This document shows positions 1-64,000 of a stretch of DNA of 64,000 bases, in pieces. A program made the position numbers and the translations under genes. The notes beneath the pieces were generated by a model, which saw nothing but the letters and a program-made list of their open reading frames with translations, was not told the DNA's origin and did not search any database. Positions within the stretch are counted from its first letter, which is position 1. Each line of letters begins with the position of its first letter. Where the stretch lies: contig JACCVY010000247.1 in assembly GCA_013697915.1 (NCBI GenBank), positions 62,001-126,000 of the forward strand. The letters run 5' to 3'. The DNA is from Blastocatellia bacterium. GTDB taxonomy: Bacteria > Acidobacteriota > Blastocatellia > Pyrinomonadales > Pyrinomonadaceae.

Positions 1-19
1 CTACACTGTAGCCAAAGAA

Positions 20-56
20 AAAACCGGGTGGCCCTTAAAAAGGCACACCCGGTTTT
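20..56 (-). terminator. Rho-independent terminator of the TonB-dependent receptor gene
   Basis: Inverted repeat AAAACCGGGTG...CACCCGGTTTT; on the minus strand it is followed by a T-rich tract (aaagaaaaaaacc on +), 22 bp after the receptor stop codon. Confidence 0.85.
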
Positions 57-77
57 GTTTGCTTTCCAGTTTAGAAA

Positions 78-3000
78 CTAGAAGTGGAAACGCACCGCGA
101 ACTGGACCTGGCGCTGGGAATACTTGTTACTGTCCGTCGAGGTCACACTTCCGAAAGTGGGCGTGTAGCACAACCCATTAGTAACCGGTGTGGTGATGCC
201 GTTAATGCCTCCACAATTAGTGTTGGTTCCGGTGTATAGCGTTCCGCTCTTACCAAACACCTGGGTGCGATTGAACAGGTTAAAGGCCTCTCCGAGCAGT
301 TCAAGATTATATCTTTCTGAGAAATTGATACGCTTCGAAAGTCTCAGATCGATATTCTTGACTGCCGGCAGACGGAACGAGTTACGCGGCAGACGGAAGT
401 AACGGAAGTCGCCGTTTGAGCCGTTCAGACCGTTAGTCACACCCGACGTTTCAGCACTGTATGGCTGGCCGCTGTAGAGCACAAAGATTGGAGAAATCGA
501 CCAACCGTTTAGCACATAGTCGCCGAACGAATCGCCGCCGCCCTTGTAAAGCGTAGGCGCATACACTGCGCTGGCTACGAACTTATGTCGCGTATCAAAG
601 TTACTCGGCCCGAAATCGTAGGCCTGGCGGTTAAATACATCCACGGGCTGATTAAAGATGCTCGTGGTGATCAGCGAGGTTTGTCCGGTATCAGTCGCCT
701 TTGAAAAGGTGTAGCTCGACTGGAATTGGAGACCATTAGTAAAGCGACGGTTGACCTGAAAAACCAGACCGCTGTATTCCGACTTTACTGAACTCTCTTC
801 GCGAAGCATCGATGGTTGCGAAGAAATGGCCTTGGCGTACTGCGGGACTGTAAAAGTCGTCCCGTCTTGAGGTCCACCAACAATCGTGTAGGTCTTGATT
901 ACGCCGGTTGGAGCAAGATTCATGTCGACGAAGGTGGGCAAGTCATAACCTCTAGCCCCGACGAACGAGACTGAAGCGACCGTATTCTTGGCAATCTCAC
1001 GCTCCAGAATGAAGTCGTACTGAACAATCTTCGGCGTTTGGAAATTTCTTTGGAAGAAGAAGATCGTCCCTGACGACGTAAGTGCCGTCGTGTTGGGTAG
1101 GACATTGGGGAAGACTGGGGCGCATGGAACCGTCGCCGCAGCAACGAGCGGGAAGCAACTGGCAGTCACGGTCTGCGCTACGGTGATCGTTCCCTGTCCC
1201 GCTAAATTACCCGTCTTTAACAGGTTGTTCCAAATGTGCCCGCCAAGGATGCGGCCAAAATAAACTCCGAACCCGCCGCGGATTGAAGTTTTGCCATCAC
1301 CGTTAACGTCGTAAGCAAAACCAACACGCGGACCAAAGTTATTCTTGTCGCTCGGCATCGTGGAGGTCGCTTGAGCAAGCGTTCTGCCGTCATTCGGAAT
1401 GACCACCGTACTAGGGTTAGGCAGGATGGCGGCAGGCAACTTTTGGTATTCGTAACGCAAGCCGGAATTCACGGTGAAACGTGGCGTTACGCGAGTGTCA
1501 AGCTGGCCAAAGAAGCTATACTCGTCTTCCTTAAACTTCACGCCCTGAATGCCAATACCCTGAAGGTAAGTGGAGGTATAGCACCGGCCCGCGAAACGTC
1601 GCACTGCGGCGGTGTCGGAAGTGCACGTTGTAGTTCCCGGTAATGGCGTCTGCCAATTGACGTAGTCAATCACAAAGTCTGTGATGTTGGCGTAGGAATA
1701 AGAACCCGCTTCAGAACCCCGGTTTAGGATTTCGTCGGTTACGTGATTATAGTCAGCGCCAAACTTGAGGGTATGAATACCCTTGGTCCAGGTTACCGTA
1801 TCCGCAAATTGAATGCGTCGCTCGTCCGGATACTTGATGCGTTCAAAGTTGGTCGTCGTGCCAAAGGTTAAGCCATTCGTCAAACGCACCTGAGGCGAAC
1901 GCGCGCCCAATTCAGTGGTTGCGGTTGACGGTTCGCCGGCCAGAGGCGGCTGGCTGAAAGCAAATTCAAAGTCTTTCGAATACTGAAAACGCGCTTCATT
2001 TAGCAGGTTCGGTGTAAGCGTTGACTGAAAGCGCGAGTTAATCGTGTCGACCCGGACAAAGTCATCGCCGAAACTATGTCGGGCGTTGGTGTTCGTCGCC
2101 TGTGTTTGCAAACCAGCAGGCGAGGCCCAGCGCAAACGGTTGTAAGAAAGAGTGAACAGGTTGTTGCTGTTCACCTGCCAATCAAACTTCGGAAAGATTA
2201 TTTTCTGGTCGCCACGACGAGGTGTTTCGCCAGTCAGCGAAGTAAGAAAGGCCAGAGTGTTGTCGATCTGAGTGGCACTTAGACCCTTGGCGAGCAAAGC
2301 CGTTCGTCCGGTGGTCGAGGGAACTAGTGTATTCAGGTAACCGGGTGCAAAGAAAACCGCCAGACCCGGGAAGTTGCGTTTTTGCTGATCGTAGCTGAAG
2401 AAGAAGAACGCTTTGTTCTTGACAATTGGGCCACCGATGTTGCCGCCGAATTGATGGCGAATGTCCAACGGCTTGATTCCGACGGGTGTCGAGATGCCAT
2501 TGATCAAGACGCTTCGGGTGGCGCGTGGGTTTCGCGCGCCAAATTTGTTATTGCGATAATACTCAAAGAGATCCCCATGAAACTCGTTCGTGCCGCTCTT
2601 GGTAACTGAATTGACGACGGCACCGGCCGAACGTCCATATTCAGCCGAGTAGTTCGAGGAGTTAACCTGAAACTCGCGAACTGCGGACTGGCTAACAACG
2701 TACGGGATGCGCGTGCGGCCACGTTCTTCTGAGTGGAACGATTGATTGTTGTCACCACCATCCACCGTGCTATTGTTCAGCAAACCTGAAACACCACGGA
2801 AACTAATCAGTCCGAATGGGCCATCGGGAACCGAAGCCGGCGTCAAGAGCACAAAGTCGGTAACACGACGACCGTTAACCGGCAGCTCGTTGATTGAGGT
2901 CTGATTGATATTGGTGGAAAACTCCTGCGAGTTGGTATTGATTACCGGCGCTTCTGCGGTAATCTCGACGCTCGCCGTAGTTCCAGCAACACCTAGCGGA

Positions 3001-3422
3001 ACATTCAGCGAGGTAACCTGTCCAACTTCGACTACGACTTTTTCCTGGACAAAATCAGCGAAGCCCCCCACTGCGACCTTAACGGTGTATGTTCCCGGTT
3101 CAAGGTTGACAACGCGAAAGCCACCATCGGAATCGCTCGTGGCCGTTGCTTCTTTGTTTGTTCCCACATTGGTTACCGTCACAGCAGCATTGGGAATCGA
3201 TGCACCTTGCGGGTCGGCGACCTTCCCGCTGATACCGCCAGTAAGCGTTGACTGTGCGAAGGCGATGGTGCTGAGCGCGAGTATCGAGAAAATAACAAGG
3301 GGTAGTCGTACAAATTTCGACATGGGGAACTCCTTAAGCATGAGTTGACGTTGAAGATTGTGCGCAGCCGATTTGGGCGCAGGTTGATGTCTTAAAATTG
3401 AGAGCAAATTGAAGTTATGCAA
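78..3422 (-). CDS. TonB-dependent receptor, Oar-like, with N-terminal carboxypeptidase-regulatory-like domain (likely start at about 3322, MSKFVRLPL)
   Basis: ORF translation: signal peptide, GGISGKVADPQGASIPNAAVTVTN (CarboxypepD_reg), plug and beta-barrel features, C-terminal aromatic residue (RFHF). Confidence 0.9.
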   Translation of the reverse strand: MHNFNLLSILRHQPAPKSAAHNLQRQLMLKEFPMSKFVRLPLVIFSILALSTIAFAQSTLTGGISGKVADPQGASIPNAAVTVTNVGTNKEATATSDSDGGFRVVNLEPGTYTVKVAVGGFADFVQEKVVVEVGQVTSLNVPLGVAGTTASVEITAEAPVINTNSQEFSTNINQTSINELPVNGRRVTDFVLLTPASVPDGPFGLISFRGVSGLLNNSTVDGGDNNQSFHSEERGRTRIPYVVSQSAVREFQVNSSNYSAEYGRSAGAVVNSVTKSGTNEFHGDLFEYYRNNKFGARNPRATRSVLINGISTPVGIKPLDIRHQFGGNIGGPIVKNKAFFFFSYDQQKRNFPGLAVFFAPGYLNTLVPSTTGRTALLAKGLSATQIDNTLAFLTSLTGETPRRGDQKIIFPKFDWQVNSNNLFTLSYNRLRWASPAGLQTQATNTNARHSFGDDFVRVDTINSRFQSTLTPNLLNEARFQYSKDFEFAFSQPPLAGEPSTATTELGARSPQVRLTNGLTFGTTTNFERIKYPDERRIQFADTVTWTKGIHTLKFGADYNHVTDEILNRGSEAGSYSYANITDFVIDYVNWQTPLPGTTTCTSDTAAVRRFAGRCYTSTYLQGIGIQGVKFKEDEYSFFGQLDTRVTPRFTVNSGLRYEYQKLPAAILPNPSTVVIPNDGRTLAQATSTMPSDKNNFGPRVGFAYDVNGDGKTSIRGGFGVYFGRILGGHIWNNLLKTGNLAGQGTITVAQTVTASCFPLVAAATVPCAPVFPNVLPNTTALTSSGTIFFFQRNFQTPKIVQYDFILEREIAKNTVASVSFVGARGYDLPTFVDMNLAPTGVIKTYTIVGGPQDGTTFTVPQYAKAISSQPSMLREESSVKSEYSGLVFQVNRRFTNGLQFQSSYTFSKATDTGQTSLITTSIFNQPVDVFNRQAYDFGPSNFDTRHKFVASAVYAPTLYKGGGDSFGDYVLNGWSISPIFVLYSGQPYSAETSGVTNGLNGSNGDFRYFRLPRNSFRLPAVKNIDLRLSKRINFSERYNLELLGEAFNLFNRTQVFGKSGTLYTGTNTNCGGINGITTPVTNGLCYTPTFGSVTSTDSNKYSQRQVQFAVRFHF

Positions 3423-3743
3423 AACAAGAAGGAAACGATCCGTAGACCCTAATTAGAGGCAAGCTTTTAGCACGCCTGAAGCAACTTTCGCAAGCCTGAT
3501 ACGTGTTAAAGCTGAGTAAAAATACATCATCGCAGTTTCGTGTTCCGAGAAGACCCACTTGGGCATGTCTTGATCGCATTCCTGTTCGCAAAATGCATGC
3601 CGAATTGAAGTGCACCGCTCGCTCCGCAGAACTCCTCACTTTTCAAGGCTTATCTGAAAATTTTGCTTCCACCCCGGCATAAACGTGGCCGAGAATTTGG
3701 ATCAATATTGGAAAATCAGGAAATTGCAGTTTGGGTCGAGCGA

Positions 3744-4931
3744 CTACCCAGAGAAGCTCTCGACGATCATGGCAATGCCCTGGCCGCCACCGATGCATGC
3801 GGTCGCAAGACCATAGCGACCGGAGCGGCGGCGCAATTCATGAAGCAAGGTGAGCACCAGCCGGGTGCCAGTTGCCCCTAGCGGATGTCCGAGTGCGATC
3901 GCACCACCGTTGACGTTCGTCCGCGACCGATCCAAACCCAATTCCTTTTCGACGGCAAGATACTGACCGGCGAATGCTTCATTCACTTCAATCAGATCCA
4001 TGTCGGAGAGATCGAGTTTCGCTTTCTTCAAAGCCTGGCGCGTAGCAGGCACTGGGCCAATGCCCATGATTTCAGGTTCGACACCGGCATATGCCCAACT
4101 CACGATCCGGCCCATCGGTTTCTTGTCTGCCTGCTTCAAATAGTCTTCGCCGCATATGACCAACGCTGCCGCACCATCCACAATTCCTGAGGCGTTACCA
4201 GCAGTTACAAAGCCGTCTTTGGCGAACGCCGGTCGTAACCTGGCCAGCACCTCCATTGTGGTCTCGGGTCGCATGTGATCGTCATGGTCGAAAATAAAAC
4301 TCGACTTCCGGGATTTAACTTCAACCGGAACGATCTCCTCGGCAAAATATCCGACATCACTGGCCCGCTTCGCTTCTTGTTGTGAGCGCAAGGCGTACTG
4401 GTCCTGCTCTTCGCGTGAAATGGAAAACTTGCGCGCCAGATTCTCGGCGGTTCCCGCCATAGGCGTGTTGCAATAGGTGTCAAGCAACGCAACCGTCAGG
4501 CTGTCTTCGAGTTTGCCTTCGCCCAACGCAAAGCCCGACCGCGCGCCACGAATGACGTGCGGCGCCTGCGACATCGACTCCATGCCGCCGACTAGCGCCG
4601 TCTGCGCTTCACCAAGCTGAATCATCTGCGCGCCCGAAACAATCGATTGAATCCCGCTGCCGCAGAGGCGATTGACCGTGAGTGCCGGTCGATCAAAAGG
4701 AACGCCTGCTTTAAGCGCCACGTGACGTGCGCCATAGATCGCGTCGCCCGAAGTTTGTAACGCATTTCCAAAAACCGTGTGATCGATCTCTTCGGGAGCG
4801 ACCCCGGTCGTCTCCAAAGCAGCTCTTGCCGCAGTCGCACCAAGATCGATTGCCGAAATGTCTTTCAACGCGCCCACATACTCGCCCATCGGCGTTCGCT
4901 TGCCACCCAATATGAAAACATTTGTGCTCAT
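3744..4931 (-). CDS. acetyl-CoA acetyltransferase (thiolase)
   Basis: Motifs VNRLCGSGIQSI, NVNGGAIALGHPLGATGTR and CIGGGQG typical of thiolases. Confidence 0.93.
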   Translation of the reverse strand: MSTNVFILGGKRTPMGEYVGALKDISAIDLGATAARAALETTGVAPEEIDHTVFGNALQTSGDAIYGARHVALKAGVPFDRPALTVNRLCGSGIQSIVSGAQMIQLGEAQTALVGGMESMSQAPHVIRGARSGFALGEGKLEDSLTVALLDTYCNTPMAGTAENLARKFSISREEQDQYALRSQQEAKRASDVGYFAEEIVPVEVKSRKSSFIFDHDDHMRPETTMEVLARLRPAFAKDGFVTAGNASGIVDGAAALVICGEDYLKQADKKPMGRIVSWAYAGVEPEIMGIGPVPATRQALKKAKLDLSDMDLIEVNEAFAGQYLAVEKELGLDRSRTNVNGGAIALGHPLGATGTRLVLTLLHELRRRSGRYGLATACIGGGQGIAMIVESFSG

Positions 4932-5155
4932 CTCAAATAATCAACCCTTCCATGGTTTCGAATTCCGCTCAGGTTAGAAACGGAAAGATTAACAAAGAAT
5001 GGATCGCCGGATCAATTTAGAAACCTCAGTGTGGTGTCGTAGTTTGAAGCACAGAGGAAATTTTAATTTAGGACACCCAGCGTGTTCGGCCTGAAATGTG
5101 ATTTGAATGGAAGAAGCAGCAGGTTTCTTGCGCCAGCGATGAGAAAAGTTTTTTC

Positions 5156-5977
5156 TTATTCTGAAAATCTATGATGAGCTCGATAACGGTGTAGCAGTTC
5201 TTCAAGAAATCCTTCGTAGGTAAACGTCGCCAGATCATATGTCGGGCGAATCTTGTACATAAGCGGGAGCGAAACGCGCCAGGCCATCCACTGCCTTGGA
5301 ACATCCGACAGATCCCAACGCCGGCGCAGGAAAGTTTCTACAACTTCGATTTCGCGCTCGGTGAGGCTGGTGAGTTCGCCGGAAAAATCCACTGGCTTGA
5401 ACGATCTTCGCAATGCCACGTCACTCACCGATGATTCAAACACCTGAGTAAATGCCGGCGCTTCGGCTTCGCGTTCGCGCACCACGACGGTGCCCGCAAT
5501 CATGTCGCCCACGCGCTGGTCCGAAGAACTAACAAAAACCGAGATCAGGCCGATTGAATAAAAAGGCGCGGGCATCATGTCGAAAGTCCGCAGCAAGTTC
5601 CTGACTGCGGCCTCCCAAAAAGTGACCGGGCGTCCATCTTCGCGAATAACGCGAAGCTTGAGCCAGCGCTTGCCGGGTGTTTGCCCATTCCAGATCCACT
5701 CAAAGAAAGCGAAGTAGCCGGACAGAATAAAAAAGAGGATCACCACTAGCGCGGCCAGCACCCATTTTGGCGCATTGGTAAGTTTCTCGCCGAAGCTTGA
5801 ATAGTTTGCAACCAACGTAAACGCGATGATCATCAGGATGAGGACGAGTATCTGCAAAGCATGATCAATCGCGCAGGCAAGGAAACGATTGCCAATAGAG
5901 GCGAGCGCAAAGTGAAGTGGCACGCGCTCCGGCGTTTCAATTACGAGGATGTCTTCAGTGGCTAGTGCTGCCGACAT
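5156..5977 (-). CDS. RDD family membrane protein
   Basis: N-terminal RFLACAIDHALQ, several TM segments, GQTPGKRWLKLRVIREDGRP motif. Confidence 0.8.
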   Translation of the reverse strand: MSAALATEDILVIETPERVPLHFALASIGNRFLACAIDHALQILVLILMIIAFTLVANYSSFGEKLTNAPKWVLAALVVILFFILSGYFAFFEWIWNGQTPGKRWLKLRVIREDGRPVTFWEAAVRNLLRTFDMMPAPFYSIGLISVFVSSSDQRVGDMIAGTVVVREREAEAPAFTQVFESSVSDVALRRSFKPVDFSGELTSLTEREIEVVETFLRRRWDLSDVPRQWMAWRVSLPLMYKIRPTYDLATFTYEGFLEELLHRYRAHHRFSE

Positions 5978-5998
5978 GTCTGCTCTGGAATTCTTTCT

Positions 5999-7210
5999 CT
6001 ATAAACCGCGCACACGCATGAATCTTCGCTTGCCAACTTGAAGCAAAATCGATTTATCGGGACTTAGGTTCAGCTCAAACCCGCTGTCCGCTCGTTTTGT
6101 CCCATCAACAGAAACTCCCCCTTGCTCTATCAAGCGACGAGCTTCAGCCATTGACGCGACCAGATCAGAACTAACCAGCAAGCGTGGTAATTTCCAAAGG
6201 CCAGATTCAAGCGATGCTTCTTCAACTACATCAGGAGTTTGCTTCGCACGAAAGACCTTAACGAATTCTTCTTCAGCATTTTGGGCATCATCGCTCGAAT
6301 AAAAATCAGAAATGATTGACTTCGCAAGCTCCGCTTTAATATCCCGCGGATTGCGTTCTCCCTTCTCGGCCTGATTCTTCAGAGCAGCTATTTGTTCACT
6401 TGTTAGATCAGTAAGCAGTTCGTAATAGCGCCACATCAGCTCATCCGAGATCGACATTACTTTGCCGAAGATTTCCGCAGGCGGTTCATTGATGCCGATG
6501 TAGTTTCCCAAACTCTTGGACATCTTCTGCACGCCGTCCGTGCCTTGCAACAGCGGCATGATGACGCAGACTTGCGCGTCCTGTTTGTACTCGCGCTGCA
6601 GATTTCGGCCCATTAACAAATTGAATTTCTGATCCGTGCCGCCGAGCTCGACATCGGCATCAAGCGCGACTGAATCGTATGCCTGCGTCAGCGGATACAG
6701 CAGCTCGTGCAACGCAATCGGCTTTTCTTCATTCAAGCGCTTCGTAAAATCGTCGCGTTCCAGAATCTGTTTGACTGTGACGTGCGCAGCCAGACGTATA
6801 AAGCCGCCGGAACCGAGCTTGTCCATCCACTCCGAGTTAAAACGGATCTCGGTCTTTACAGGATCAAGCAACTTAAATATTTGTTGCTTGTAGGTTTCAG
6901 CGTTGGCGTTTATTTCCTCGCGGGTGAGTTGCGGCCGCGTCGCGGAATTGCCGGAAGGGTCGCCGATGAGCCCGGTGAAATCGCCTATCAGAAAAATAAC
7001 CGTGTGGCCCAATTCCTGAAAGGCGCGCAGCTTGCGAATGACAACCGTGTGTCCCAGATGAATGTCAGGCGCCGTTGGATCGACCCCAAGCTTCACGCGC
7101 AACGGCTTGCCTGTTTTGGCAGACTTTTCCAGCTTGGCGCGCAACTCTTCCTTGCGGATGATCTCCGTGGTGCCTTTGCGAAGGTAGTCGAGCTGTTCAT
7201 CGATCGTCAT
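5999..7210 (-). CDS. tyrS: tyrosyl-tRNA synthetase
   Basis: [19 protein letters not shown] (HIGH-like), KMSKSLGN, C-terminal S4 domain. Confidence 0.96.
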
Positions 7211-7215
7211 TGGCT

Positions 7216-7247
7216 AATCGTAAATCGTCAATCGTGAATCGTAAATA
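7216..7247. repeat. heptameric tandem array, unit AATCGTA/AATCGTC/AATCGTG (single arm)
   Basis: aatcgta|aatcgtc|aatcgtg|aatcgta|aatag read directly; adjacent to the tyrS start codon (7208-7210). Confidence 0.85.
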
Positions 7248-7280
7248 GAATAAGAGGCGGCGCGTCTTGTATCAGCGACT

Positions 7281-7964
7281 TTACTTGAGCACCACTCGCC
7301 TGCCAACAATCTCGTAAGCGCCGCCGTTAACGATAGCAAGTGCTTCTGCATACAGCGTGTGCTCCTCATCCAGTATGCGCGCGGAAAGCGTCTCTTCGGT
7401 ATCGTCGTCGCGAACGGGAACGATTCGTTGCGCGATGATTGGTCCGCCGTCAAGTGTCTGATCAACGAAATGCACTGTGCACCCGGTAAACTTTGCGCCA
7501 TGCTCGAGCGCCTGCCGCTGTGCGTCGAGTCCGGGAAAGGCCGGCAGCAGGCTTGGGTGAATATTCAAGATGCGATTGCGATAAGCTGAAAGAAAATGCG
7601 AAGACAAGAGCCGCATGTAACCGGCAAGACACACGAAATCAACCTGGTGTTCCTGCAGCACAGTTACGAGTTCACGATCGTGTTCGTCGCGCGAGCGGCC
7701 CCTTCTTTCAACAACTGCTGTCGGCAGATTTTGTGACTGAGCATGCGCGAGACCAGCGGCGTTTGGTTGGTCGCTGATGACTATCGCAATCTCCATCTGC
7801 GGAACACTTCCCTCACGAACGGCATCGGCAAGCGCCAGCATGTTTGAACCGCGCCCGGAAATGAGAATGGCGATTCTGGATTTAACTTCGCGTGGCATGG
7901 CTTGGTTGGCCGATGTCGAGTATTCAGGCACTGACATTAAAAGTTCGCATCGCTGCAGCTTCAA
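7281..7964 (-). CDS. purN: phosphoribosylglycinamide formyltransferase (start may be at an internal ATG, e.g. MPREVKSRIAIL)
   Basis: IAILISGRGSNMLAL, ILNIHPSLLPAFPGLDAQRQALEHGAKFTGCTVHFVDQTLDGGPII. Confidence 0.95.
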   Translation of the reverse strand: MKLQRCELLMSVPEYSTSANQAMPREVKSRIAILISGRGSNMLALADAVREGSVPQMEIAIVISDQPNAAGLAHAQSQNLPTAVVERRGRSRDEHDRELVTVLQEHQVDFVCLAGYMRLLSSHFLSAYRNRILNIHPSLLPAFPGLDAQRQALEHGAKFTGCTVHFVDQTLDGGPIIAQRIVPVRDDDTEETLSARILDEEHTLYAEALAIVNGGAYEIVGRRVVLK

Positions 7965-7971
7965 CCTCGCA

Positions 7972-8130
7972 ATGGCTCTGCCGTCTGATGTGCGGAAGGT
8001 CTGTGACCTTCCGGGCGTTTCAATTAATTTAGGGCTACGTCCTTGGGTTCAGAGCTTAGTCTTAAAATTTCCAGATGACTTCGCGGTGGGGGCAAGCCGC
8101 TACCGCACTATCTGACGGCAAAGCCGAATC
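7972..8130. repeat. REP-like inverted repeat cluster (GGCTCTGCCGTCTGATGTGCGG ... CCGCACTATCTGACGGCAAAGCC) enclosing hairpin GGAAGGTC-TGT-GACCTTCC
   Basis: Complementary outer arms at about 7974-7995 and 8104-8125; perfect 8-bp inner stem 7994-8012. Confidence 0.7.
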
Positions 8131-8143
8131 TTCGGCGAGCCGA

Positions 8144-9178
8144 TTAGATCAAATTGACGAAGCGTTCGCCCTCGACTACGCGGCCAACTTCGAAGACCTG
8201 TTCATCGCGTTGTTGTAAATGCAACTTGACCGCATCAGCGTCTGATTGCGAAAGAACAATCACCATGCCCGCGCCCATATTGAACGTTCGATACATCTCC
8301 GCTTCAGACACGTTCCCGAGCCGCCGCATAAGCTGAAAAACCGGCAGCACGGGCCAACTTCCTTTTTTGATCTCCACGGCTGTTCCCGGCGGCAGGATGC
8401 GCGGAATATTGTCTGTCAGCCCGCCACCCGTGATGTGGGCGAGACCTTTTATCATTCCCGAATCAAGCAAGCCCTCGAGCGGTTTCAAATAACTGGCGTG
8501 CGGCCGCAACAGCGCTTCACCAACCGTCATGTTCAACTCATCAACGCGCGTGTTGACATCGTAGCCGGCTACTTCGAAAAACAATTTGCGCGCGAGCGAG
8601 TAACCATTGGTGTGCAATCCAACTGATGGTAATGCCAGCAGCACATCTCCCGCAGCAATTTGTTTACCGTCGATGATTTTTTCTTTATCCACAACTCCAA
8701 CGATGAAGCCGGCAACGTCATATTCACCCTCCGCATAAAAATCCGGCATCTCCGCGGTTTCACCGCCGAGCAGGACACAACCGTTTTCGCGACAGCCTCG
8801 GGCTATGCCTCCAACAATTGCGGCAACCACGTCGGGTAAAAGCTTTGGGGTAGCGATGTAGTCGAGAAAAAAGAGCGGGCGCGCGCCCTGGACCAGAATG
8901 TCGTTGACGCAGTGGTTAACCAAATCGCGCCCGATGGTATTGTGAACGCCGGCCAGAAACGCAATCTTCAGTTTCGTGCCGACGCCATCAGCCGAAGCAA
9001 CCAGCACCGGTTGCATCAGCTTGGGAAAGGCGCCGGCAAACATTCCTCCAAAGCTGCCAATCTCGGAAAGCGTCTGCGCATTGAAGGTCTGTTTCGCGAG
9101 CAGCTTGATCCTGTCGGTGGCACGCGTGGCGGCGTCGATATCAACACCGGCATCCGCATATGAAATTGGCTTTGTCAT
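8144..9178 (-). CDS. purM: phosphoribosylformylglycinamidine cyclo-ligase
   Basis: SYADAGVDIDAATRATDRIK, GVGTKLKIAF, LLGGETAEMP, HITGGGLTDNIPR. Confidence 0.96.
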   Translation of the reverse strand: MTKPISYADAGVDIDAATRATDRIKLLAKQTFNAQTLSEIGSFGGMFAGAFPKLMQPVLVASADGVGTKLKIAFLAGVHNTIGRDLVNHCVNDILVQGARPLFFLDYIATPKLLPDVVAAIVGGIARGCRENGCVLLGGETAEMPDFYAEGEYDVAGFIVGVVDKEKIIDGKQIAAGDVLLALPSVGLHTNGYSLARKLFFEVAGYDVNTRVDELNMTVGEALLRPHASYLKPLEGLLDSGMIKGLAHITGGGLTDNIPRILPPGTAVEIKKGSWPVLPVFQLMRRLGNVSEAEMYRTFNMGAGMVIVLSQSDADAVKLHLQQRDEQVFEVGRVVEGERFVNLI

Positions 9179-9181
9179 TGG

Positions 9182-9314
9182 TTCGTAAATCGTGAATCGT
9201 AAATCGTAAATAGAAAAATCCGAATAACTTACTTGGGCTTCAACTCAATTGCGAGTCTCAACCTGTGATAATGTCTGTCTTCACCATTTACGATTTACGA
9301 TTCACTATTTATCG
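9182..9314. repeat. paired inverted heptameric arrays (AATCGTA/AATCGTG)
   Basis: Arm 1 9182-9213 ttcgtaaatcgtgaatcgtaaatcgtaaatag; arm 2 9283-9314 accatttacgatttacgattcactatttatcg (reverse-complement heptamers). Abuts the purM start and overlaps the stop codon of the MBL-fold gene. Confidence 0.88.
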
Positions 9315-10492
9315 CTCTTTTTCGGTGGGGGTCCAAAGTCACCGTAGGCAATGAACCCGGACCGCGTGGCATCATCTTTCTGCCCGACCCGCCCCACCCA
9401 CACGTCGACCGCGCCTTCTTTTGCAGTCTTGATCACGTAATCCTTCTCCTTGCCGCGGGTCGTAATCGTTATCTCGCCTTGTAAGTCAGTCCTGAACAAC
9501 TTCGCATTCGCCGCCTTCAATCGATCGAGCACTACCTGCGAAGGATGGCCATAACGATTCCATTCGCCGCAAGAGATGACAGCCACTTCCGGCTTCACGC
9601 GATCCATGAAGTCCTGGGCGGTTGCATACTTCGACCCGTGATGACTAACTTTCAAGATCGTTGACCGAAGGTTTACGTCTTTCGTCAGCATGCGGTGTTC
9701 AGTTTGCTCTTCCGCGTCGCCCGTCAACAGCATCGAGAAATCGCCGTAGTCGAGCCTGATGACAATCGAATTCGCGTTAGGCAGGTTGCCGCCGGTCTTC
9801 ATCTGGCCTTTCGTAAACAACGGTTCGGTCGGCGCGAGCATTGTCAGCAGAGCGCCGCCACCGATATCGTATTTCGTGCCGGCTTGAGCTTTCTCATAGC
9901 TCGCGCCGCTTTGCGTGATCGCGTCTTTGTAATCATCGTAAAACTTTGTAATCGAACTGGACTTGGGGAGGGATGTTGCGGGTTTCTTGTCCTGAGCAGA
10001 TTTCTTTTGAACCGCTTTCGGATTTTGTTTCACGGCGAGCGATTCGGGAACGTCCGGCTCAGTGCCGTTATCGATGACGCGCAGAACTTTCGTGCCCTTC
10101 ATTACTTCGTCAGCGCCACCAATGTGATCGGGATGCGGATGAGTGGCGATAAAGAAGTCCAGCTGTTGCACGTTGTAACGCTTCAGCGCTTCCAGGACAA
10201 CTTTGCCTTTGTTAGTGTCGCCGGCATCGATTAGCACAGAGGTGCCGGTCGGCGAGATAATCAGAATTGAATCGCCTTCAACCGGGCCAACATCAAGAAT
10301 GTGCACTTGAAGTTCTTTGCCGGATGGCGTTGGTGGTTTCGTTTTCCACCAGGGCACTACATATTTCCAGCCGATGTAGCCCGCCGGAATCATCAGCAGA
10401 ACCAAAACTGCCCCGGCGCACCCACATCCTTTTGTCGCTCGACTCACTGAAAGGTTCCTTGTAATTGAGTTTGAAAAGGCCAACCGAAGCAA
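9305..10492 (-). CDS. ComEC/Rec2-related MBL-fold metallohydrolase with N-terminal TM anchor
   Basis: ATHPHPDHIGGADEV and VSHHGSKYATAQDFMDRVKPEVAVIS motifs. Confidence 0.87.
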   Translation of the reverse strand: MLRLAFSNSITRNLSVSRATKGCGCAGAVLVLLMIPAGYIGWKYVVPWWKTKPPTPSGKELQVHILDVGPVEGDSILIISPTGTSVLIDAGDTNKGKVVLEALKRYNVQQLDFFIATHPHPDHIGGADEVMKGTKVLRVIDNGTEPDVPESLAVKQNPKAVQKKSAQDKKPATSLPKSSSITKFYDDYKDAITQSGASYEKAQAGTKYDIGGGALLTMLAPTEPLFTKGQMKTGGNLPNANSIVIRLDYGDFSMLLTGDAEEQTEHRMLTKDVNLRSTILKVSHHGSKYATAQDFMDRVKPEVAVISCGEWNRYGHPSQVVLDRLKAANAKLFRTDLQGEITITTRGKEKDYVIKTAKEGAVDVWVGRVGQKDDATRSGFIAYGDFGPPPKKSDK

Positions 10493-10500
10493 CGCCAGTT

Positions 10501-11931
10501 TTAGTTGTCAGCCGCCAGGGCTTCGTGATCGCGCTCCCACATCGTCTCGGCTTCACTAGTGATGCGGGTGGGATACTGTTCGGTCCAACACGCGACGCAC
10601 GACGAATCGCGGCTAATCCCAATCGCCTCAATCATGCCCTCAAGCGAAAGGTAACCAAGCGAATCAGCCTCGATAAACTTGCGAATCTCTTCGATCGACA
10701 TTTGCGCGGCGATCAAGTCGGCTTTATTCGGAGTGTCGATGCCGTAGTAACACGGACTAATCGTCGGCGGACAACTAATGCGCATGTGAACTTCGCTGGC
10801 GCCAGCCTCACGCACCAGGCGCACAATTTTCTTGGAGGTCGTGCCGCGCACAATCGAATCATCGATCAGCACCACTCGCTTGCCGGCGATCAACTCGCGC
10901 ACCGGGTTCAACTTGATGCGCACGCCAAACGAACGAATCGACTGGCGCGGTTCGATGAAGGTGCGGCCGACGTAGTGATTTCTTACCAAGCCGAAACGAA
11001 AGCTGACACCGCTTTGCGCGGAATAACCAATCGCTGCAACTGTTCCCGAATCCGGAACCGGCACCACTACATCAGCGTCCGCGGGTTGTTCGATGGCGAG
11101 TTGCGCGCCCATGCGGTGCCGTGATTCGTTCACCGACCGGCCATAGATAAGCGAATCGGGCCGCGCAAAATAGACGTGTTCAAACAAACACATCGAGGGC
11201 TGCTGTACCGGCAAGGGATGCGAAGACCGCAAGCCATCCTGATCGATTACCAACATCTCTCCGGGCTCGACGTCGCGAACATACTGCGCGTCGATCAAAT
11301 CAAAAGCACAGGTTTCCGAAGCAACTACCCAGCCGTCGCCCAAACGGCCCAGGGCCAGCGGACGAAAGCCGCGCGGATCGCGAATCGCGATCAGTTCATT
11401 CGGTGTTAGAAATAACATCGAGAATGCGCCTTCAGTCTCGCGCAAGACTTCCGGGATCGCTTCGCGTACAGACGACGCCTTTGATCGCGCTACGCCGTGC
11501 AGAATGACTTCAGTGTCTGAAGTCGCAGAAAAGATCGCGCCTTCACGTTCCAGCTTGCGCCGCTCTTCGCGCGCGAACGGCAAGTTGCCGTTATGACAGA
11601 TTGCAATCTGACCGTGCTGGCAGGTCACCAGGAATGGTTGCGCTTCGCGGATTGAAACTTCGCCGGCAGTCGAATAGCGCACATGACCAATGGCGCTGGC
11701 GCCCGGCAAGCGATCGAGCGTTGACTGATCAAACGCATCTGCTACATGGCCCATCGCGCGCTCAAGCCGCAACTCCGTACCGTTCGACGCCGTGATGCCG
11801 CACGATTCCTGACCGCGATGTTGCAGCGCGTACAATCCGAGATAAGTTAGTCGCGCAGCATCGGCATGTCCGTAGATCCCGAATACGCCACACTCATCTC
11901 TGAATTTGTCCTGCGTCAATTCGAACTGCAC
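10501..11931 (-). CDS. purF: amidophosphoribosyltransferase
   Basis: DECGVFGIYG N-terminus, NTN amidotransferase plus PRTase VVLIDDSIVRGTTS. Confidence 0.97.
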   Translation of the reverse strand: MQFELTQDKFRDECGVFGIYGHADAARLTYLGLYALQHRGQESCGITASNGTELRLERAMGHVADAFDQSTLDRLPGASAIGHVRYSTAGEVSIREAQPFLVTCQHGQIAICHNGNLPFAREERRKLEREGAIFSATSDTEVILHGVARSKASSVREAIPEVLRETEGAFSMLFLTPNELIAIRDPRGFRPLALGRLGDGWVVASETCAFDLIDAQYVRDVEPGEMLVIDQDGLRSSHPLPVQQPSMCLFEHVYFARPDSLIYGRSVNESRHRMGAQLAIEQPADADVVVPVPDSGTVAAIGYSAQSGVSFRFGLVRNHYVGRTFIEPRQSIRSFGVRIKLNPVRELIAGKRVVLIDDSIVRGTTSKKIVRLVREAGASEVHMRISCPPTISPCYYGIDTPNKADLIAAQMSIEEIRKFIEADSLGYLSLEGMIEAIGISRDSSCVACWTEQYPTRITSEAETMWERDHEALAADN

Positions 11932-12124
11932 CGTTATGCCTTTTTTGGATATTGGAATTTCTTTGCAACGCGAGCTTACTTCGCATTACCGCACGATTCA
12001 ACTCACGTACGCGATCCACGGATACACAAAACATTCTCAGTTGGGTATCATAAGTTTAGAAGATGCGGGCCCGCGCCAAAACTTGCGCACAATTCTAAAG
12101 CGTAAACGAGGAGAACAGGCTCAA

Positions 12125-12481
12125 ATGAAACATGTCTTTTTTGTTATTTTGCTGGCAGCATTCGCAATCAGTTATCCCAGTCTCCTCACGGCAACGTCGT
12201 TGACAACGAATGCCGGCACTGTCCCGGCGGTAAATGCCGCGCAACTATACGCAAAGCAATGCGCCTCGTGTCATGGCAAGGATGGTCGCGCAAAAACAAT
12301 CAAGGGCAAACTAAAACACGCGCGAAACCTGACAGCTGCGGAGTGGCAGGAAACAGTCAGCGACGAGCGCGTCTTCAATTCAATAACGAACGGCAAGGAA
12401 AAAATGCCGGCTTACGGGAAAAAACTCTCCCAGGAACAAATCGAGGCACTCGTCACTTACGTTCGCGCCTTTAAGAAATAA
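12125..12481 (+). CDS. small c-type cytochrome (secreted)
   Basis: Signal peptide MKHVFFVILLAAFA, heme motif CASCH, MPAYGKKLSQEQIEALVTYVR. Confidence 0.88.
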   Translation: MKHVFFVILLAAFAISYPSLLTATSLTTNAGTVPAVNAAQLYAKQCASCHGKDGRAKTIKGKLKHARNLTAAEWQETVSDERVFNSITNGKEKMPAYGKKLSQEQIEALVTYVRAFKK

Positions 12482-12535
12482 CCTTTATGCTTGCGCAAAT
12501 CTTTAATCGCTCTGCGTGCCGTCCGTTGAAGCCTT

Positions 12536-13054
12536 TTGGATTTCATTAAGGTGAAACTTCCAAACACATTATGGCGCCTAACTGTTTTGCTTCTGCGGGC
12601 GACGCTCGTGGCGGCACTCTTGTTTTCAGGTTGGCTGATCTACTCGAAACTCCCGCACCGCTCAAACACCGACGCCCGCGCGTCGCATAATGAAACCTCG
12701 CTGCAGATCATGTTGCGGCCGCTCGGCATAAATGCCGCGGCACTGGACATTCCGGTGGAACTCTATCCGGTCGATATCGTTGCGGTGCGACACGAATACT
12801 TTACCGAACGTCGGGCCGGCAAACGCTTTGACGATTTCTTGAACGAAAGCATGCAGGGTCGGCATCCGATCAATGCCAAACTCGATAAGGATGGTCAGGC
12901 AACAGTGGTTGTCACTGCCGGCAGTTGGTGGCTCAACGCTGTCCTACCGGGCGAAGAAAATTTGGAGTGGCGTCTGCCGATTAATGTTGCGGGTAATAGA
13001 CAAATTGTGGAGCTCACCTCACAGAACGTCTACACGCGTACAAAGAGTTTTTGA
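12536..13054 (+). CDS. hypothetical membrane-anchored protein
   Basis: Open frame with one N-terminal TM segment; TTG start inferred; no family recognised. Confidence 0.55.
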   Translation: MDFIKVKLPNTLWRLTVLLLRATLVAALLFSGWLIYSKLPHRSNTDARASHNETSLQIMLRPLGINAAALDIPVELYPVDIVAVRHEYFTERRAGKRFDDFLNESMQGRHPINAKLDKDGQATVVVTAGSWWLNAVLPGEENLEWRLPINVAGNRQIVELTSQNVYTRTKSF

Positions 13055-13059
13055 AGATT

Positions 13060-13178
13060 GGTCAGTTGTCAGTTGCATGCGAAGCTAACGGGCTGAGTTC
13101 CAACCGATCCTCGATTCAAATTGGCAACTAACAACTGACTACTGACAACTGACTACTGACTACTGACAAACTGACCAC
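13060..13178. repeat. paired inverted heptameric arrays (GTCAGTT / CAACTGA, CTACTGA)
   Basis: Arm 1 13060-13076 ggtcagttgtcagttgc; arm 2 13125-13173 caactaa|caactga|ctactga|caactga|ctactga|ctactga|caaactg; begins 6 bp after a stop, ends 7 bp before an ATG. Confidence 0.9.
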
Positions 13179-13184
13179 CCGCAA

Positions 13185-14138
13185 ATGAAAGCCCTTCGCG
13201 TAGACAAGAAAAAGCTGGCTGTGCGCGAGGTTGAAAAACCTGCGCGCGAAGATGAGACACTGGTGCGCGTGCTGCTTTCCGGCATCTGTAATACAGATCT
13301 GGAAATCGCGCGCGGTTATGCCAGCTTCAAAGGAACCATTGGACACGAGTTTGTCGGGGTCGTTGAAGAAGCCGCGGACGCATCCCTAATCGGTCAGCGC
13401 GTCGTGGGCGAAATTAATGCTGGTTGCGGAGAGTGCGAGCTATGCAGCGCCGGTGACCCACGTCATTGCTCCGCGCGAACTGTGTTGGGAATCGTTGGTC
13501 GCGATGGCGCTCACGCCGAATTTCTAAAGCTGCCGCAAAAAAATCTTTTCAAAGTTCCGGACATGGTGCTTGATGAGCACGCGGTTTTCACTGAACCACT
13601 GGCAGCCGCTTGCGGCGTTTTGGAATGCGTTGAAACTAAACCAACGGATCGGGTGGCGGTGATCGGTGACGGCAAACTCGGCCTGCTTTGCGCGCAAGTA
13701 CTGGCCCTAACGGGCGCCCAGGTTGTCTTGATTGGCAAGCATGCCGAGAAGTTGCGCATTGCCGAACGTCGCGGCATTGAAACCGTTACGACGAAGAGCG
13801 CAGCGAAGCGCAAGCGGGAATTTGACGTGGTGGTCGAAGCCTCGGGCTCGCCGTCTGGATTTGCCGGTGCACTTCAGTTGTTGCGTCCGCGCGGAGTACT
13901 GGTTTTGAAATCAACGTTTGAAGGCAAGGCGGAGTTCGTCCAGGCGCCGCTGGTCGTTGACGAGATCAGCATTGTTGGCTCTCGCTGCGGGCGTTTTCAA
14001 CCAGCGCTCGATCTGCTCAAAAAAGGCGCTATCGATATCGATAGTTTGATAAGTGAAGAGTATCCGCTCGCGCGCGGTGTGTATGGGATGGAACGCGCCG
14101 GAAAGAAAGGCGCGCTTAAGGTTTTCTTACGACCTTGA
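13185..14138 (+). CDS. zinc-type alcohol dehydrogenase-like (MDR) protein
   Basis: GHEFVGVVEE, CGECELCSAGDPRHC zinc site, VIGDGKLGLLCAQ Rossmann motif. Confidence 0.88.
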   Translation: MKALRVDKKKLAVREVEKPAREDETLVRVLLSGICNTDLEIARGYASFKGTIGHEFVGVVEEAADASLIGQRVVGEINAGCGECELCSAGDPRHCSARTVLGIVGRDGAHAEFLKLPQKNLFKVPDMVLDEHAVFTEPLAAACGVLECVETKPTDRVAVIGDGKLGLLCAQVLALTGAQVVLIGKHAEKLRIAERRGIETVTTKSAAKRKREFDVVVEASGSPSGFAGALQLLRPRGVLVLKSTFEGKAEFVQAPLVVDEISIVGSRCGRFQPALDLLKKGAIDIDSLISEEYPLARGVYGMERAGKKGALKVFLRP

Positions 14139-14168
14139 GGTTCATAACTGAGACGCGCAGAAAGAAAA

Positions 14169-14300
14169 TTTTCCATTTTCCATTTACCATTTTTCATTGG
14201 CCATTGCAGCTCACGACCGATCGAGTTAGAACTGGAGTTTTGGGGAACAAGGCAATCATTCCAATGAAAAATAGTAAATGAGAAATGGAAAATGGGAAAT
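14169..14300. repeat. paired inverted heptameric arrays (TTTTCCA / AATGGAA)
   Basis: Arm 1 14169-14203 ttttcca|ttttcca|tttacca|tttttca|ttggcca; arm 2 14263-14300 aatgaaa|aatagta|aatgaga|aatggaa|aatggga|aat. Confidence 0.88.
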
Positions 14301-14466
14301 CTCCTTTAACCTGCCCTGAGCCCTTTGCTCGCTGCGCTCGTATGTTTTGCTCCCTGATTGACCTTTAGCTATACTTCAACCCTTCCCTTCTGCGGCCTGA
14401 ATGACACCCAGGTTACTGGCGTTTCCAAAGGTCGCGACGTGCAGCTTTTCTTGAAGGCGGTGTTTT

Positions 14467-16065
14467 ATGCTCGAACCTAACAAAGATCACGCAACTGTCA
14501 ACGAACGGGCGATCCTGCGAAAGCTTCGGGTCTGGATTGTGGCGCTCGGGACCGCCTGCCTGTTGGCCGGCGTCGGCATCGGCGCAATGCTTTCGGGACG
14601 GCCCACGGTGGCGCAGAACGAAATGCAAATCGCGCGCGCGCCTGAAGCCTTGTCCGCTTCGTTTGCGGAAGTTGCCCGGCGGGTCGAGCCTGCGGTGGTG
14701 AATATCGATACCATTACCGCCGCGCCTGAAGTTAACGAGAAAGATAACGAGGACCAGGAAGACCTGCCTTCGAACAACCCATTGCTTGATATGTTTCGAC
14801 GGCAATCCCGCCGACCATCGCACGGCGTGGGCAGCGGATTCATCGTTAGTCCCAAGGGCTATATCCTGACGAATGAACACGTGGTCCAGGGATCGTCACG
14901 AATAATCGTCGGCTTGCAAAACGGTCAAACCTATATCGGAAAGATCGTCGGCATTGATGAAGAAACTGACGTAGCGGTAATAAAAATCGATGCGCCGCAG
15001 GATCTGCCAACAGTGACGCTGGGCGACTCGAATGCAGCGCAGGTGGGCGACTGGGTGCTGGCAGTTGGCTCTCCTTTTGGTTTGGATCAAACAGTTACCG
15101 CCGGCATCATCTCCAAGAAGGAACGAGAAACTCCATCCGCTAATTCAAATTTCCAGCGCTTCATCCAGACGGACGCCGCCATTAATCGCGGCAACAGCGG
15201 TGGTCCGTTGGTAAACATGCGCGGCGAAGTCATCGGCATTAATTCCCAGATTGCAACTTCGACCGGCGACTATAACGGCATCGGCTTTGCGCTGCCTGCC
15301 TCGGAAGCAAACTTCGTTTATCGGCAGATTGTGGACCAGGGCAAAGTGCGCCGCGGTTACCTGGGCGTAACGCTGGACTCCGTCAGGGACGAATTCGCGC
15401 GCGTTTATAGTTTGCCTGAGGCAAAGGGCGCGATCATTCTCGACGTGCAGCAAACAAAAGATGGCCAACCAACACCGGCGGCGAAATCAGGCCTACAGTC
15501 AAGCGACATCATCATCGAATTCAACGGACAACCGATTGCAAACGCCCAGGACCTGATTCAAAAAGTAGCCGGCAGCCCGATCGGGCAGTCTGTGGCGTTA
15601 ACCTATCTCCGCGAGCGTGACAACAAGTTTGAGAAGCATAGCGCGGACATAGTCCTTGGGGAGCGTCCCGGGCTGGCACAACTGCGCGACCCGGCGGATT
15701 CAGTGCAGCCGAAGCGCAAGGAATCGGATCCGAAGGGCAATGGCTTGCATCTCGGCGTTACCCTCGCCGAATTAACGCAAGCGCTGATCGCTGACAAGCA
15801 CCTCGCTGGCGTGCGGGGTCTCTACGTTAAAGAGGTTGATCCCAGCGGACTGGCGGCGGAAGTAAGAGGTGTCAGCGGACAGCCGACACTCGTCGAAGGC
15901 GACGTCATCACGCGCATCAATCGCGTGCCGGTAACTGCGCTTGCCGATTTTCAAAGGGTCATCAACTCATTGAAACCGGGCGATCCGGTGGTAATGCAGG
16001 TCTCGCGCTACTCCCGAGACCTCGATCGCATAACAACCAGAATCGTGCAGTTTACCTATCAGTAA
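14467..16065 (+). CDS. Do-like periplasmic serine protease (HtrA/Deg family) with two PDZ domains
   Basis: [46 protein letters not shown], two PDZ-like segments. Confidence 0.94.
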
Positions 16066-16070
16066 AAAAT

Positions 16071-16180
16071 GGGTGTCGGGTGTCAGGTGCCGGGTGTCAG
16101 TTAAAAATCGCCGAAACCGACACCTGACACCTGATACCCGACACCTAACCAAACCGACACCCGACACCCGACACCCAACC
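16071..16180. repeat. paired inverted heptameric arrays (GGGTGTC / CGACACC)
   Basis: Arm 1 16071-16098 gggtgtc|gggtgtc|aggtgcc|gggtgtc; arm 2 16118-16175 cgacacc|tgacacc|tgatacc|cgacacc|..|cgacacc x3; fills the whole intergenic gap up to ATG 16181. Confidence 0.92.
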
Positions 16181-17752
16181 ATGGCCCAGGCAAAAAAAGC
16201 TCTCGCAAAAAACAATTCGCGGCAAACATCTCCGCGCATCGTCCGCTCGTCTGTTAAGACCTACGACAATTACATCGGCGGCAAATGGGTGCCGAGCGAA
16301 TCAGGAGAACACTTCGAAAACATCAACCCTGCGGACACCAATGACATCATCGGACGTTTCGCGCTGTCGACCAGTAAGGATGTGAACGCTGCGGTGAATG
16401 CTGCGCGCGAAGCTTTCGACGGCTGGCGCAATACGCCCGCTCCAAGGCGCGCTGAAATTCTTTTTCGACTGGGCGAAATTCTGCTGGGAAACAAACCACG
16501 CTTTACAGCCGACATGACCCGCGAGATGGGCAAGGTTTTAAAGGAAGCCGGCGGCGACGTGCAGGAAGCGATCGACTGCACCTACTACACTGCTGGTGAA
16601 GGCCGGCGGCTGCACGGCTTTACCACGCCGGCGGAAATGCCCGACAAGTTTGCGATGTGCGTGCGGCAGCCGGTTGGACTCTGCGGCCTGATCACGCCGT
16701 GGAATTTTCCGATGGCGATTCCCTCCTGGAAATTAATTCCGGCGCTGGTATGTGGCAACACCGTGGTGCTGAAGCCTGCCGAAGATACGCCATTCTCAAC
16801 TTACAACCTGGTTGAGGCTTGCGAGCAGGCAGGCATTCCGCCCGGGGTCGTGAATCTCGTTACCGGCTACGGTGAAAACGCCGGTGCAGCCATTACGAAT
16901 CACACTGCGCTGCGGCTTATTTCTTTTACCGGTTCAACTGAAACCGGGCGAACCGTTGCGTCCGCTTGTGCCGAACGCAATGCGATCTGTTCGCTTGAGA
17001 TGGGCGGCAAGAACGTCATCATCGTCATGGAAGATGCCGACATCGACCTCGCGATCGAAGGCGCGGTCTGGGGCGCGTTTGGGACTTCCGGACAACGCTG
17101 CACCGCATCGTCACGACTGGTGGTCCATAAAAAGATCTATAAGCAGTTTTGCAAGAAACTCGTCGAGCATGCGAAACGTTTGCGCGTCGGTAACGGTGCT
17201 GACGCGAAAACCGACATGGGGCCGGTAATCAACGCTGACGCAGTAAAGAAGATCATGGGTTATATCGACATCGGTCAAAAGGAAGACGGCGCTACGCTGG
17301 CATGCGGCGGCAAGCGACTGACGCGCGGCGAGTATGCGCGCGGGTTCTTCATCGAGCCGACTGTCTTTACCGACGTCGCGCCGGATATGCGCATCGCTCA
17401 GGAAGAAATTTTCGGTCCAGTTACCACAGTCATTCCCACGCGCTCGTTGGACGAGGCGGTAGAGATCGCTAATGGCGTTCGTTATGGTCTGTCCGCTGCG
17501 ATTTACACTACCGACGTCAATCGCGCCTTTCGCGCCATGAACGATATGTACACCGGCATCTTTTATGTGAACGCCTCGACGATTGGCGCTGAGGTGCATC
17601 TGCCGTTCGGCGGCACCAAGGCTACCGGTAATGGCCACCGCGAAGCTGGCACGCAGGTGCTGGATATTTTTTCCGAATGGAAATCCATCTATGTTGACTA
17701 CAGCGGCAAACTGCAACGCGCGCAGATCGACATGGTGGAAGGGATGGGATAA
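16181..17752 (+). CDS. NAD(P)-dependent aldehyde dehydrogenase
   Basis: [62 protein letters not shown]. Confidence 0.95.
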
Positions 17753-17755
17753 GAA

Positions 17756-17877
17756 ACAGAGGTCAGAAGTCAGAGATCAGAAGTCAGAAAACTAAGATCG
17801 GCTCTTCTTCTGACCTCCGACTTCTGATCTCTGACCTCTGACCTCTGACTTCTGACCTCTGATCTCTGACTTCTAAC
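17756..17877. repeat. paired inverted heptameric arrays (TCAGAAG / CTTCTGA)
   Basis: Arm 1 17763-17790 tcagaag|tcagaga|tcagaag|tcagaaa; arm 2 17807-17876, ten in-register heptamers cttctga|cctccga|cttctga|tctctga|cctctga|cctctga|cttctga|cctctga|tctctga|cttctaa. Confidence 0.94.
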
Positions 17878-17894
17878 CCTGGAGGACTCCGCAC

Positions 17895-19031
17895 GTGATT
17901 GTCGGCCTGCCGAAAGAAATTAAGGACAACGAATACCGAGTTGGTTTGACGCCTGCGGGCGTGCGCGCGCTAAGTGACAGCAATCATCAGGTGATCGTCG
18001 AACCTAGCGCCGGTGAAGGCTCGGGCTTTGCGGATGCTCTTTACCAGAGGGCCGGTGCGCAGATCATTGATTCAGCCGACGACGTCTGGGCCAAAGCTGA
18101 CATGATCGTCAAGGTGAAGGAGCCGATCGAGCCTGAATACCCGCGCATGCGCGAAGGCCAGCTGCTGTTTACTTACCTCCATCTTGCTCCAGACCGAAAG
18201 CTCACGGAACAACTTGTTCAACGCAAAGTCACGGGCATTGCTTACGAAACAATTACGGATCGACGCGGCGGCCTGCCGTTGCTCACGCCAATGTCTGAAG
18301 TGGCCGGACGAATGGCGATACAGGTTGGTGCCCATTATCTGGAAAAGATGGCCGGCGGCCGCGGCATTTTGCTGGGCGGCGTTCCGGGCGTGCCCGCGGC
18401 CAGGGTCGTAATTATCGGCGGCGGCGTGGTGGGAACAAACGCCGCGAAGATTGCGGTGGGCATGGGTGCGCACGTTACGATGATCGATAACAATCTCGAG
18501 CGGCTGCGCGAGCTGGACGATATTTTTCTGTCGAAAATTTCCACGCTGGCTTCCAGCGCCTACATGATCCACGACGCGGTTTCAAATGCCGATTTGATCA
18601 TTGGCGCAGTATTGGTTCCCGGCGCTGCGGCGCCAATGCTGGTAACGCGAAATATGCTCAAAGACGTGCCAAACGGCGCGGTGATAGTTGATGTGGCGGT
18701 CGACCAGGGCGGCTGCATCGAGACAACGCATCCGACCACCCACTCGAATCCCACTTATTATGTTGAAGGCGTGCTGCATTATTGCGTCGCCAACATGCCC
18801 GGCGCAGTGCCACGCACGTCAACATTCGCGCTGACGAATGCGACGCTGCCTTATGCTGTTAAGCTGGCGAATCTTGGTTTCCTCGACGCCATCCGCAACG
18901 ACGCCGGATTAAAGGCGGGTGTAAACACCTACGCAGGTCACTGCACTTACGAAGCGGTAGCGCAGGCGCAGCAGATACCCTACACCGGCCTGGATGCGCT
19001 GATCGAAGTTACCAGCGCAACTACTGCATAA
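17895..19031 (+). CDS. ald: alanine dehydrogenase (GTG start with GGAGG upstream)
   Basis: [67 protein letters not shown]. Confidence 0.96.
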
Positions 19032-19056
19032 TCGAGATTGAATTCCGAAATAAGGA

Positions 19057-19092
19057 AGGCGACCCTGATAGTTTCGGGTCGCCTTTTTTTGT
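19057..19092 (+). terminator. Rho-independent terminator of ald
   Basis: AAGGCGACCC-TGATAGTTTC-GGGTCGCCTT followed by TTTTT. Confidence 0.93.
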
Positions 19093-19106
19093 TCTTGACT
19101 TACGGC

Positions 19107-19168
19107 TCCGCCGTTTTCCGTGCGGTAAGGCACAGCCATTCCGCACGGAACGCGGCAAAGCCGCAAAT
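19107..19168. repeat. REP-like inverted repeat (ACGGCTCCGCCGTTTTCCGTGCGG ... CCGCACGGAACGCGGCAAAGCCG)
   Basis: Complementary arms; related to the palindromes at 7972-8130 and 52057-52090. Confidence 0.7.
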
Positions 19169-19191
19169 TAGTTTCATTGGAAAGGGATTAG

Positions 19192-19623
19192 TTAGTTCGC
19201 TCGCTGGCGCGCCAACAATTTTTCGATGCAGCCAACCAAATCTTCGCCGGCGACAGGCTTGGAGAGGAACGCGTCAACCTGTTCTCCCTCGCGCGGTTCT
19301 TTTTGTTCCAAAGCGCTCAACAAAATAACCGGCAGGTGAGCCAGCGTCTGACTGTTGCGAATAAAGCGGCAAAGCTCGTGGCCGCTGAGGTTCGGCATCA
19401 TCGCATCAGTTACCACAACATCGACGGGCGACGAGAGCGCAATCTTCATTGCTTCAAGACCGTCAGCCGCCGCCACCACTGTGTAACCGGCACGCTCCAG
19501 GATCACTTGTAAGAAGCGGCGCAGAGCGCGGTCATCTTCTGCAAGCAACACGCGCGCGCCTGGCGTTTGCACCTGGGGCGCGATACTAGTTGATTCTCGT
19601 AATGAAATCTTTTTCTGGGCCAT
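19192..19623 (-). CDS. single-domain response regulator (REC)
   Basis: VLLAEDDRALRRFLQVIL, VVVTDAMMPNLSG, PVILLSA, LSKPV. Confidence 0.88.
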   Translation of the reverse strand: MAQKKISLRESTSIAPQVQTPGARVLLAEDDRALRRFLQVILERAGYTVVAAADGLEAMKIALSSPVDVVVTDAMMPNLSGHELCRFIRNSQTLAHLPVILLSALEQKEPREGEQVDAFLSKPVAGEDLVGCIEKLLARQRAN

Positions 19624-19797
19624 CTAACTAACTAGGGGAGTTGCGTGAGTAAGGTTACGAAGGCTTCACGCGACGCGCTCAACCAACTTCAGAATAAGAC
19701 TGGCGCAGACGCATTGTCAACGTTTCAAATTTGGGATCCTCATGCAGCTTTGGATTCGCTTCCAGATTATTGTCGATTCCTATTTGTCCCTGAGTAG

Positions 19798-19933
19798 CAT
19801 GAGGTCAGTACCACCTCGCGGTAGCGGGTGGGTCTTAGATTCGGTGCTCGGCACGGCGGAGATTCATGATGCTGTGAAATCGCTGAAGGCGCGCGGAACC
19901 CACCCGCTACCGCGAGGTGGTACTGACTTCATG
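19798..19933. repeat. long inverted repeat, 36-bp arms with 1 mismatch, 64-bp spacer
   Basis: catgaggtcagtaccacctcgcggtagcgggtgggt (19798-19833) and acccacccgctaccgcgaggtggtactgacttcatg (19898-19933). Confidence 0.92.
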
Positions 19934-20023
19934 TCACCGCAATGAAAGGGATTTAACGGCGTTCCGATAATCGCGAGGCTGCTGAAACTGCATCAGTACC
20001 AGTGTTCGCGGCTCCTTGCATCG

Positions 20024-21961
20024 TTAATCCAAAAACTGTCGCTGCCAAAGCTCAAGTGTCAACAACTGAAACACCTGAAGATTGTAATCCTCGCGGCCGG
20101 AAAGATTCGCGTCGATGATGGGACGCACTTCGTCGGGCCGAAACAATCCCCGGCGGCGGATTGTTTCTTCCGACAAGAGATCGTCAACCATTGGACGCAG
20201 CGGACCGCGCAGCCAGGAACGAATTGGCGCGCCAAAGCCCGCCTTCTTACGCCACACAACATCATGCGGCAACAATTTTTCCAGCGCGCGCTTGAGGATA
20301 TATTTCCGTTTGAAGCCGCGCAGTTTCAGTTCCGGCGGCATAGAGGCAGTGAGCTCAATCATCTTGCGATTGAGAAAAGGCACGCGCACCTCAAGATTTG
20401 CGGCCATCGAAGTTTTATCTGTAGTTATCAAATTCAAACAAGGCAGAAAAGTTTTTAGATCGACGTAAAGCAAACGATTCAACGGCGCGGCGTTTTCCAC
20501 GCGCGCAAAGTAACGACGATGCGCGGCATAAGCATCAAGGTCGCGCGTGGAGCTGCGCATCCCGTCGGAATAAAGTCGCTGCTTCATCTCATCGGTAAAG
20601 TAAGTGCCGTATCCCAGGTATCGTTCTTCAAAGTCGAGACCCGCACTGCGCGCAAACTTTTTGGCGTTACGCAATGGCGCCGTCAAGCGTCCCGGTAATC
20701 CGCCCGGCAACGTCCGCGCCAACGTCTTCATCAGCGGACGGCGCAACATTCCGGGCACTGGATCAAAGGCGCCGGCAATCTTCATTGCGAGCTGGCGTGG
20801 ATAGCCGGCGAAAACTTCATCACCACCCATGCCGGACAACATGACGCGCAGCGTTTCGCGCGCGGCTTGAGAAACCAGATAACTCGGTATGGCCATGTCT
20901 ATCGCCGGCTCGTCCAGGTGATAGACGAGTTTCGGCAGCAACTCGGCGACTGCCGGTTGCAACATGGTCTCGTGATAATCGGTGTCCAGATGTTTGTTAA
21001 CGCGGCGAGCCCATTCGACGTCGTCGGGAATGATGTCGTATCTCAGGTCCTCCGATTCGATGCCGACCGTGTAGGTGGAAACTCTGCGCCCGTTGCTATG
21101 ACGCTTCATCATCGCCACGATGCCTGAAGAATCGATCCCGCCTGACAGAAACGATCCGAGCGGCACGTCGGCAACCATCTCCATGTTTACTACTTCATCC
21201 AGCGTTTCCAGCACGCGGTCCTGCCACCACCTCTCGCTGCGCCCTTCTTCAATTTCGTCAAACGAGACATCCCACCATTCGTCGATCTTGATTTGGTCCT
21301 GCTGGAACGTAAGTGCGTGAGCCGGAGGCAACGTTTTGACTCCGCGAAACAAGGTGTTCGGATCGGGCGCCCAAAGGAAGGTCAGAAACTGGTGAAGTGC
21401 TTCGGGATCGAGCGCCCGTTCAACGAGGCCCGTCGCGAGTATTGCTTTAACTTCCGAGGCGAAAATGAACAAACCCGGTTGGGTTCCTGCCGCGGGTTGG
21501 TAGAAATAATAAAGCGGCTTAATGCCGACGTGATCGCGGGCAAGTGTCAGCGCCCGTTCGTGGTTGTCCCAAACGGCGAAGTGAAACATGCCGTTGAGAC
21601 GCGGCAGACATTCCTTGCCCCACTCCGCAAATGCGTTTAGCAGAACTTCCGTGTCGGTTTCCGTTTGAAAGACATGGCCTTTGCTTTCAAGTTCTGCGCG
21701 CAGCTCGCGATAATTATAAATCTCGCCGCCAAAAGTCAGAACGTAACGGCCGTCAGCCGAAAGCATTGGTTGGTGGCCGGCCGAGCTGGTATCGATGATT
21801 GCCAGACGGCGATGGCCCAGGCAGGCGCGACGTCCGGAATCGTCAATTATTTCTGAGGTCCAGACGCCTTCATCGTCACGGCCACGATGCTCTATTGCCA
21901 GCGACATTCCGGCGATGTGCTTGGTTGGCTCAGCAGAGATTATTCCAGCAATGCCGCACAT
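20024..21961 (-). CDS. asnB: asparagine synthase (glutamine-hydrolysing), first copy
   Basis: MCGIAGI N-terminus (start placed there), SGGIDSSGIVAMM PPi motif, GMGGDEVFAGYPR. Confidence 0.93.
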   Translation of the reverse strand: MCGIAGIISAEPTKHIAGMSLAIEHRGRDDEGVWTSEIIDDSGRRACLGHRRLAIIDTSSAGHQPMLSADGRYVLTFGGEIYNYRELRAELESKGHVFQTETDTEVLLNAFAEWGKECLPRLNGMFHFAVWDNHERALTLARDHVGIKPLYYFYQPAAGTQPGLFIFASEVKAILATGLVERALDPEALHQFLTFLWAPDPNTLFRGVKTLPPAHALTFQQDQIKIDEWWDVSFDEIEEGRSERWWQDRVLETLDEVVNMEMVADVPLGSFLSGGIDSSGIVAMMKRHSNGRRVSTYTVGIESEDLRYDIIPDDVEWARRVNKHLDTDYHETMLQPAVAELLPKLVYHLDEPAIDMAIPSYLVSQAARETLRVMLSGMGGDEVFAGYPRQLAMKIAGAFDPVPGMLRRPLMKTLARTLPGGLPGRLTAPLRNAKKFARSAGLDFEERYLGYGTYFTDEMKQRLYSDGMRSSTRDLDAYAAHRRYFARVENAAPLNRLLYVDLKTFLPCLNLITTDKTSMAANLEVRVPFLNRKMIELTASMPPELKLRGFKRKYILKRALEKLLPHDVVWRKKAGFGAPIRSWLRGPLRPMVDDLLSEETIRRRGLFRPDEVRPIIDANLSGREDYNLQVFQLLTLELWQRQFLD

Positions 21962-21972
21962 AAATAAAAATA

Positions 21973-22135
21973 GTGCTGAGTTATGAGTTGAGTTATGAGC
22001 GTCAAGAAGTTCAGAGTTCAAGCTTTAGCTTGTGTTTTACCAGCGCAAGAGCAACCTGAAGGTTGGAATCTGAACTTCTTGACGCTCATCACTCATCACT
22101 CATCCCTTATCACTCATCACTCATCACTTTTCTAG
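21973..22135. repeat. compound inverted repeat with heptameric arrays (TGAGTTA ... ATCACTC) around AAGCTTTAGCTT and CAACCTGAAGGTTG palindromes
   Basis: Outer arm 1 tgagttatgagttgagttatgagcgtcaagaagttcaga; outer arm 2 tctgaacttcttgacgctcatcactcatcactcatcccttatcactcatcactcatcactt. Confidence 0.88.
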
Positions 22136-24287
22136 CTTGCCCGGTACGGAGAGATTCTCGAATAGCAAAAGTCGCGCGCGCTGTCGCCGCCAGATCCTTT
22201 AACGAAATAGGCGCGGGACCTCCATTAAGGACGACCTCGCAGATGGCACGCACCTCGGCGGCCTGACCCTTGTCCTGCGAGCCTGCGCGCGTCTTCTCTT
22301 CGTGGCCCTTGTAGTAAAGGCTGGCGCTGCGAAAATCGTCGAGTACGAAAGTTTTGCCTTCACCGAAAATCTCCACGCGCTCTTTCGCTAAAGCTTTGTC
22401 GCCTTCCGCCAGATAAGCGATGCAGCCATTCGAGCCATCCGCAAATCGGAGCGTGATAAAGACAGAGTCGTCGTTGGTAATGTCGGCTCTATCGGCGTTG
22501 ACCGCTTCGGCGAACACGGAAACTGGAACTGAGCCGGTCCAGAACTGCATCAGGTCGACGAAGTGACAAACCTCGCCGATGATCCTGCCGCCACCCTCCA
22601 CTGGATCCTGGATCCAATCCTGCGGCGAAACTCGTCCGGCGTTTACGCGATAAAGAATCGATAGCGGCGCGCGCCGTCCGGAAAAGAACTCTTTCGCTTT
22701 GACCGCTAGCGGAGAAAAGCGCCGATTGAACCCAACCATCAACTGCGCCTCAGAACCGCTGGCGGCACGAATAACCTCGTCCAACTCCTGCGCGTTCATT
22801 GCGAGCGGTTTTTCGACAAACACATGCTTGTTGCGCTTGAGCGCCCTGGCCGCGAGCTCGGCGTGCAGGTTGTGGTGGGTGCCAATCACGACGAGGTTAA
22901 TATCCGCGTCCTGAATGATTTCATCGGTTCCGGAAACTGCCCGCGCGAAGCCAAAGTTTTTTGCGGCATCCAGAGCAGTCACGCCGGAGGCAGTGGCGAT
23001 GGAAATTAGATTCGCGCCCTCACTTTTGAAAAGCGGCAGCAACATCGCGCGCACGTAGTTGCCCGCACCGATCATGCCCACGCTTACAGACCGAGCTTCT
23101 TTCCCCGGCTTACGGCCTTCTGATATCGCCACATCCCAATCAAGTTGCCGCTCGGGATCGTAACGAAGCAAGACACCGAGATAAGGCTCGGCAACGTCGC
23201 CTGCGATCAGTTGATAAGCTCGCTCCGCATCGTCAATTTCAAACCGATGACTGATCAATGGCTCGACATCTATCCGCCGCTGGCCCACGAGCTCCAGAAA
23301 CGCTTCGATATTTCTATTCTCAGTCCAACGGACATAACCGAAAGGATAATCCTGTCCCCGCTCTTCGTAATCCGGATCGTACCGCCCCGGGCCATAAGAC
23401 ATTGAAAGCTGTAGAGACAACTCACGCGTGTAATAGCTCTGTCGCGGAATCTGCAAACCCGCGACCCCAACCACGACCACTCTGCCTTTCACACGCGATA
23501 TCTCGCCGGCCAACTCCACCGGCTGGTTAGAATCGGTTGCGGTCGTGATTACAACTGCATCGGCGCCTCTCCCGCGCGTCCAACTCATCACCGCGTCTTT
23601 AATTTCCGTGCCCGGTGTTCCACCCGTAGTACCTCCAGCCTCAGCGCCAAGTCGACGCGCCAAGTCAACGCGCGCCGAATGCAAATCTATTCCAAACACG
23701 CGACAGCCGTTCGCCTTCAACAGTTGCACTGCCAATTGGCCCACCAAACCCAGGCCGATAACTACTATCGACTCGCCCAGCGTCGGCTCAGCCAAACGTA
23801 CGCCCTGCAGCGCGATCGCGCCGAGCGTGCCAAATGCTCCCGCTTCAAAGTCGACCTCTTCAGGCAAGCGCACGCAAAGATTCCGCGGCACTGAAAGCAC
23901 TTCAGCGTGTGATGCGTAACCCACGCCCGCGCAAGCGACGCGATCACCAATTCGGAAGTCAGTTACATCCTCGGCAACCTCAATCACAATACCCGCCGCG
24001 CTATAGCCCAGGGCCTGCGATGCCGCCAGTTTCTCTCGCACCGAATTGAATGTCTGGCGCAGTCCTGCACTGCGCGCTTTATCGATCACAGATCGCACCA
24101 GGTCAGGACGCTCCCGCGCTTCCTGCAACAGGCTTTTGCGCACAGTCTCCACGGCCACCCGTTCCGTCCCCGCACTGATCAATGACGCCACGCTGCGCAC
24201 CAGGACACGTCCGCGCTGTAGGGCCGGCACCGGCACATCCATCGCTGCCGCCTTTCCAGTCTTTCTATTTTGGATAACTTGTTTCAT
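22110..24287 (-). CDS. bi-domain oxidoreductase: zinc-type dehydrogenase fused to Gfo/Idh/MocA family dehydrogenase
   Basis: N-terminal MDR features (GESIVVIGLGLVGQLAVQLLKANG), C-terminal SVGMIGAGNYVRAMLLPLFK and HVFVEKPLAMNAQELDEVI. Confidence 0.92.
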   Translation of the reverse strand: MKQVIQNRKTGKAAAMDVPVPALQRGRVLVRSVASLISAGTERVAVETVRKSLLQEARERPDLVRSVIDKARSAGLRQTFNSVREKLAASQALGYSAAGIVIEVAEDVTDFRIGDRVACAGVGYASHAEVLSVPRNLCVRLPEEVDFEAGAFGTLGAIALQGVRLAEPTLGESIVVIGLGLVGQLAVQLLKANGCRVFGIDLHSARVDLARRLGAEAGGTTGGTPGTEIKDAVMSWTRGRGADAVVITTATDSNQPVELAGEISRVKGRVVVVGVAGLQIPRQSYYTRELSLQLSMSYGPGRYDPDYEERGQDYPFGYVRWTENRNIEAFLELVGQRRIDVEPLISHRFEIDDAERAYQLIAGDVAEPYLGVLLRYDPERQLDWDVAISEGRKPGKEARSVSVGMIGAGNYVRAMLLPLFKSEGANLISIATASGVTALDAAKNFGFARAVSGTDEIIQDADINLVVIGTHHNLHAELAARALKRNKHVFVEKPLAMNAQELDEVIRAASGSEAQLMVGFNRRFSPLAVKAKEFFSGRRAPLSILYRVNAGRVSPQDWIQDPVEGGGRIIGEVCHFVDLMQFWTGSVPVSVFAEAVNADRADITNDDSVFITLRFADGSNGCIAYLAEGDKALAKERVEIFGEGKTFVLDDFRSASLYYKGHEEKTRAGSQDKGQAAEVRAICEVVLNGGPAPISLKDLAATARATFAIRESLRTGQARKVMSDE

Positions 24288-25492
24288 GCGCTCATGTTTG
24301 CCGACTCTTTTTCCGCTAGCTTCTTCTCAATGAGATCGCTCACCCATTCAGCCCGGGCGTCCCAGGTGCCATCTTTGACGGCTGCTTGTCGTCTGCCCGG
24401 GGCGGCCGGGTCAGTTTCTGCCAGTGCATCATCAATCAAATTAAAAAAGTCTTCGCGGCTGCGCGCGATGCGCAGCACATCGCCGAGCGACTCATATTCC
24501 GGCAAGGCCGCAATCACTACCGGCTTTCCGGTTGCCAGATATTCCCGCACCTTGATTGCCGAGCCATAACTCGTAAAGGCGTTCTGAATGTCCCAGGGCA
24601 GCACGCAGACATCGAAGCCCGCAGCGTAGCGCGGTAGTTCTTCGTAAGCAACCGGTGGGAGGAAATGCGTATTTTGCAGCGCTTCTATTTCCAGTCCGCG
24701 CGACTTATTGCCGATGAAAACCCATTGCCACTCCGGCCGTTCGCGCGCCGCACGTTTGATCAACTCCTGGTCAATCAGCCAGGGTTCAATGGCGCCAAAA
24801 TAGCCCAGGCGCGGTCCGGCAATTTTTTCCAACTCCCGCGCGACCCTCACTTTGGTCAATTCGCCGCCGCGCACGCTCGCCCAGTGGTCAAAATCTACTG
24901 CCTGCTCCAACAGGTATGAACGCTCTCGGCCTCGAGTTGCTTCGGCAAGAAGTTTCCGGCCCGAATAGAGAATTATGTCAGCGCCGGCAATTGCCTTTTC
25001 ATGCAAAGTCGTAATTAGCGCCGGATCGGTGGCATGGTCCATCGCGTTCGAATCATACTTGTCAGACACCTGGTAGACCACCAACGACTCATCCAACCGG
25101 CCCATCATTTCGACCGCGGTCGGAATCGCAATCCAGAGAATCGGATTTCTTAGTCCACGACGTTTTGCGAGCGCCGCAATCTGCGTAGTTAGCAAATGGC
25201 GATTGGCAAACCGCGCGGACCTGCTGCCGTAAAATGGTATCGCCGCCGGCGAAACGACGGTGATTCCTTCCGCGGTTTGGCGCGCAAGTTTTGCGTAGCT
25301 GCGTAACTTGCGCGCGATTCGCGGCACGAAGTCTTTGTTCGCGATAGGGGCGAGCCCCATCGAGATAGAGTTGACGAAAAGCACGCGGTTACCGGCGCGC
25401 GCGAAGCGTCGCATCAAGTGTTTTTTGGAGTGAGGATGGTGATACCACCAGTCTTCGCCACCGAAACAGATAATGGATCGATCCCGAATCAC
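24284..25492 (-). CDS. glycosyltransferase (GT4-like)
   Basis: RLGYFGAIEPWLIDQELIKRAARERPEWQWVFIG, FDVCVLPWDIQNAFTSYGSAIKVREYLATGKPVV; overlaps the next gene by 4 bp. Confidence 0.85.
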   Translation of the reverse strand: MIRDRSIICFGGEDWWYHHPHSKKHLMRRFARAGNRVLFVNSISMGLAPIANKDFVPRIARKLRSYAKLARQTAEGITVVSPAAIPFYGSRSARFANRHLLTTQIAALAKRRGLRNPILWIAIPTAVEMMGRLDESLVVYQVSDKYDSNAMDHATDPALITTLHEKAIAGADIILYSGRKLLAEATRGRERSYLLEQAVDFDHWASVRGGELTKVRVARELEKIAGPRLGYFGAIEPWLIDQELIKRAARERPEWQWVFIGNKSRGLEIEALQNTHFLPPVAYEELPRYAAGFDVCVLPWDIQNAFTSYGSAIKVREYLATGKPVVIAALPEYESLGDVLRIARSREDFFNLIDDALAETDPAAPGRRQAAVKDGTWDARAEWVSDLIEKKLAEKESANMSA

Positions 25493-25504
25493 TAATAAAT
25501 CAAT

Positions 25505-26836
25505 TCACGCTACAGCCTTGCGTGTGCGAATCTGCCAAAAACGTTTGGCGGCCCAGGTTAAAGAGACCGCCGCGAGTATGAAAAGAAAATAGTGCACTGC
25601 CAACACGTACCGATATTCCGTATGAACTGCCGACTGGATGCAGACAAAGTAGGCGGGAACTATAAGCAAGATCGCGAGTGCGTGGGTTTTTCCGCGCCTG
25701 AAAAGCAGGAAAGCCCCTAATAAGATTAGCGGAAGATCGATGGCCGTTATGAATAGGTTTTGTATTTTGCCGATTACAAAACGCGGGACTAGCGTCAGAT
25801 AAGTCACAGGCGGACCAGTGGAAATCCTCCTTGCCCTTTCCAATCTCAGCATGGAGGCGCCACGCTGAATCATCACCCCAAGAAACCATGCTGGGTGCGC
25901 ACGCACAATCCCTAACCAGCGAGAAATGCGCATTCGGTCGCGTTTGATTCCCTCAGGCTGCCACAGCGTTCCATAGTAATCCGGCCGGTTTAGTTCTTCA
26001 GCCTCCATCTTCATCAACTCGATATCGGTATTTGGTATTCCAAACCTGCGCTCGGGATCGTAGTCGCCGATGCCTTCGAGCATTGTCTGTCCAGCGCCCA
26101 GGGAGACCGGAACAAAACGATGAAACACGATCCAGTTTCGCACGGTCATTGGCGCGATTACGACGATGGCGCTCCCTAACAATGCTGCCGCGAAACGAAG
26201 CCTCTGGCCGCGTCGAAACAAGAGAGGTAACACGAGAAGCATGAACGGCGCCAGAAGTAACGCATTTGCCCTTAGCCAGCACGAGAGACCCGCGCATGCG
26301 CCGGCAACAATGATGAATTCAACGCGCGGATTTTTGTAGGCCTTCGCGAGAAAGTAGGTCGCAAGCAAGATGGGCACAACCGAAAGAGTGTCAGGCAGAA
26401 GCAGCACTGAGTTCCAGGTAAACTGCGGCGACAAAGCAACCAGCAATCCGGATACTATCGCCGTGCTCGTGGCCAGCAACTCCTTTGCGATTAGGAAAAC
26501 AATCAAGGCGGCCAGGGCATCAAGCGTGATCTGCAAAAGTTGTATCGCTGTACTTGACTCCCCAAAGAACCGAAAGATAAGTGCCAGCAAAATCGGATAA
26601 CCTGGTGGGTGTCCCAGCAAATTAGTGTCAGCGAGCGGGCTCGCCGGATTGAACAAAGAGCCAGGTCCGCCCGCCAGAATCAACCTGGCCGTATTCCAGT
26701 AGTCATTCACAACTCCGGTTTGTACTTTCCAGACGTCGGCTCCCGCCTCTTGCCGCAACAAGAGACGCACGCCCAATGCGGCGAGGAAAACCATCAGTCC
26801 GAAAAGCACAAGACGTGAACGATTGCGAGTCATCAA
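25505..26836 (-). CDS. GT39/ArnT-like polytopic membrane glycosyltransferase
   Basis: Multiple TM segments, PGYPILLALIFRFFGESSTAIQLLQ; paralogous to 29524..30927. Confidence 0.75.
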   Translation of the reverse strand: MMTRNRSRLVLFGLMVFLAALGVRLLLRQEAGADVWKVQTGVVNDYWNTARLILAGGPGSLFNPASPLADTNLLGHPPGYPILLALIFRFFGESSTAIQLLQITLDALAALIVFLIAKELLATSTAIVSGLLVALSPQFTWNSVLLLPDTLSVVPILLATYFLAKAYKNPRVEFIIVAGACAGLSCWLRANALLLAPFMLLVLPLLFRRGQRLRFAAALLGSAIVVIAPMTVRNWIVFHRFVPVSLGAGQTMLEGIGDYDPERRFGIPNTDIELMKMEAEELNRPDYYGTLWQPEGIKRDRMRISRWLGIVRAHPAWFLGVMIQRGASMLRLERARRISTGPPVTYLTLVPRFVIGKIQNLFITAIDLPLILLGAFLLFRRGKTHALAILLIVPAYFVCIQSAVHTEYRYVLAVHYFLFILAAVSLTWAAKRFWQIRTRKAVA

Positions 26837-26901
26837 GCGAAACGGCCCGATTGGCCGACGGGAGATAGTACAATAGCCGCCTCGTTAATCGCACAAATAC
26901 C

Positions 26902-28053
26902 ATGAAGCCTGTAATCCATTTAGCGCTCACACATGATTGGGAACTGCGTGGCGACGGTTCGGGCGATATCGAACAGATTCAGTTTGCGCCGATGCGGCGT
27001 TTGCTGAAACTTTATGGCGCCTTCGGAATCCGCACCACGTTTTTTCCGGATGTGATGCAGCAACTTGCCTTCAGAGAACTGGAGAGCGGGCACCCTGAAC
27101 TAAAGAAACGAGCCGATTCATGGGATCAACACGTGCGCGATGCCTATCAGCAGGGTCACGACGTTCAATTGCATCTTCATTCCCAGTGGGATGATGCAGT
27201 CTACGATTCCGGCAAATGGCAACTGCGCGGCAAGTGGTCCATCCTGGATTATGACCCGGGCGTTGCGTATCGGATGTTGAAATCATCCAAAGAATATTTG
27301 GAGCGGACTTTACGTTCTATCGATCCAGCATATCGTTGCCAGGCCTTTCGCGCGAGCGCGCTCGCCCTCGCTCCTTCTCCTCATCTGCTTCAGCAACTGG
27401 TCAACCTGGGAATAACTCTCGACGTGAGTCTGGCTCCAGGCCTTCACCTAAACACGCAAAATCTGGAACTTGACTATCGGGAATGTGATTCAACATTTCT
27501 TCCGTTCTATCCGCAAATGGACGACGCTCGTCGAATCTCACGCAACCGGGAGCCAATAATCTGCGCACCGATTCACACATTTCGGGCGTCGCGTTACGGT
27601 GTTTCCAAACAAAACCTGTCCCTCCTAGGAAGGAAAATCAAAAACGACATGGAAGTGATGCTTTCGGGCGCAGATCGAAAAACCGCTGAAGACTATGGAA
27701 ATAAACAATGGCTGCCTAAGGGCCGCTCGTCCCCACTCGCACAGGCTTATGAAAAGGTCATCCTTCCCGGTCTTAAAGGAAAGCATTTTGTTTCCGACAC
27801 AGCCCGCCTCAGCTATTCGCTGCTGGATGAGATGCTTAAAGACATTCGCCGCCGTGCGTTGGCCTATGGCTTGGCCCAGGTACCCGTGGTGCTGATAAAC
27901 CATCCGAAAGAGATCAACAACTATTCCGCAATTGAACGCTTCATCAGCGAAGCCGCGCGGGCCGACGACATCAAGTTCATCACCCTCTCGGAATTGACGT
28001 CTAAGTTACAAGACGGGGAGTTCTACGTGGCGAGGCGCTCACACGATAAGTGA
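26902..28053 (+). CDS. polysaccharide deacetylase-like protein
   Basis: ALTHDWE, GHDVQLHLHSQWDDAVY, CQAFRASALA; similar to the central module of 32614..35439. Confidence 0.7.
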   Translation: MKPVIHLALTHDWELRGDGSGDIEQIQFAPMRRLLKLYGAFGIRTTFFPDVMQQLAFRELESGHPELKKRADSWDQHVRDAYQQGHDVQLHLHSQWDDAVYDSGKWQLRGKWSILDYDPGVAYRMLKSSKEYLERTLRSIDPAYRCQAFRASALALAPSPHLLQQLVNLGITLDVSLAPGLHLNTQNLELDYRECDSTFLPFYPQMDDARRISRNREPIICAPIHTFRASRYGVSKQNLSLLGRKIKNDMEVMLSGADRKTAEDYGNKQWLPKGRSSPLAQAYEKVILPGLKGKHFVSDTARLSYSLLDEMLKDIRRRALAYGLAQVPVVLINHPKEINNYSAIERFISEAARADDIKFITLSELTSKLQDGEFYVARRSHDK

Positions 28054-28131
28054 GTGAGTAACTTGGTTCAATTTGAACTTTTAGGTTCGAAGGACCGGGA
28101 GTTAGTCGCCCGGCCGTGAAGGCGGTGTAGT

Positions 28132-29070
28132 TTAGTGATGGCTTGCGAGATATTCCTGAGAGTAAACAGCCCGCGGGTAGCAAGTGATTCCGTTCTTCGC
28201 AAGCCGCAGCATCTCGACAAAAAGTCCGGCCGCATCGACTCTCAAGAACTTCATCCCCTTGATGTCCAGTTCCTGGCTCAACGCCTCCGGAATGTAACTC
28301 TTCATGTAGCGCTCCGCATTGTGACGATTCCCGATGTCCATGTTTTGCGCATAGGTCTCAACAATTTCCGTCTCGCCGCAATAGTTAATACAAGGCGCTT
28401 TGAAAAGCTGCGAATGATATATCCGGACCGGGAAATCATCCTTTAAGGCATCGGCCACGCAGTACGTGAACGAGAGACTGGCATGGCCCACTCCGAGTCC
28501 AATAATTTTGGCGTTATGTTCAACGAGCTTGAAAAAAGGGCTGCCCTTGTCATAGGGGTACGGCGAATGTTGGTGCGTGGCGGTCAACTCTTTGGCCAGC
28601 GGGCCGATGGCGCAAACTGATTTTGTGGGATGAAGACTTCTTACGGCATCAGCGTGCCTCCGGGCAAACTCCGACAGGAGTCCCATATAAGAAGGCGTCC
28701 GGCGCACATTAAACACATGTCCTTGCAGCAGGTATTGGTAAGAAGAAATGCGATGATTGGAGTAGGTGGGGAAAAGAACTGTGCCTTGCGGGCCAATCGC
28801 GTCTCGAATCAACGCGATGATACGATAAAAAGGGAAGCCCAGATTGAGCTTATCGACCGAGCTGTGAACAAAGACAGTGTCTCGCTTACCTAAACCCAGA
28901 TCGTTTGCCAGAATATCTGAAAAATCAGTTTCACCGAGAACTGGGAGCCGAGCGATTCGAGCCTGTTGAAGTTTATGTTTGGAGCGCCTAAGCGACGCGA
29001 CTGCGCTTGCCGGTAATACTCTCCTCGCAAAAGCTTGAACGCTCCTTTTCATGTGCTTAACAACCGGCAC
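28132..29070 (-). CDS. AAC(3)-fold N-acyltransferase
   Basis: LGKRDTVFVHSSVDKLNLGFPFYRIIALIRDAIGPQGTVLFPTYS, HPTKSVCAIGPLAKELTATHQHSPYPYDKGSPFFKL. Confidence 0.82.
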   Translation of the reverse strand: MPVVKHMKRSVQAFARRVLPASAVASLRRSKHKLQQARIARLPVLGETDFSDILANDLGLGKRDTVFVHSSVDKLNLGFPFYRIIALIRDAIGPQGTVLFPTYSNHRISSYQYLLQGHVFNVRRTPSYMGLLSEFARRHADAVRSLHPTKSVCAIGPLAKELTATHQHSPYPYDKGSPFFKLVEHNAKIIGLGVGHASLSFTYCVADALKDDFPVRIYHSQLFKAPCINYCGETEIVETYAQNMDIGNRHNAERYMKSYIPEALSQELDIKGMKFLRVDAAGLFVEMLRLAKNGITCYPRAVYSQEYLASHH

Positions 29071-29079
29071 TTCCCGGCG

Positions 29080-29391
29080 CTAACCAATCTCTCTCGGCAA
29101 CAGGCTTTCGAGATAGTCCGTTAAACTTCCGAGAGTGGTGAACGGGCTATTTTCTTTCGATATCAGATCATCGTCTACTCTAATCGCTATTTCGAGGTTG
29201 AAGTCCTCTTTGATCTTCTCTTCAACTTCCATAATAAACTCTACGAAATCCAGCGACGTTTCAAAGGCGCTCGATTTTCCGTACAAAATAGTTTCCGGCG
29301 ACTTCTCCAGCTGAACCGCTTTTGGAAGCTTGCGGTTAATCTCATCCACCGCGCCGTAAATCGCCTTCATAATCTTTTCTCGATTAGCCAT
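29080..29391 (-). CDS. acyl carrier protein-like protein
   Basis: FETSLDFVEFIMEVEEKIKEDFNLEIAI resembles a phosphopantetheine-Ser helix II; small acidic protein. Confidence 0.75.
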   Translation of the reverse strand: MANREKIMKAIYGAVDEINRKLPKAVQLEKSPETILYGKSSAFETSLDFVEFIMEVEEKIKEDFNLEIAIRVDDDLISKENSPFTTLGSLTDYLESLLPREIG

Positions 29392-29523
29392 GGTTCTCCT
29401 TTAGGGCGAAGGCTTCACGCAAGCCGCGAAGAAAGTGAAACTTGCACACGATGGGAATGCCGGACAGTCTAAAAGTCTTTTCTTCAAAGAGAGCGGTCAC
29501 CCAGGCAATTGCCCGCTTCTCTC

Positions 29524-30927
29524 TCAGTGTTCCAGGTGACTTGCGGGCGCAGCCAGCTTATGTCTGAGTATATTCGCCAGGGAGAGCAATTCAGAAATCG
29601 CGACACCCGCAATCACCAGCAGGATCGCCTGCATCGGCAACCCATAACGAATCTCCATGTGCATGGCAGAACCTGCCGACAGGTAGTAAAGCGGCGTGCT
29701 GATCACCAAACTCGCCATTCGCCAGTCACTCTTGAATGCGAACCATAACCCCAGGATAACCAGAAACAGTAAAACGTGCCGCATCACGCTTTGGGCCATG
29801 CCTAATACGTTGACAACGAGAGCCAAAATTCCAGTTTGCCGGTCTGGCGGCAGAAGCCTTTTACTCGTCAGATTGATTCCGAGATAGCCATAAAATGGTG
29901 ACGGCTCGCCGGCAAAGTTGAGCGTGCCCCACATTCGTCGCGCCATGACCTTTAGATACCACAGTGGATGTGAAGCGATCACATGGATCGCTTTCCGCGT
30001 TCGCTCGCGATCCCTCTGGACGCCGTCAGGCGAATAAAGACCGAATGGCGCATCGGCCGGCAGGCCGCGCGCGGCACGTTCCTGCTCCACAACAGCGTCA
30101 TCGCCATATACCGCGCCAAACTCCGCGGCCCGCTCGGTTTCGCCGATGCCTTCCCAAAGATTTGTTCCGAGGCCGAGGCCGGTAGGCACAAATGCCTGAA
30201 AGGCTTTTGCATTGCGCACAATGATTGGTGTCACAACCAACACCATTCCCAGGACCGCGGAGCCGGCTAATAAACTCCTCCTTCTCACATCGGATTTTAT
30301 TACCAGCAGGAGAGCGAGCGCCCAAAAGAAAACCAGCAACATCGCATTAGCTCTGAACCAACAGGATGTGCCCGCTATCAAACCGGCAGCCAGCGCCCAT
30401 CTCCAACATTGTCGCTTTGCTGAGATTACTAAGCACCACACGCCAACCAGCACAATCCAACTCGTGGGCGCGTCGGCGCCCGGCGCAACTCCATACAAGG
30501 CGAGCAGTGGAGATAGAGCGGCTAAAAGCCCGGCCCACAATCCAACCCGCCAATTGAAAGCGCTCATTCCGATCCCAACGACAAGCAATAAGGAAAGCGC
30601 ATCAAGTATCCATTGAACTCTTTGCACTGCGGCAGCGGATCGTTCACCAGTCACTTTGTAAATGAAAGCGATCCACAGCGGGTAGCCGGGTGGATAAATT
30701 GCGCTTTCGATTTGCGACGGATCGTCCATCCAAAGAATTGATGATTTTCCGTCGAGTATGCTTTGCGCAGTTCTGTCCACGATCGCGTAGGATCCGGACT
30801 GAAACCATCCCCGGTCCGTCAGGCGATCTCGAATGAAGCGCATCGTTAGACCACGCACGGCAAACGACAGCGCGCTAATCGCCAAAAGGATCAGCAGGCA
30901 TCGTTTGAAAGAAAGCGCTTTGTTCAT
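29524..30927 (-). CDS. GT39/ArnT-like polytopic membrane glycosyltransferase
   Basis: Multiple TM segments, YPPGYPLWIAFIYKVTGE, paralogous to 25505..26836. Confidence 0.75.
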   Translation of the reverse strand: MNKALSFKRCLLILLAISALSFAVRGLTMRFIRDRLTDRGWFQSGSYAIVDRTAQSILDGKSSILWMDDPSQIESAIYPPGYPLWIAFIYKVTGERSAAAVQRVQWILDALSLLLVVGIGMSAFNWRVGLWAGLLAALSPLLALYGVAPGADAPTSWIVLVGVWCLVISAKRQCWRWALAAGLIAGTSCWFRANAMLLVFFWALALLLVIKSDVRRRSLLAGSAVLGMVLVVTPIIVRNAKAFQAFVPTGLGLGTNLWEGIGETERAAEFGAVYGDDAVVEQERAARGLPADAPFGLYSPDGVQRDRERTRKAIHVIASHPLWYLKVMARRMWGTLNFAGEPSPFYGYLGINLTSKRLLPPDRQTGILALVVNVLGMAQSVMRHVLLFLVILGLWFAFKSDWRMASLVISTPLYYLSAGSAMHMEIRYGLPMQAILLVIAGVAISELLSLANILRHKLAAPASHLEH

Positions 30928-30986
30928 TCGGCTTTGGCTTTATAGGTTTATTTGCGGAGGCGATGATGAGATTCCGCGAAAAATAT

Positions 30987-32642
30987 TTAGTTGCCGTTTA
31001 GCCACGATTCATAAGCGGTCAGCACGCGCTCGGCATTGTGTTTCCAGGTGTAATGCAACGCAACTGCTTTTCTTGCCGCTGAACCGAGACGTTCGCGCAA
31101 CTCGCGCGAACCTGCAAGACGCATAATTGCATCCGCCAACTCTCGCACATTACCTGGTTCTACCAGTAACGCAGTCTGCTCATGATCCAGCAGATCTCCA
31201 ATTTGGCCCAGCCTGCTGGCAACGATCCCTTTGCCCATCCCCATATACTCGAAGAGCTTCGTAGGCGAGCCAAAAAAGTCAGCTCCTTCAGCGAGCGGGA
31301 CATGCGGCGATACCAGAATGTCACAAGCGTCAAGAAATGCCGGCACCCGTCCGTGCTCAACGGCGCCGGTGAAGATCACGCGCCCGGCTTTGACCTCTGT
31401 GCCCAGGCGACGGCTCATCTCACCCTGCAGGGCGCCGGCGCCAATCAGGACAAAGCGCAGCGGCAATTCAGCCGGAATCAATTTGATCGCTTCCGCCAAC
31501 TCCAACACACCGTGCCACGGCCCAAACGTACCGACAAAGCCAACCAGCACTTCACCGTCTTGGATACTCAACTCAACACGCATCCGATCACCACCAACAC
31601 CAGGACGGAATACGTCGATGTCTACGCCATTTGGATTGACGACGATCTTTTCGGGTGGGACGCCGGCGACTTCCAGGTTGTTTCGCTCGACGTTGGAGAC
31701 GACAAAAATACGCGCAGCCGCGGCCAGGTTCAAACGCTCGTAGCGCGCCAGCAGGTCAAGCTTACCGACACGATCCCAGTGGCGTCCGAGCCACACTTCC
31801 GATCCGTTGTATTCGAGAAAGAGTGGACGATTTGTGCGCAAGGTTGCGACTACGCCGGCCCAGCTAAATCGAGCGTAACGTTGATAGATAAAATCGGGCG
31901 GGTCCTCTTCAATAAGATCGACAGCGCCGCGCGTTAAGACCTGGTTGTTGTGAATGTCGAATACGGGACGGGTCGTCCCCTGGGGCTCCGGACCAATGAT
32001 CGTCAACGGAATCTTCGTCTCAGCAATGCCGGCTATCGTGTCGTTGCTGATGAGGTGTACGTGCGCGCCAAGCTCAAGCAACCCTTCGATTACGCCCTTG
32101 ATATGACTCGATGCTCCACCTCCCTGCGTTCCTGGAGCAGGTGTAGCGCGCAGGTAGATGATGCGGTGCTGAGGGTCCGCAACCCTCGTGTGCTTTGGCA
32201 GAATACTGTCAGGGCCAGCGGATAGGGCCGCTCTTTTTTCTATCTCAGTTTCGAGTTGTCGCAACTCGCGCCGCGCCCTTGTCAACGTGGCTGCACTCGA
32301 CATGGCTTCACCTACGATTCTTGGGAACGCGCGTAAGAGAAGACGAGCGCGCGACTCTAATCGTAACGCACCATAAGCATCCAGAATCCCACTTTGTGAC
32401 GCGCCCGCCAGCGCGCCAAACAACATGAAGAGGTTTTGCCCGCGCTGCCACTCAAGCCGCTCTGTAGCCACAATGAATATGTCTGGACGGCGCGCACGCA
32501 AGGTAGCAAAACGCTGAGGGAGACTGCCGCCTTCAAACTCTGCGCGCGTGATTTCCTCGATCGAGGCTTGCGGGAAACGCTCTTCGAGCGCTTCGAGTGC
32601 ATTCTGAACTCGGCTATTGAGCACTAGCAGGATGATTTTCAT
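30987..32642 (-). CDS. glycosyltransferase group 1 (GT4), start at MKIILLVLNSR
   Basis: VGFVGTFGPWHGVLELAEAI, GRVIFTGAVEHGRVPAFLDACDILVSPHVPLAEGADFFGSPTKLFEYMGMGKGIVAS. Confidence 0.9.
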   Translation of the reverse strand: MKIILLVLNSRVQNALEALEERFPQASIEEITRAEFEGGSLPQRFATLRARRPDIFIVATERLEWQRGQNLFMLFGALAGASQSGILDAYGALRLESRARLLLRAFPRIVGEAMSSAATLTRARRELRQLETEIEKRAALSAGPDSILPKHTRVADPQHRIIYLRATPAPGTQGGGASSHIKGVIEGLLELGAHVHLISNDTIAGIAETKIPLTIIGPEPQGTTRPVFDIHNNQVLTRGAVDLIEEDPPDFIYQRYARFSWAGVVATLRTNRPLFLEYNGSEVWLGRHWDRVGKLDLLARYERLNLAAAARIFVVSNVERNNLEVAGVPPEKIVVNPNGVDIDVFRPGVGGDRMRVELSIQDGEVLVGFVGTFGPWHGVLELAEAIKLIPAELPLRFVLIGAGALQGEMSRRLGTEVKAGRVIFTGAVEHGRVPAFLDACDILVSPHVPLAEGADFFGSPTKLFEYMGMGKGIVASRLGQIGDLLDHEQTALLVEPGNVRELADAIMRLAGSRELRERLGSAARKAVALHYTWKHNAERVLTAYESWLNGN

Positions 32643-35439
32643 AGCCCGCTTTAATCTTCCAGAAAGCTTGACGGGCCCGCCCGGCCGCCGAACGGGTCTC
32701 GTAGTCAACCTTGAAGCATCTCTCAAAAGCCCACTTCGTACAGTACAACTCATAGCCACGCTCCCGGAATCGCTCATCCGGCTCGCGCTGCTCAAACACC
32801 GGCAAGGCCAACTCAGGGTCAGCGACCAATTCTGTGAAAGCACGCCCGTTGAAGTAGACGTTGCACGTCGGGTCTGTCAGATGCCAGCGCCCGTCTATTT
32901 CCACTTCGATCATCGAGTGCGTATCTGTCTGCTCGGCCCCGCGCCCGCGCGGGTGTGGCTTCATTAAGAAGGTCACTCTTCGGGTTCGATAATTCTCGCG
33001 CTCCAGCAGGTACTGGAAAACTTTTGTGTAGCCCGCACACCAGGCGAAGCCACCGGCGATGATCTCCAGCGGACGATTAGAGGACTGGTTCTGCTCCGGG
33101 TGGAGATGATGATAAACCCAGTCCATTATTTCCAGCAGACGCTCTACCTCGGAAGCCGCTCCCGCACGCTTCCAGCCCCGCAAATAGATCATCTTGTCGT
33201 TTGAAGGTGGATAGGGAGCAAGCCCGAATCGGCGACGCGTGTCAATCTCATCAATCTCGACATTGACGAAACCGGCTCGCGCCAGCCGCAGGCTCACTTC
33301 ATGCGGCGCGGTTTTCCAGGTGTGATTGTCACGCCCGCGCTTCGGGTTACGCGCGTCGCTCGCGATAGCCGCCACCAGGACGCCGCCATATTTGAGCACC
33401 CGGTTGACTTCGAGTAACGCTCGATCCACGTCATACGAATATTCCAGAACGTTGTCGGCGAATACACAATCAAGGGAGCCGTCTGAAAATGGGAGTACAG
33501 CAAAGTCTCCCGCCAGAAAAGAAATCTTCGCGGAAGCGTACCGGCTTTGAGCCTGTCTGATCAAATCCGCGCCGCAATCCACACCGATGAGCCGCATCCA
33601 CGGATACAATTCTGCGATACGAGCCGACGAGTAACCCTCGCCACAACCGAGATCCAACACCTGTCCACGATCAAGCGGAATCATTTCTTGCAGGTGATGG
33701 CTCTGTGCCTCATTGCGCTCCTCACCGAGAATCGCCTGATACTTCTTCTCGACTGGATGTTCATCTTCTTCCAGAGCGTTGCGGCGCGCTCTTGCCTTAA
33801 GTTCTTCCAGCGCTATCGCTGCCATCTCGGAAAGCGTGAGAAACTCAAAACGCGCATCGGCCTTAAGCCGTCGAAAGTTCTTTGCGATGGCATCAAAATG
33901 TAAATCGGCTTTCGAATGGCTTATCATCACAAAAAATTCATGACCGGCAAGATTTTCCTGTTCGAAACCCGTCATGAAATCAGTCAGCTTCCTGGGCAAG
34001 AGCGAATGCAGGCCGCGATGCGCAGGCGTCAGGCGCCGGTGCGCGGCGCTCAGAGCTGATTTGAGCCATTGACGCCGACGGTAATCTTCGCTTCCAGGCG
34101 CACTCTCCGCCTTATTTACAAAGCTAAGGAGACGCGTGGCGAACCGCTTCCCTTCCTCGCCGTCTAAAGACCATCGCTGATTCCACTCATAAGTGAAGAC
34201 CGGCAATTCGATCAGACTCTGTTCGCTCGGCGGCGCTTTTAGCTGCGGGTCGTAAGGGTTAGCGAAATATGGACGATGACTCGAATAAGCGAGCGAGTAA
34301 TCGTACCCTCTCTCGCTGGAGACGCCTCCGGCATAGACAGACGTCTCGCAGAAGATTCCGTTTGCGACCAGAGCATCGTGCAATTTTCTGAAAGGCTGCG
34401 TCGCGTAAGCCCCGGCGCGAAAGCAGGTCACGCGATAGGCCGGGGCAACCCGGCGCAGCACATTCTCAAGCGCCGCTTTGCACCTGCCGATCAACTCCAC
34501 CACGTCACCTGGATAATTGCAGATGCGAGCCAACGACCAATCCCAAAACCATTCGCCGTTCGCGTGGCTTGCGCCCAACTCGGGTAGCCAGTTCGGATGC
34601 AAGTGCATTTGCACATCGTGGCCGCGACGGATCGCCTGGGCCCACTGTTGCTCCATGCGTTCGGCGAGCGTCGGGCGGTTCTCTCTAAGCCAGAAATACT
34701 CTCCCAGCTCAGCCATTAACGTCAGCTTCACCTGCTCCCCATCGCTGATCCGAAGCAATTGATCCGTAGGCTGAAAGACATCCCGCTCCCAGTCGATAGT
34801 CTTACCTTCGGGGATGGGATGCCAGGTTTCGTAATCGATGGTGATGGCGATGAGATGTCTTTTCCGGCGCGCGACAAAGACAGCATGCTGGCTCTCCAAA
34901 AAATACTTCTTCTCAATGACGAAGTACTTTTCCACCAGCCGCTTGAATTCGTCGAACTTTAAATACTTGCTACCGGGGCTCCATCCGGCGATGAACGCCA
35001 GACCATCTTTTTCCAGATGCTCCGCGATCCATTTAAGCGATGTACGCTTGCCGCGCTCGTCGAGATAGTAGATTACATCGCTGTAGATGATGGCGTCGTA
35101 GAGGCGCTCGCCGGCCTCGGTCTGATCCAACCGGTCGGCTGAGCCTTGAATAAATTTGATGCGTGGATGTAGCTCTCGGGCTTTGGTAATCGCTTCCCGG
35201 CTCACTTCGACGCCGAACAATTCCTGAAAATCATTTTCCAGGCGCGAGAGGAAAGCGGCCATGCCGCAGCCTATGTCGAGGACGGTTCCGTTGGCGCGGG
35301 CATGGGCCGTGATGAGCTTGTAATAGAAATTGTACCTGTCGGAATCGGCGCGCCCGATGCCCCAGGGGTCTGACTCTGTCTGGTAAATCTTTTCAAAGTT
35401 TCGCGTGACCTTCATAACTCTTAACGCCCTGGCTGGCAT
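32614..35439 (-). CDS. 941-aa multimodular protein: SAM methyltransferase - polysaccharide-deacetylase-like - SAM methyltransferase - transglutaminase-like
   Basis: VLDIGCGMAAFLSRLE; ITIDYETWHP and GHDVQMHLHPNW; VLDLGCGEGYSSARIAELYP; FAWCAGYTKVFQYLLERE ... THSMIEVEIDGRWHLTDPTCNVYF. Confidence 0.85.
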   Translation of the reverse strand: MPARALRVMKVTRNFEKIYQTESDPWGIGRADSDRYNFYYKLITAHARANGTVLDIGCGMAAFLSRLENDFQELFGVEVSREAITKARELHPRIKFIQGSADRLDQTEAGERLYDAIIYSDVIYYLDERGKRTSLKWIAEHLEKDGLAFIAGWSPGSKYLKFDEFKRLVEKYFVIEKKYFLESQHAVFVARRKRHLIAITIDYETWHPIPEGKTIDWERDVFQPTDQLLRISDGEQVKLTLMAELGEYFWLRENRPTLAERMEQQWAQAIRRGHDVQMHLHPNWLPELGASHANGEWFWDWSLARICNYPGDVVELIGRCKAALENVLRRVAPAYRVTCFRAGAYATQPFRKLHDALVANGIFCETSVYAGGVSSERGYDYSLAYSSHRPYFANPYDPQLKAPPSEQSLIELPVFTYEWNQRWSLDGEEGKRFATRLLSFVNKAESAPGSEDYRRRQWLKSALSAAHRRLTPAHRGLHSLLPRKLTDFMTGFEQENLAGHEFFVMISHSKADLHFDAIAKNFRRLKADARFEFLTLSEMAAIALEELKARARRNALEEDEHPVEKKYQAILGEERNEAQSHHLQEMIPLDRGQVLDLGCGEGYSSARIAELYPWMRLIGVDCGADLIRQAQSRYASAKISFLAGDFAVLPFSDGSLDCVFADNVLEYSYDVDRALLEVNRVLKYGGVLVAAIASDARNPKRGRDNHTWKTAPHEVSLRLARAGFVNVEIDEIDTRRRFGLAPYPPSNDKMIYLRGWKRAGAASEVERLLEIMDWVYHHLHPEQNQSSNRPLEIIAGGFAWCAGYTKVFQYLLERENYRTRRVTFLMKPHPRGRGAEQTDTHSMIEVEIDGRWHLTDPTCNVYFNGRAFTELVADPELALPVFEQREPDERFRERGYELYCTKWAFERCFKVDYETRSAAGRARQAFWKIKAGYENHPASAQ

Positions 35440-36667
35440 AAATGTAACAAAGCAGGAGCACCACGCCGTAACTAATCAGGGAAGATAGAGCCGCGCCGCG
35501 AATCCCCAGGCGAGGGATGGTCAATGCGTTCAGCAAAACATTCAAAGCCGCACCGATGATCCAAATGTAAACGGAGAACCAGGGTGAACCGATGGAAGCC
35601 AGATAGTTAGCGAACATATTGTTCACGGCGTAAAATATCATCGCCACGCTCAGAATCAAAAAAGGACCTACCGACGGAAGAAAGGCCGCTCCGTACAGGA
35701 TGCGAATCAAGGGCTGGGCCAACAACATGAGCAACACGACGAGCGGGCAGACTAACAGTCCAACGCCCAGAGCCGCTTTTCGAGTCATCTGCCATTTCGC
35801 CTGTACATCCGCGAGCGCGGAAAGCTTCGGGAACAAAATACTGCCAACCACCGCCGGCAGAAGATAGATCAAATCCGCCATGTTGGCCGCAATCGAATAA
35901 TAGCCAGTCTCGGTTGTGCCGAGCAGATACCGAATCATCAGCAAATCTACGCGCAGCATCAAAAAAGCGAAGAAGGCCCCGAGGTAAAGTTTGATGCCGT
36001 AACCAAGATTCGCCTTGAGAAGCAGAAACGAAGGTCGCAAACTCCTCTCGATGCGGGCGCGCAATTGCCACAAACATCCCAAAAAACTTGCGAACATCGC
36101 GACCAGGCTGGCGGCAAAAATATTCTCTACGGTTGCAAACCCTGAGACCGCCACGCATCCGACGAAGACCAGTGCCAGGATCCTGCTCGCCAACTCAATC
36201 TTGTTGAATGCGCGAACTTCCTGAATGCCGAGCAGTAAGTTCTGCAGCAACATGAAAGCGAGACCAAAGGGTATCCACACGAGAGCCAGGCCCAGAAGCA
36301 AGCCGTGCACTGGAGCCGAATGAGGCCACACAGAAAAGACGATCCACGCCAGGCCCGCGCCCGCACCTCCGAAAACAAAGCTAAGCAGGAGAGAATTTCC
36401 CAACAGAGGCGCGAGCAAGCTACGGTCCCGCGCGACATGATAAGTATTTGAAGCGTGGAGTCCGAGGTTGCCAAACTGCATGCCCAGGGCTCCGACGGTA
36501 GCAGCAAGCGCATACAAGCCGCGACCTTCAGGCCCGAGAGTTCGGGCAATCAGCACGTTCATCGCGATGCCGATTCCGACAAGTATGAGGCGGGTGCCGA
36601 AAGTTTCAGCCACTTTGCGTGTGAAATCGGAACCCATCAGCCGGCGGTAGAGTTTATTGGCGGTCAT
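35393..36667 (-). CDS. oligosaccharide flippase (Wzx/MATE-like); frame open to 36751, start placed at MTANKLYRR
   Basis: 12 to 14 hydrophobic segments, ARTLGPEGRGLYALAATVG, YYSIAANMADLIYLLPAVVGSILFPKLS. Confidence 0.88.
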   Translation of the reverse strand: MTANKLYRRLMGSDFTRKVAETFGTRLILVGIGIAMNVLIARTLGPEGRGLYALAATVGALGMQFGNLGLHASNTYHVARDRSLLAPLLGNSLLLSFVFGGAGAGLAWIVFSVWPHSAPVHGLLLGLALVWIPFGLAFMLLQNLLLGIQEVRAFNKIELASRILALVFVGCVAVSGFATVENIFAASLVAMFASFLGCLWQLRARIERSLRPSFLLLKANLGYGIKLYLGAFFAFLMLRVDLLMIRYLLGTTETGYYSIAANMADLIYLLPAVVGSILFPKLSALADVQAKWQMTRKAALGVGLLVCPLVVLLMLLAQPLIRILYGAAFLPSVGPFLILSVAMIFYAVNNMFANYLASIGSPWFSVYIWIIGAALNVLLNALTIPRLGIRGAALSSLISYGVVLLLCYIYASQGVKSYEGHAKL

Positions 36668-36751
36668 TTGAACAGCACGATTGCGTGGGGGTGAACAGCT
36701 TGAGCCTCCTTGCTCGCCGTGGTCCTGTGGCAGTACAGTTCCGCTCTCCAT

Positions 36752-38686
36752 TCACCGCTCGCCATCGATCCAGCGCTCATACCACAAACTTAAATTTAGC
36801 AGGACCCATAGATGAGCACCCCAATCACGAGCGCCGCGCCGATGCTCATCTAAAAGGCGCGCCACGAATGAGTAGTCCAGGAAGTCGCGTCGTCGCATTT
36901 TGGAGTTCATAAGGTGCGCATCAAACCATGGGCCCAGATCGTTTCGGAACCACTCGCGAATCGGCGCGCCAAACCCGCGCTTGCGGCTGTAGAGAAGATC
37001 GTGCGGCAAAATATCTTCCAGAGAGCGTTTAAGGATGTGCTTGCCACTCGCGCCTTCCACTTTCAGCGAGCGCGGCAACGCCATCGCATATTCCACCAAC
37101 TTGTGATCGAGGAAAGGAACGCGCGCCTCAACTGAAGTGGCCATCGTTATTTTGTCCACCCGCATCAGCAACAGCTCAGGCAACCGCAGTTTCAATTCGA
37201 GATATGTCATGCGCGTTAAGAAATCAGACTCGGGACGCTCATGAGCAATATGCTCGAGGTGACGATTGATGGCCTCAAGCGAAGAGCTGCCTTGCCAGCG
37301 CTTACGCATCCCGGGCGAGAGCACTCGCGGCTTAAACGTTTCATCGTAGACCACGGCTCCGCCCCAGAATAAAGGCTCGTTTGCACCCAGCCGGCGGATC
37401 AACTCAATAGCCCCGCGTTTACTTCCCGTGGCCTCGAGGGCGGGCCGCGCCAGCGCGCTTGCGGCACGCCGCATTGACCGTGGAAACTTTTCGGCGTGCC
37501 GCCAGAACTTTTCGTAGATATTCAAGTACGTTACGTAGTTCGCGTAGCCACTGAAAATTTCATCTGCGCCCTCGCCTACCTGCACTACGATGGTTCCCGA
37601 ATCGCGAGCGAGTTTCGATACGTAATACAGAGGAATACAAACCGGATCGGCAATCGGCTCGTCCTGATGGAATACCAAAGCCGGCAGAAACTCCTGCATC
37701 TCTTTTTCTGAGATGATTACTTCATGATGATTCGTCCCAAACTCGTTTGCGATGCGCCGCGCTGAATCAAGCTCGTTAAGATACTCGGCATCCTTGAAAC
37801 CGACAGTGAAAGTCTGAACCGGACGCGACATCTGCTCCGCCATCAAGGCAACGTTCGCTGATGAATCAACCCCGCCGGATAAAAACACGCCGAATGGCAC
37901 ATCAGACATCATTCGCTTCGAGATAGATTCCCGCAACAGTCGCAACACCTCTGCTTTGTGTTCTTCATCGTTACGGGGTGGGAGGGCAGCCGCGGGCGGC
38001 AACGCATCCCAGTATTGCCGGATGCGTGTCGAGCCGTCCCGGCCCACTACCAGCATGTGTCCCGCCGGCAACTTCTGGATGTCGCGAAAGAGAGTTTGTG
38101 GTCCTGGCGTAGTAACGAAAGTTAAATAATGATAGAGCGACTCTTCGTCAACCTCGGCGGTCACCGCCGGGTGGGCCAGAATGGCTTTGATTTCGGAAGC
38201 GAAGATAAAGCGCCCATCGCGTTGATAAAAGTAGAGCGGTTTTACTCCGAGGCGATCACGCGCCAGCACCAGTTGCTCGCGCTTAGCATCCCAAAGCGCG
38301 ATGGCATAGTCGCCCTCGATCTCATTAACAAAATCGAGACCGCGCTCTTCGTACAGATGCAGAATGGTTTCTGAATCGGTGTGGGAGGCATAAACGTGGC
38401 CGCGCTGTTCCAGGCCTGCGCGCAGCGAAGCGTGGTTGTAAATCTCGCCGTTGAAAACCAACCAGACGCGATCGGTGCAACCTCGCATCGGCTGGTGGCC
38501 GGCCGCGGACAAATCGATGATCGACAAACGGCGAAAGCCTAAACCACCGCGACCTTCGTCAAAGATATGCGCGCCGGCATCGTCCGGCCCACGGTGTGTC
38601 ATCACATCGCGCATCCGCTCGACCAGCGCACGCTCGATGCGGCCTTCGCTAGCTCCATACTCCCAAACTCCGCAGATGCCACACAT
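36752..38686 (-). CDS. asnB: asparagine synthase (glutamine-hydrolysing), second copy
   Basis: MCGICGVWEYG, SGGVDSSANVALM, EGADEIFSGYANY. Confidence 0.93.
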   Translation of the reverse strand: MCGICGVWEYGASEGRIERALVERMRDVMTHRGPDDAGAHIFDEGRGGLGFRRLSIIDLSAAGHQPMRGCTDRVWLVFNGEIYNHASLRAGLEQRGHVYASHTDSETILHLYEERGLDFVNEIEGDYAIALWDAKREQLVLARDRLGVKPLYFYQRDGRFIFASEIKAILAHPAVTAEVDEESLYHYLTFVTTPGPQTLFRDIQKLPAGHMLVVGRDGSTRIRQYWDALPPAAALPPRNDEEHKAEVLRLLRESISKRMMSDVPFGVFLSGGVDSSANVALMAEQMSRPVQTFTVGFKDAEYLNELDSARRIANEFGTNHHEVIISEKEMQEFLPALVFHQDEPIADPVCIPLYYVSKLARDSGTIVVQVGEGADEIFSGYANYVTYLNIYEKFWRHAEKFPRSMRRAASALARPALEATGSKRGAIELIRRLGANEPLFWGGAVVYDETFKPRVLSPGMRKRWQGSSSLEAINRHLEHIAHERPESDFLTRMTYLELKLRLPELLLMRVDKITMATSVEARVPFLDHKLVEYAMALPRSLKVEGASGKHILKRSLEDILPHDLLYSRKRGFGAPIREWFRNDLGPWFDAHLMNSKMRRRDFLDYSFVARLLDEHRRGARDWGAHLWVLLNLSLWYERWIDGER

Positions 38687-38756
38687 TAGTTATTCCTGAT
38701 TTCCTGTCTTTGGTTCGTTGTCATTATGACTTCTACTGCTTCATGAATTCCCGCAC

Positions 38757-40892
38757 TCAATTGGCAACCGCCTTTGGAACTACTCTCAGTCGCACCTCCA
38801 AATTTTCACCAGCGCACACCGGCACAAGCGCCCACAGCAACTTCGTCGGCACGCTTCGCTCGAGCGTCCAACAGGCCGAAATCGAAGGATTCCTGGAACC
38901 GTAATGCCTCGAGCTAAAAAGGCTCTCGAAGACTGGCTGCTGAGGCAAACCTATAGCTTGCACCAGCAACTGTGAACCGGTCGTGTTATCACGTGCCGAA
39001 ACAACACCTTCCCTCTCGATGGCGATGTCCAGGCCGGAGTTAAAGTGAAATCGCGCGGCTATCACATGCTTTCCTTTGCCCAACAGCTCGTCTTCAATCA
39101 GCCACCAATGATCCCTTTTGAAAAACTTGACCGACCGGCGATGTCTCACGCCGTTCGTTAGTCGTTCGTAGCCGGCGTGCTCCGCGACAACATGATCGCT
39201 CTCCGGCCCTGTTTCCCAAAGCAGCACCTTGGGACGGGCCTCGTCGCCAATTACAAACGGAACCAATTCCTCAGTCGTGTTTTGTTCGACGCCGTCTAAT
39301 TGGATCGTCGAATGATAGGCCGTCGAGCGAAAGAGGTGACGCTCGTGCAAATCGGCGGTGTAAACATAAGCGCCGGGATCGACGATGAACGGACAGCCAC
39401 AAGCGCTGACGTCGATGCTGAGCGCATCGTTATGCCCATGGGATCCGCGACCGTTTGCACCGGCGCCGCCGGCATTGAAAAGAAGAAACAGATCCTCGCT
39501 CCTAAGCGAATGGATTCCCGCCTCAGGGAAAGCCTGCGACTGCAGCGGGTCAGGATTGGTCTTCAGGCTCTCGTATTCCCTCAGCCCTTTCTCGCCCAAT
39601 ATCCATAACAGTTCTTCAGAAACCGGCTGCCCCGGAAGTTTGAATTGCGAGTCTCCGAAGACAACCGCCCCGATTGGCAGCAGATAATCGTGTTCATCCG
39701 CCGCGCGAGAAACCAGCGGAAAGACTTGCCCGCCATCGGTATCGCCGACCAGGGGCGCTGTTTGATCGGGCCGCAAGTAACCACGTAAATAAACGAGCAT
39801 CGAGTGAAGCGTACGCCAATATTTTTCTTCGATGACGAGATTAGTCGTGCGACACAGAATGAAGGAGTAGAGGAATAACTCCAGCACGAAACGATGATAA
39901 CCAGTTGATGCTTCGAAGTCGGCTCCATCAGCAAGAATCTGTTTGTCCATCTCGCTTAGCATTTGGCCGAGCGCCCATTCGCGCCATTCAGCCGCTGTCT
40001 TCAGCTCAGGCAACGCGATTCCAATCCATAACAAGCCCGCAACGTCTGATAAGTAATGATTGCTGGTGCCGATGTGGGAAAACTCGAGGTTGCGGCGAAT
40101 GTGCGCTCCGTGCTGGTCGAGCATGGTGAGAAAACCCGCTAACCTTTCTGCGGTGAGACCGGGAGAGTGGCGGAAGAGCGAGAACGCTCCCAGCAGATTC
40201 ATGGCCCGCAATGCGACTTCCATCGGGCACGACCAGTTAGCACCGCGCCCGACCGGGTTTTGTTCTCGCCAACTTTCGAACTGCGAAAAATATTCTCCTG
40301 CAAACTCCTCGTCTTCGGTTAGAGCATAAGCGCGTCCCAGGGTTAGGAGTTGACCAAGGCGATTTAGTTCCCACAAAACTCGAATGTCCGACCCGTCGTT
40401 GTGCCACCGGGAAATGTCAGCGTGATAATCAAGCGGCCAGGTTCTTCCGGAAAGAGGATCGCGATGCCAGTCAATCGAGTGCCCAAAATCCTTTTCGCCA
40501 AAACCCAACAGCGGCCAGCGATGTTCTTTAACAATGACCCGGGCCGATTCGATCAGTCGCTCGGATTCATTAGGAAAAAGATCTTGCTGCCTCGCCGCGG
40601 TGGAGCGCGACAGTTCAAAACCGGGCAGAAATGAAGGCGCAGCTCGTTCGCGAAAGTGCTTTAGGAGATCGGATGAGGAGAGGCTTTCAAATTCCGGTCG
40701 CAGCCGCGCGCTTTGCGAACTAAGTTCGTCAAGCATCGCGCATTCGCGGCGCGATTTCACCCTCGCTCGCTCTCGGCGAAAAGCCTCGCGCAGACCTCCG
40801 ATGAAGCTTATTCGGCCACTAAGCACGCTGCGAATACCCGTCAGCAGGAACTTAATGCGTAGTTTGTTGGAACGCTCGGAAGAGTTTGGCAA
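38757..40892 (-). CDS. heparinase II/III family protein
   Basis: NWSCPMEVALRAMNLLGAF, NLEFSHIGTSNHYLSDVAGLLWIG, GSHGHNDALSIDVSACGCPFIVDPGAYVYT. Confidence 0.9.
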   Translation of the reverse strand: MPNSSERSNKLRIKFLLTGIRSVLSGRISFIGGLREAFRRERARVKSRRECAMLDELSSQSARLRPEFESLSSSDLLKHFRERAAPSFLPGFELSRSTAARQQDLFPNESERLIESARVIVKEHRWPLLGFGEKDFGHSIDWHRDPLSGRTWPLDYHADISRWHNDGSDIRVLWELNRLGQLLTLGRAYALTEDEEFAGEYFSQFESWREQNPVGRGANWSCPMEVALRAMNLLGAFSLFRHSPGLTAERLAGFLTMLDQHGAHIRRNLEFSHIGTSNHYLSDVAGLLWIGIALPELKTAAEWREWALGQMLSEMDKQILADGADFEASTGYHRFVLELFLYSFILCRTTNLVIEEKYWRTLHSMLVYLRGYLRPDQTAPLVGDTDGGQVFPLVSRAADEHDYLLPIGAVVFGDSQFKLPGQPVSEELLWILGEKGLREYESLKTNPDPLQSQAFPEAGIHSLRSEDLFLLFNAGGAGANGRGSHGHNDALSIDVSACGCPFIVDPGAYVYTADLHERHLFRSTAYHSTIQLDGVEQNTTEELVPFVIGDEARPKVLLWETGPESDHVVAEHAGYERLTNGVRHRRSVKFFKRDHWWLIEDELLGKGKHVIAARFHFNSGLDIAIEREGVVSARDNTTGSQLLVQAIGLPQQPVFESLFSSRHYGSRNPSISACWTLERSVPTKLLWALVPVCAGENLEVRLRVVPKAVAN

Positions 40893-40931
40893 TTGAGAGT
40901 GCTTTCGAATTAACTCGCCCTTACTTCTCCA

Positions 40932-41165
40932 AAACCCGCGTAGCGGGTGGAAGCATAAAGCCCGGGGGTAGAGCGGAGCGGAACCCCAGGATAACGAAGG
41001 TAAGAAGACCGAGCGCGCGGAGCGTGAGATAGCGCAATGGCTACGATTTATTCATCGCGTGTCGCTGTCGCCCACGCGGGCTCTTACATCGTATGTCCAA
41101 CGATCCTGGGGTTACGCTCCGCTCCACCCCAGGCTTTATGCTCACGCCACGCTTCGCGGGCTCGA
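40932..41165 (+). repeat. MITE-like repeat element, copy A (about 234 bp)
   Basis: Starts aaaacccgcgtagcgggtggaagcataaag; REP arms tagagcggagcggaaccccagg / cctggggttacgctccgctccaccccagg; end-to-end alignable with the reverse complement of 47390-47672. Confidence 0.85.
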
Positions 41166-41175
41166 TGCAAACTCT

Positions 41176-42261
41176 TCAAAGGGCGTCGACAATGCGCTCT
41201 GCGGTGTGGCCATCCCAGAGCGGAATGCTAACAGGTTTTTTCGAGGTTTCGCTAAGCGCGGTTAAAGCCGCAGCAATGATCTTTTCGGGATCTCTTCCGA
41301 CGATCTGATTTGTTCCCATCGAAACCGTGATCGGTCGTTCGGTATTTTCCCTTAACGTCAAACAGGGAATGCCCAGGACGGTCGTCTCCTCCTGAATGCC
41401 GCCGGAGTCTGTCAGCACCAGCCGCGCGCTGCTGTAGAGACTGAGGAAGTCCAAATAGCCCAGCGGATCGATCAACCGCAAGCCCGGGGTATTTGTAATT
41501 CGGTCTCTTAGTCCCAGTTCCGCAATCATCTTCAGCGTACGTGGATGGACCGGGAACACTATTGAAATTCGACGGCCAATTTCTTCCAACGCTTCGAGGA
41601 TGCGCGTGAGAGTTTGCCGGTCATCAACATTTGCGGGCCGATGCAGCGTCAGGACCGCATAATCTTTGCCGCGTAGTCCCAGGTCTTCTTTGGTGGTTGA
41701 TTTATCCGCAAGCGGAAGATACTTGAGCAGTGAGTCAATCATCACGTTGCCCACAAAACGTATTCGTTCCGACGGAATGCCTTCGTTGGCCAGATTTTGA
41801 TCGGCATCCTCGGAAGGCGTAAAAAGTAGATCCGCGATCTGATCAGTCAGGACTCGATTGATCTCTTCCGGCATGGCGCGGTCGCGGCTGCGTAGCCCCG
41901 CTTCTACGTGCGCAACTTTAACACCCAGCTTCGCACAAACAAGCGCGCAGGCGAGCGTTGAATTGACATCCCCAACCACCAGCACCCAGTCGGGTTTTTC
42001 GCGCACGACAACTGGTTCAAAGCTTGCCATGACCGCCGCTGTTTGCGCCGCATGCGAGGCCGAACCGACGCCAAGATAAACATCAGGTTGCGGCAGCTCC
42101 AGATCGTGGAAGAAGGCGTCGGACATGGTTGCGTCGTAGTGCTGTCCCGTATGAACGACAAGCGGCGAAAACTCTCGTTCGCGCCGCGTCATTGCTTCCA
42201 CGATTGGCGCGACTTTCATGAAGTTTGGCCGCGCGCCGACGACGTTAATTATCTTGAGCAT
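41176..42261 (-). CDS. wecB: UDP-N-acetylglucosamine 2-epimerase (non-hydrolysing)
   Basis: GARPNFMKVAPIV, VHTGQHYD, VHVEAGLRS-like AHVEAGLRSRDRAMPEEINR, TDSGGIQEE. Confidence 0.94.
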   Translation of the reverse strand: MLKIINVVGARPNFMKVAPIVEAMTRREREFSPLVVHTGQHYDATMSDAFFHDLELPQPDVYLGVGSASHAAQTAAVMASFEPVVVREKPDWVLVVGDVNSTLACALVCAKLGVKVAHVEAGLRSRDRAMPEEINRVLTDQIADLLFTPSEDADQNLANEGIPSERIRFVGNVMIDSLLKYLPLADKSTTKEDLGLRGKDYAVLTLHRPANVDDRQTLTRILEALEEIGRRISIVFPVHPRTLKMIAELGLRDRITNTPGLRLIDPLGYLDFLSLYSSARLVLTDSGGIQEETTVLGIPCLTLRENTERPITVSMGTNQIVGRDPEKIIAAALTALSETSKKPVSIPLWDGHTAERIVDAL

Positions 42262-42268
42262 GAAAACC

Positions 42269-42336
42269 GTCAGTTGTCAGTGGCCAGTTGCTCGTCGTAA
42301 TCCTTTCCAACTGACTACGGACCACTGACCACTAAC
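42269..42336. repeat. paired inverted heptameric arrays (GTCAGTT / CCACTGA)
   Basis: Arm 1 42269-42289 gtcagtt|gtcagtg|gccagtt; arm 2 42308-42335 caactga|ctacgga|ccactga|ccactaa. Confidence 0.85.
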
Positions 42337-42339
42337 GTA

Positions 42340-43677
42340 TTACAACCTGATTATCCGCGCGCTACTATCACGTCTCAAATCACCGTTCAGTGCGTTTCGC
42401 GTATCGACGATTAGCGAACCAAGCCGGCAAACCCGCTGGTAATCAATCCCGGAATGGTTTGTAACGATCACGATGCAGTCGGCCGTGCGCAACTCATCAT
42501 CTGTTAACGGTACTGAGTCGAGGGGCTGCCCACCGCCTTCCGTGTGGGCGTCTTCAAATCGCACTTCCTTTACGAATGGATCGTGATAACTCACCTCAGC
42601 GCCTTTCGTGCGCAACCGATCGATAATAGACAACGCCGGGCTCTCGCGGACATCGTCTATGTCCTGCTTGTAAGCCACGCCGAGCAGCAGGATGCGCGAA
42701 CCTTTCATCGACTTGCTTTCGTCGTTCAGGCCGTCCGCGACGAGTTGGACCACATGATCGGGCATGCGTGAATTTACTTCTTCCGCCAGCCCGATGAAGC
42801 GAGAATCGAAACCATGTTGGCGGGCCTTCCAGGACAGGTAATGCGGGTCCAGCGGAATGCAATGGCCGCCAATGCCCGGACCCGGATAAAAAGCCATAAA
42901 ACCAAACGGCTTGGTGGCGGCCGCGCGAATCACTTCCCAGGTGTCGATGTTCAGCGCGTAACAGAGTCGCGCCATCTCGTTTGCCATGCCAATATTTACC
43001 GCGCGAAAAGTGTTTTCCAACAACTTTGCGGTTTCGGCAACGCGGGCTGAGCTGACTGCGTGTACCTCGTTGACGATCTGCGAATATAGAAATGCGGCAA
43101 CGTCGGTTGAATCCGAGGTCACGCCGCCAACAACTTTTGGAATGTTATGCGTTTGAAATTGCGGATTACCCGGATCGACGCGTTCCGGCGAGAAGGCGAG
43201 CAGAAAATCCTCGTCAAGCTTCAATCCGCTCGCTTCAAACATCGGCAACAACACTTCATCAGTCGTGCCCGGATACGTGGTGGATTCAAGAATGATTAAC
43301 TGACCGCGATGAAGGCGCTGTTTGATTTCGTCAGCGGCGGCAAGAATGTAGGAGACATCCGGCTCCTTGGTCTTGCGCAAAGGCGTCGGCACGCAAATGA
43401 TGACGGCGTCGCAATCCTGAAGTTGATCAAAATCAGTGGTAGCGCTGAGACGCTTACTGTCAACCAGCTCCTTGATGACTGACCGGGGCACATCACCGAT
43501 GTATGAATCGCCGGCATTGATCCGCGCGGCTTTATCCGAATCAACTTCGAAACCAATGGCTTGAAATCCAGCGCGTGCGAACTCTGTAAGTAGGGGCAAG
43601 CCAACGTAGCCCAGGCCCACGACCCCGATACGGGCACGTTTCGCTTTAATTGAAGCAGTTATTTGTTCCTTGACCAT
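42340..43677 (-). CDS. nucleotide sugar dehydrogenase (UDP-GlcNAc/UDP-Glc 6-dehydrogenase family)
   Basis: IGVVGLGYVGLPLLTEFARAGF, ESTTYPGTTDEVLLP, FAFYPGPGIGGHCIPLDPHYLSWKAR-like motif. Confidence 0.93.
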   Translation of the reverse strand: MVKEQITASIKAKRARIGVVGLGYVGLPLLTEFARAGFQAIGFEVDSDKAARINAGDSYIGDVPRSVIKELVDSKRLSATTDFDQLQDCDAVIICVPTPLRKTKEPDVSYILAAADEIKQRLHRGQLIILESTTYPGTTDEVLLPMFEASGLKLDEDFLLAFSPERVDPGNPQFQTHNIPKVVGGVTSDSTDVAAFLYSQIVNEVHAVSSARVAETAKLLENTFRAVNIGMANEMARLCYALNIDTWEVIRAAATKPFGFMAFYPGPGIGGHCIPLDPHYLSWKARQHGFDSRFIGLAEEVNSRMPDHVVQLVADGLNDESKSMKGSRILLLGVAYKQDIDDVRESPALSIIDRLRTKGAEVSYHDPFVKEVRFEDAHTEGGGQPLDSVPLTDDELRTADCIVIVTNHSGIDYQRVCRLGSLIVDTRNALNGDLRRDSSARIIRL

Positions 43678-43818
43678 GTAATCAGTTTTTCCTCAGCCCA
43701 TCGGAGCGAAAACGCGCACAAGATTCAAAGAGGCAAGACTATTGGAGCGTCGCGCGGAGTGTCAAGCGAGCTTTTTCTTGACACTGACCCATGAACACAA
43801 CTATACCCACACAAATTT

Positions 43819-45357
43819 ATGAGCGAAGCGGCTGAAAATTCTTCTCCTAAACTCGTCCGCGGCCTGGGCCTGCTCGACGCCAGTATGATTGTCGTCGGGT
43901 CGATGATTGGCTCGGGAATTTTCATTACCTCGGCTGAGTCGGCGCGGCTGGTAGCATCCCCCGGTTGGTTACTCGTCGCCTGGGCACTGGCCGGACTACT
44001 GACTATTACGGGGGCACTCTGCTGCGCGGAGTTGGCGGCGATGATGCCACATGCCGGCGGGCAGTACGTCTTTCTGCGCGAAGCCTACGGACCAGCAGCC
44101 GGATTTCTTTTTGGCTGGTCCTTCCTGCTGGTTATACAAACCGGCACTATCGCGGCCGTCGCTGTTGCTTTTGCGCGCTTCATGGGCGTGCTCGCACCGC
44201 AGGTCTCAGAATCAAATTACATTGTCGCGCCGGTGCATTTGTTCGGCAGTTACGCCATCAGCCTGTCGACTGCGCAACTGGTCGCGATCGTTCTGATTAT
44301 GTTGTTGACTGCGACCAACACGCGCGGTCTAAAAACGGGCAAGCTCATTCAGAATACTTTTACCTTGACGAAAACTGCCGCGCTCGCCGGCCTCATTCTG
44401 GTTGGCCTGTTATTGGGCTGGAACAGCAACAGCGCTGCTTATACTTCCAACTGGTGGCATCCGGCCGCTAACGGTTGGAATCCGCAGGTGGTCCAGCCGG
44501 GCCTGACGGCGACCGGAACGACCGCCCTGCTGATGCTGTTAGGCCTGGCGATGGTGGGGCCGCTGTTTGCACAATCGGCGTGGAACAATGTCACATTCAC
44601 CGGCAGCGAGATTCGGGATCCCGGCCGCAACCTGCCGCGTGCTCTGCTCATAGGTTGTCTTGCGGTGGTGGCTCTATATCTTCTCGCTAATGTCGCATAC
44701 ATCGTGACGCTGCCACTCGGGACAATTCAAAAGCCGCCGAATAGTGTTGCGACTGCCACGATGCAGGCTGTCTTTAATCGCCCGGGCACGATCCTGATGG
44801 CCGTGGCGATTATGATCTCGACATTTGGATGCAACAACGGCCTGATTCTCGCAGGCGCGCGCGTGTATTACGCCATGGCGCGCGACCGTTTGTTTTTCTC
44901 ACGCATCGGCATTCTCAACTCCCGGCAAGTCCCGGCGGTCGCGCTGGTAGTGCAAGGTATTTGGGCATCACTACTGACATTGCCGCGTACGATTTCTACA
45001 GCAACCAACACACAAGCCGGTGCAACTACGGTGAGCTACAGCAACGTCTACACGCAGCTACTCGAATACATTGTTTCCGCTGATCTAGTTTTTTATGCGC
45101 TGATGGTGGGAGCGGTGATCGTCATGCGGCGCAAGTCTCCGGCGCTCGAGCGCCCTTATCGCACCTTCGGTTATCCGGTTGTGCCACTGATCTACATTTC
45201 ACTCGCGCTGTTGCTGGTGATCGATCTTGCTTTGCTAAAGGCACAAACATCCGGCATTGGCTACTTATTAGTTCTAACCGGAATTCCGATCTTCTTCATC
45301 TGGCGCAAGCGCGCAGTTCCAAGAGGGGGTAAACCCACCTTCCCAACCATGAGCTGA
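43819..45357 (+). CDS. APC-family amino acid permease; C-terminal residues encoded by a REP-like arm
   Basis: GLLDASMIVVGSMIGSGIF, 12 TM pattern; tail PRGGKPTFPTMS* lies in the 45321-45353 repeat arm. Confidence 0.92.
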   Translation: MSEAAENSSPKLVRGLGLLDASMIVVGSMIGSGIFITSAESARLVASPGWLLVAWALAGLLTITGALCCAELAAMMPHAGGQYVFLREAYGPAAGFLFGWSFLLVIQTGTIAAVAVAFARFMGVLAPQVSESNYIVAPVHLFGSYAISLSTAQLVAIVLIMLLTATNTRGLKTGKLIQNTFTLTKTAALAGLILVGLLLGWNSNSAAYTSNWWHPAANGWNPQVVQPGLTATGTTALLMLLGLAMVGPLFAQSAWNNVTFTGSEIRDPGRNLPRALLIGCLAVVALYLLANVAYIVTLPLGTIQKPPNSVATATMQAVFNRPGTILMAVAIMISTFGCNNGLILAGARVYYAMARDRLFFSRIGILNSRQVPAVALVVQGIWASLLTLPRTISTATNTQAGATTVSYSNVYTQLLEYIVSADLVFYALMVGAVIVMRRKSPALERPYRTFGYPVVPLIYISLALLLVIDLALLKAQTSGIGYLLVLTGIPIFFIWRKRAVPRGGKPTFPTMS

Positions 45358-45460
45358 TCACAGTTGCGCGAATTTCTGATCTGAAAGGCTCTCAAGGAAG
45401 GAGTCGATTTGCAACGAGACTAACCTCATGGTCGGGAAGGTGGGTTTACCCCCGCTCTTA
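45321..45460. repeat. REP-like inverted repeat, family GGGGGYAWRCCCRCCTTCC, copy 1
   Basis: aagagggggtaaacccaccttcccaaccatgag (45321-45353) versus ctcatggtcgggaaggtgggtttacccccgctctta (45425-45460). Confidence 0.9.
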
Positions 45461-45492
45461 CCTGCACTACTTTCAGTCTTCGCGGTTGACAC

Positions 45493-47274
45493 CTACTTCA
45501 CCCATTCCTCGGCGATTTCTGTCTCCACTTTCACTGGTACAGTTTTCACATACTCTTCACCTGCGACGCGCATCGTTCGCTCCACTTTTTCCGCAACCTC
45601 TTCAGCTTCGTCCGAATCAGCTTCAACGACTATTTCGTCGTGAATGATGTTGACGATCTGCGCGTTTGTATTGCGGAGCTCATCGTTTAGCAGCCGCAGC
45701 GCGCGCTTGAGAATGTCGGCACTGGTGCCCTGGATGGGCGTGTTCTTGCCGTTGCGCTTGGTCATGGAAATCTGTTGGCGGTCCTGTTCGTCGTAGCGGA
45801 AACGCACCAAACGGCCGGATGCCGTTCGCGCCTGACGCTCGCGTACGGCGCGATTCGCTGCTTCATGAAGATAGGTGTCGAGCTGACGATAGGTGCCAAA
45901 ATACTTGCGCAAAACGTTTTCAGCTTCCCCTACGCTCAAGCCGGTCATAATCGAAAAGCGCTGCGCGCCGATGCCATAGACCACACCGAAATTGAGCCGC
46001 TTGGCAAAGTCGCGCTGTTCTTTCGTGACCTGGTCCAACGGCGTATTGAAAACTTCGGCGGCCGTTACGCGATGCAGATCGGCGCCGGAATTAAACGCCT
46101 TGATGAAGCCTTGATCGCCGGAAAACTCCGCCAGAATGCGCAGCTCGATCTGCGAATAGTCCGCAATGATCAATTTTCTGCCTTCCGGATAACCGGAAAA
46201 GCAGCGGCGATATTCAACCGCGTGCGGCACCTGCTGAATGTTGGGATTGGTGCATGAGAATCTTCCGGTCGGCGCGCCAATCTGGCGAAAGTCAGCATGC
46301 AGCCGTCCGGTTGTTGGATTGATCAAGTCAATCATGTTCTGACCGTAACTCGTCAACGCCTTCTGCACGGTGCGGTATTCCAATAGCGTGGCGATAACGG
46401 GATACACGGCAGCCAGCGGCTGAAGTTTCCAGTTGCGCGTTGAATCGGGAACAGGAATGCCAAGGCGATTCAGTGCTTGCGTTAATTGCTGGTGCGAATC
46501 CAAATTGATGTCATCGCGCTGCGGTCCGCCAAATAGCGAGCCCTGCGAAGACTCCTCCGCCAGAATATCTTGCAACTCATCCGCTAACTGCTCTCTTCTC
46601 TTCTCAATTAATGACAACTGCTCGAGCCAACGATCCTTATGCATGTAAAAACCGGCCAGCTCAATGTCGGCAACGGTGGTTACACACTCAAACTCAAGCT
46701 GCGCACAGGCAATGAGTGAATCGCTGCGCAGCCGCTCGATCAGCTTTTCTCGTAACGGCAAAAGAACCGCGGCGTCGCGCGCGGCGTATTCGAGTTGTGC
46801 TTCGGACAACTCAAAATTCCAATTGCTGAGCCGTTCCGTTTTATCGACCGCTTCGTTCAGGTACCGCGAGGCAACGGTTTCCAGTCCATGCCGTTCTTCG
46901 ATGTCACCGGCGCTGACGATTTGGCTGGCCAGCAGAGTGTCAAATAGCCCGCCCAGATCCACGCCGAGTGTGTGCTTGATAAATTTCGCATCGAACTTTG
47001 CGTTGTGCGCAATCTTGATGGGACGAGCGGCTTGCAACAACCGTTTCAGCGGATTGAGTGCCTCATTGTTCTTCAGATCACCGTTGGCAAAAGCATCGAG
47101 GTCAATAACCTCTACACCCGCCGGGGTCGCGAGCTGAATCAGGCGCAGGCGGCCAAAATAAGGGTCGAGTTCTGTAGTTTCCGTGTCGAGCCCAATCACC
47201 TGATGCGCAGACAACACCTCCACTGCCTGGCGCAGTTCTTCCGCATTCTTGATGACTCGATAACGCGTGCTCAT
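45493..47274 (-). CDS. family A DNA polymerase with 3'-5' exonuclease domain, no 5' nuclease domain
   Basis: VIGLDTETTELDPY, DYSQIELRILAEFSGD, RDFAKRLNFGVVYGIGAQRFS, IVNIIHDEIVVE; starts at MSTRYRVIKN. Confidence 0.92.
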   Translation of the reverse strand: MSTRYRVIKNAEELRQAVEVLSAHQVIGLDTETTELDPYFGRLRLIQLATPAGVEVIDLDAFANGDLKNNEALNPLKRLLQAARPIKIAHNAKFDAKFIKHTLGVDLGGLFDTLLASQIVSAGDIEERHGLETVASRYLNEAVDKTERLSNWNFELSEAQLEYAARDAAVLLPLREKLIERLRSDSLIACAQLEFECVTTVADIELAGFYMHKDRWLEQLSLIEKRREQLADELQDILAEESSQGSLFGGPQRDDINLDSHQQLTQALNRLGIPVPDSTRNWKLQPLAAVYPVIATLLEYRTVQKALTSYGQNMIDLINPTTGRLHADFRQIGAPTGRFSCTNPNIQQVPHAVEYRRCFSGYPEGRKLIIADYSQIELRILAEFSGDQGFIKAFNSGADLHRVTAAEVFNTPLDQVTKEQRDFAKRLNFGVVYGIGAQRFSIMTGLSVGEAENVLRKYFGTYRQLDTYLHEAANRAVRERQARTASGRLVRFRYDEQDRQQISMTKRNGKNTPIQGTSADILKRALRLLNDELRNTNAQIVNIIHDEIVVEADSDEAEEVAEKVERTMRVAGEEYVKTVPVKVETEIAEEWVK

Positions 47275-47286
47275 AGTAGTTAGTAG

Positions 47287-47336
47287 CACAGACTTAAGTC
47301 TGTGCTTTCGTGCGCGTCACAGACTATTTAGTCTGT
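47287..47336. repeat. tandem palindromes CACAGACTTAAGTCTGTG and ACAGACTA-TT-TAGTCTGT
   Basis: Perfect 18-bp palindrome at 47287-47304 and a second 18-bp palindrome at about 47318-47336. Confidence 0.9.
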
Positions 47337-47389
47337 CTCTTCGTAGATGACACGACTGAAGGAGACTTTGAACAAGCTGGTGAAAGTCT

Positions 47390-47672
47390 GCACTGAGCCC
47401 GCGAAGCGCGGCGATAGCATAAAGCCTGGGGTGTAGCGGAGGGGAACCCCAGGTTCGTTGAAGTAAAAAACGAAAAGCCCACGGAAAGTGGGCGACAGCT
47501 TTGTATGACTGCTAAATCGCAGCGTTTGCGCTATCGCACGCTTCGCGCGCTCCGGTTTTTTGACTATCGTCGTCCTGGGGTTCCGCTCCGCTACACCCCA
47601 GGGCGGGGTCCCCGGCCGAGCATCTCGGCTGGGGTGCTAGACTTTATGCTTCCACCCGCTACGCGGGTTTGG
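47390..47672 (-). repeat. MITE-like repeat element, copy B, inverted relative to copy A, with extra nested hairpin
   Basis: ctttatgcttccacccgctacgcgggttt is the exact reverse complement of the copy A start; shared interior GCGCGCG.AGCGTG.GATAGCGCAA and CTGTCGCCCAC; extra ccccggccgagcatctcggctgggg. Confidence 0.85.
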
Positions 47673-47742
47673 AAACGCCAGCTCGCATTACTTGTTCAGA
47701 CCTTACTAAAGTCTATGCCACCTCTTGATCTACCTAGCGAGT

Positions 47743-48351
47743 TTACTGTTGCGGAGGGGTTTCTGCGAAACGCAGGATGCGTTCGACATATTTGGCGATC
47801 ATGTCGACTTCAAGATTCACTTCATCGCCGGGTTTGAGTTGAGAAAAGTTTGTCACTTCCCAGGTTTTCGGAATGATGGCAACTTCAAAATAATTGTCAG
47901 TCAACGCGGCAATGGTAAGGCTGATGCCTTCCACTGCAACCGAACCTTTGAAGATAAGATAACGCGCAATGTCCTTTGGATATTCAATACGGATCGTCCA
48001 TGAACCTTCGTGATCAGCAACACTCAAAAACTTTCCGCATGCATCGACGTGACCCTGAACGATGTGTCCGCCGAGGCGCGTGACGGGTGTGACTGCGCGC
48101 TCGAGATTTACGGCGCTGCCCGGTTGCAAATGCCCCAGCGTGGACCGATCAAGAGTTTCGCGCGAGACATCCGCGGCAAACGAATTTGGCTGGATATCAA
48201 GCGCTGTCAGGCATACCCCATTAACCGCAATCGAGTCGCCGTGCTTTGTATCTTCAACCACCGCGTGCGCCTCAACCACGATGTAAGCGTTTTCGCCACG
48301 CGGCTCGACGTTGCGCACGCGGCCAAGTTCTTCAATGATTCCAGTAAACAT
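47743..48351 (-). CDS. ribE: riboflavin synthase alpha subunit (start MFTGIIEELG)
   Basis: MFTGIIEELGRV, VNGVCLTA, GGHIVQGHVDACG, GSVAVEGISLTI. Confidence 0.96.
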   Translation of the reverse strand: MFTGIIEELGRVRNVEPRGENAYIVVEAHAVVEDTKHGDSIAVNGVCLTALDIQPNSFAADVSRETLDRSTLGHLQPGSAVNLERAVTPVTRLGGHIVQGHVDACGKFLSVADHEGSWTIRIEYPKDIARYLIFKGSVAVEGISLTIAALTDNYFEVAIIPKTWEVTNFSQLKPGDEVNLEVDMIAKYVERILRFAETPPQQ

Positions 48352-48504
48352 GTTTTGAATTTCGAATTTCGGATTTGTCAGAGCATACGTCTTAGAATCA
48401 AGACGATTAGGAAAATGAAGAGGCCCACCAGTGCCGGTGCAAATGAGAACAGCAGCATCCACACCGGCTCGCGCTTAAATGAAAACTTGATGAACATGGA
48501 TCAT

Positions 48505-48641
48505 GGGCGGGGGCATGCCCGCCTTCCTGACCTCGAGACTATGCAACTTGCGATGTGGCTTCTAACCTGGACGCTCTTCGCCGGCTCTAAGGAATTCATT
48601 CTAAAAACCTCGGTCGGGAAGGGGGCATGCCCCCGCTCTTT
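48505..48641. repeat. REP-like inverted repeat, family GGGGGYAWRCCCRCCTTCC, copy 2
   Basis: gggcgggggcatgcccgccttcctgacctcgagact ... ggtcgggaagggggcatgcccccgctctttt. Confidence 0.9.
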
Positions 48642-49288
48642 TCTTGGACCGCCGCCATCATCTTTTGAAACACTTCCTCGATCGACAACCCGGTTGAGTC
48701 AACCACGATCGCGTCGTTGGCAACTTTCAGCGGCGAATCCGCGCGCGTCTCGTCGCGGCGATCTCTTTCCGCCATGTCGGCAAAAGTTTCTTCGAACTTT
48801 ACGTTTGGATCCTGGGCACGTTCTTCGTTGAAGCGTCTTTTCGCTCGCTCCTGCGCCACGGCAGTCAGAAAAAACTTGATGTCTGCGTCAGGAAAAACCA
48901 CGGTGCCGATGTCGCGCCCGTTCATCACCGCGCCACGCCGGCCCAGCTCGCGCTGTCGCTTGACCATGGCGCGCCGCACTTGCGGGATGGTTGACACAAT
49001 CGACGACATTTCGGTTACTTCTTCGCTGCGTATCTCGTCTGTCACGTCGCGGCCTTCGAGCGTGACTTTCAGCGCATCGGGATCGCCGGCCAAATCAATA
49101 TCCACCCGTTCCGCCAATGACCCAACCGCCAAATCATCTTTTGAATTAACGCTGGATTCCATCACCGCCAGCGCCACCGCGCGGTACATCGAACCCGTAT
49201 CGATGTAAAGCAGGTTCAGCGCGCCCGCCAGCATGCGGCCCAGCGTCGACTTGCCCGCCCCGGATGGTCCATCAATGGCAATGATCAT
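48596..49288 (-). CDS. cmk: cytidylate kinase; C-terminal tail encoded by REP-like arm
   Basis: IIAIDGPSGAGKSTLGRMLA, LYIDTGSMYRAVAL, GRDIGTVVFPDADIKFFLTA; tail KSGGMPPSRPRFLE*. Confidence 0.95.
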   Translation of the reverse strand: MIIAIDGPSGAGKSTLGRMLAGALNLLYIDTGSMYRAVALAVMESSVNSKDDLAVGSLAERVDIDLAGDPDALKVTLEGRDVTDEIRSEEVTEMSSIVSTIPQVRRAMVKRQRELGRRGAVMNGRDIGTVVFPDADIKFFLTAVAQERAKRRFNEERAQDPNVKFEETFADMAERDRRDETRADSPLKVANDAIVVDSTGLSIEEVFQKMMAAVQEKSGGMPPSRPRFLE

Positions 49289-49294
49289 AAAAAC

Positions 49295-49326
49295 GTCAGT
49301 TGTCAGTGGTTCGTAGTCAGTGGTTT
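49295..49326. repeat. heptameric tandem array GTCAGTT/GTCAGTG (single arm)
   Basis: gtcagtt|gtcagtg|gttcgta|gtcagtg|gttta fills the 36-bp gap between the cmk start and hemW stop. Confidence 0.85.
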
Positions 49327-50461
49327 ACACAAACGCTGCAAACACTTCGTTCGATAGCAACGCGCCGGCGCGCGTCAGCTTCAACAAATCGCCGTCAAAC
49401 TCAATCAAGCCCGCCTGCTGAAAATTCTCCAGATCGTTCGCATGCGCAGCGCCCAGATCAACTCCGAACAACTCTTTGAATTTGCCGGTTCTAACCCCGG
49501 CCATCATGCGCATGCCGAGAAACACGGCTTCAGCGCGACGGTCAGCTTCGGTCAGCCTGCGATCTTCCACGAGCGGCGAAGCGTTACGTTCCACCATTGC
49601 CACATACTTTGCCAGATCGCGTTCATTGGCCCAGCGCCGCGACTCGCCGTCAAAAGAGTGCGCGGAACAACCAAAGCCATAATACGGCGCGCTCGTCCAG
49701 TACTTGGTGTTGTGCCGCGATTCGAATCCTGGCAAACACAAATTCGATATTTCGTAATGTACGTAACCAGCGTCCGCGGCGCGCTCAAGCATCACCCGAT
49801 ACATTTCAGCCGCCAGATCTTCATCCGGCGACTGTTGCAGCCCCGATTTGATGTGGCCCGCGAGCGGCGTTCCCTCATGGACTTCAAGTAAGTAAAAAGA
49901 CAAATGCTCCGGTCTTAACGCGAAAGCTTCATCAAGGTTGTGCAGCCAGGCACTGAGACTTTGTCCGGGCAGGCCTGCAATCAAATCAAAACTTACGTTA
50001 CTAAATCCGGCCTCACGCAAAAGCGAAAACGTGTGACGCGTGTCGGCAACTGTATGTGAACGGCCCAGCCGAGCCAGCTCGCGATCGTCGAACGTTTGCG
50101 CGCCAAAGCTGGCGCGATTGATTCCGAGTTCCCTAAACGCCGCCAGGGATTCACCTGTAACCGTGCCCGGGTTCATCTCCATCGTCACTTCCGCGTGAGA
50201 CGAAACATCAAAACGCTTGCGCACCGCATTCATGAGTCCTTCCAATTGCGCCGGCGAAAGCAGCGATGGAGTGCCGCCGCCAAAGTAGATCGTGTCCACG
50301 GCTTCTGGCGGATCAACTTCGCGCCACAACGCAATCTCGCTGATGACGCTCGCGACGTAGCGCTCTGCAAGTGCAGACTCGTACAACCCCGTTGCAAAGT
50401 CACAATACGAACAGCGCGAACGACAAAACGGAATGTGAATGTAGATACCGGCTGGCTTCAT
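49325..50461 (-). CDS. hemW: radical SAM heme chaperone HemW (coproporphyrinogen III oxidase-like)
   Basis: GIYIHIPFCRSRCSYCDF, FGGGTPSLL, SFDLIAGLPGQS, GFGCSAHSF. Confidence 0.94.
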   Translation of the reverse strand: MKPAGIYIHIPFCRSRCSYCDFATGLYESALAERYVASVISEIALWREVDPPEAVDTIYFGGGTPSLLSPAQLEGLMNAVRKRFDVSSHAEVTMEMNPGTVTGESLAAFRELGINRASFGAQTFDDRELARLGRSHTVADTRHTFSLLREAGFSNVSFDLIAGLPGQSLSAWLHNLDEAFALRPEHLSFYLLEVHEGTPLAGHIKSGLQQSPDEDLAAEMYRVMLERAADAGYVHYEISNLCLPGFESRHNTKYWTSAPYYGFGCSAHSFDGESRRWANERDLAKYVAMVERNASPLVEDRRLTEADRRAEAVFLGMRMMAGVRTGKFKELFGVDLGAAHANDLENFQQAGLIEFDGDLLKLTRAGALLSNEVFAAFV

Positions 50462-50580
50462 AGTCTCTAGTCCGCAGATTACGCAGATTACGTGGATTCT
50501 TCAAACCCTGACGGCTCAAGACGGTTTGTAGCCCTGGTTTCAACCGCGGCTGGCTGACCTAAACAATTCTAGCTGGCTAA

Positions 50581-50671
50581 CCTCACAGGTTGGGAAGGGT
50601 GGCTTGCCCCCGCTTAGATTGAGAGGCATTCTACGTGAGCGGGGGCAAGCCACCCTTCCCAACCTGTGAGA
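50581..50671. repeat. REP-like inverted repeat, family GGGGGYAWRCCCRCCTTCC, copy 3 (33-bp perfect arms, 23-bp spacer)
   Basis: cctcacaggttgggaagggtggcttgcccccgct (50581-50614) and agcgggggcaagccacccttcccaacctgtgag (50638-50670). Confidence 0.95.
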
Positions 50672-50706
50672 TTTTGTATTTTGAAGGATTCAGACAATGG
50701 GCTTGC

Positions 50707-51978
50707 TTACTTAATGCGATGCAGGCTGCCGTCGCCGCTAATGTTTTTGCTTATGCTGTGCGCGACACCTTCGGCGTCAGCAAACACACGCAGCAAATTT
50801 TCACCGAGTATCTTGCGAATGTCTTTCTCGCTGTAGCCGCGTTTCAAAAGTTCATAGGTGATGTTCGGCAGCATTGAGACGTCTTGCGCGCCTTCGGGAA
50901 AATCCATTGCGCCATCGAAGTCGGCGCCTAAGCCAACGTGATCGATGCCCGCGATCTTCACAATGTAATCAATGTGATCGATCAGTTTGGAGAGCGGCAA
51001 AGGCGGCAACGGATTTGCCGCCTCGAGTTTGTCGCCTTCTTCAGCCAGCCGTTCCGGATCATTCTTGTATTTTTCATTTAGTGAATCCTGCTCGGCTTTC
51101 AAACGTTTGTCCCGCGCCTCGCCTTGCGGGCCAACCGTCGCAGAATCGAGGAAGTAGCTATAGAAATTCACCTGAACTACCCCATCGTTTTTTGCAATGC
51201 GCCGCAGCAGATCGTCGGGAATGTTTCGCGGCACGTTGCTGAGCGCGCGAGCCGAAGAATGCGACGCGATGATCGGCGCTTTGGAAACGTCGAGCGCGTC
51301 GCTCATCGTTTCGTCGGAAACGTGGGAAACATCCACCAGCATTCCCAGACGGTTCATCTCGCGCACTACATCTTTGCCAAACTCAGAAAGGCCGTTGTGC
51401 TTGACTTCGCCACGCGCAACATCTCGCGCGGAGTCGGCCCAATCGTTCGTGTTGTTCCACGTCAGCGTCATGTAGCGCACGCCCAGTCGGTGAAACTCGC
51501 GCAAGGTTGCAAGCGAATTCTCAATTGCATGTCCCCCTTCAATGCCCATCAGCGCGGCAATCTTCTTCTGCTTCTTGGCGCGGCGAATGTCAGCTGCAGA
51601 GGTTGCCAGCATTAGATCGTTTGGATGGCGTTCGACGGCGCGATAAACGGAATCGATCATGTCGAGCGTGCGTCGAGCGGCGCCGCCGTGCTCCACATAC
51701 CAGGGCCGCACATACAGCGAAAAGAATTCGGCAGTCATGCCGCCCTGCTTCATGCGCTCAATGCTGGTGCGATAAGGAACCGGCGGCGTGCCGCTGAGAT
51801 CGTAGTCATCGTTCGTCATCGGCGTCGTCACATCGTTGTGCGTGTCGATGACGATCGCGCGCCGGTGAATTGCCAACGCTTTCTGCCAAAGCTTTTCATC
51901 GCGCGGGGTTTGAGCGGAAACCATTGAACCGCAGATTAAAGTCAGAAGTAACAGGCCGCCCGGAACACAAGTTTTCAT
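50707..51978 (-). CDS. membrane dipeptidase (M19 renal dipeptidase family), secreted
   Basis: Signal peptide; VIDTHNDVTTPM, MGIEGGHAIENSLATLREFHRLGVRYMTLTWN, VDVSHVSDETM, HVGLGADFDG. Confidence 0.93.
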   Translation of the reverse strand: MKTCVPGGLLLLTLICGSMVSAQTPRDEKLWQKALAIHRRAIVIDTHNDVTTPMTNDDYDLSGTPPVPYRTSIERMKQGGMTAEFFSLYVRPWYVEHGGAARRTLDMIDSVYRAVERHPNDLMLATSAADIRRAKKQKKIAALMGIEGGHAIENSLATLREFHRLGVRYMTLTWNNTNDWADSARDVARGEVKHNGLSEFGKDVVREMNRLGMLVDVSHVSDETMSDALDVSKAPIIASHSSARALSNVPRNIPDDLLRRIAKNDGVVQVNFYSYFLDSATVGPQGEARDKRLKAEQDSLNEKYKNDPERLAEEGDKLEAANPLPPLPLSKLIDHIDYIVKIAGIDHVGLGADFDGAMDFPEGAQDVSMLPNITYELLKRGYSEKDIRKILGENLLRVFADAEGVAHSISKNISGDGSLHRIK

Positions 51979-51999
51979 TTGATTATCCTCAACCACGGC

Positions 52000-52120
52000 T
52001 CTCGCTCCGTAGGAGCGAGATGTTTATAACACGCGCGCCAATAATGAAGACAAATGCTGCGGCTGTGCCGTCTGATATAGGCGGCAGAGCCATATCCTCA
52101 GGTGTGGCAAGCCACATTCA
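52000..52120. repeat. cluster of three hairpins: TCTCGCTCC-GTA-GGAGCGAGA(TGTTTATAA), GGCTGTGCCG..CGGCAGAGCC, TGTGGC-AA-GCCACA
   Basis: Read directly at 52000-52029, about 52060-52091 and about 52103-52117. Confidence 0.75.
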
Positions 52121-52141
52121 CGCAAAGGCGCCTTTCACGTT

Positions 52142-52933
52142 ATGATCCGCACAATGTCCATCCTGATCGCCGAAGACAACGTGGCCCAGCGCCACTACCT
52201 GAAAGAAATTCTCGAAAAAGAATTTCCGACACACGCGCCCGTGGTTGAAGCTGCCGATGGCGAAGAGACGGTGAAGCTGGCGCTTGAAGGCAAGCCGGAG
52301 CTTTGCATTCTCGACATTCAGATGCCCAAGCTTTCCGGGGTGAAGGCCGCGCGCGCAATCTGGCGCGACTTCCCGACCGCGCGAATAATCTTCTGGACGC
52401 AGTTTCCGCACGAGATCTACATCAACGAAATTCGCAAGATTGTGAAGTCAGTCGATCCGCCTCCGGCTTACGGCTTTATTCATAAAAACAATCCTGAATC
52501 GCGTTTCCTTCGTTTTGTCGCTGCCGTGCTTGAAGACGGCGCGGACATGATCGATCCGGCATTCAAAGATTCCTTCAAACGCCCGCTGCTTACCGAGTTT
52601 GAATCAGAAGCGCTTTACTACCTCGCGCTCGGCTTGTCGAACTGGGCCATCGCGCGCAAGTGTTCGCTAAGTCTGCGCGGCGTCGAGAGTCGTCTCGCCA
52701 CTCTCTATGAAAAACTTTTCATGTCGCTTGCCGAAGGCACCGAGCACGAGGCTTATGAAAAGCTGGCCTACAACGTGCGCACGCGCGCCTTCTTCGAAGC
52801 TTTGCGTCGCGGCTTGCTGAATAATGATGAACTGGAAAAAGCCGCGGAAGATTTAGAGGCCTGGATCGAACGCGATCAGAAAAAGTTTGCAGAAGAGCAA
52901 AAGCGGGAAGAGGCGAAAACGCGGAAACGTTAA
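52142..52933 (+). CDS. response regulator (REC plus putative LuxR-like HTH)
   Basis: MSILIAEDNVAQRHYL, ELCILDIQMPKLSG; EALYYLALGLSNWAIARKCSLSLRGVESRLATLYEKL; overlaps the next ORF by 1 nt (TAATG). Confidence 0.83.
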   Translation: MIRTMSILIAEDNVAQRHYLKEILEKEFPTHAPVVEAADGEETVKLALEGKPELCILDIQMPKLSGVKAARAIWRDFPTARIIFWTQFPHEIYINEIRKIVKSVDPPPAYGFIHKNNPESRFLRFVAAVLEDGADMIDPAFKDSFKRPLLTEFESEALYYLALGLSNWAIARKCSLSLRGVESRLATLYEKLFMSLAEGTEHEAYEKLAYNVRTRAFFEALRRGLLNNDELEKAAEDLEAWIERDQKKFAEEQKREEAKTRKR

Positions 52934-55900
52934 TGTTTGCTCAACGTTCATTGTTCGTCATCTTGCTGCTCTCTGCCATCTGCCTACTGCCTGCTGCTTT
53001 CTCTTCAGCACAAAACGAAGCGGGACAATCACAACCGTCTCCATCGCCATTACCTTCCCCCTCGCCGTTGCCCTCGCCGTCACCGACGCCTCTAACCGGT
53101 CTGCATCAATGGGGCGCGGTAACGCTGTTTCATGGTCTGCCATCGGATCGAGTGCGCGCGATCACGCAAGGACTCGACGGCATGATGTGGTTCGGAACGG
53201 AAGCGGGTCTCGCAAGATTCGATGGTCGTCGCATGCAAACGATCAACGACGCGCAAATGCCGCAGGGTCGAGTACTTTCTCTCTTGACTGATGCGAACGG
53301 CGCGCTTTGGGTGGGAACAGACAACGGCGCGGCGCGTATCTTGAACGGCAGAGTCGATGCGGTGAAAGAGCTTCAAGGCCAGACCATCAATGCGATCATC
53401 GAACCGGAAAACGGCCATCTGCTGATGGCCAGCGAACAAGGCATGGTCTATGAATGCCGCACAAACAGCAGTGCGTTCCAGATAAAACAACTTCTCGCCA
53501 AGCCGCTTGAAAGCGCGGACAAAGACAAGCCCGGCGCTTTACCACTAACGAGTCTCACAATCGCCAACAACAAGCTATTAGTCGGTTCGCTCAGCCGTGG
53601 TTTGCTGGCGATTGAAAACAATTCGGCCACAGAGATGCAGGCGCGGCGGCCGGCCTTTTTTGTGCGCGCGTTGGCCACCGATGCGCGCGGGCAATTGTGG
53701 GTGGGAACCAGGAGCCGGAAAGATCAGCAGGCCTTGCATTCGGAGGATGGCTTTTCAGAAATGGCGAGCGCCGGAACGGTGACGAGAACGGTGGTCGCAT
53801 TGCGTCCCGGCCGCGCTGACGACATGTGGGTAGGAACTGACGGTCGCGGCGTATTCTATTTTCCCGCTTCCAGAAAAAGTGTGAACCTCACGTTTGACGG
53901 CACTGAGGGCGGCCTGCGTTCGGATCATATATTCGCGATCTTTGTCGATCGCGAGGATGTAGTCTGGTTTGGCACCGATCGCGGCGTTAGCCGTTACGAC
54001 CCGAACTCTCCGCGAGTTGAAAATATTGGCGACAACGCGGAAAGCAATTTTGTGCGCACGCTGTATCAAGCTTCCAGCGGTCACGTTTTGGCGGGCACAA
54101 ATCGCGGCTTGTTTGTTTACGATCCGAAGGCCGCGCGTTGGAATTCAATCAGCGACCTTTCGCGCAACATTATTTATTGCATTGCCGAAGACGACGCCGG
54201 GAGATTGCTAATTGGCTCGGCGGCGGGATTCTTCGTCGGTCCAAAACTGACGGGCGACCTGCAGCTCGAATCGCAAACTTTCGCGCGCATCGAGATTAGT
54301 TCCGGCGCGGCCGATGCAATTGGCAGCATTCGCGCGATAGCGCGTTTTCGCGGCGCTACTTATCTCGCCAGCTATGGTCGCGGCCTCGAACGCTTTGCGG
54401 ACAATCGCGTGACCAGCGTCTGGCCCAACGATGCCAACAACAGCCGTGAAATAATCAGTCTGTTTGCTGATGGCGACCTAAGACTATTGCTGGGGACGAG
54501 CAAGGACGGTGTGCTTAGTTTCGACGGCGCACAAGCGAGCAGCGAGCCGGAGTTTGCAAAACTAAACAACATAACCGTGCGCTCGATCACTCAAACAGCA
54601 GCGCAGACACTTTGGTTTGCTACCAGTCGCGGCGTGTTTCTTTGTCGCGCCGGCAACGATTGTGTTGCCGCGGCCACAGGCTATGAAGCACGTTTTTTGC
54701 AGCGAGGGTCAAACGAGAAAGATAACGCCGTGTGGTGCGCGACGACTGCAAGCGGCCTTTTGAAAATCTCACTTGACGACAAACTCGATGCGCCGCTCGT
54801 CTCCCAACTTGATGCCGAGCAGGGCTTGCCTTCGCAGAATGCTTTCACCGTGCTGCCGCTGACGGGAGCGGATGGACGCGCATCATTATTGGTTGGCACC
54901 AGCCGCGGCATTGCGCGTTTCGCACCGGACACTTTCGCGCCCACAGTCTACGCTGCGCGCGTCATTAGCAAACGGGTCCACTCGCCTGCAGAATTGCAGT
55001 CGGGTATTTATCTCGAATACCCGCAGAACGGTTTGTTACTCGATGTAGCAGCCATTAGCAGCCGAACTTTTCCGGAGCAGTTTCAATATGCGTTCACGTT
55101 GACGAATGCAAAAGGCGAACTGATCAAACAGAAAGTTTCGCATGAATCGCAATTCGCGATGGAGAGTTTGTCGCCGGGCAAATATCGCGTGACCGCCCGT
55201 GCTTTCAGCCGGGACCTCGTCTCGTCTGAACCACTGTCATTTGAATTGACGATTGCGAAAGCGCCTTTCCCATGGACCTCAACAGCGCTTGCGATCCTGT
55301 TGACGCTTGCTCTGCTGGCATTGTTTTGGGCGATCGAAGAACGGCGCAGGATCGCAAGAACAAGCGCGGCATTGGTCACCGCAAATCGTGAACTCGCAGA
55401 TGCGCGTTTGAATCTCGCCAACGAAGCCGAGCGCGAACGACGCCGTATTGCTCGGGACCTTCACGATCAAACGCTGGCTGACTTGCGACATCTGATGTTG
55501 ATGAGTGATCAGTCGGTTGCAGACGGACGCCCGTCTCCAGGCGCGGATACGTTGCGCACCGAGATAGAATCCATCTCGCAGGAAGTGCGCCGCATCTGCG
55601 AGGACCTCAGTCCGTCGGTGCTACAAAATGTTGGTTTTGCCGCGGCGCTTGAGTTTGCTTTGTCACATGCGGTGCAGGACGCGCCGGCAGAACGAAAGTT
55701 TGAGTACGAATTTGTCTGCGACGATGCGCTGGAAGAGCAAGTGCAATTAACGCCGAACGTGCAGATGCAAATCTATCGTATCGTGCAGGAGGCCTTGAAC
55801 AACATTTGCCGTCATTCGGGCGCGAGCCGTGTAAAGATGCACGTGGGTGTTACGGCGAACAGCGATTTTGAGTTAACGATCACTGATAATGGTCGGGAGT

Positions 55901-56061
55901 TTGATCCCGCGCGGGAAACGCGCAAGGAAGGTCGGGGTCTGGCAAACATGCGCGCTCGCGCGAGTTTGATCGATGCGAAGATTAGTTGGGAAAAACTGGA
56001 GGGCGCTGGAACTGTTTTTACTTTGCAGCTCAAAAGAGCGGGGGCAAGCCACCCTTCCTGA
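52933..56061 (+). CDS. sensor histidine kinase with two-component regulator propeller, Y_Y_Y-like domain, TM and NarL-type HisKA_3/HATPase; C-terminus encoded by REP-like arm
   Basis: Repeated W-[FV]-G-T propeller blades, ERRRIARDLHDQTLADLRHLMLM, DNGREFDPARETRKEGRGLANMRARA; tail RAGASHPS*. Confidence 0.92.
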   Translation: MFAQRSLFVILLLSAICLLPAAFSSAQNEAGQSQPSPSPLPSPSPLPSPSPTPLTGLHQWGAVTLFHGLPSDRVRAITQGLDGMMWFGTEAGLARFDGRRMQTINDAQMPQGRVLSLLTDANGALWVGTDNGAARILNGRVDAVKELQGQTINAIIEPENGHLLMASEQGMVYECRTNSSAFQIKQLLAKPLESADKDKPGALPLTSLTIANNKLLVGSLSRGLLAIENNSATEMQARRPAFFVRALATDARGQLWVGTRSRKDQQALHSEDGFSEMASAGTVTRTVVALRPGRADDMWVGTDGRGVFYFPASRKSVNLTFDGTEGGLRSDHIFAIFVDREDVVWFGTDRGVSRYDPNSPRVENIGDNAESNFVRTLYQASSGHVLAGTNRGLFVYDPKAARWNSISDLSRNIIYCIAEDDAGRLLIGSAAGFFVGPKLTGDLQLESQTFARIEISSGAADAIGSIRAIARFRGATYLASYGRGLERFADNRVTSVWPNDANNSREIISLFADGDLRLLLGTSKDGVLSFDGAQASSEPEFAKLNNITVRSITQTAAQTLWFATSRGVFLCRAGNDCVAAATGYEARFLQRGSNEKDNAVWCATTASGLLKISLDDKLDAPLVSQLDAEQGLPSQNAFTVLPLTGADGRASLLVGTSRGIARFAPDTFAPTVYAARVISKRVHSPAELQSGIYLEYPQNGLLLDVAAISSRTFPEQFQYAFTLTNAKGELIKQKVSHESQFAMESLSPGKYRVTARAFSRDLVSSEPLSFELTIAKAPFPWTSTALAILLTLALLALFWAIEERRRIARTSAALVTANRELADARLNLANEAERERRRIARDLHDQTLADLRHLMLMSDQSVADGRPSPGADTLRTEIESISQEVRRICEDLSPSVLQNVGFAAALEFALSHAVQDAPAERKFEYEFVCDDALEEQVQLTPNVQMQIYRIVQEALNNICRHSGASRVKMHVGVTANSDFELTITDNGREFDPARETRKEGRGLANMRARASLIDAKISWEKLEGAGTVFTLQLKRAGASHPS

Positions 56062-56247
56062 CTTCGAGACTATTCTAATTGTTAGTGCAGACGAAGCTTG
56101 AGGGACCTTCAGTGAAGAACTAAGCCGCTCTTCCTGACTTCGAGACCATTCTACTTATTGGTGCAGATGAAGGTTGAAGGGCTTTCAGGGAAGAAGAAGT
56201 ATTAACTCAGATTGTCTCAAGGTCAGGAAGGGCGGCTTGCCCCCGCC
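56036..56247. repeat. REP-like inverted repeat, family GGGGGYAWRCCCRCCTTCC, copy 4, with internally duplicated segment of about 76 bp
   Basis: agagcgggggcaagccacccttcctgacttcgagactattcta ... cttcctgacttcgagaccattcta ... ggtcaggaagggcggcttgcccccgcc. Confidence 0.9.
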
Positions 56248-56271
56248 GACTTGAGCTGGGCAAATCGAAAA

Positions 56272-57177
56272 ATGGATAATTCGTTTTTTAATCTCAGTCC
56301 GGAAGTCGAATCAGCGATTTCATCAAAAGAGCCAATCGTTGCGCTTGAGTCAACCGTCATCGCGCACGGCCTTCCACGCCCGCAAAATCTCGCCACGGCG
56401 CGCCGGCTTGAAGAAATTGTTCGCGCAGCAGGCGCAATGCCGGCAACGATTGCGATCCTCGATGGCAAACTCCGGGTTGGACTAACAGAAGAACAAGTTC
56501 GCTTCATCGCTGAAAACAACGACATCAAGAAAGTCAGCATTCGCGATCTGCCAATCGCTGTCGCGCAGAAGTGGAATGGCGCAACGACGGTGGCGACCAC
56601 GAGTTGGATTGCTCAACGCGCCGGCATCGAGGTCTTTGCTACCGGCGGTATTGGTGGCGTACATCGCGGCTCGTTGCCGGATATTTCCGCCGACTTGGCG
56701 GCGCTCGCTTCGACGTCGATCATTGTTGTTTGCTCCGGCGCCAAGATCGTTCTTGACCTGGCCGCGACGCGCGAATGGCTTGAGACCAACGGCATCACAG
56801 TGGTCGGTTACGGCTGCGACGAAATGCCCGCATTCTATTCGCCAGGCAGCGGCTTGCCAGTTGACGTTTCAGTTGATGGTCCATCCGACGTCGCGCAACT
56901 TTTTCGCGCGCAGCAGGGATTGGAGCTGGATCGCGCATTGTTGGTAACTGTTCCAGTGCCCGCGGAATTTGCAGTCCCGGCTGATCAGTTGCAGCAAACG
57001 CTTGCTGCCGCTTTGAAGCAAGCGGAAGCGCAAAGCGTTTCCGGACGGGAGTTAACACCGTTTCTGTTGTCGCGCATGGCCGAAACCAGTAAAGGGGCCA
57101 CGCTGAGAGCCAACATCGCGTTGCTCGAAAACAACGCGCGCGTGGCCGCAGAAATTGCCTACACGCTTTCAGCGTAA
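56272..57177 (+). CDS. psuG: pseudouridine-5'-phosphate glycosidase
   Basis: PIVALESTVIAHGLPRPQNLATARRLE, VFATGGIGGVHRG; start at MDNSFFNLS (the longer ORF begins in a repeat). Confidence 0.94.
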   Translation: MDNSFFNLSPEVESAISSKEPIVALESTVIAHGLPRPQNLATARRLEEIVRAAGAMPATIAILDGKLRVGLTEEQVRFIAENNDIKKVSIRDLPIAVAQKWNGATTVATTSWIAQRAGIEVFATGGIGGVHRGSLPDISADLAALASTSIIVVCSGAKIVLDLAATREWLETNGITVVGYGCDEMPAFYSPGSGLPVDVSVDGPSDVAQLFRAQQGLELDRALLVTVPVPAEFAVPADQLQQTLAAALKQAEAQSVSGRELTPFLLSRMAETSKGATLRANIALLENNARVAAEIAYTLSA

Positions 57178-57264
57178 TAATCCGGGACTGGTTGAGCAGG
57201 ATTAACTGCGAAGCGCGGGGTGTGTTACTCTATGCGCCCAATCATCAAGCAGCAGGAGGAAATC

Positions 57265-57420
57265 ATGGCGGACCAAAAAGAGAAACAATGCAAAAACCCG
57301 GTGTGCACCTGTCCACCCCAACCCGACGGCAAGTATTGCAGCGCCTCATGCGAAGGCGCAGGCAAGACTCTTGAACTTGATTGCGATTGCGGCCATCCGG
57401 ACTGCCAAGGAAACTTCTGA
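57265..57420 (+). CDS. small metallothionein-like cysteine-rich protein
   Basis: CKNPVCTCPPQPDGKYCSASCEGAGKTLELDCDCGHPDCQGN; AGGAGG RBS upstream. Confidence 0.8.
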   Translation: MADQKEKQCKNPVCTCPPQPDGKYCSASCEGAGKTLELDCDCGHPDCQGNF

Positions 57421-57444
57421 TTATTTTCCGGATTCAGCGTAGGC

Positions 57445-58248
57445 TCACTTCTGATGTTTCGCGATGAGAATCGCCAGGCGGTTCGCTGCAAGTGGATCAA
57501 GCTGGAGCAGTTTTTCTTTCTGCTCCAGCGCCTTCTCAGTATTGCCCAAAACCAAATAACTGATTCCGAGATTGTAATAGAACGAAGGGTTATCAGGCCG
57601 CAGACTGATAGCCTTTTCGTGAAGCGCAATGGCTTCACGCGTTCGACCCGATTTCGCAAAGGTTACGGCCATGCCGTCGTAACCGAGATCGTAATCGGGA
57701 TGATCGCGCATCAGCACACGGTAAACAAACTCGGCGTATTGCAATTGGCCCATCTGGCTGTAGCTGAGGCCCATGTTGAATTGCGCAATAAGCAGATTGC
57801 GATCGAGTTGGGTGGCCCGCTGAAAAGCTGTGACCGCCTGCGAGTATTGTTTTAGATACGCGAGCGCTTCACCCAGGTTGTTGTAAGCTTCCGCAGAATT
57901 CGGTTCGAGCAGGATGGAGTGCTGAAACGCGTTCACAGCATCAGTGTACTTTTTGAACTGTAGATAGACGGTGCCGGCGTTGAAGTACGCCAGGGCCGCA
58001 CTTCTGGGCGCTTGTTTACTTAACGCTACTACCTGGCGATAAGCGCGGATCGCATCATCGTAATGACCCTCTTCCTGCGCCGTCTGTGCGACGCTCATTA
58101 AACGCTCAACTTCGTTGGCTGCGTCGTTTTGCTGTTGCGCGGCCACGCCACCCGCTACGATCGCCAGAATAAAGAGGAGTGCCGGCAACCGAGCCAGTGC
58201 GACTCTTATGTAACCATTGAAATTTGTAGAATGTGCAACCATTCGCAA
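57445..58248 (-). CDS. TPR-repeat protein
   Basis: Repeated 34-residue TPR pattern (AYNNLGEALAYLKQYSQAVTAFQRAT ...). Confidence 0.88.
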   Translation of the reverse strand: MRMVAHSTNFNGYIRVALARLPALLFILAIVAGGVAAQQQNDAANEVERLMSVAQTAQEEGHYDDAIRAYRQVVALSKQAPRSAALAYFNAGTVYLQFKKYTDAVNAFQHSILLEPNSAEAYNNLGEALAYLKQYSQAVTAFQRATQLDRNLLIAQFNMGLSYSQMGQLQYAEFVYRVLMRDHPDYDLGYDGMAVTFAKSGRTREAIALHEKAISLRPDNPSFYYNLGISYLVLGNTEKALEQKEKLLQLDPLAANRLAILIAKHQK

Positions 58249-58336
58249 ATCGCGTCGTCTTGACTAAATAACCAACCAATCACGCCAAATGTTTCCGCAT
58301 CCTCGCCTGTTGTCGTTTTAACAATCTGATTTTCAA

Positions 58337-59050
58337 TCAGCTCCCAGCTAGTTGCAAAAACTCCGCGGCCAAACGCGGGCCCGTTCCTTCATCTTCGTGT
58401 TTGAAAAATACAAAAGTCTCGTTCCAATTCTGCTCCCGAATCCGCGTTAGCCAATCCTTCAAATGCTCTTCTGAATACAACACGCGCCGCAGACGCAGAT
58501 AACCCCAATCCGCTGTCTTGTCGATGTGCGTCGCCGGCAAATCATCGGTATCGGAAATGCAAAGCGCACAATTTCTCGCTCGTAACAGCGCCAGCACGTC
58601 ATCGTCGAACCAGGTGGGATGACGAAACTCAAAAGCCGCGCGCGGCTGAGAGGGCAGTTCGCCAAGAAAGGTTTCCAGCCGCGGCAAATCTTTTTTCATA
58701 TTGGGCGGTAGTTGGAAAAGTACCGCGCCAAGTTGATCTTCCAGCATGGCGGCAATGTCCAGGAAATACTTTGCATCGTCGCCCACTTCTTTCAGTCGCT
58801 TAAAATGAGTGATGCGTTGCGGCGCCTTGAGCGAGAAGCGAAACGTTTTCGGCACCTGCTCTTTCCAATTTTCGAGCGTGCTCTTTTGCGGCAAGCGGTA
58901 GAAGGTGGCATTTATCTCAACCGTGCTCAGGCGCTCGGAATAAAAACGCAGCATTTCTTTCGCGGGAATCTTTTCGGGATAGAAACTTCCTTTCCATTCT
59001 TTATAGCTGTAACCGCTGGTGCCGACGTGGAGATTCATAGGAGGGATCAA
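58337..59050 (-). CDS. DUF72 domain protein
   Basis: HVGTSGYSYKEWKGSFYPEKIPAKEMLRFYSERLSTVEINATFYRLP, VLFQLPPNMKKDLPRLETFL. Confidence 0.92.
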   Translation of the reverse strand: MIPPMNLHVGTSGYSYKEWKGSFYPEKIPAKEMLRFYSERLSTVEINATFYRLPQKSTLENWKEQVPKTFRFSLKAPQRITHFKRLKEVGDDAKYFLDIAAMLEDQLGAVLFQLPPNMKKDLPRLETFLGELPSQPRAAFEFRHPTWFDDDVLALLRARNCALCISDTDDLPATHIDKTADWGYLRLRRVLYSEEHLKDWLTRIREQNWNETFVFFKHEDEGTGPRLAAEFLQLAGS

Positions 59051-59187
59051 GGCAGTCTAACTGCATCAGTTAACCGAGCTTTGCCGTCATAGTGCTGGTA
59101 ACCCGTTGTCGCGTCAAGTGCTTCTGTGGTACACAAGCGGCACAGATACTGACGACGTAATTAATTCCGCGAGCACGAGCAAGGTCT

Positions 59188-61140
59188 ATGTCTACAGTCA
59201 CAAACATCGAATCGCTACAGCGCGAAGATCGGGTCTTTCCACCGCCGCCAGAATTCTCGGGAAAAGCTTACGTCAAATCGATGGCCGAGCTGGAAAAGCT
59301 TCGCGCAGAGGCGAGCGCTGATCCGGAAAGCTTCTGGGCGCGTATGGCCGAAGAGCTGCACTGGTTTAAGAAGTGGGACACGGTGCTAAACTGGAAACCG
59401 CCCCATGCTGAATGGTTCGGAGGCGGGCGCATCAATGTTTCCTACAATTGCCTCGATCGCCATCTGCAAACGTGGCGGCGCAACAAGGCGGCGTTGATCT
59501 GGGAAGGCGAGCCGGGCGACGCACGGACTTTAACTTACCAACAGCTTCACACCGAAGTCTGCAAATTCGCAAACGTTCTTAAAGGCGCGGGAGTGGAGAC
59601 GGGTGATCGCGTCGCGCTTTACATGCCGTTAATTCCCGAGTTGGCAATATCGATGCTGGCCTGCGCGCGCATCGGGGCCACTCATTCGGTCATCTTCGGC
59701 GGCTTCTCGAGCGCTGCCTTGGTCGATCGCATCAACGACGCAAGTTGCAAACTTGTCGTAACGTCAGATGGCGGCTGGCGGCGCGGCAAGGAAGTGAAAC
59801 TGAAACCTGCGGTTGATGAAGCACTAAAACAAACTCCTTCCGTCAAGAACTGCATCGTCGTACGGCGCACCGGCGAGCATATTAATATGCAGCCCGGCCG
59901 CGATCACTGGTGGCATGAGTTGATGGCCAATGCAGCTTTAACCTGCCCGGCTGCCGAGTTGGACAGCGAGCATCCGCTTTACATTCTGTACACTTCGGGA
60001 ACCACCGGAAAACCGAAAGGCATTCTGCACACGACTGCCGGTTATTTATTACAGGCACACTTGACGACAAAGTGGGTGTTCGATCTCAAGGATGAAGACG
60101 TCTACTGGTGTACCGCGGACATCGGTTGGGTGACCGGTCATAGTTACGTTGTCTATGGTCCGCTCTCAAACGGGGCCACGGTTTTGATGTATGAAGGCGC
60201 GCCAAATCATCCCGAACCTGATCGCTTTTGGGATATAGTCGAACGTCATCGAGTTAATATTCTTTATACTGCCCCGACTGCAATTCGCGCCTTCATAAAA
60301 TGGGGCGAGCAGTGGCCCCTTAAACACGATCTCTCGAGCCTGCGCTTGTTGGGCACAGTGGGCGAGCCAATAAATCCGGAAGCGTGGATGTGGTATCACC
60401 AGATCATCGGCAAAGGCGCCTGTCCGATCGTCGACACCTGGTGGCAAACAGAAACCGGTGCGATTATGATCACCCCGTTGCCGGGCGCGACGCCGACAAA
60501 ACCCGGGTCCGCAACTAAACCCTTCCCTGGAATCGATGTGGCGGTGATGACGCGGGACGGACAAGAAGTCGGCGCAAACGAGGGCGGCTATCTGGTTATC
60601 AAACGCCCCTGGCCCTCGATGCTGCGGACCATCTGGGGCGACGACGGGCGTTATCGCGAGCAGTACTGGTCGCAGATTGAGAATATTTACTTTGCAGGGG
60701 ATGGCGCCCGGCGTGATGAAGACGGCTACTTCTGGATCATGGGACGCATCGACGACGTGATCAATGTCAGCGGCCATAGGCTGGGAACTGCAGAAGTGGA
60801 AAGCGCGCTGGTTTCGCATGAAGCAGTAGCTGAAGCTGCCGTAGTCGCCCGTCCGGATGAATTGAAAGGCTCGGCAATCGTCGCTTTTGTAACGCTTGAA
60901 GGTTCGCACACGCCCTCGGACCAATTGAATGCAGAGTTGCGCACGCACGTGGCAAAACAGATCGGCGCGCTGGCTCGACCTGATGACCTTCGGTTTACAG
61001 ACGCGCTGCCAAAAACACGATCCGGAAAAATCATGCGCCGCTTGCTGCGCGAGATTGCAACCACCGGCTCGGTTGCCGGGGATGTCACCACGCTCGAGGA
61101 TTTTTCTGTACTCGAGAAACTAAGGACCGGCGAAGAGTAG
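59188..61140 (+). CDS. acs: acetyl-CoA synthetase
   Basis: [65 protein letters not shown]. Confidence 0.96.
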
Positions 61141-61144
61141 TTTT

Positions 61145-61248
61145 TGAATTCCGTTGCATTTTGTGCCTGGTGCTTGAGACTTTTGTTTTGAGTTTTCAGT
61201 TTGAACTTCTGAATTCTGTCTTCTTGAATTCTGAATTCCGCTTTAGCG
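61145..61248. repeat. degenerate heptamer-like AT-rich repeat (GAATTCT/GAATTCC)
   Basis: tgaattccg...tgaacttctgaattctgtcttcttgaattctgaattccg; partial 7-bp spacing only. Confidence 0.45.
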
Positions 61249-61276
61249 CTTTCGTCTGACCCAGGAGTAGCAAATA

Positions 61277-61687
61277 ATGTCTCGTGATATGGAAACAGAA
61301 ACTCGTTCAGGACCACGTTATCTAGTATCATTCGAAGTGCGCGCGGAGTGGGACGAGGCGGACGGATCGCACGTAGTCGTTCAGGGAACCACCGAGAATG
61401 TTGGCCCCGAAGGCACGTTGGTCCATCTGCCGCGCCAGCTTCCGGACGTCGGCAGCACGGTGCGCCTGGAGGTAGCAGGCGAGGACGGCCAGAAGTTACA
61501 GGTAATTGCTGAAGTGCTGCGTATCGAACGCAACCCGGGACATCCGCTGGCGGCGCTACAACTTCTCGGCGAGACAAACGAATGGAAGGGACTGATTTGG
61601 GAACCAGCTGCGCCGCGTGTTTCTGCGCCCGCGCGTAAGGTTGAGGATGACGACGAGGACGAAGAGGACGATGACTTCTCCAACTGA
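61277..61687 (+). CDS. PilZ domain protein with acidic C-terminus
   Basis: RSGPRYLVSFEVRAEW, VQGTTENVGPEGTLVHLPRQLPDVGSTVRLEV; tail VEDDDEDEEDDDFSN. Confidence 0.75.
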   Translation: MSRDMETETRSGPRYLVSFEVRAEWDEADGSHVVVQGTTENVGPEGTLVHLPRQLPDVGSTVRLEVAGEDGQKLQVIAEVLRIERNPGHPLAALQLLGETNEWKGLIWEPAAPRVSAPARKVEDDDEDEEDDDFSN

Positions 61688-61699
61688 AGGAGTTTCCCG

Positions 61700-62053
61700 A
61701 TGAGTGCAGCCCACACGTTGCCCTATGATGAACGACGCAAGTATCCACGTTATGACGTCAACACGCGGCTGACCCTGGCGATCGGAGATGAAAGTTTGAA
61801 TGAATCGATTGGATTGGGTGAGCCGGGCTACATCAGCCTTGGTGGCTTGCGCGTTTGCAATCTGCCCGCTTGCCCTAACGTGCGGGTAGGCGATCAACTA
61901 GGGCTGTTGCTCATCGATCAGGAAGAAGCACTTTCTTTGCGCGGCGAGGTGGTCCATCACGCCACGCCGGACACGTTTGGCGTGGAGTTTCGCAGCGTCA
62001 CACCGAGTGACCAACGAGCCGTCGGCAGTATCATCGCCCGGCTCTACACCTAA
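61700..62053 (+). CDS. PilZ domain-like protein
   Basis: DERRKYPRYDVNTRLTLAI, GYISLGGLRVCNLPACPNVRVGDQLGLLL. Confidence 0.72.
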   Translation: MSAAHTLPYDERRKYPRYDVNTRLTLAIGDESLNESIGLGEPGYISLGGLRVCNLPACPNVRVGDQLGLLLIDQEEALSLRGEVVHHATPDTFGVEFRSVTPSDQRAVGSIIARLYT

Positions 62054-62065
62054 CCAATTCAAAGA

Positions 62066-63358
62066 GTGCGCGAACAAGACACTAAAGAGATTGCCGGAGT
62101 GGCCCCGAAAGTTGCTCCCGACGCATCCTGGCCGCAGACGCGAGTTGTATTTCGCGTGATCTTCATTGTTCTGACCGTGGCGTTGCTGCTTTGGATAATC
62201 GTAAAACTGACCGGCGTCATTCTGCTTCTGGTTCTCTCGATTTTCTTTGCCTACTTCGTATCACCATTAGTCGAGTTTCTGCGCCGTCCGGTACGCATCG
62301 CCGGACGCGAACGCACTATGCCGCGCGCGCTGGCTATCGCGCTTTCGTACATCATCATTGTGGCGGTGATTGTTGTTGGCATTTATCTGCTGGCGCCTCG
62401 TTTAGGAAATCAGTTCCCCGAGTTTACCGAACAGGCGCGCGCTTACTGGACTGCCGTTGGCACAAGAACGCAGGGCTTTGTCGAGTACTTTCGTTCCCAT
62501 CGCATGCCCGGGCCGCTGCTGGACGCGATCAATGGCGCCATTCCGAGCGTGATTGAAAAAGTCAGTTTGACGGTGAGTGCGGTGCTGACGAGTGTGGCCG
62601 GCTGGGTGATCTACATTCCCTGGCTCGTTCTAATTCCGATTTTGAGTTTCTTCTTTCTGAAAGACGTCGAAACGTTTCGCCGGTCCGCGTTGCAGATGCT
62701 GCCCAAAGGACGTTGGCGCTGGCGCGGTGACGAATTTTTCCAGGACATAAACAGCACCCTGGCCGCCTACATCCGCGCGCAACTCACTGCTTGCGTTTTT
62801 ATCGGGGTCATCTGCGCGCTTGGCTTCACGTTGTTCGGCTTGCCGAGCCCGCTGGTGTTGGGCGTTATCGCCGGTGTCTGTGAATTCATTCCGCTGGTTG
62901 GTCCATTACTGGTGGCCATAATCGCGGCGCTGGCGGCCTTGATTCACGGTGGTATGTTCCTGGCTTTTTTGGTGCTGGTGTTTTTGGTGGTGCTGCGCAT
63001 TGTTCAGGATTATGTTGTCTATCCGCGCTTGATTGGCCAGGGAATCCATCTGCATCCGCTGGCGGTAATCATCGCGATACTTTCCGGAGCGGAACTCGCC
63101 GGCATTGCAGGAATCTTTCTGGCTATTCCCGTGGTCGCGATTCTTACCGTAAGTTACCGGCACTGGCTGGAACATCGTGGCAGTGAAGGCTTGGCTGATC
63201 TTCTCGAACCAGCGCCAGCCACAGCGGCAACAGAATCAGCGGGTACGACTCCAAATGGTTTGCGCGAGCATCCATCTCCTGATACGACTCCGGAAGAGAT
63301 GACGCGCGCGCGTCCAGACCTCACCACCGGCGAACTCAAAATGCCGGTTGAGGACTGA
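62066..63358 (+). CDS. AI-2E family transporter (GTG start)
   Basis: Multi-TM; FFLKDVETFRRSALQMLPKGRW, VYPRLIGQGIHLHPLAVIIAILSGAELAGIAGIFLAIPVVAI. Confidence 0.92.
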   Translation: MREQDTKEIAGVAPKVAPDASWPQTRVVFRVIFIVLTVALLLWIIVKLTGVILLLVLSIFFAYFVSPLVEFLRRPVRIAGRERTMPRALAIALSYIIIVAVIVVGIYLLAPRLGNQFPEFTEQARAYWTAVGTRTQGFVEYFRSHRMPGPLLDAINGAIPSVIEKVSLTVSAVLTSVAGWVIYIPWLVLIPILSFFFLKDVETFRRSALQMLPKGRWRWRGDEFFQDINSTLAAYIRAQLTACVFIGVICALGFTLFGLPSPLVLGVIAGVCEFIPLVGPLLVAIIAALAALIHGGMFLAFLVLVFLVVLRIVQDYVVYPRLIGQGIHLHPLAVIIAILSGAELAGIAGIFLAIPVVAILTVSYRHWLEHRGSEGLADLLEPAPATAATESAGTTPNGLREHPSPDTTPEEMTRARPDLTTGELKMPVED

Positions 63359-63360
63359 CG

Positions 63361-63432
63361 TAGCCCAGACTTCAGTTCTGTGTTTTCGCCCGAGGAACGC
63401 GGTTGGTCACAAAACACAGACTAAAGTCTGTA
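63361..63432. repeat. inverted pair of CAGACTTnAGTCTGTG palindromes between convergent genes
   Basis: cccagacttcagttctgtgttttcg ... caaaacacagactaaagtctgt; same family as 47287-47336. Confidence 0.8.
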
Positions 63433-63435
63433 CAA

Positions 63436-64000
63436 CTAAGTCCGACTTTCCATCAGATCGATAAAACGTTGGAAGTGATGAGCGGCATCGTGTGGTCCGG
63501 GTGCGGCTTCGGGGTGATATTGCACTGAGATTATCGGCAGTGTCTTATGCCGCATGCCTTCAACGCAGCGGTCGTTAAGATTGATATGCGTTACTTCAAC
63601 CTCCGCGGGCAGACTGCCGGCCTCGACTGCAAAGCCATGGTTGTGAGAAGTGATTTCCACCTTGCCGTCGGCTGAATCCTGCACCGGCTGATTGCCGCCG
63701 CGATGGCCGAAGACCAGCTTAAAGGTCTTGCCGCCAAACGCGCGGCCCAGCAACTGATGGCCGAAACAAATGCCAAACGTGGGCACCGACGTCTGGACCA
63801 GCTTTCGAATCTGTTCAACTTCTCGATCCATTGACGCTGGGTCGCCTGGTCCATTAGAAAGAAATATCCCATCCGGCTTAAGCGCCAGCACCTCAGCGGA
63901 AGATGTTGCGGCGGGCACCACGGTAATGCGGCAACCACGGGCTGCCAGTTCGCGCAATGAATTCCGCTTTACGCCAAAGTCATAACAGACGACGTGAAAA
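63436..64000 (-). CDS. carA: carbamoyl-phosphate synthase small subunit (truncated by window end)
   Basis: [63 protein letters not shown]; frame runs to 64000. Confidence 0.95.

Follow-up and report, generated by a model that had tools for sequence, protein, structure and literature searches.

A four-module protein with methyltransferase, NodB-fold and transglutaminase-like modules in an exopolysaccharide/O-antigen-type cluster of a Blastocatellia bacterium

What could a single polypeptide do with two methyltransferases, a deacetylase-like module and a transglutaminase-like module? The question is raised by an open reading frame (ORF) of 941 codons at 32614-35439, on the minus strand of the window (the whole 64,000-nucleotide stretch of Blastocatellia DNA analysed here). 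A preliminary description of this DNA, which did not give the strand, had quoted a set of motifs, and every one of them (VLDIGCGMA, VLDLGCGEG, GHDVQMHLH, CFRAGAYA and WCAGYTK..THSMIEV..HLTDPT) is found in the ORF. It had also named the four modules correctly and in the right order, namely methyltransferase, NodB-fold, methyltransferase and transglutaminase-like (TG), and fold comparison now backs the two weak identities (NodB and TG). Its remark that no standard enzyme has this order agrees with our searches: the literature searches found no published account of the architecture among open-licence papers, and we found no library family that covers the whole of it.

Results

The ORF comes from a MAG in 271 contigs, which is a reason to consider that an assembly error or frameshift has fused separate genes, a danger that the preliminary description had pointed out. 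The probability of such an artefact is negligible. Coding composition is continuous along the ORF, and assembly error is excluded, because proteins homologous along their full length are encoded in independent genomes from several phyla. Their identity is 38-54%, and they come from further Acidobacteriota families, from Nitrospinota, Cyanobacteriota and Myxococcota, and from Beijerinckiaceae; the four-module architecture spans at least five phyla. Because seven other Acidobacteriota genomes, at 38-51% identity from end to end, and other phyla as well keep this order of modules, we take it to be more than chance. The full-length homologues align from Met9 (35415), and for this reason Met9 is probably the common start, with a predicted product of 933 aa.

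Both methyltransferases are recognized from sequence. MT1, the N-terminal module (aa 9-191; 34867..35415, minus strand), is a NodS-like class-I SAM methyltransferase with motif I VLDIGCG, matched by Pfam Methyltransf_23 and NodS. It is similar in sequence to the solved NodS structures 3ofj and 3ofk (E 1.5e-6), and against the NodS equivalog NF041650 it scores 39.5 bits, far under the cut-off of 300. MT2 (aa 552-737; 33229..33786, minus strand) is a second class-I SAM methyltransferase, with motif I VLDLGCG, identified through Pfam and solved methyltransferases; with the protein as query, the Pfam families Methyltransf_25, Methyltransf_11 and Methyltransf_31 match with E from 1e-28 to 1e-32.

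The NodB-like module (aa 192-548; 33796..34866, minus strand) is placed by fold comparison only. No Pfam family, and so no curated deacetylase profile, matched it or seven homologues beyond chance, and among solved structures neither it nor the TG module had a significant match by sequence or profile search. Foldseek pairs its AF2 model (pLDDT 93.0), at E from 5e-7 to 1e-5, with 3rxz, HP0310, ArnD and other polysaccharide deacetylases, known or putative, and as modelled the module has the NodB/CE4 fold. The candidate catalytic residues D202, E204, D275, H279, H281, R341 and H508 are kept in 64-66 of the 66 aligned sequences. Motif 1 of the CE4 family is defined as TFDD, with a general base Asp and a metal Asp (PMC6415152); here it reads TIDYE, with a Glu two positions past the first Asp where TFDD has the metal Asp, and D202 and E204 are present in all 64 ungapped rows. 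The CE4 motif 2, H(S/T)xxH, does not occur: the His pair of GHDVQMHLH is spaced HxH and is invariant in 66 of 66 sequences. The earlier term ‘deacetylase-like’ thus holds for the fold and fails for motif 2.

For the C-terminal TG module (aa 738-941; 32617..33228, minus strand; triad C801-H841-D856), the same fold comparison supported a Pfam call. Transglut_core (PF01841) matches the isolated module with E 9.6e-6 and 26.3 bits against a cut-off of 23, and it was matched in all eight of the first homologues; all 16 sequences compared carry Cys801, His841 and Asp856. The AF2 model (pLDDT 84.8) puts C801 at the start of a helix and H841 and D856 on successive strands, and Foldseek finds TglA, vasohibin carboxypeptidases, a putative cysteine protease, NAT, PNGase and PeiP. 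Going by this model, the module is a transglutaminase fold; its Pfam NAT match is weak (E 0.1).

To judge by the gene content, the four-module gene sits in an exopolysaccharide/O-antigen-type cluster, and its homologues usually adjoin surface-sugar genes. Its end is overlapped by a GT4 glycosyltransferase (30987..32642, minus strand; Pfam Glyco_trans_1_4/Glyco_transf_4), whose start, the ATG of MKIILL, was chosen by inspection, and its start by a Wzx-type flippase (35393..36751, minus strand; Pfam Polysacc_synt_3, 2.6e-21; 11 TM-like segments). Beyond these, all on the minus strand, lie an AsnB-type glutamine-dependent amidotransferase (36752..38686; Pfam Asn_synthase, TIGR01536 over cut-off), a protein of the heparinase II/III family, a uronic-acid lyase family (38757..40892; Pfam Hepar_II_III_N and Hepar_II_III_C), a WecB-type UDP-GlcNAc 2-epimerase (41176..42261; TIGR00236 over cut-off) and a nucleotide-sugar 6-dehydrogenase nearest to UDP-ManNAc dehydrogenases (42340..43677; TIGR03026 over cut-off, NF040825 and PRK11064 strong yet under cut-off). 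The epimerase and the dehydrogenase suggest UDP-ManNAcA-type sugars. A second copy of the AsnB-type amidotransferase is at 20024-22021. Across loci the conserved neighbours are Wzx, GT4, HepII/III and often AsnB, and Wzx adjoins nearly all TG-module loci where the neighbour is visible; AsnB is not obligatory, since in one acidobacterial family (f23) neither AsnB nor GT4 was found adjoining the four-module gene. Coupling to an exosortase, as in the XrtA/PEP-CTERM exopolysaccharide system, was considered and rejected: PF09721 had no match in this 97% complete genome, and TIGR03108, the amidotransferase of that system, scored under its cut-off.

The modules also occur in other combinations. Three-module forms are found in Bacteroidota and a two-module NodB-TG form in Bacterium 1xD8-48, which is not a MAG; loci L033 and L039 have no in-frame MT1, and L038 has NodB-TG alone, with a separate NodS-like gene (L038:7855-8622) in the same cluster. 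An acidobacterial family (f51) has a GT4 gene fused to the C-terminus of the homologues (ORFs of 1454-1974 aa), AsnB-NodB-MT fusions occur in L048 and L045, and L036 contains a second NodB-like gene whose coordinates overlap those of a stand-alone TG gene. The TG module is rare, with 1 of 246 in a sample of the order of 1xD8-48, 1 of 299 in a Pseudomonadota sample and 5 of 346 in a Bacteroidota sample, one of the five being a weak match. Stand-alone TG genes with informative context are limited to L132, without clear surface-sugar neighbours, and a second, distant TG gene of L036. A plasmid search returned weak MT or NodB matches only.

Stand-alone relatives of the NodB module differ from the fused ones in the company they keep. 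One of them, NODB2, lies in the window itself (26902..28053, plus strand; 28% identity, E 1.8e-19) and converges with a gene for an AAC(3)-like N-acyltransferase (28132-29070, minus strand; Antibiotic_NAT, 5.7e-32). An AAC(3)-like, GNAT or ATP-grasp-like gene adjoins the stand-alone relatives in 28 of 68 loci and the TG-fused NodB in 0 of 12, a contrast with p 0.006 if kinship is ignored and with neighbour families picked after some of the loci had been viewed. All 19 of the AAC(3)-like genes found adjoin NodB. In the fused genes, TG may stand in for the N-acyltransferase.

Discussion

We propose that the protein works in the cytoplasm as a multi-domain enzyme that tailors glycans in a Wzx-dependent exopolysaccharide/O-antigen pathway, and give this proposal about an even chance of being right. 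The enzyme's target would be an amino sugar of the repeat unit, most likely HexNAc-uronic acid or the corresponding uronamide, from which the NodB module would strip an N-acyl (probably N-acetyl) group. MT1 and MT2 would add methyl groups to the amine so exposed, to the carboxylate or to hydroxyls, and the Cys-His-Asp triad of TG, working through a thioester, would make a new amide on or near this sugar. GT4, whether neighbouring or fused, would add the sugar, and Wzx would flip the completed unit. The substrate, the order of the steps, the acyl donor and the choice of amide formation over cleavage by TG are what we infer. The protein has no TM-like segment and no obvious signal sequence, and its N-terminus is non-hydrophobic, so action before flipping is expected. 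Both the overlap of NodB and TG genes in L036 and the AsnB-NodB-MT fusions count for a tailoring enzyme. The HxH spacing in NodB motif 2 and the f23 loci, with neither AsnB nor GT4 found adjoining the gene, count against it. The preliminary description had suggested that the protein may couple the modification of a sugar to attaching or cleaving an amide-linked group; this is plausible, and it gains indirect support because AsnB is in many of the same clusters, AsnB-NodB-MT fusions exist, and stand-alone NodB relatives often lie beside N-acyl- or amide-forming genes.

That TG forms the amide is supported by amide-forming genes often standing beside stand-alone NodB and never beside the TG-fused form. 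Transglutaminase folds also hydrolyse amides, and proteases and PNGase among the top Foldseek hits tell against amide formation. It is possible, if on balance doubtful, that TG acts as a PNGase- or peptidase-like amidohydrolase and takes an amide-linked group off the glycan or a carrier; NodB and TG would then be successive hydrolases, with the methyltransferases acting afterwards on the groups laid bare. The best structural matches of TG include vasohibin carboxypeptidases, PNGase, a putative cysteine protease and PeiP, a pseudomurein endoisopeptidase, and its homologue HvyA is described as belonging to a transglutaminase-like cysteine protease family and as needing its triad for capsule restraint (PMC4241560); HvyA, however, is periplasmic, whereas the four-module protein shows neither a TM segment nor an obvious signal sequence, and the pairing of stand-alone NodB relatives with amide-forming or acyl-transferring genes also argues against hydrolysis.

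Two further accounts concern the product. O-antigen chains with methyl caps are known from other pathways, and with this precedent, and with two methyltransferase modules next to polymer-assembly genes, the protein could be a chain-terminating enzyme whose methyltransferases cap the non-reducing end while NodB and TG trim or recognize the terminal residue. We consider this improbable: to our knowledge such caps belong to ABC-transporter pathways, whereas the four-module gene adjoins Wzx, and the methyltransferases are the dispensable part, as the reduced forms in L038, L033 and L039 indicate. It is very improbable that the protein makes a linker sugar by which surface proteins are attached, instead of a polymer constituent. 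The analogy with the Wbp/Vim pathway and four PEP-CTERM motif matches in the genome speak for it, and the lack of a PF09721 exosortase match and the polymer-type genes of the cluster against it.

Within the proposed tailoring enzyme, an unlikely version makes TG a cytoplasmic glycan transamidase. AsnB would convert the carboxylate of the uronic acid, or that of the acyl donor, to a carboxamide, which would be joined at Cys-His-Asp to the amine exposed by NodB, with loss of ammonia. If true, transglutaminase chemistry would make a glycan amide decoration or cross-bridge, and deacetylase, methyltransferases and the amide-joining site would share one polypeptide. If the tailoring proposal is right, the N-acyl groups of surface-sugar building blocks are edited by a single-chain enzyme that is conserved and has spread horizontally, the transglutaminase fold enters glycan assembly as an amide-forming enzyme, and polymers with methylated, re-acylated amino sugars would be indicated. 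The unfused and fully fused forms, including the Bacterium 1xD8-48 protein, are natural test pieces.

Known systems share parts of this design. Rhizobial NodB and NodS of Nod factor likewise combine a deacetylase with a NodS-like methyltransferase (NodS being an N-methyltransferase) on an amino-sugar oligosaccharide, but as separate genes, on chitooligosaccharide and without a TG module. ArnD (8t0j; lipid A modification) and WbmS (3hft; Bordetella O-antigen) have a CE4 fold like that of the NodB module and both are counted among the proteins of LPS or O-antigen synthesis, but they are single-domain proteins with 12-14% identity to it in structural alignment. Caulobacter HvyA is TG-like, with a Cys-His-Asp triad, and tied to surface polysaccharide; it differs in having one catalytic domain and in regulating capsulation negatively. 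Acyl transfer by a Cys triad, on a fold related to that of TG, is found in arylamine N-acetyltransferases and the amide synthase ShGdmF, and Foldseek matches them to the TG module with weak structural scores. By analogy, the best reading is that the four-module protein resembles the VimE, VimA and WbpS steps of the Wbp/Vim linking-sugar pathway of Porphyromonas gingivalis and Tannerella forsythia (PMC7468200), with a TG-fold enzyme replacing the N-acyltransferase. Common to both would be a putative CE4-type deacetylase, amide-forming acyl transfer onto the exposed amine, an AsnB-type amidotransferase and an N-acetylated uronic acid. The Wbp/Vim functions, in contrast, lie on separate genes without fused methyltransferases, VimE is likened to the NodB module by description, and VimA is an N-acetyltransferase/FemAB-like protein and not a transglutaminase fold.

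Architecture and spread of the four-module gene

The reading frame studied here lies on the minus strand at 32614-35439. Its start lies within the upstream Wzx gene, and because the alignment of full-length homologues with the window protein begins at Met9, the protein is probably 933 aa long and starts at 35415 (residue numbers here are those of the 941-aa frame). A preliminary description had read two methyltransferases and a transglutaminase-like part in this one frame, and Pfam recovers both: two class-I SAM methyltransferase domains (MT1 and MT2) and, when the C-terminal part (TG) is isolated, a match to Transglut_core, found also in 8/8 homologues. The second, NodB-like module has no family match in Pfam.

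The proposed order, MT1, NodB, MT2, TG, is real: full-length homologues with 38-51% identity are present in seven other genomes among the 297 Acidobacteriota genomes searched. When 84,980 named species are scanned with an alignment of the NodB module as query, all four modules are also found together in one Nitrospinae bacterium, one cyanobacterium and two MAGs, one deltaproteobacterial (Myxococcota) and one from Beijerinckiaceae. This order is new relative to the profile libraries and open-licence literature that we searched. The fused versions for which a neighbourhood search had been suggested also come in other sizes. The same scan returns shorter forms, with three modules (NodB-MT2-TG) in Bacteroidota and with two (NodB-TG) in Bacterium 1xD8-48; at the homologue locus L034 the three-module gene starts at a contig edge, and MT1 may be cut off. 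In the acidobacterial family f51 a GT4 gene is joined to the C-terminus of the four-module protein, giving open frames of 1454-1974 aa. In a tree built from the NodB-to-TG region the sequences from Acidobacteriota fail to form a single group, f51 being set apart from the others with strong support, which suggests that the four-module gene has spread horizontally. The TG module itself occurs only within the four-module fusion in 396 acidobacterial genomes and is rare beyond Acidobacteriota.

Structure and motifs of the modules

The AlphaFold model of the NodB module has a pLDDT of 93, and Foldseek places it closest to putative polysaccharide deacetylases, HP0310 and ArnD. Across 66 relatives of the module, little or no variation is seen at D202, E204, D275, Q277, H279, H281, R341 and H508. 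The earlier reading of this module as deacetylase-like thus holds for the fold and is less secure for the active-site motifs: motif 1 is DYE where the CE4 consensus has DD, and motif 2 is HLH where the consensus has H(S/T)xxH (PMC6415152). Because both motifs depart from the consensus, we class the modelled module as NodB-fold, CE4-like.

For the TG module (pLDDT 84.8), the model places C801 at the opening of a helix and H841 and D856 on subsequent strands, and this triad is invariant in 16 sequences; together with the Transglut_core match, these results substantiate the Cys-His-Asp pattern first seen by eye. Foldseek matches TG, with modest scores throughout, to TglA, vasohibins, arylamine N-acetyltransferases, PNGase, pseudomurein endoisopeptidase and an amide synthase. 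MT1 is similar to the solved NodS structure (E 1.5e-6), with a score far under the NodS equivalog cut-off.

Gene neighbourhood

In the window, the four-module gene is surrounded by genes for Wzx, GT4, AsnB, HepII/III, a WecB epimerase and a nucleotide-sugar dehydrogenase closest to UDP-ManNAc dehydrogenases, while a second AsnB and two PMT_2-type membrane proteins lie farther off. The order AsnB-Wzx-[module protein]-GT4-HepII/III is seen again in f51 and in Nitrospinae, and in rearranged form in 1xD8-48; in a second acidobacterial family, f23, Wzx alone is retained beside the module gene, and AsnB is absent from some loci. Since the window protein has neither a TM-like segment nor an obvious signal sequence, it should act in the cytoplasm, ahead of flipping. 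The genome of the window's own MAG (97% complete) has four PEP-CTERM motif hits, and PF09721 detects no exosortase in it.

Partners of NodB relatives

Whether relatives of the NodB module have amide-forming or acyl-transferring neighbours is a question set by the Porphyromonas proteins VimE, VimA and WbpS. Among stand-alone NodB genes we find an AAC(3)-like neighbour in 18/68, a GNAT in 2/68 and an ATP-grasp-like gene in 10/68, with at least one of these in 28/68, versus 0/12 of the TG-fused genes (Fisher p 0.006, uncorrected for kinship and with neighbour families picked after some loci had been viewed). Positions 26902-29391 of the window hold one such arrangement, a stand-alone NodB relative with a convergent AAC(3)-like N-acyltransferase, together with an adjoining 103-aa frame that resembles an acyl carrier protein by eye (SLDFVEF) and has no Pfam match. 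Over 80 loci (L030-L109), the AAC(3)-like genes adjoin a NodB-family gene directly in all 19 of 19 cases, a pattern suggesting that among chromosomal 'AAC(3)' genes some encode sugar N-acyltransferases and do not serve in resistance.

Other partners are fused or overlapping. Desulfarculaceae-type MAGs carry AsnB-NodB-NodS-like methyltransferase triple fusions, and fusions of this type lie at L048:1093-5097 and at L045:3-2699, the latter with its start cut by the contig edge. At L036:1016-2904 a stand-alone TG gene shares an overlap with a second NodB-like gene, which has no Pfam match and was identified by eye; the pair lies some 7 kb upstream of that locus's fused gene with all four modules. 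Separate versions of the modules exist for both NodB (n=68) and TG, another stand-alone TG gene being in Bacteroidota at L132:9202-10176; its N-terminal part is unrecognised and surface-sugar neighbours are not evident.

Proposed function

The simplest reading of the four-module protein is N-acyl exchange, in which the NodB module would take off one acyl group, TG would make a new amide, and MT1 and MT2 would attach methyl groups. From the WecB, dehydrogenase, AsnB and HepII/III genes nearby we infer a HexNAcA or uronamide as substrate, and for the predicted TG chemistry we give somewhat more weight to amide formation than to hydrolysis. A possible counterpart of the window's NodB module is Porphyromonas VimE, a putative CE4-family deacetylase; there, VimA presumably transfers an amino acid onto the amine that VimE exposes, and the AsnB-like WbpS produces a uronamide (PMC7468200).
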